Assembly (NCBI GenBank): GCA_017615375.1 | Contig: JAGAAH010000121.1 | Coordinates: 1 to 10,905 of the forward strand | Origin: Lachnospiraceae bacterium | GTDB taxonomy: Bacteria; Bacillota; Clostridia; Lachnospirales; Lachnospiraceae | Length of the DNA stretch: 10,905 nt | Direction of reading: 5' to 3' | Shown: positions 1 to 10,905 of the stretch, piece by piece | Position numbering within the stretch: position 1 is the first letter of the stretch | Layout: the number at the start of each line of letters is the position of its first letter | The notes under the pieces: generated by a model | Seen by the model: only the letters and a program-made list of their open reading frames with translations | The model's database searches: none | What the model was told of the DNA's origin: nothing | Made by a program: the position numbers and the translations under genes

Positions 1-202
1 TAAAAGAAGAACCGTTGCGGCAGAAGCTTGCAACGCAGGACGCGTAACCATAAACGGAAAAATCGCCAAGGCATCGAGCGAGGTTAAGGTAGGAGACATT
101 ATAGAGATTTCTTTCGGAACCAGTCCTGTTAAGGCAGAGGTGCTTGACATACAGGACACATCCAAGAAGGATGAAGCGAAGGAATTATTCAGATATTTGT
201 AA
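1..202 (+). CDS. rqcP: RqcP (YabO-type) S4-domain RNA-binding protein, 3' part
   Basis: The open frame enters from the left edge (codons begin at base 2) and ends with TAA at 200-202, leaving about 66 C-terminal residues. The stretch beginning KRRTVAAEACNAGRV, followed by TINGKIAKASSEVKVGD, is the second half of an S4 RNA-binding fold and closely resembles B. subtilis RqcP as I remember it (KRRT, GR.(S/T)ING, KASS.VK.GD, then a DT.KK.EA tail). RqcP binds the stalled 50S subunit and tRNA and helps RqcH add C-terminal alanine tails to stuck nascent chains. The position just before divIC-tilS-hpt-ftsH agrees with the conserved order in Firmicutes. The N-terminus lies outside the window, so the start and full length cannot be judged. 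An Hsp15-like S4 protein is the alternative name for the same family. Confidence 0.88.
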   Translation, partial: KRRTVAAEACNAGRVTINGKIAKASSEVKVGDIIEISFGTSPVKAEVLDIQDTSKKDEAKELFRYL

Positions 203-281
203 TTCCGTTGTTTTCTATTGATTTAAATACTTAAAAAGGGTAAGATTATTCTATAGTATGGTTTGTACGGAAGGGTAGCGT

Positions 282-569
282 ATGAGTCGAAAGAGAAACA
301 AGAAAAGACAATCGCATCTTGTAACCATCACTTTGTTGCTCCTATTGGTAGTATTAGGCTTTAACATGGTAAAGCTTTACAGTAAGAATCGCGCGCTGGA
401 GAGACAGGAACAATACTACAGCGATGCAATAGAAGATGAAATGGAGCGTAACGAGAATCTTACGGAATATGAGAAGTTTACGAAGACTATAGAATTCATA
501 GAGAAGATGGCACGTGAGAGACTGGGCCTGGTCTTCGGTAATGAGATTATATTTAAGGAGGAAAAATAG
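282..569 (+). CDS. divIC: Cell-division protein DivIC / FtsB-like septum formation initiator
   Basis: This 95-residue bitopic protein has a basic cytoplasmic tail (residues 1-10), one transmembrane helix (about 13-31), a charged coiled-coil stretch (about 33-65), and the family's C-terminal signature EFIEKMARERLGLV (71-84) followed by NEIIF. DivIC pairs with FtsL and FtsQ/DivIB at the septum and links the divisome to septal peptidoglycan synthesis. The ATG is preceded by GGAAGGG at 269-275, a usable Shine-Dalgarno; an ATG at 258 meets a TAG after six codons and is not the start. The protein is shorter than B. subtilis DivIC (about 125 residues), mainly because of a shorter basic tail. It lies 79 bases after rqcP; in B. 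subtilis yabP and yabQ occupy this gap and are missing here. A terminator-like hairpin follows immediately. Confidence 0.88.
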   Translation: MSRKRNKKRQSHLVTITLLLLLVVLGFNMVKLYSKNRALERQEQYYSDAIEDEMERNENLTEYEKFTKTIEFIEKMARERLGLVFGNEIIFKEEK

Positions 570-592
570 CGTCTAAATGCGGGCGCTTTTTT
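568..592 (+). terminator. Terminator-like hairpin between divIC and tilS
   Basis: AGCGTC (568-573) pairs with GGCGCT (582-587), with one G-U pair and an eight-base loop, and is followed by a run of six T (587-592, the first base in the stem). The hairpin begins on the last two bases of the divIC stop codon and ends ten bases before the tilS start. The stem is short, so it may attenuate rather than fully stop transcription into tilS. I see no good promoter between it and tilS, which implies read-through. Confidence 0.55.
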
Positions 593-601
593 CATAAGAC
601 A

Positions 602-1945
602 ATGAACTTAAGAGAGGCAGTAGAAGCGAATATTAATAAATATAAGCTTATCGAATCGGGCGACCGTGTGCTTGTCGGCTTATCGGGCGGCGCGGATTCG
701 GTGTGCCTTCTTGTCGTTCTTAATGAGCTTAGGAATAAATATAAATTTGCCCTTTCGGCAATACATATCAATCATGGATTAAGGGATGAAGCTATGCGTG
801 ACGCAGCGTACTCTGAAGAGTTATGCGCAAAGCTTGATATCCCTTATTATTATGAGCAAATTGACGTTAAGGGATATAGTGCAATAGAGCATGTATCTGC
901 GGAAGAAGCCGGAAGAATTTTAAGATACAGGGCATTTGATGATTGTATGAAAGCGCATGATTATAATGTGCTTGCTACTGCACATCATGCAAATGACCTT
1001 GCGGAGACTATGCTTTTATTCCTTGCAAGGGGAACGGGCATCAAAGGACTTACACCGATAAGATATAAGAACGGCAATATTATAAGACCGCTTCTTTCCG
1101 TTACCAAAGAAGAGATAACAGAATTCCTTAATGCAGAAGGAATTGCCTACTGCGAGGATGCAACCAATAATGATAACGATTACACGAGAAATTATATAAG
1201 AAACGAGATTCTGCCTCGACTTAAATACGTTAACGATCGCTTTGTATCACACATGGTTAAGACGGCAGAGATAGTTGCGGAAGCGTATGACGTGTTAAGC
1301 GACGAGACTGATAAGTTCGAAGAGACATATATAAGACCGGATGGTGATGGATTACTTATCTGTAATGAAGCCAAGCTTCTTAAACCATACATATATAAGG
1401 CTTTGGTCCATAGAACGATTACAAGAGTTGCGAAGGCTGAAAAAGATATATCCGCAATTCATATATTAAGCGTCACGGAACTTATGGATAAGCAGGTAGG
1501 AAGAACCGTAAATCTTCCGTACGGTCTTATTGCAAGGAAAGAATATGACGGTGTAAGTATAAGACCTTGCGATGCAAGGGATAAAAGCGCCAAACCGGGC
1601 GAGATAACCTACCAAACCAGAACTTTTATACGCGAAGAAGGTATGGATATACCCGAAAAAGAATATACCAAATGGTTTGATTATGATATAATAAAGGATA
1701 CATTCGTTGTAAGACCTGTAATGGATGATGATGAGATTACGGTTTATAAAAGCGGCGGAACCAAGAAGGTTAAGGATCTATTAAAGGATCTTAAGATTCC
1801 GCTTAACAGGCGCAAGGATTACATGTGTGTGGCAAGCGGTAATCACGTATACTGGGTTATCGGATTGCGAATGGGCGAAGATGCCAAGATTACGGATGAT
1901 ACACGAACGATAATTGAAATAGATATAGCGGAGGTAGAAAGATGA
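602..1945 (+). CDS. tilS: tRNA(Ile)-lysidine synthetase TilS
   Basis: TilS modifies C34 of the CAU-anticodon tRNA-Ile to lysidine using ATP and lysine, so that the tRNA reads AUA and is charged with isoleucine. This is essential, and AUA is common in the genes of this window. The 447-residue protein has the PP-loop ATPase motif SGGADS at residues 28-33, then INHGLR and the TAHHANDLAETMLLFLARGTG region typical of the N-type ATP pyrophosphatase domain. The C-terminal TilS domain contains VKDLLKDLKIPLNRR and ends near the last residues. Length is close to B. subtilis TilS (about 470). The ATG at 602 places the PP loop at the usual distance from the N-terminus, but there is no normal Shine-Dalgarno next to it; the nearest strong one (AAGGAGG, 555-561) lies across the hairpin. 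The stop overlaps the hpt start (ATGA, 1942-1945), indicating translational coupling. Confidence 0.95.
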   Translation: MNLREAVEANINKYKLIESGDRVLVGLSGGADSVCLLVVLNELRNKYKFALSAIHINHGLRDEAMRDAAYSEELCAKLDIPYYYEQIDVKGYSAIEHVSAEEAGRILRYRAFDDCMKAHDYNVLATAHHANDLAETMLLFLARGTGIKGLTPIRYKNGNIIRPLLSVTKEEITEFLNAEGIAYCEDATNNDNDYTRNYIRNEILPRLKYVNDRFVSHMVKTAEIVAEAYDVLSDETDKFEETYIRPDGDGLLICNEAKLLKPYIYKALVHRTITRVAKAEKDISAIHILSVTELMDKQVGRTVNLPYGLIARKEYDGVSIRPCDARDKSAKPGEITYQTRTFIREEGMDIPEKEYTKWFDYDIIKDTFVVRPVMDDDEITVYKSGGTKKVKDLLKDLKIPLNRRKDYMCVASGNHVYWVIGLRMGEDAKITDDTRTIIEIDIAEVER

Positions 1946-2466
1946 GCGAGAAAATATCGGTAATGATATCGGAAAGTGACGTAGACAAGAGAATTGCCGA
2001 GCTGGGTGCAAAGATCAGCAAAGATTACGAGGGAAGAACGGTACATATGATATGCGTGCTTAAGGGCGGCGTATTCTTTATGTGCGAGCTTGCAAAGAAA
2101 ATTACAGTTCCGGTTACGATGGATTTCATGTCGGTATCAAGTTACGGCAACGGAACCGTATCAAGCGGTGTGGTTAAGATTGTGAAAGACCTCGATGATA
2201 CGATAGAAGGCAAAGACGTTCTTGTAGTTGAAGATATTATTGATTCCGGCAGAACATTAAGCTACCTTCTTGATACGCTTAAGAGCAGAAAGCCTAATAG
2301 TCTTAAGCTTTGTACACTTCTTGATAAGCCTGACAGAAGAGTTACGGAAGTTAATGTAGACTATACCGGCTTTGAGATAGAGGATAAGTTCGTTATAGGA
2401 TACGGCCTCGATTACGCACAGAAGTATAGAAATCTTCCGTATATCGGTGTTGTTGAACTTGATTAA
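1942..2466 (+). CDS. hpt: Hypoxanthine phosphoribosyltransferase
   Basis: This enzyme converts hypoxanthine (and usually guanine) plus PRPP to IMP/GMP in purine salvage. The 174-residue protein is full length for the bacterial family. The PRPP-binding motif VLVVEDIIDSGRT is at residues 93-105, with the acidic pair E97-D98 and the expected catalytic aspartate D101; the KGG loop at 41-43 and the late DKFVIGYGLDY segment (148-158) also fit. GGAGG at 1930-1934 gives a strong ribosome binding site seven bases before the ATG. The four-base overlap with tilS and the 18-base gap to ftsH place it in a tight tilS-hpt-ftsH transcription unit, the arrangement known from B. subtilis. Hypoxanthine released by the DeoD enzyme encoded later in the window would be a natural substrate. 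Confidence 0.95.
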   Translation: MSEKISVMISESDVDKRIAELGAKISKDYEGRTVHMICVLKGGVFFMCELAKKITVPVTMDFMSVSSYGNGTVSSGVVKIVKDLDDTIEGKDVLVVEDIIDSGRTLSYLLDTLKSRKPNSLKLCTLLDKPDRRVTEVNVDYTGFEIEDKFVIGYGLDYAQKYRNLPYIGVVELD

Positions 2467-2471
2467 TAGTT

Positions 2472-2487
2472 GGAGGATACTTAGTTG
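2472..2487 (+). promoter_or_regulatory. Ribosome binding site and TTG start deciding the ftsH N-terminus
   Basis: GGAGG at 2472-2476 stands eight bases before TTG at 2485-2487. The codon just before the TTG is an in-frame TAG (2482-2484), so no upstream start is possible. Starting further in would remove the first membrane helix. The TTG is therefore the start. Confidence 0.85.
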
Positions 2488-4305
2488 AAAGGCACAAGAA
2501 GAGGAATTTTCCTGTATATTTTCCTGATTCTGGCGGTTGTCGGAATCTGGTTATTCTATGGCAGGTTATCTGTTGTAGACAGCACTTACAATAAAAAGCA
2601 CCTTGTAGAAGATATTAATAACGGCAGGGTTGCGCGTATTATCTTGCAGCAGGAGCGTGAGGTTCCGACCGGTTTCGTTAAGATAACCCTTGTTGACGAT
2701 AAAGGTGAAAGCAAGAATATCGTTATGGCAACGTCTGATATTAACGAAACTGCTGCATTGCTCGACAGCCTTAATTTTAATAATTATATTCTGACGGAAG
2801 TGCCGGAAGAAAGCTTTCTTAAGGAACTTCTGCCATTACTTCTTATATTCGGTGCAATGTTTATCTTATTTATAATACTGATGAACAGACAGGCTGCAGG
2901 TGGCGGCGCACCGAGAAATGATTTTGGAAGAAGCAGGGCAAAGCTTCATGAGAAGAATGAAGTTAATGTTAATTTTGAATCGGTTGCCGGACTTAAGGAA
3001 GAAAAGGAAGAATTATTCGAGATAGTCGACTTTCTTAAAAATCCTCAGAAGTATACGGAGCTTGGCGCAAGAATTCCGAAAGGACTTATATTGGTGGGTC
3101 CTCCGGGAACAGGTAAGACACTTCTTGCCAAAGCTGTTGCGGGAGAAGCGGGAGTACCGTTCTTTTCAATATCGGGTTCCGACTTTGTTGAATTATACGT
3201 AGGTATCGGTGCGGCGCGTGTAAGAGATTTGTTTGCGGAAGCAAAGGCTAATGCACCTTGTATTATATTTATAGACGAGATTGATGCGGTGGCGCGTCAC
3301 AGAGGTTCCGGTCTTGGCGGTGGTCATGATGAGAGAGAGCAGACGTTAAACCAGCTTCTTGTTGAGATGGATGGTTTCGGTAATAACGAAGGAATAATCG
3401 TTATGGCGGCAACCAACAGAGTAGATATTTTAGACCCTGCAATCATGCGACCGGGAAGATTCGACAGAAAGGTATATGTAGGTCGTCCTGATGTAAAAGC
3501 AAGACGTGAGATACTCGATGTACACGTTAAGAATAAGCCACTCGGAGATGACGTCGATCTTGAGCGCGTAGCCAAGACTACGTCGGGATTTGCAGGTGCA
3601 GACCTTGAGAATCTTATGAATGAAGCTGCTATTTCCGCAGCAAAAGAAGGCCGTAAGTATATAGTTCAGGAAGATATTGATAAGAGCTTTGTTAAGGTTG
3701 GTATAGGAACAGAGAAGAAGAGCCGCGTGGTATCCGAGAAAGAACGTAAGATTACCGCATACCACGAAGCTGGACATGCGATGCTTTTCCATCTTCTTCC
3801 CGATGTCGGACCGGTACATACGGTATCCATTATTCCTACAGGTAATTCTGCGGCAGGCTATACAATGCCGCTCGATCATGATGATAACATGTTCTTAACG
3901 AAGAGCAAGATGCTTCAGGATATCATGGTAGATCTTGGCGGACGAATTGCCGAAGAGCTTATCTTCCATGATGTGACGACCGGAGCAAGTCAGGATCTTA
4001 AACAGGCAACCAAGCTTGCGAGAGCCATGATTATGAAATATGGTATGTCCGATAGAATCGGTCTTATAAGTCTCGACAATGAGGAAGAGGAAGTGTACAT
4101 TGCCAAGGAGATGGCACATCCGAGATCATATGGCGAGAATGTCGCAACGAAGATAGACGAAGAAGTTAAGGCTATAATCGACGAGTGCTATGACAAAGCA
4201 AAGGGAATCATTAACGAGCATATGGATGAACTTCATAAAGTATCGGAGATGCTTCTCGAAAAAGAGCGTATTACGCGCGAAGAGTTTGAATCGGTATTTA
4301 ATTAG
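2485..4305 (+). CDS. ftsH: ATP-dependent zinc metalloprotease FtsH
   Basis: FtsH is a hexameric membrane-anchored AAA+ protease that extracts and degrades misfolded membrane proteins and selected cytosolic regulators. The 606-residue protein shows, in order: a first transmembrane helix (about 7-25), an extracytoplasmic domain (about 27-113), a second transmembrane helix (about 114-133), a Gly-rich linker, then the AAA+ module with Walker A GPPGTGKT (205-212), Walker B IIFIDEID (260-267), pore loop YVG (238-240) and arginine fingers R322 and R325 in MRPGRFDR. The peptidase domain has the zinc site HEAGH (427-431, catalytic E428) and the third ligand D504 in GASQDLKQAT. The pore aromatic is Tyr where E. 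coli has Phe, as in some mitochondrial relatives. It is slightly short for the family because the acidic tail is small. It is the last gene of the tilS-hpt-ftsH unit; the first terminator after it is at 4481-4511. Confidence 0.97.
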   Translation: MKGTRRGIFLYIFLILAVVGIWLFYGRLSVVDSTYNKKHLVEDINNGRVARIILQQEREVPTGFVKITLVDDKGESKNIVMATSDINETAALLDSLNFNNYILTEVPEESFLKELLPLLLIFGAMFILFIILMNRQAAGGGAPRNDFGRSRAKLHEKNEVNVNFESVAGLKEEKEELFEIVDFLKNPQKYTELGARIPKGLILVGPPGTGKTLLAKAVAGEAGVPFFSISGSDFVELYVGIGAARVRDLFAEAKANAPCIIFIDEIDAVARHRGSGLGGGHDEREQTLNQLLVEMDGFGNNEGIIVMAATNRVDILDPAIMRPGRFDRKVYVGRPDVKARREILDVHVKNKPLGDDVDLERVAKTTSGFAGADLENLMNEAAISAAKEGRKYIVQEDIDKSFVKVGIGTEKKSRVVSEKERKITAYHEAGHAMLFHLLPDVGPVHTVSIIPTGNSAAGYTMPLDHDDNMFLTKSKMLQDIMVDLGGRIAEELIFHDVTTGASQDLKQATKLARAMIMKYGMSDRIGLISLDNEEEEVYIAKEMAHPRSYGENVATKIDEEVKAIIDECYDKAKGIINEHMDELHKVSEMLLEKERITREEFESVFN

Positions 4306-4380
4306 AGAATAAGTAAAAAGTATATGGCGGGTTGCGTTTTGTGCAAATCTACCAAAAACTTAAGGACGAAATTAGAAATT

Positions 4381-4417
4381 TTGGCAAACCTTGTTATTTG
4401 GCATATGCTATTATAAT
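4381..4417 (+). promoter_or_regulatory. Candidate promoter for the small RNA, with palindromic -10
   Basis: A perfect TATAAT lies at 4412-4417. The best -35 choices are imperfect: TTGTTA at 4391-4396 with a short 15-base spacer, or TTGGCA at 4381-4386 seventeen bases before a weaker TATGCT (4404-4409). The TATAAT lies inside a perfect 12-bp palindrome CTATTATAATAG (4408-4419) that abuts another perfect palindrome GCATATGC (4401-4408), so a bound regulator could occlude this promoter. Predicted transcription start is near 4424. Confidence 0.4.
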
Positions 4418-4423
4418 AGACGT

Positions 4424-4511
4424 AAACCCCCAATACATTATATAATTTTTGCTAACCCCATAGTAAAAATACCTTCTCCTAAAAGGCAACCAGCGACGGT
4501 TGTCTTTTTTT
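4424..4511 (+). ncRNA. Candidate small regulatory RNA with C-rich motifs
   Basis: Between the TATAAT at 4412-4417 and the intrinsic terminator at 4481-4511 lies a stretch of about 88 bases with no sensible reading frame. It carries CCCCC (4427-4431), ACCCCA (4455-4460) and ACCTTCTCCT (4471-4480), separated by A/T-rich sequence and followed directly by the terminator hairpin. Exposed C-rich segments able to pair with Shine-Dalgarno sequences are a known feature of Gram-positive small RNAs of the RsaE/RoxS type; I do not claim membership of that family. The alternative is that this is only the 3' untranslated tail of ftsH mRNA, or a leader with attenuation for the next gene. Confidence 0.35.
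4481..4511 (+). terminator. Rho-independent terminator
   Basis: AAAAGGCAACC (4481-4491) pairs with GGTTGTCTTTT (4498-4508) in an 11-bp stem with one G-U pair and a six-base loop (AGCGAC), followed by seven T in total (4505-4511). It is the best terminator in the window. It would end transcripts from ftsH and from the promoter region at 4381-4417, and it isolates the downstream sensor gene, which has its own promoter. Confidence 0.85.
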
Positions 4512-4535
4512 CGTATGTAAAAAGGTGAAATTACT

Positions 4536-4604
4536 ATGAATTCCATTGCCAGAGAGAAATCTACCACATATAATGATTTTAAAGTCAATCCGGTAACCTG
4601 TTAA
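4536..4604 (+). CDS. Possible 22-residue leader peptide or small protein
   Basis: An ATG at 4536 opens 22 codons (beginning MNSIAREKSTTY, ending NPVTC) and stops with TAA at 4602-4604, 24 bases before the sensor gene and in the same reading frame. The Shine-Dalgarno AAAGGTGA (4521-4528) is well placed at about eight bases. Against it, the ORF coincides with a strong promoter (4546-4574) whose transcript would start inside it, and a terminator lies just upstream, so only read-through RNA, or RNA started at about 4512-4520, could carry it. The peptide has no recognisable family. It may be chance. Confidence 0.22.
   Translation: MNSIAREKSTTYNDFKVNPVTC
4546..4574 (+). promoter_or_regulatory. Sigma-A-type promoter for the TetR-kinase gene
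   Basis: TTGCCA (4546-4551) and TATAAT (4569-4574) are separated by exactly 17 bases, a five-of-six -35 and a perfect -10. Predicted start is near 4581, giving a leader of about 48 bases before the TTG codon. It lies after the terminator at 4481-4511, as expected for an independently transcribed gene. Confidence 0.7.
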
Positions 4605-4615
4605 CTATGCATAGT
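4604..4615. promoter_or_regulatory. Perfect 12-bp palindrome before the TetR-kinase ribosome binding site
   Basis: ACTATGCATAGT is a perfect inverted repeat lying about 24 bases after the predicted transcription start and touching the Shine-Dalgarno AGAGGA (4616-4621). TetR-type regulators are known to bind inverted repeats near their own promoters, so an autoregulatory operator is the leading guess. In RNA it could only form a weak loopless stem, so a DNA site is more likely than a hairpin. Confidence 0.4.
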
Positions 4616-4628
4616 AGAGGACGATATA

Positions 4629-7600
4629 TTGGCGAAAGAAAAGAAGCTAACCAAGATACAACGCAGCGATAAAATAATGGATGCTGCCATATATGAGTTT
4701 GCAACGAGAGGATATGCAAATGCAAAGCTTTCGAATATTGCGGAGCGCGCAGGCGTGTCGTACGGATTGGTGTCTGCCAGATTCGGTTCGAAGGAGGAGC
4801 TTTTGTGTGCCTCTTTATTTGTTATTACGGATATTTTTGATAAGGCTGAGTATATGACGGGCGATGTATTTGACCGTCTTTCATGTGTTATAGATCGTAT
4901 AAGGGAATATGCGGCAAATTCAAGCATTGAATTCGATTATTGTTTTAATGTACTTACTGGCAAGGATATTCCGGAATGTGTAGATAAGATTCTGTGGGAT
5001 TATTTTACGACTGATACCGCGATTACACTTCTCGGAGATGCAATGCAGCAGGGAATAATTTCGAAAGACGACCCTTATTCGTTTATAAGAAATGTTATGG
5101 TCCTTGCATTACAGGTATTTGATAATGACAGAAGATTCGGTCACGATTTCAGGACAAATGAGGAAATCTTCAATATTATCATTATTAATAATAAATCAAG
5201 GTACAGAATAAATGAAGAGGGTTCAAATTTTGATGTTACCGATAAAAGGTTACAGATATACGAAGATTTCATCAAGCTTCTTAATAAGAGATTCATATCT
5301 GCACAGTATTATAACATAGATACCGATGAGCAGGAAGTTGTCAGGGTTAATGCCAAGATAGACGGAATTACCTATAAGAAAAACGGTTTCCGTGAAGGAT
5401 TCTCCAATTATATAGAGAATTATGTTGCAAAAGACGATACGAAGAGACTTCTTGATATGATTGACCCTAAATCACTTAAGAAAGCACTTAAGGAAAAGGA
5501 TACCATAAGTACAAGGTACACTCAGATTATCAATGGTAACGAACAATATATTATGGTACAGATTTCGCGAGGACTTGATGAGAGTCATGCAATTGCGATA
5601 TTTACCAATGTTACGGATAGCGTCCTTGAACAGGAAGCTTTGGAGAACAGATTACAGACTCAGGAAGATAAAAACGCGGAACTTCTACGTGACGAAGCTG
5701 CATACCAACGCGCAATTCTCGCCGAAGCTGATTCTTATTGGAAGATTAACCTTACTAAGAATCGAGTAATAGGAAAGGTTAATGAATCGGAAAACAATAG
5801 CCCGACAGATCTTAAGAAATACATAGAGAAGGCAATGTCCGATTATGCCGCAGGTAATAAAATATGGGCTGCAGAATTGGTTGATAGAGAATACCGTGCG
5901 GAATTCAGGAAGAAGATGTCGCCGGAGTATTTAATAGAACAATTCCATAAGGGCAACAGAATTCCTGAGATGATTGCCAAAGAGAAGCTTAATGGTATTG
6001 ACTGGATATATAGGCATTATGTTGCGTATCTGTCGGAAGATGAGAAGACCGGTGATATATATGCAATGATGGTTGCATATGATGTAACCGAGGAAGTCCT
6101 TGCCGAGCAGGAGAATGAAGCAAAAGAAAAGGGCATACACGGACTTATAGAGACTCTGTATCAGGTGGAAGATGTAGAGAAAGCTATAGAAAGAATGCTT
6201 GCTATAGTTTGCAATTATCATAGGGCCGACAGAGCATATGTATTTGAGTTCAATAAGGAAAGAACGGAAGCATTATATCGTTATGAATGGTGTAAGCGCG
6301 GAATTAAGTCTTCAAAGCCTAATATAGAGAAAATTCCGTTTGAATACTTATCAACCTGGTTCCTTATATTCGAAAATGAAGGAGAACTTAGGATTGATAA
6401 TATTCATAAGGCACTTGATAAGCGTACTGCATTATACAAGTCCTTATGTGCAGAGGGCGTCGATAGTGTACTTGCGGCACCTATAATCATGGAAGGTGTA
6501 ATTGTAGGATACATAGGCCTTGATAACCCGAAAAGTCGTATGGATGAAACCATTGTACTTAAGACTTCTGCAGCACTATCTTATAGTGAGATATTAAGAA
6601 GAAAGCAAAATGATGAGGAACACATCGTATCGGATCATATCTATCAGAGCTTTAAGTCAGTATATTACGTAGATTTTATTACGGATTACATAGCGGTCCA
6701 TACGGCAGATGAGAAGAAGAAAGAAGAGTTCTGCCGAAATAAGAGTTATACGGAGTTCATGAAGCGATACGGCCAGGAGTATATTCCTGAGAATAGTTGC
6801 GCAAGGTGCAAAGTTATGCTTGCTCCGGAATACATAATGGAGCAATTTAAGAATCGCGATATGGTGGTCGTGGATTATGTAAGCGAGAAGAATAAGAAGC
6901 GTAAGAATATAGCACTTAGATTTATTAAGGCAAACGATGCGGGAACCGCAGCGGTTATCTGTGAGATTGATAATACCGATGCGGTCATTCGTGAACGCGA
7001 AGTTGCAAATAGACTTGATGAGGCAAGAAAAGCGGCAGAAGCGGCAAACGAAGCTAAGTCGAGATTCTTATTCAATATGTCGCATGATATCAGAACGCCT
7101 ATGAACGCAATTATTGGATTTACCAATCTGGCGGAACAGAGCATAGATAATAAGGAACTCGTAATCGAGTATCTTGATAAAGTTCGAAATGCAAATTCTT
7201 ATCTTAAGACACTTGTAGATGACGTTCTTGATATGGCACGAATCGAAGCGGGACGATTCCAGATAGAGGATACGGTTTGTGATGTTAAGGCAACTACGGA
7301 AGAGATATGCAAGCTTATGATTGCAGATGCGAAAAAGAAGAATATTACCTTTACATATGAGGTAAGGCATCTTAAACATCCGAATGTCTGGGCGGATATA
7401 CTTCGAGTTAAGCAGATAGTTATTAATGTTATATCTAATGCCATCAAATATACATATGAAGGAGGACGTGTAAAGTATACGGTTACAGAGGAAGATATTG
7501 ACAGAGAAGGCTATACGAGATTTGTTCTTAAGGTAGTCGATAACGGAATCGGTATGAGTAAGGAATTCCTCGAACGCATATATAATCAGTTTGAACGCGC

Positions 7601-8201
7601 CAACAGTTCCACTGTCAGCGGAGTTCAGGGAACCGGACTTGGAATGGCAATTGTTAAGCGAATCGTAGATATGATGGGCGGCAACATACGTATAGACAGC
7701 GAAGAAGGTAAAGGAACCCGAGTCGCGATTACGCTTGATGCAAAGATTGCCGACATAACGCCGGAAGAATATGTAAAAGAAAAAGAACAGGAGACAAGTC
7801 CCGAATTCTTTGCAGGAAAGAAAGTCCTGCTTGTCGAAGACAATCATCTTAATATCGAGATTATGCAGCATATATTGAAGAAGTTTGAGATGAAAGTTAC
7901 GACTGTGCAAGACGGTACGGAAGCAGTTGAGGCAGTTAAGAAGGCAAGAGTGGGTGAATACGATCTGATTCTTATGGATATTCAGATGCCTGTTATGAAC
8001 GGATACGAGGCAACCAAGAAGATAAGAGCAATGAAAGATAAAGGTGCCCCAATCCCTATAATAGCGATGACGGCCAATGCATTTGAAGAAGATAAGAGAG
8101 CAGCACTCGATGCCGGAATGAACGGACATGTAGCAAAACCTATTAATGTCAAGGAGCTTGCAAAAACTATGCATAAAGCACTTGATGATAGGAAGGCGTA
8201 A
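4629..8201 (+). CDS. TetR-type DNA-binding domain fused to a PAS/GAF hybrid histidine kinase with receiver
   Basis: A predicted cytoplasmic sensor of 1190 residues in one unbroken frame. Domains in order: TetR helix-turn-helix (about 10-60, with IAERAGVS at 37-44 and FGSKEEL at 52-58); a TetR ligand/dimerisation-like helical region (about 60-190); PAS-like module (about 205-335, ending TNVTD); short coiled coil; PAS-like module (about 365-490, ending YDVTEE); GAF (about 503-655); PAS-like module (about 668-788, with CARC at 724-727); helix; HisKA with H819 in NMSHDIRTPMN; HATPase with N937, DNGIG (971-975) and GTGLG (1001-1005); receiver (about 1064-1185) with E1070, D1071, phosphoacceptor D1117, T1148 and K1170. 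All catalytic residues are present. No membrane helix or signal peptide is seen. The TTG start has AGAGGA (4616-4621) and no other in-frame start follows the TAA at 4602. The recognition region reads GLVSARF where many TetR proteins have a Tyr after the Leu. Base and codon use resemble the neighbours, so recent transfer is not evident. Target genes and signal are unknown. Confidence 0.88.
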   Translation: MAKEKKLTKIQRSDKIMDAAIYEFATRGYANAKLSNIAERAGVSYGLVSARFGSKEELLCASLFVITDIFDKAEYMTGDVFDRLSCVIDRIREYAANSSIEFDYCFNVLTGKDIPECVDKILWDYFTTDTAITLLGDAMQQGIISKDDPYSFIRNVMVLALQVFDNDRRFGHDFRTNEEIFNIIIINNKSRYRINEEGSNFDVTDKRLQIYEDFIKLLNKRFISAQYYNIDTDEQEVVRVNAKIDGITYKKNGFREGFSNYIENYVAKDDTKRLLDMIDPKSLKKALKEKDTISTRYTQIINGNEQYIMVQISRGLDESHAIAIFTNVTDSVLEQEALENRLQTQEDKNAELLRDEAAYQRAILAEADSYWKINLTKNRVIGKVNESENNSPTDLKKYIEKAMSDYAAGNKIWAAELVDREYRAEFRKKMSPEYLIEQFHKGNRIPEMIAKEKLNGIDWIYRHYVAYLSEDEKTGDIYAMMVAYDVTEEVLAEQENEAKEKGIHGLIETLYQVEDVEKAIERMLAIVCNYHRADRAYVFEFNKERTEALYRYEWCKRGIKSSKPNIEKIPFEYLSTWFLIFENEGELRIDNIHKALDKRTALYKSLCAEGVDSVLAAPIIMEGVIVGYIGLDNPKSRMDETIVLKTSAALSYSEILRRKQNDEEHIVSDHIYQSFKSVYYVDFITDYIAVHTADEKKKEEFCRNKSYTEFMKRYGQEYIPENSCARCKVMLAPEYIMEQFKNRDMVVVDYVSEKNKKRKNIALRFIKANDAGTAAVICEIDNTDAVIREREVANRLDEARKAAEAANEAKSRFLFNMSHDIRTPMNAIIGFTNLAEQSIDNKELVIEYLDKVRNANSYLKTLVDDVLDMARIEAGRFQIEDTVCDVKATTEEICKLMIADAKKKNITFTYEVRHLKHPNVWADILRVKQIVINVISNAIKYTYEGGRVKYTVTEEDIDREGYTRFVLKVVDNGIGMSKEFLERIYNQFERANSSTVSGVQGTGLGMAIVKRIVDMMGGNIRIDSEEGKGTRVAITLDAKIADITPEEYVKEKEQETSPEFFAGKKVLLVEDNHLNIEIMQHILKKFEMKVTTVQDGTEAVEAVKKARVGEYDLILMDIQMPVMNGYEATKKIRAMKDKGAPIPIIAMTANAFEEDKRAALDAGMNGHVAKPINVKELAKTMHKALDDRKA

Positions 8202-8209
8202 GACTATAC

Positions 8210-8239
8210 TTAACATATGGAACTTTTACCATATATAAA
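8210..8239 (+). promoter_or_regulatory. Candidate promoter of the deoD-deoB-cdd-pdp operon
   Basis: TTAACA (8210-8215, five of six to consensus) and TATAAA (8234-8239, five of six) are 18 bases apart; an overlapping TATATA (8232-8237) gives a 16-base spacer. A second perfect TATAAT at 8253-8258 lacks a good -35 and would start RNA on the ribosome binding site, so it is less likely. There is no terminator between the preceding stop codon (8199-8201) and this promoter, so read-through from the kinase gene is also possible. Confidence 0.5.
8215..8234. promoter_or_regulatory. Inverted repeat in the deoD promoter, candidate operator
   Basis: ATATGG (8215-8220) and CCATAT (8229-8234) form a perfect 6-bp inverted repeat with an eight-base spacer. 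It fills the gap between the proposed -35 and -10, where a bound repressor would block RNA polymerase. The size and symmetry suit a dimeric helix-turn-helix protein. The 6-bp arms are short and the region is A/T-rich, so chance cannot be excluded. Confidence 0.35.
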
Positions 8240-8276
8240 GAAACAAGTAAATTATAATAGATAAGGAGATATAATT

Positions 8277-8993
8277 ATGGCAACACCACATAATCAGGCA
8301 AACGTAGGAGATTTTGCAAAGACGGTTCTTATGCCGGGAGACCCATTAAGAGCTAAGTTTATTGTTGATACATTTTTGGAGGACGTAAAGCTTGTTAATG
8401 AAGTAAGAAACATGCTCGGATATACGGGTAAGTACAAGGGAGTTCCTGTATCCGTTATGGCGAGCGGTATGGGAATGCCGAGTATCGGTATCTATTCTTA
8501 TGAGCTTTATAAGTTCTATGATGTTGATAACATTATAAGAATCGGCTCATCCGGTTCATATACCGCCGACCTTGACGTATTGGACGTAGTACTCGCCAAA
8601 AGCGCATACAGCGATTCTACATTTGCCAAGATGCAGAGCGGTGAGACTTCGCAAACATTGTTACCGTCCGCAAGTCTTAACAAGGCAATATTGGATAAGG
8701 CAAAAGAACTTAACATTCCTTGCAAGGAAGCTGTAGTTCATTCTGCAGACGTATTCTATGTAGAAGATTCATTGGAGACATTTGAAGATATAAGAAAGAG
8801 AACAGGTTCCGATTGCGTTGAAATGGAATCTTTCGCGCTTTTCCACAATGCTAACGTACTTCATAAGAATGCAGCATGTCTTCTTACAATTTCGGATTCA
8901 TTTGTAAGCAAGAAGGAAATCTCTGCAGATCAGAGACAGATTGCATTTAAGGATATGATGAGACTTGCACTCGAGACAGCAATTAATTTATAA
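8277..8993 (+). CDS. deoD: Purine-nucleoside phosphorylase, DeoD type
   Basis: DeoD splits purine ribo- and deoxyribonucleosides with phosphate to the free base and (deoxy)ribose-1-phosphate. The 238-residue length is that of the hexameric trimer-of-dimers family. Residues corresponding to the E. coli active site are visible: H5, G21 in MPGDPLRAK, R25, R44, R88 in RIGSSGS, E182 and E184 in VEMES, D207 in TISDS and R220. The conserved Asp (D207) is the residue that lets this class accept 6-aminopurines such as adenosine as well as 6-oxopurines. AAGGAG at 8263-8268 lies eight bases before the ATG. It is the first gene of a four-gene nucleoside operon and is followed by deoB after ten bases. Its product sugar phosphate feeds DeoB, and released hypoxanthine could be reused by Hpt encoded upstream. 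Confidence 0.95.
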   Translation: MATPHNQANVGDFAKTVLMPGDPLRAKFIVDTFLEDVKLVNEVRNMLGYTGKYKGVPVSVMASGMGMPSIGIYSYELYKFYDVDNIIRIGSSGSYTADLDVLDVVLAKSAYSDSTFAKMQSGETSQTLLPSASLNKAILDKAKELNIPCKEAVVHSADVFYVEDSLETFEDIRKRTGSDCVEMESFALFHNANVLHKNAACLLTISDSFVSKKEISADQRQIAFKDMMRLALETAINL

Positions 8994-9003
8994 GAGGACA
9001 GTC

Positions 9004-10173
9004 ATGAATAGAAGAGTTTTTTTAATAGTAATGGACAGCTTCGGAATAGGATATGAGCCTGACGCGGATCTTTTCGGTGATGTAGGCGCAAATACTTTAA
9101 AGTCGGTATCGACATCCAAGGAATTTAATGTTCCGATGCTTAAGAAGCTTGGCTTCTTTAATATAGACGGCGTGGAAGTAGGGGAGAAGGAAGCTTCTCC
9201 TATAGGTAGTTACGCGCGCCTTCGCGAGAAATCCATGGGTAAGGATACAACTATAGGACATTGGGAGATTGCGGGAATCGCATCACCTAAGCCACTTCCT
9301 ACATTCCCGAACGGATTCCCGGAAGAGACAATTAAAGAATTTGAAGAAAAGACTGGCAGAAAAGTTCTTTGCAATAAGCCATATTCGGGCACGCAGGTTA
9401 TTGCGGATTACGGCGAAGAACATATGAAGACGGGAGCTTTGATAGTATACACATCGGCAGATTCCGTATTCCAGATTGCAGCGCATGAAGATATCGTTCC
9501 TATCGAGGAATTATATAGATACTGCGAAATTGCCCGTGACATGCTTAAGGGTGATGTGGGTGTCGGACGAGTAATCGCAAGACCGTTTATCGGCACACCG
9601 GGTGCATTCGAAAGAACGAGCCGCAGACACGATTATTCACTTACCCCGCCGAAGGATACAATGCTTGAAGCACTTATAAAGGCAGGATATAAGACTTATG
9701 GTGTAGGTAAGATATTTGATATCTTTGCGGGTGCAGGAATTCAGGATACCGTAAGAATCTCGGATAACTCCGACGGTATGGTGAAGACATTGGAGCGTCA
9801 GCAGTGGGATTTTTCCGGACTTTGCTTTGTTAATCTCGTTGATTTTGATATGGTTTACGGTCATAGACGTGATATAGACGGATATGCACGTGCCGCAACT
9901 ACATTTGATAAGGAAATTACCGAATTCATCGGTAAGATGCGCGATGAAGATATTCTTATGATAACCGCAGACCACGGATGCGATCCGGGATTTACGGGAA
10001 CGGATCATACGAGAGAGTATATTCCGCTTCTTATCTATGGAAAGGATATTAAGGCGGGCGTTAATGTCGGTACAAGAACAACTTTTGCCGATATAGCCGC
10101 AACAATCCTTGATATATTTGATGTTAAGAATAATACGGACGGCGTAAGCTTTAAGTCCGATATTATGAAATAG
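9004..10173 (+). CDS. deoB: Phosphopentomutase DeoB
   Basis: DeoB interconverts ribose- or deoxyribose-1-phosphate and the 5-phosphate, linking the nucleoside phosphorylases on either side to the pentose phosphate pathway and deoxyribose aldolase. The 389-residue protein belongs to the alkaline-phosphatase superfamily. By alignment from memory with the B. cereus enzyme, the metal ligands are D11, D153, D282, H287, D323, H324 and H335, and the phosphorylated threonine is T82 in GKDTTIGHWE. The usual second Thr of that motif (KDTxTGHWE) is Ile here. The start is ATG 9004, with AGAGGA at 8993-8998. An in-frame ATG at 8965 would add 13 residues inside deoD that match nothing in the family, and it is rejected. 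The gene follows deoD by ten bases and precedes cdd by fourteen, so it is co-transcribed. Confidence 0.95.
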   Translation: MNRRVFLIVMDSFGIGYEPDADLFGDVGANTLKSVSTSKEFNVPMLKKLGFFNIDGVEVGEKEASPIGSYARLREKSMGKDTTIGHWEIAGIASPKPLPTFPNGFPEETIKEFEEKTGRKVLCNKPYSGTQVIADYGEEHMKTGALIVYTSADSVFQIAAHEDIVPIEELYRYCEIARDMLKGDVGVGRVIARPFIGTPGAFERTSRRHDYSLTPPKDTMLEALIKAGYKTYGVGKIFDIFAGAGIQDTVRISDNSDGMVKTLERQQWDFSGLCFVNLVDFDMVYGHRRDIDGYARAATTFDKEITEFIGKMRDEDILMITADHGCDPGFTGTDHTREYIPLLIYGKDIKAGVNVGTRTTFADIAATILDIFDVKNNTDGVSFKSDIMK

Positions 10174-10187
10174 TTTGAGGTATTAAG

Positions 10188-10613
10188 ATGACTAACGAAG
10201 AATTGGTAAAAGAAGCGTATGAAGCAAGAAAGATGTCATATGCTCCGTATTCGGAGTTTAAGGTAGGAGCAGCGCTTCTTACGAAGAATGGAAAGGTTTA
10301 CAGAGGCTGTAATGTCGAGAATGCTTCGTACGGAGCAACGAATTGCGCCGAAAGAACGGCATTTTTTAAGGCAGTCTCCGAAGGTGAGCGCGAGTTTACC
10401 GCGATTGCAATTGTAGGACAGAAGGATGATGTTACGCCTGACCTTGAAGAATATGCGGCACCATGCGGTATATGCCGTCAGGTAATGCGCGAGTTCTGCG
10501 ACCCTAAGACGTTTAGAATCGTTCTTGCATCAAGACCCGACCATATAAGAGAGTTTACATTGGAAGAGCTTTTACCGTTAAGCTTCGGGCCTGACAATTT
10601 AATTAAGGAATAA
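10188..10613 (+). CDS. cdd: Cytidine deaminase
   Basis: This enzyme hydrolyses cytidine and deoxycytidine to uridine and deoxyuridine, which the next gene product (Pdp) can then phosphorolyse. The 141-residue protein is the usual small tetrameric form. The zinc site is complete: C53 with catalytic E55 in NCAERTAFF, and C93 and C96 in APCGICRQVM. The substrate-binding SYAPYS.F.VGAAL (17-30) and GCNVENASYG (40-49) segments are also present. GAGG at 10177-10180 stands seven bases before the ATG. The position between deoB and pdp makes it part of the nucleoside catabolic operon. Confidence 0.95.
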   Translation: MTNEELVKEAYEARKMSYAPYSEFKVGAALLTKNGKVYRGCNVENASYGATNCAERTAFFKAVSEGEREFTAIAIVGQKDDVTPDLEEYAAPCGICRQVMREFCDPKTFRIVLASRPDHIREFTLEELLPLSFGPDNLIKE

Positions 10614-10637
10614 CTTATAGATAGGAAGTGATAGACC

Positions 10638-10905
10638 ATGAGAATGGTGGACTTAATTATTAAGAAAAAGCATAAAGGCGAACTTACAAAAGAAGAGATA
10701 GATTACATTGTAACCAATTTCGTTAACGGCGAGATTCCGGATTATCAGATGTCCGCATTTCTTATGGCAGTTTGTTTTCAGGGAATGACGAAGAAGGAGA
10801 CATATCTTTTCACCGAGGCATTTGCGCATTCGGGAGATATGGTGGATTTATCCGCAATTAGCGGCATCAAGGTTGATAAGCATTCAACAGGTGGTGTAGG
10901 CGATA
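10638..10905 (+). CDS. pdp: Pyrimidine-nucleoside phosphorylase, 5' part
   Basis: Pdp cleaves uridine, deoxyuridine and thymidine with phosphate to base and (deoxy)ribose-1-phosphate. The first 89 codons are present and run off the right edge. The N-terminus MRMVDLIIKKK, the IPDYQMSAFLMAV segment and the signature VDKHSTGGVGD at the edge match the nucleoside phosphorylase/thymidine phosphorylase family and look most like Firmicutes Pdp. Thymidine phosphorylase (deoA) is the close alternative, since specificity residues lie mostly beyond the window. AGGAAG at 10623-10628 provides the ribosome binding site nine bases before the ATG. It follows cdd by 24 bases and belongs to the same operon, supplying sugar phosphate for DeoB. 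Confidence 0.92.
   Translation, partial: MRMVDLIIKKKHKGELTKEEIDYIVTNFVNGEIPDYQMSAFLMAVCFQGMTKKETYLFTEAFAHSGDMVDLSAISGIKVDKHSTGGVGD

What the first reader, a model, noticed from the sequence alone, without database searches (positions are those of the whole stretch)
4629..8201. TetR regulator fused to a complete hybrid histidine kinase: a one-protein sense, phosphorylate and bind-DNA system
The sequence shows one open frame with a TetR helix-turn-helix and TetR-like helical core at the N-terminus, three PAS-like modules, a GAF domain, an intact HisKA/HATPase core (H819, N937, DNGIG, GTGLG) and an intact receiver (D1117). Known hybrid two-component systems of Bacteroidetes carry an AraC-type output at the C-terminus and span the membrane; here the DNA-binding part is TetR-type, N-terminal, and no membrane helix exists. 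Inference: ligand binding to the TetR core, or PAS/GAF signals acting through phosphorylation of D1117, may change dimerisation and DNA binding. Both TetR and HisKA act as dimers, so the fusion is structurally sensible. I do not recognise a described system with this layout.
Basis: partly seen in the sequence, partly recalled or inferred. Interest (0 to 1): 0.85.

Follow-up and report, generated by a model that had tools for sequence, protein, structure and literature searches.

The report
TetR repressor fused to histidine kinase
A Lachnospiraceae bacterium and its near relatives encode one chain, without membrane helix, that joins a whole TetR-type DNA-binding module to a complete hybrid histidine kinase, and it is predicted to bind a conserved palindrome at its own promoter and so likely lets sensing, phosphorylation and gene control happen in a single protein.

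Summary
ORF 4629-8201 (1190 aa) is one unbroken chain: TetR_N (46.5 bits, cut-off 24) with a full predicted TetR fold, three PAS-like modules, a GAF-like module, HisKA/HATPase (H819, N937, DNGIG, GTGLG) and a receiver (D1117). No DNA-binding domain follows the receiver and no membrane helix is seen. The fusion is no assembly accident: it sits at the same place (ftsH-[fusion]-deoD-deoB-cdd-pdp) in 4 of 7 genomes of the genus (45-80% identity to the window's), and 12 of 121 protein clusters examined, its own included, share the layout. New evidence: its promoter carries a 14-bp palindrome, TGATTTTAAARTCA, from the last base of the -10 onward, 13/14 invariant in the four genomes (spacer 3/17, leader 3/35). 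The exact pattern is absent from the 3 congeners without the fusion. In the most distant of the four the HTH is 64% identical, the TetR core 23%. Autorepression through this site is the best-supported reading. That kinase state or D1117 phosphorylation changes DNA binding is inferred and untested. It differs from Bacteroides HTCS (AraC output, membrane sensor). I call it a new variant of a known kind. A side find may be a new Lachnospiraceae small-RNA family.

The parts
4629..8201 (+). TetR-hybrid histidine kinase fusion gene, 1190 aa, TTG start
   Evidence: open frame; orthologues of 1190, 1190 and 1174 aa in G002, G003, G004
4674..4805 (+). TetR_N helix-turn-helix, residues 16-59
   Evidence: Pfam PF00440 46.5 bits, cut-off 24; also found in a whole-genome search
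4812..5198 (+). TetR helical core, residues about 62-190
5292..5609 (+). PAS-like module 1, residues about 222-327
   Evidence: secondary structure of the model only; no Pfam PAS match
5733..6083 (+). PAS-like module 2, residues about 369-485
   Evidence: secondary structure of the model only
6171..6551 (+). GAF-like module, residues about 515-641
   Evidence: Pfam GAF below cut-off here (16.3/22.4 bits) and in orthologue P0006 (21.0/22.4); GAF-like order of elements in the model
6657..6971 (+). PAS-like module 3, residues about 677-781
   Evidence: secondary structure of the model only
7053..7253 (+). HisKA dimerisation/phosphoacceptor domain, residues 809-875, H819 in MSHDIRTP
7395..7745 (+). 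HATPase_c catalytic domain, residues 923-1039 (N937, DNGIG 971, GTGLG 1001)
   Evidence: Pfam 96.5 bits; motif positions
7824..8168 (+). Receiver domain, residues 1066-1180, phosphoacceptor D1117
4546..4574 (+). Promoter of the fusion gene: TTGCCA, 17-base spacer, TATAAT
   Evidence: consensus scan, 11 of 12, best of 6 promoter-like sites in 4250-4700 (shuffle mean 1.9); -35 4 of 6 and -10 5 of 6 positions invariant in 4 genomes
4574..4587 (+). Candidate operator TGATTTTAAAGTCA (6 of 7 palindromic pairs), beginning at the last base of the -10 and reaching over the expected start of transcription
   Evidence: 13 of 14 positions invariant in 4 genomes; exact pattern TGATTTTAAARTCA in 4 of 7 genus genomes, those with the fusion
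4604..4615 (+). Second small palindrome ACTATGCATAGT just before the ribosome-binding site
   Evidence: G003 has TTAATGCGCATTAA at about the same place, no such palindrome was listed for G002 or G004, so weak
4616..4621 (+). Likely ribosome-binding site AGAGGA, 7 bases before the TTG
   Evidence: read from the sequence
8277..8993 (+). deoD-type nucleoside phosphorylase, first gene downstream; deoB, cdd, pdp follow (names recalled from the sequences, not from a call)
   Evidence: 75-base gap, no terminator found; gap 29 bases in G004; order kept in G002, G003, G004

Best explanation
The gene encodes one chain without membrane helix that carries a TetR-type DNA-binding module at its N-terminus and a complete hybrid histidine kinase behind it, and it is predicted to repress its own promoter, and likely the nucleoside-salvage genes behind it, by binding the palindrome TGATTTTAAARTCA at the promoter. 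SHOWN: domain content, intact catalytic residues, conserved locus, fewer amino-acid-changing than silent differences in every module, and a conserved palindrome at the promoter. INFERRED: the dimeric TetR module binds this palindrome. INFERRED: signals read in the cytoplasm by the PAS/GAF-like modules change the shared dimer axis and the His819-to-Asp1117 phosphorylation state. INFERRED: that state changes the hold of the TetR part on DNA, so that kinase output and transcription are coupled in one molecule. Transcription of the fusion gene together with deoD-deoB-cdd-pdp is also inferred.
For: Pfam and motifs; whole TetR fold, HK853-like kinase and CheY-like receiver folds. Orthologues at the same locus in 4 of 7 genus genomes, the window's included. 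Palindrome 13/14 invariant against 3/17 in the promoter spacer, 3/35 after it and 7/26 before the -35; the one change, in G004, makes the palindrome perfect. The exact pattern occurs in 4 of 4 genomes with the fusion and 0 of 3 without; read backwards it occurs in 0 of 7; in the four genomes one site lies elsewhere (G004:C28:1166). Towards G004 the HTH keeps 64% identity, HisKA 72%, receiver 63%, TetR core 23%, as expected if the HTH still reads the same site. The deo genes follow in the same direction with no terminator found.
Against: No experiment. The palindrome is short and A+T-rich; with one mismatch allowed all 7 genomes have matches, so no regulon could be read from it. It overlaps the promoter and could serve another regulator or the promoter itself. 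One of the 3 genomes without the fusion (G001) is only 77% complete. A weak promoter-like match at 8182-8210 (9 of 12) could drive deoD on its own. No call tests coupling of phosphorylation to DNA binding; the TetR part and the receiver lie about 880 residues apart, and pTM of the full model is only 0.34. The genomes have Hpt proteins, so phosphoryl groups may leave the protein.
Confidence: 0.5

Rival explanations
1. A conventional soluble hybrid kinase that signals in trans by phosphorelay (receiver to a separate Hpt protein to other response regulators); the TetR part only sets its own gene dosage by autorepression, uncoupled from kinase state.
For: The receiver ends the chain and has no output domain. 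Hpt matches in 7 of 7 genus genomes, each with at least one small frame of 116-132 aa over the cut-off. Nine non-fused kinases lie among the 12 fused ones in the tree, so the kinase can do without TetR.
Against: Does not explain why the two parts stay fused down to 45% protein identity and in 12 clusters; nothing here shows which Hpt, if any, is the partner.
Confidence: 0.33
2. The TetR part has lost DNA binding and serves as a small-ligand sensor and dimerisation unit for the kinase; the palindrome belongs to another factor.
For: The TetR core fold is complete and diverges at least as fast as the sensor modules (23% identity against 35%, 38%, 36% and 53% for PAS-like 1, PAS-like 2, GAF-like and PAS-like 3 towards G004), as ligand-sensing parts do.
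Against: The HTH is one of the best-kept parts (89, 85 and 64% towards G002, G003, G004), and the palindrome is kept exactly where the fusion is kept.
Confidence: 0.12
3. Artefact: a separate tetR gene and a kinase gene joined by a sequencing or assembly error.
For: The window's genome is a fragmented, 62% complete assembly.
Against: The same fusion is whole in G002, G003 and G004 and in other clusters.
Confidence: 0.01

Closest known systems
Hybrid two-component systems (HTCS) of Bacteroides (PMC11253607, abstract and passages seen)
   Same: Histidine kinase, receiver and DNA-binding domain in one chain; the kinase dimer must control a tethered DNA-binding domain.
TetR/AcrR family one-component regulators (RamR, RutR and others)
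   Same: TetR_N HTH and whole TetR fold; palindrome at own promoter, as often in the family (recalled).
   Different: Members are usually about 200 aa and stand alone (recalled; the two other TetR_N matches of this genome lie in frames of 209 and 184 aa); here about 1000 further residues of sensor, kinase and receiver follow.
Hybrid histidine kinases with PAS/GAF modules (for example P0070, P0078)
   Same: Same HisKA/HATPase/receiver core and PAS/GAF sensors; among the nearest non-fused kinases in the tree.
   Different: Pfam lists no DNA-binding domain in P0070 or P0078.

Membership tests
TetR/AcrR family regulator | TetR_N helix-turn-helix over the curated cut-off | tested here: met
   46.5 bits against 24
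TetR/AcrR family regulator | Helical TetR ligand-binding/dimerisation core behind the HTH | tested here: met
TetR/AcrR family regulator | Binds a palindromic operator, often at its own promoter | tested here: inconclusive
   conserved palindrome at own promoter; binding itself not testable here
TetR/AcrR family regulator | Ligand-controlled DNA release | not testable with these tools
   no ligand known
Hybrid histidine kinase | HisKA with phosphoacceptor His, HATPase_c with N and G boxes | tested here: met
Hybrid histidine kinase | Receiver with phosphoacceptor Asp in the same chain | tested here: met
   Response_reg 97.6 bits, D1117
Hybrid histidine kinase | Autophosphorylation and His-to-Asp transfer | not testable with these tools
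   needs a biochemical assay
Bacteroides-type HTCS | AraC-type DNA-binding domain behind the receiver | tested here: not met
   receiver match ends at 1180 of 1190; the one DNA-binding family listed up to E 10 that fits is TetR_N at 16-59
Bacteroides-type HTCS | Membrane-spanning sensor | tested here: not met
   no membrane helix: top hydropathy 1.86 lies in GAF-like strands; FtsH control 2.98
Bacteroides-type HTCS | Kinase, receiver and DNA-binding domain in one chain | tested here: met

The most novel reading that the evidence does not exclude
A DNA-seated histidine kinase: a soluble one-chain phosphorelay that sits on its own operator as a TetR-type repressor and, on a cytoplasmic signal, uses its own His-to-Asp phosphorylation to leave or grip DNA, switching itself and the nucleoside-salvage operon behind it; the first described member of a TetR-hybrid-kinase family parallel to, and not derived from, the Bacteroides HTCS.
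Probability: 0.3. Interest if true: 0.75.

Novelty: new variant of a known kind. Interest (0 to 1): 0.5.

Why it matters
Textbook bacterial signalling separates the one-component layout (sensor plus DNA-binding domain) from the two-component layout (kinase plus regulator). A family that holds a whole TetR repressor and a whole hybrid kinase in one soluble chain, with a matching operator at its own promoter, would be a second way to merge the two and a ready system for asking how a kinase dimer can control a tethered DNA-binding domain from the other end of the chain. One-chain repressor-kinases would also be practical parts for building sensors.

Tried and rejected
Tried without gain. (1) The genome-contig scan with the fused-protein alignment was steered by kinase motifs and kept 80 of 593 kinase relatives. 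A TetR profile built from alignment A3, run on the open frames of at least 400 aa in the 166 loci then held (those 80 included), found TetR only in loci of G000, G002, G003 and G004. (2) Wider census with A3, at most 8 candidates scored per genome, so a fusion could be missed: family draw, 109 of 397 genomes with a TetR match at E 1e-12, only the window's own in a frame over 330 aa; order draw, 9 of 392 at E 1e-18, only the own fused; phylum draw, 16 of 398 at E 1e-18, only the own fused. The long frames there, in G728, G775, G857, G901 and G982, were read by eye and with the TetR profile, not with Pfam: TetR with other or out-of-gene sequence, no kinase seen (one search read one strand only and was repeated on both). 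The fusion is rare, and the organisms behind P0014, P0015, P0031, P0059, P0067 and P0121 remain unknown. (3) A site search with one mismatch gave matches in 7 of 7 genomes and was dropped as a regulon search. (4) The other exact site, in G004, lies in a 24-bp perfect palindrome before an ABC-F-type ATPase gene (name recalled). Relatives at 48% identity occur in G001 and G006, which lack the fusion and the exact site, so it does not support a shared regulon. (5) Palindromes before deoD were found in G000 and G002 only, and differ; dropped as operators. (6) RamR and RutR among the fold matches do not indicate a ligand. (7) Searches with the TetR part alone found few fused proteins: 5 and 3. (8) pdb_via on the whole model tested kinase and receiver mainly; no PAS or GAF match was listed there. 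(9) In one search the promoter hexamers were counted one base off; one search repeats the count in the right frame, and its numbers are used.
Full report
OBSERVATION. One frame, 4629-8201 (+), TTG start, codes for 1190 residues. Pfam finds TetR_N (16-59, 46.5 bits, cut-off 24), HisKA (809-875), HATPase_c (923-1039) and Response_reg (1066-1180) over their cut-offs; GAF (515-637) is below its cut-off and no PAS family is listed. The structure model supports three PAS-like modules and one GAF-like module between the TetR part and the kinase; these four are structural readings, not family matches over a cut-off. NCBIfam lists kinase relatives, each below its cut-off among the 25 shown of 166.

IT IS A REAL, INHERITED FUSION. 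The protein search (7998 candidates scored, 7996 matches, the best 120 listed) shows 11 of 120 clusters with TetR_N, HisKA, HATPase_c and Response_reg in one chain (P0001 is the window's own); a search with P0015 added P0121: 12 of 121. I scanned 9 of these 12 with Pfam (window, P0005, P0006, P0014, P0015, P0031, P0059, P0067, P0121) and each had TetR_N over the cut-off; for P0002-P0004 I rely on the precomputed labels. In the genus, 4 of 7 genomes carry it: G000, G002 (80% identity), G003 (64%), G004 (45%), each between ftsH and deoD-deoB-cdd-pdp; gene names for the neighbours are recalled from their sequences. In G003 one contig holds the whole gene and the deo side, another ends in its first 127 codons and holds the ftsH side; the shared stretch is 97.6% identical over 454 columns, so this is one locus seen in two strains or, less likely, two copies. 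In G001 (77% complete), G005 and G006 the fusion was not found, and around their deoD no ftsH match was found within the stretches fetched. Among 397 family, 392 order and 398 phylum genomes drawn (overlapping draws, at most 8 candidates scored each), only the window's own genome showed the fusion; G002-G004 were not among the matches of those draws.

EVOLUTION. A quick tree of the kinase-receiver part (80 of 121 rows: the 12 fused and the first 68 of 109 others) puts the 12 fused proteins in one starred set of 21 rows together with 9 non-fused kinases; the label needs 3 changes, starred branches force at least 2 (shuffled mean 11.5; 0 of 500 shuffles as low). Long branches meet in this tree, and near-copies favour clustering, so one origin with losses and more than one origin both remain open. 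P0007, one of the 9, begins inside a domain and is named partial, so it may be a cut fused protein. The TetR part also has stand-alone relatives: the best outside the genus in those draws is in G195 (118 bits, 198-aa frame), beside a sensor kinase and a regulator gene (read by eye).

SELECTION. Nonsynonymous differences per site are below synonymous ones in every module and each of three comparisons. dN/dS for the whole gene is 0.08 (G002), 0.11 (G003), 0.16 (G004), for the HTH 0.13, 0.25, 0.17; for GAF-like and PAS-like 3 (and some others towards G004) silent sites were saturated and no ratio could be given. Towards G004 identity is HTH 64%, TetR core 23%, PAS-like 35%, 38% and 53%, GAF-like 36%, HisKA 72%, catalytic domain 55%, receiver 63%. 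So the DNA-reading part and the phosphotransfer parts are kept best, and the ligand- and signal-reading parts drift.

A LIKELY OPERATOR. Upstream of the TTG lies a promoter (TTGCCA-17-TATAAT, 4546-4574, 11 of 12 consensus matches; the best of 6 promoter-like sites in 4250-4700, shuffle mean 1.9), and from its last base on TGATTTTAAAGTCA (4574-4587). Aligned on this site, 13 of 14 positions are invariant in the four genomes, against 3 of 17 in the promoter spacer, 7 of 26 before the -35 and 3 of 35 after the site. The one difference, A for G in G004, makes the palindrome perfect (7 of 7 pairs). Searched exactly as TGATTTTAAARTCA in 7 genus genomes, it is present in the 4 with the fusion and absent in the 3 without; the backward control is 0 of 7; the sites are the fusion promoter in each of the 4 (twice in G003, on the two contigs) and one further site in G004. 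With one mismatch, 7 of 7 genomes have sites, so the evidence is for autoregulation, not for a regulon.

MECHANISM. A palindrome over the -10/+1 region, read by a dimeric HTH, fits repression of the gene's own promoter. Downstream, deoD starts 75 bases after the stop (29 in G004) with no terminator found in 8150-8350, so the nucleoside-salvage genes are plausibly in the same transcript; a weak promoter-like match at 8182-8210 is the counter-sign. How the kinase state reaches the HTH is inferred. In Bacteroides HTCS, tethering a DNA-binding domain to a kinase dimer calls for suppression, provided there by the receiver next to it (PMC11253607, abstract and passages). Here the receiver is at the other end of the chain, so control through the shared dimer axis, or by folding back, would be needed. 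The main rival is that phosphoryl groups leave through Hpt proteins, with matches in 7 of 7 genomes, and that TetR only sets the protein's own level.

KNOWN OR NEW. Searches of open-access full text for TetR with histidine kinase, hybrid, fusion, domain and one-component terms listed no paper that by title or start of abstract describes such a fusion; only the top rows of some searches were listed (for example 20 of 40, 15 of 59), and most subscription papers are not held. The passages shown of PMC3018481, PMC10663231 and PMC3532121 did not mention one. It meets the sequence and fold tests of both the TetR family and hybrid kinases and fails two defining features of Bacteroides-type HTCS. I therefore file it as a new variant of a known kind (one-chain hybrid systems).

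SIDE FIND. The 109 bases 4404-4512, between the end of ftsH and the fusion promoter, look like a small-RNA gene with its own -10 and terminator. One blastn query finds it in 75 of 144 related genomes at E 0.001, up to 5 listed copies in a genome (at most 6 candidates scored each). Of 99 listed places, 20 were aligned: they share an almost invariant middle with C-rich stretches and ACCTTCTCC, for which no pairing is predicted, and a terminator stem with changes on both sides in 2 of 5 predicted pairs. In Rfam, six matches were listed up to E 10, each far below its gathering score. One literature search with general terms brought nothing that fits by title or start of abstract. This may be a new Lachnospiraceae small-RNA family and deserves its own study.

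Noticed in passing
window 4404-4512 (+); L199-L217: Candidate small RNA: own -10, nearly invariant C-rich middle (ACCCCCAATACATTATATA...ACCTTCTCC, the latter resembling an anti-Shine-Dalgarno stretch), terminator hairpin with compensatory changes; in 75 of 144 related genomes, several copies in some, no Rfam family over its gathering score.
   Followed up: partly
G004:C28:1161-1184 (L178 1161-1184): A 24-bp perfect palindrome CAGATTGATTTTAAAATCAATCTG holding the operator-like core, just before an ABC-F-type ATPase gene; relatives of the gene in G001 and G006 lack the exact pattern.
   Followed up: partly
window 4653-4811: Silent sites of the HTH-coding stretch are less diverged (pS 0.28-0.32) than the whole gene (pS 0.65-0.72) against G002 and G003; gene conversion or an overlapping constraint at the 5' end would explain it. 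Only 53 codons; not so against G004 (0.66 against 0.74).
   Followed up: no
L176 (G195:C14) 3360-7431: Stand-alone TetR regulator most similar to the fused TetR parts among the genomes drawn (118 bits), directly before a sensor kinase and an HTH-bearing response regulator gene (read by eye): perhaps what an unfused relative of the pairing looks like.
   Followed up: partly
window 7068-8216 (-): A 382-codon open frame on the strand opposite the kinase and receiver; no evidence that it is a gene.
   Followed up: no
G003 C27 end and C21 start (L036, L035): Two contigs meet inside the fusion gene with a 454-column overlap at 97.6% identity, suggesting strain mixture or, less likely, two copies.
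   Followed up: partly
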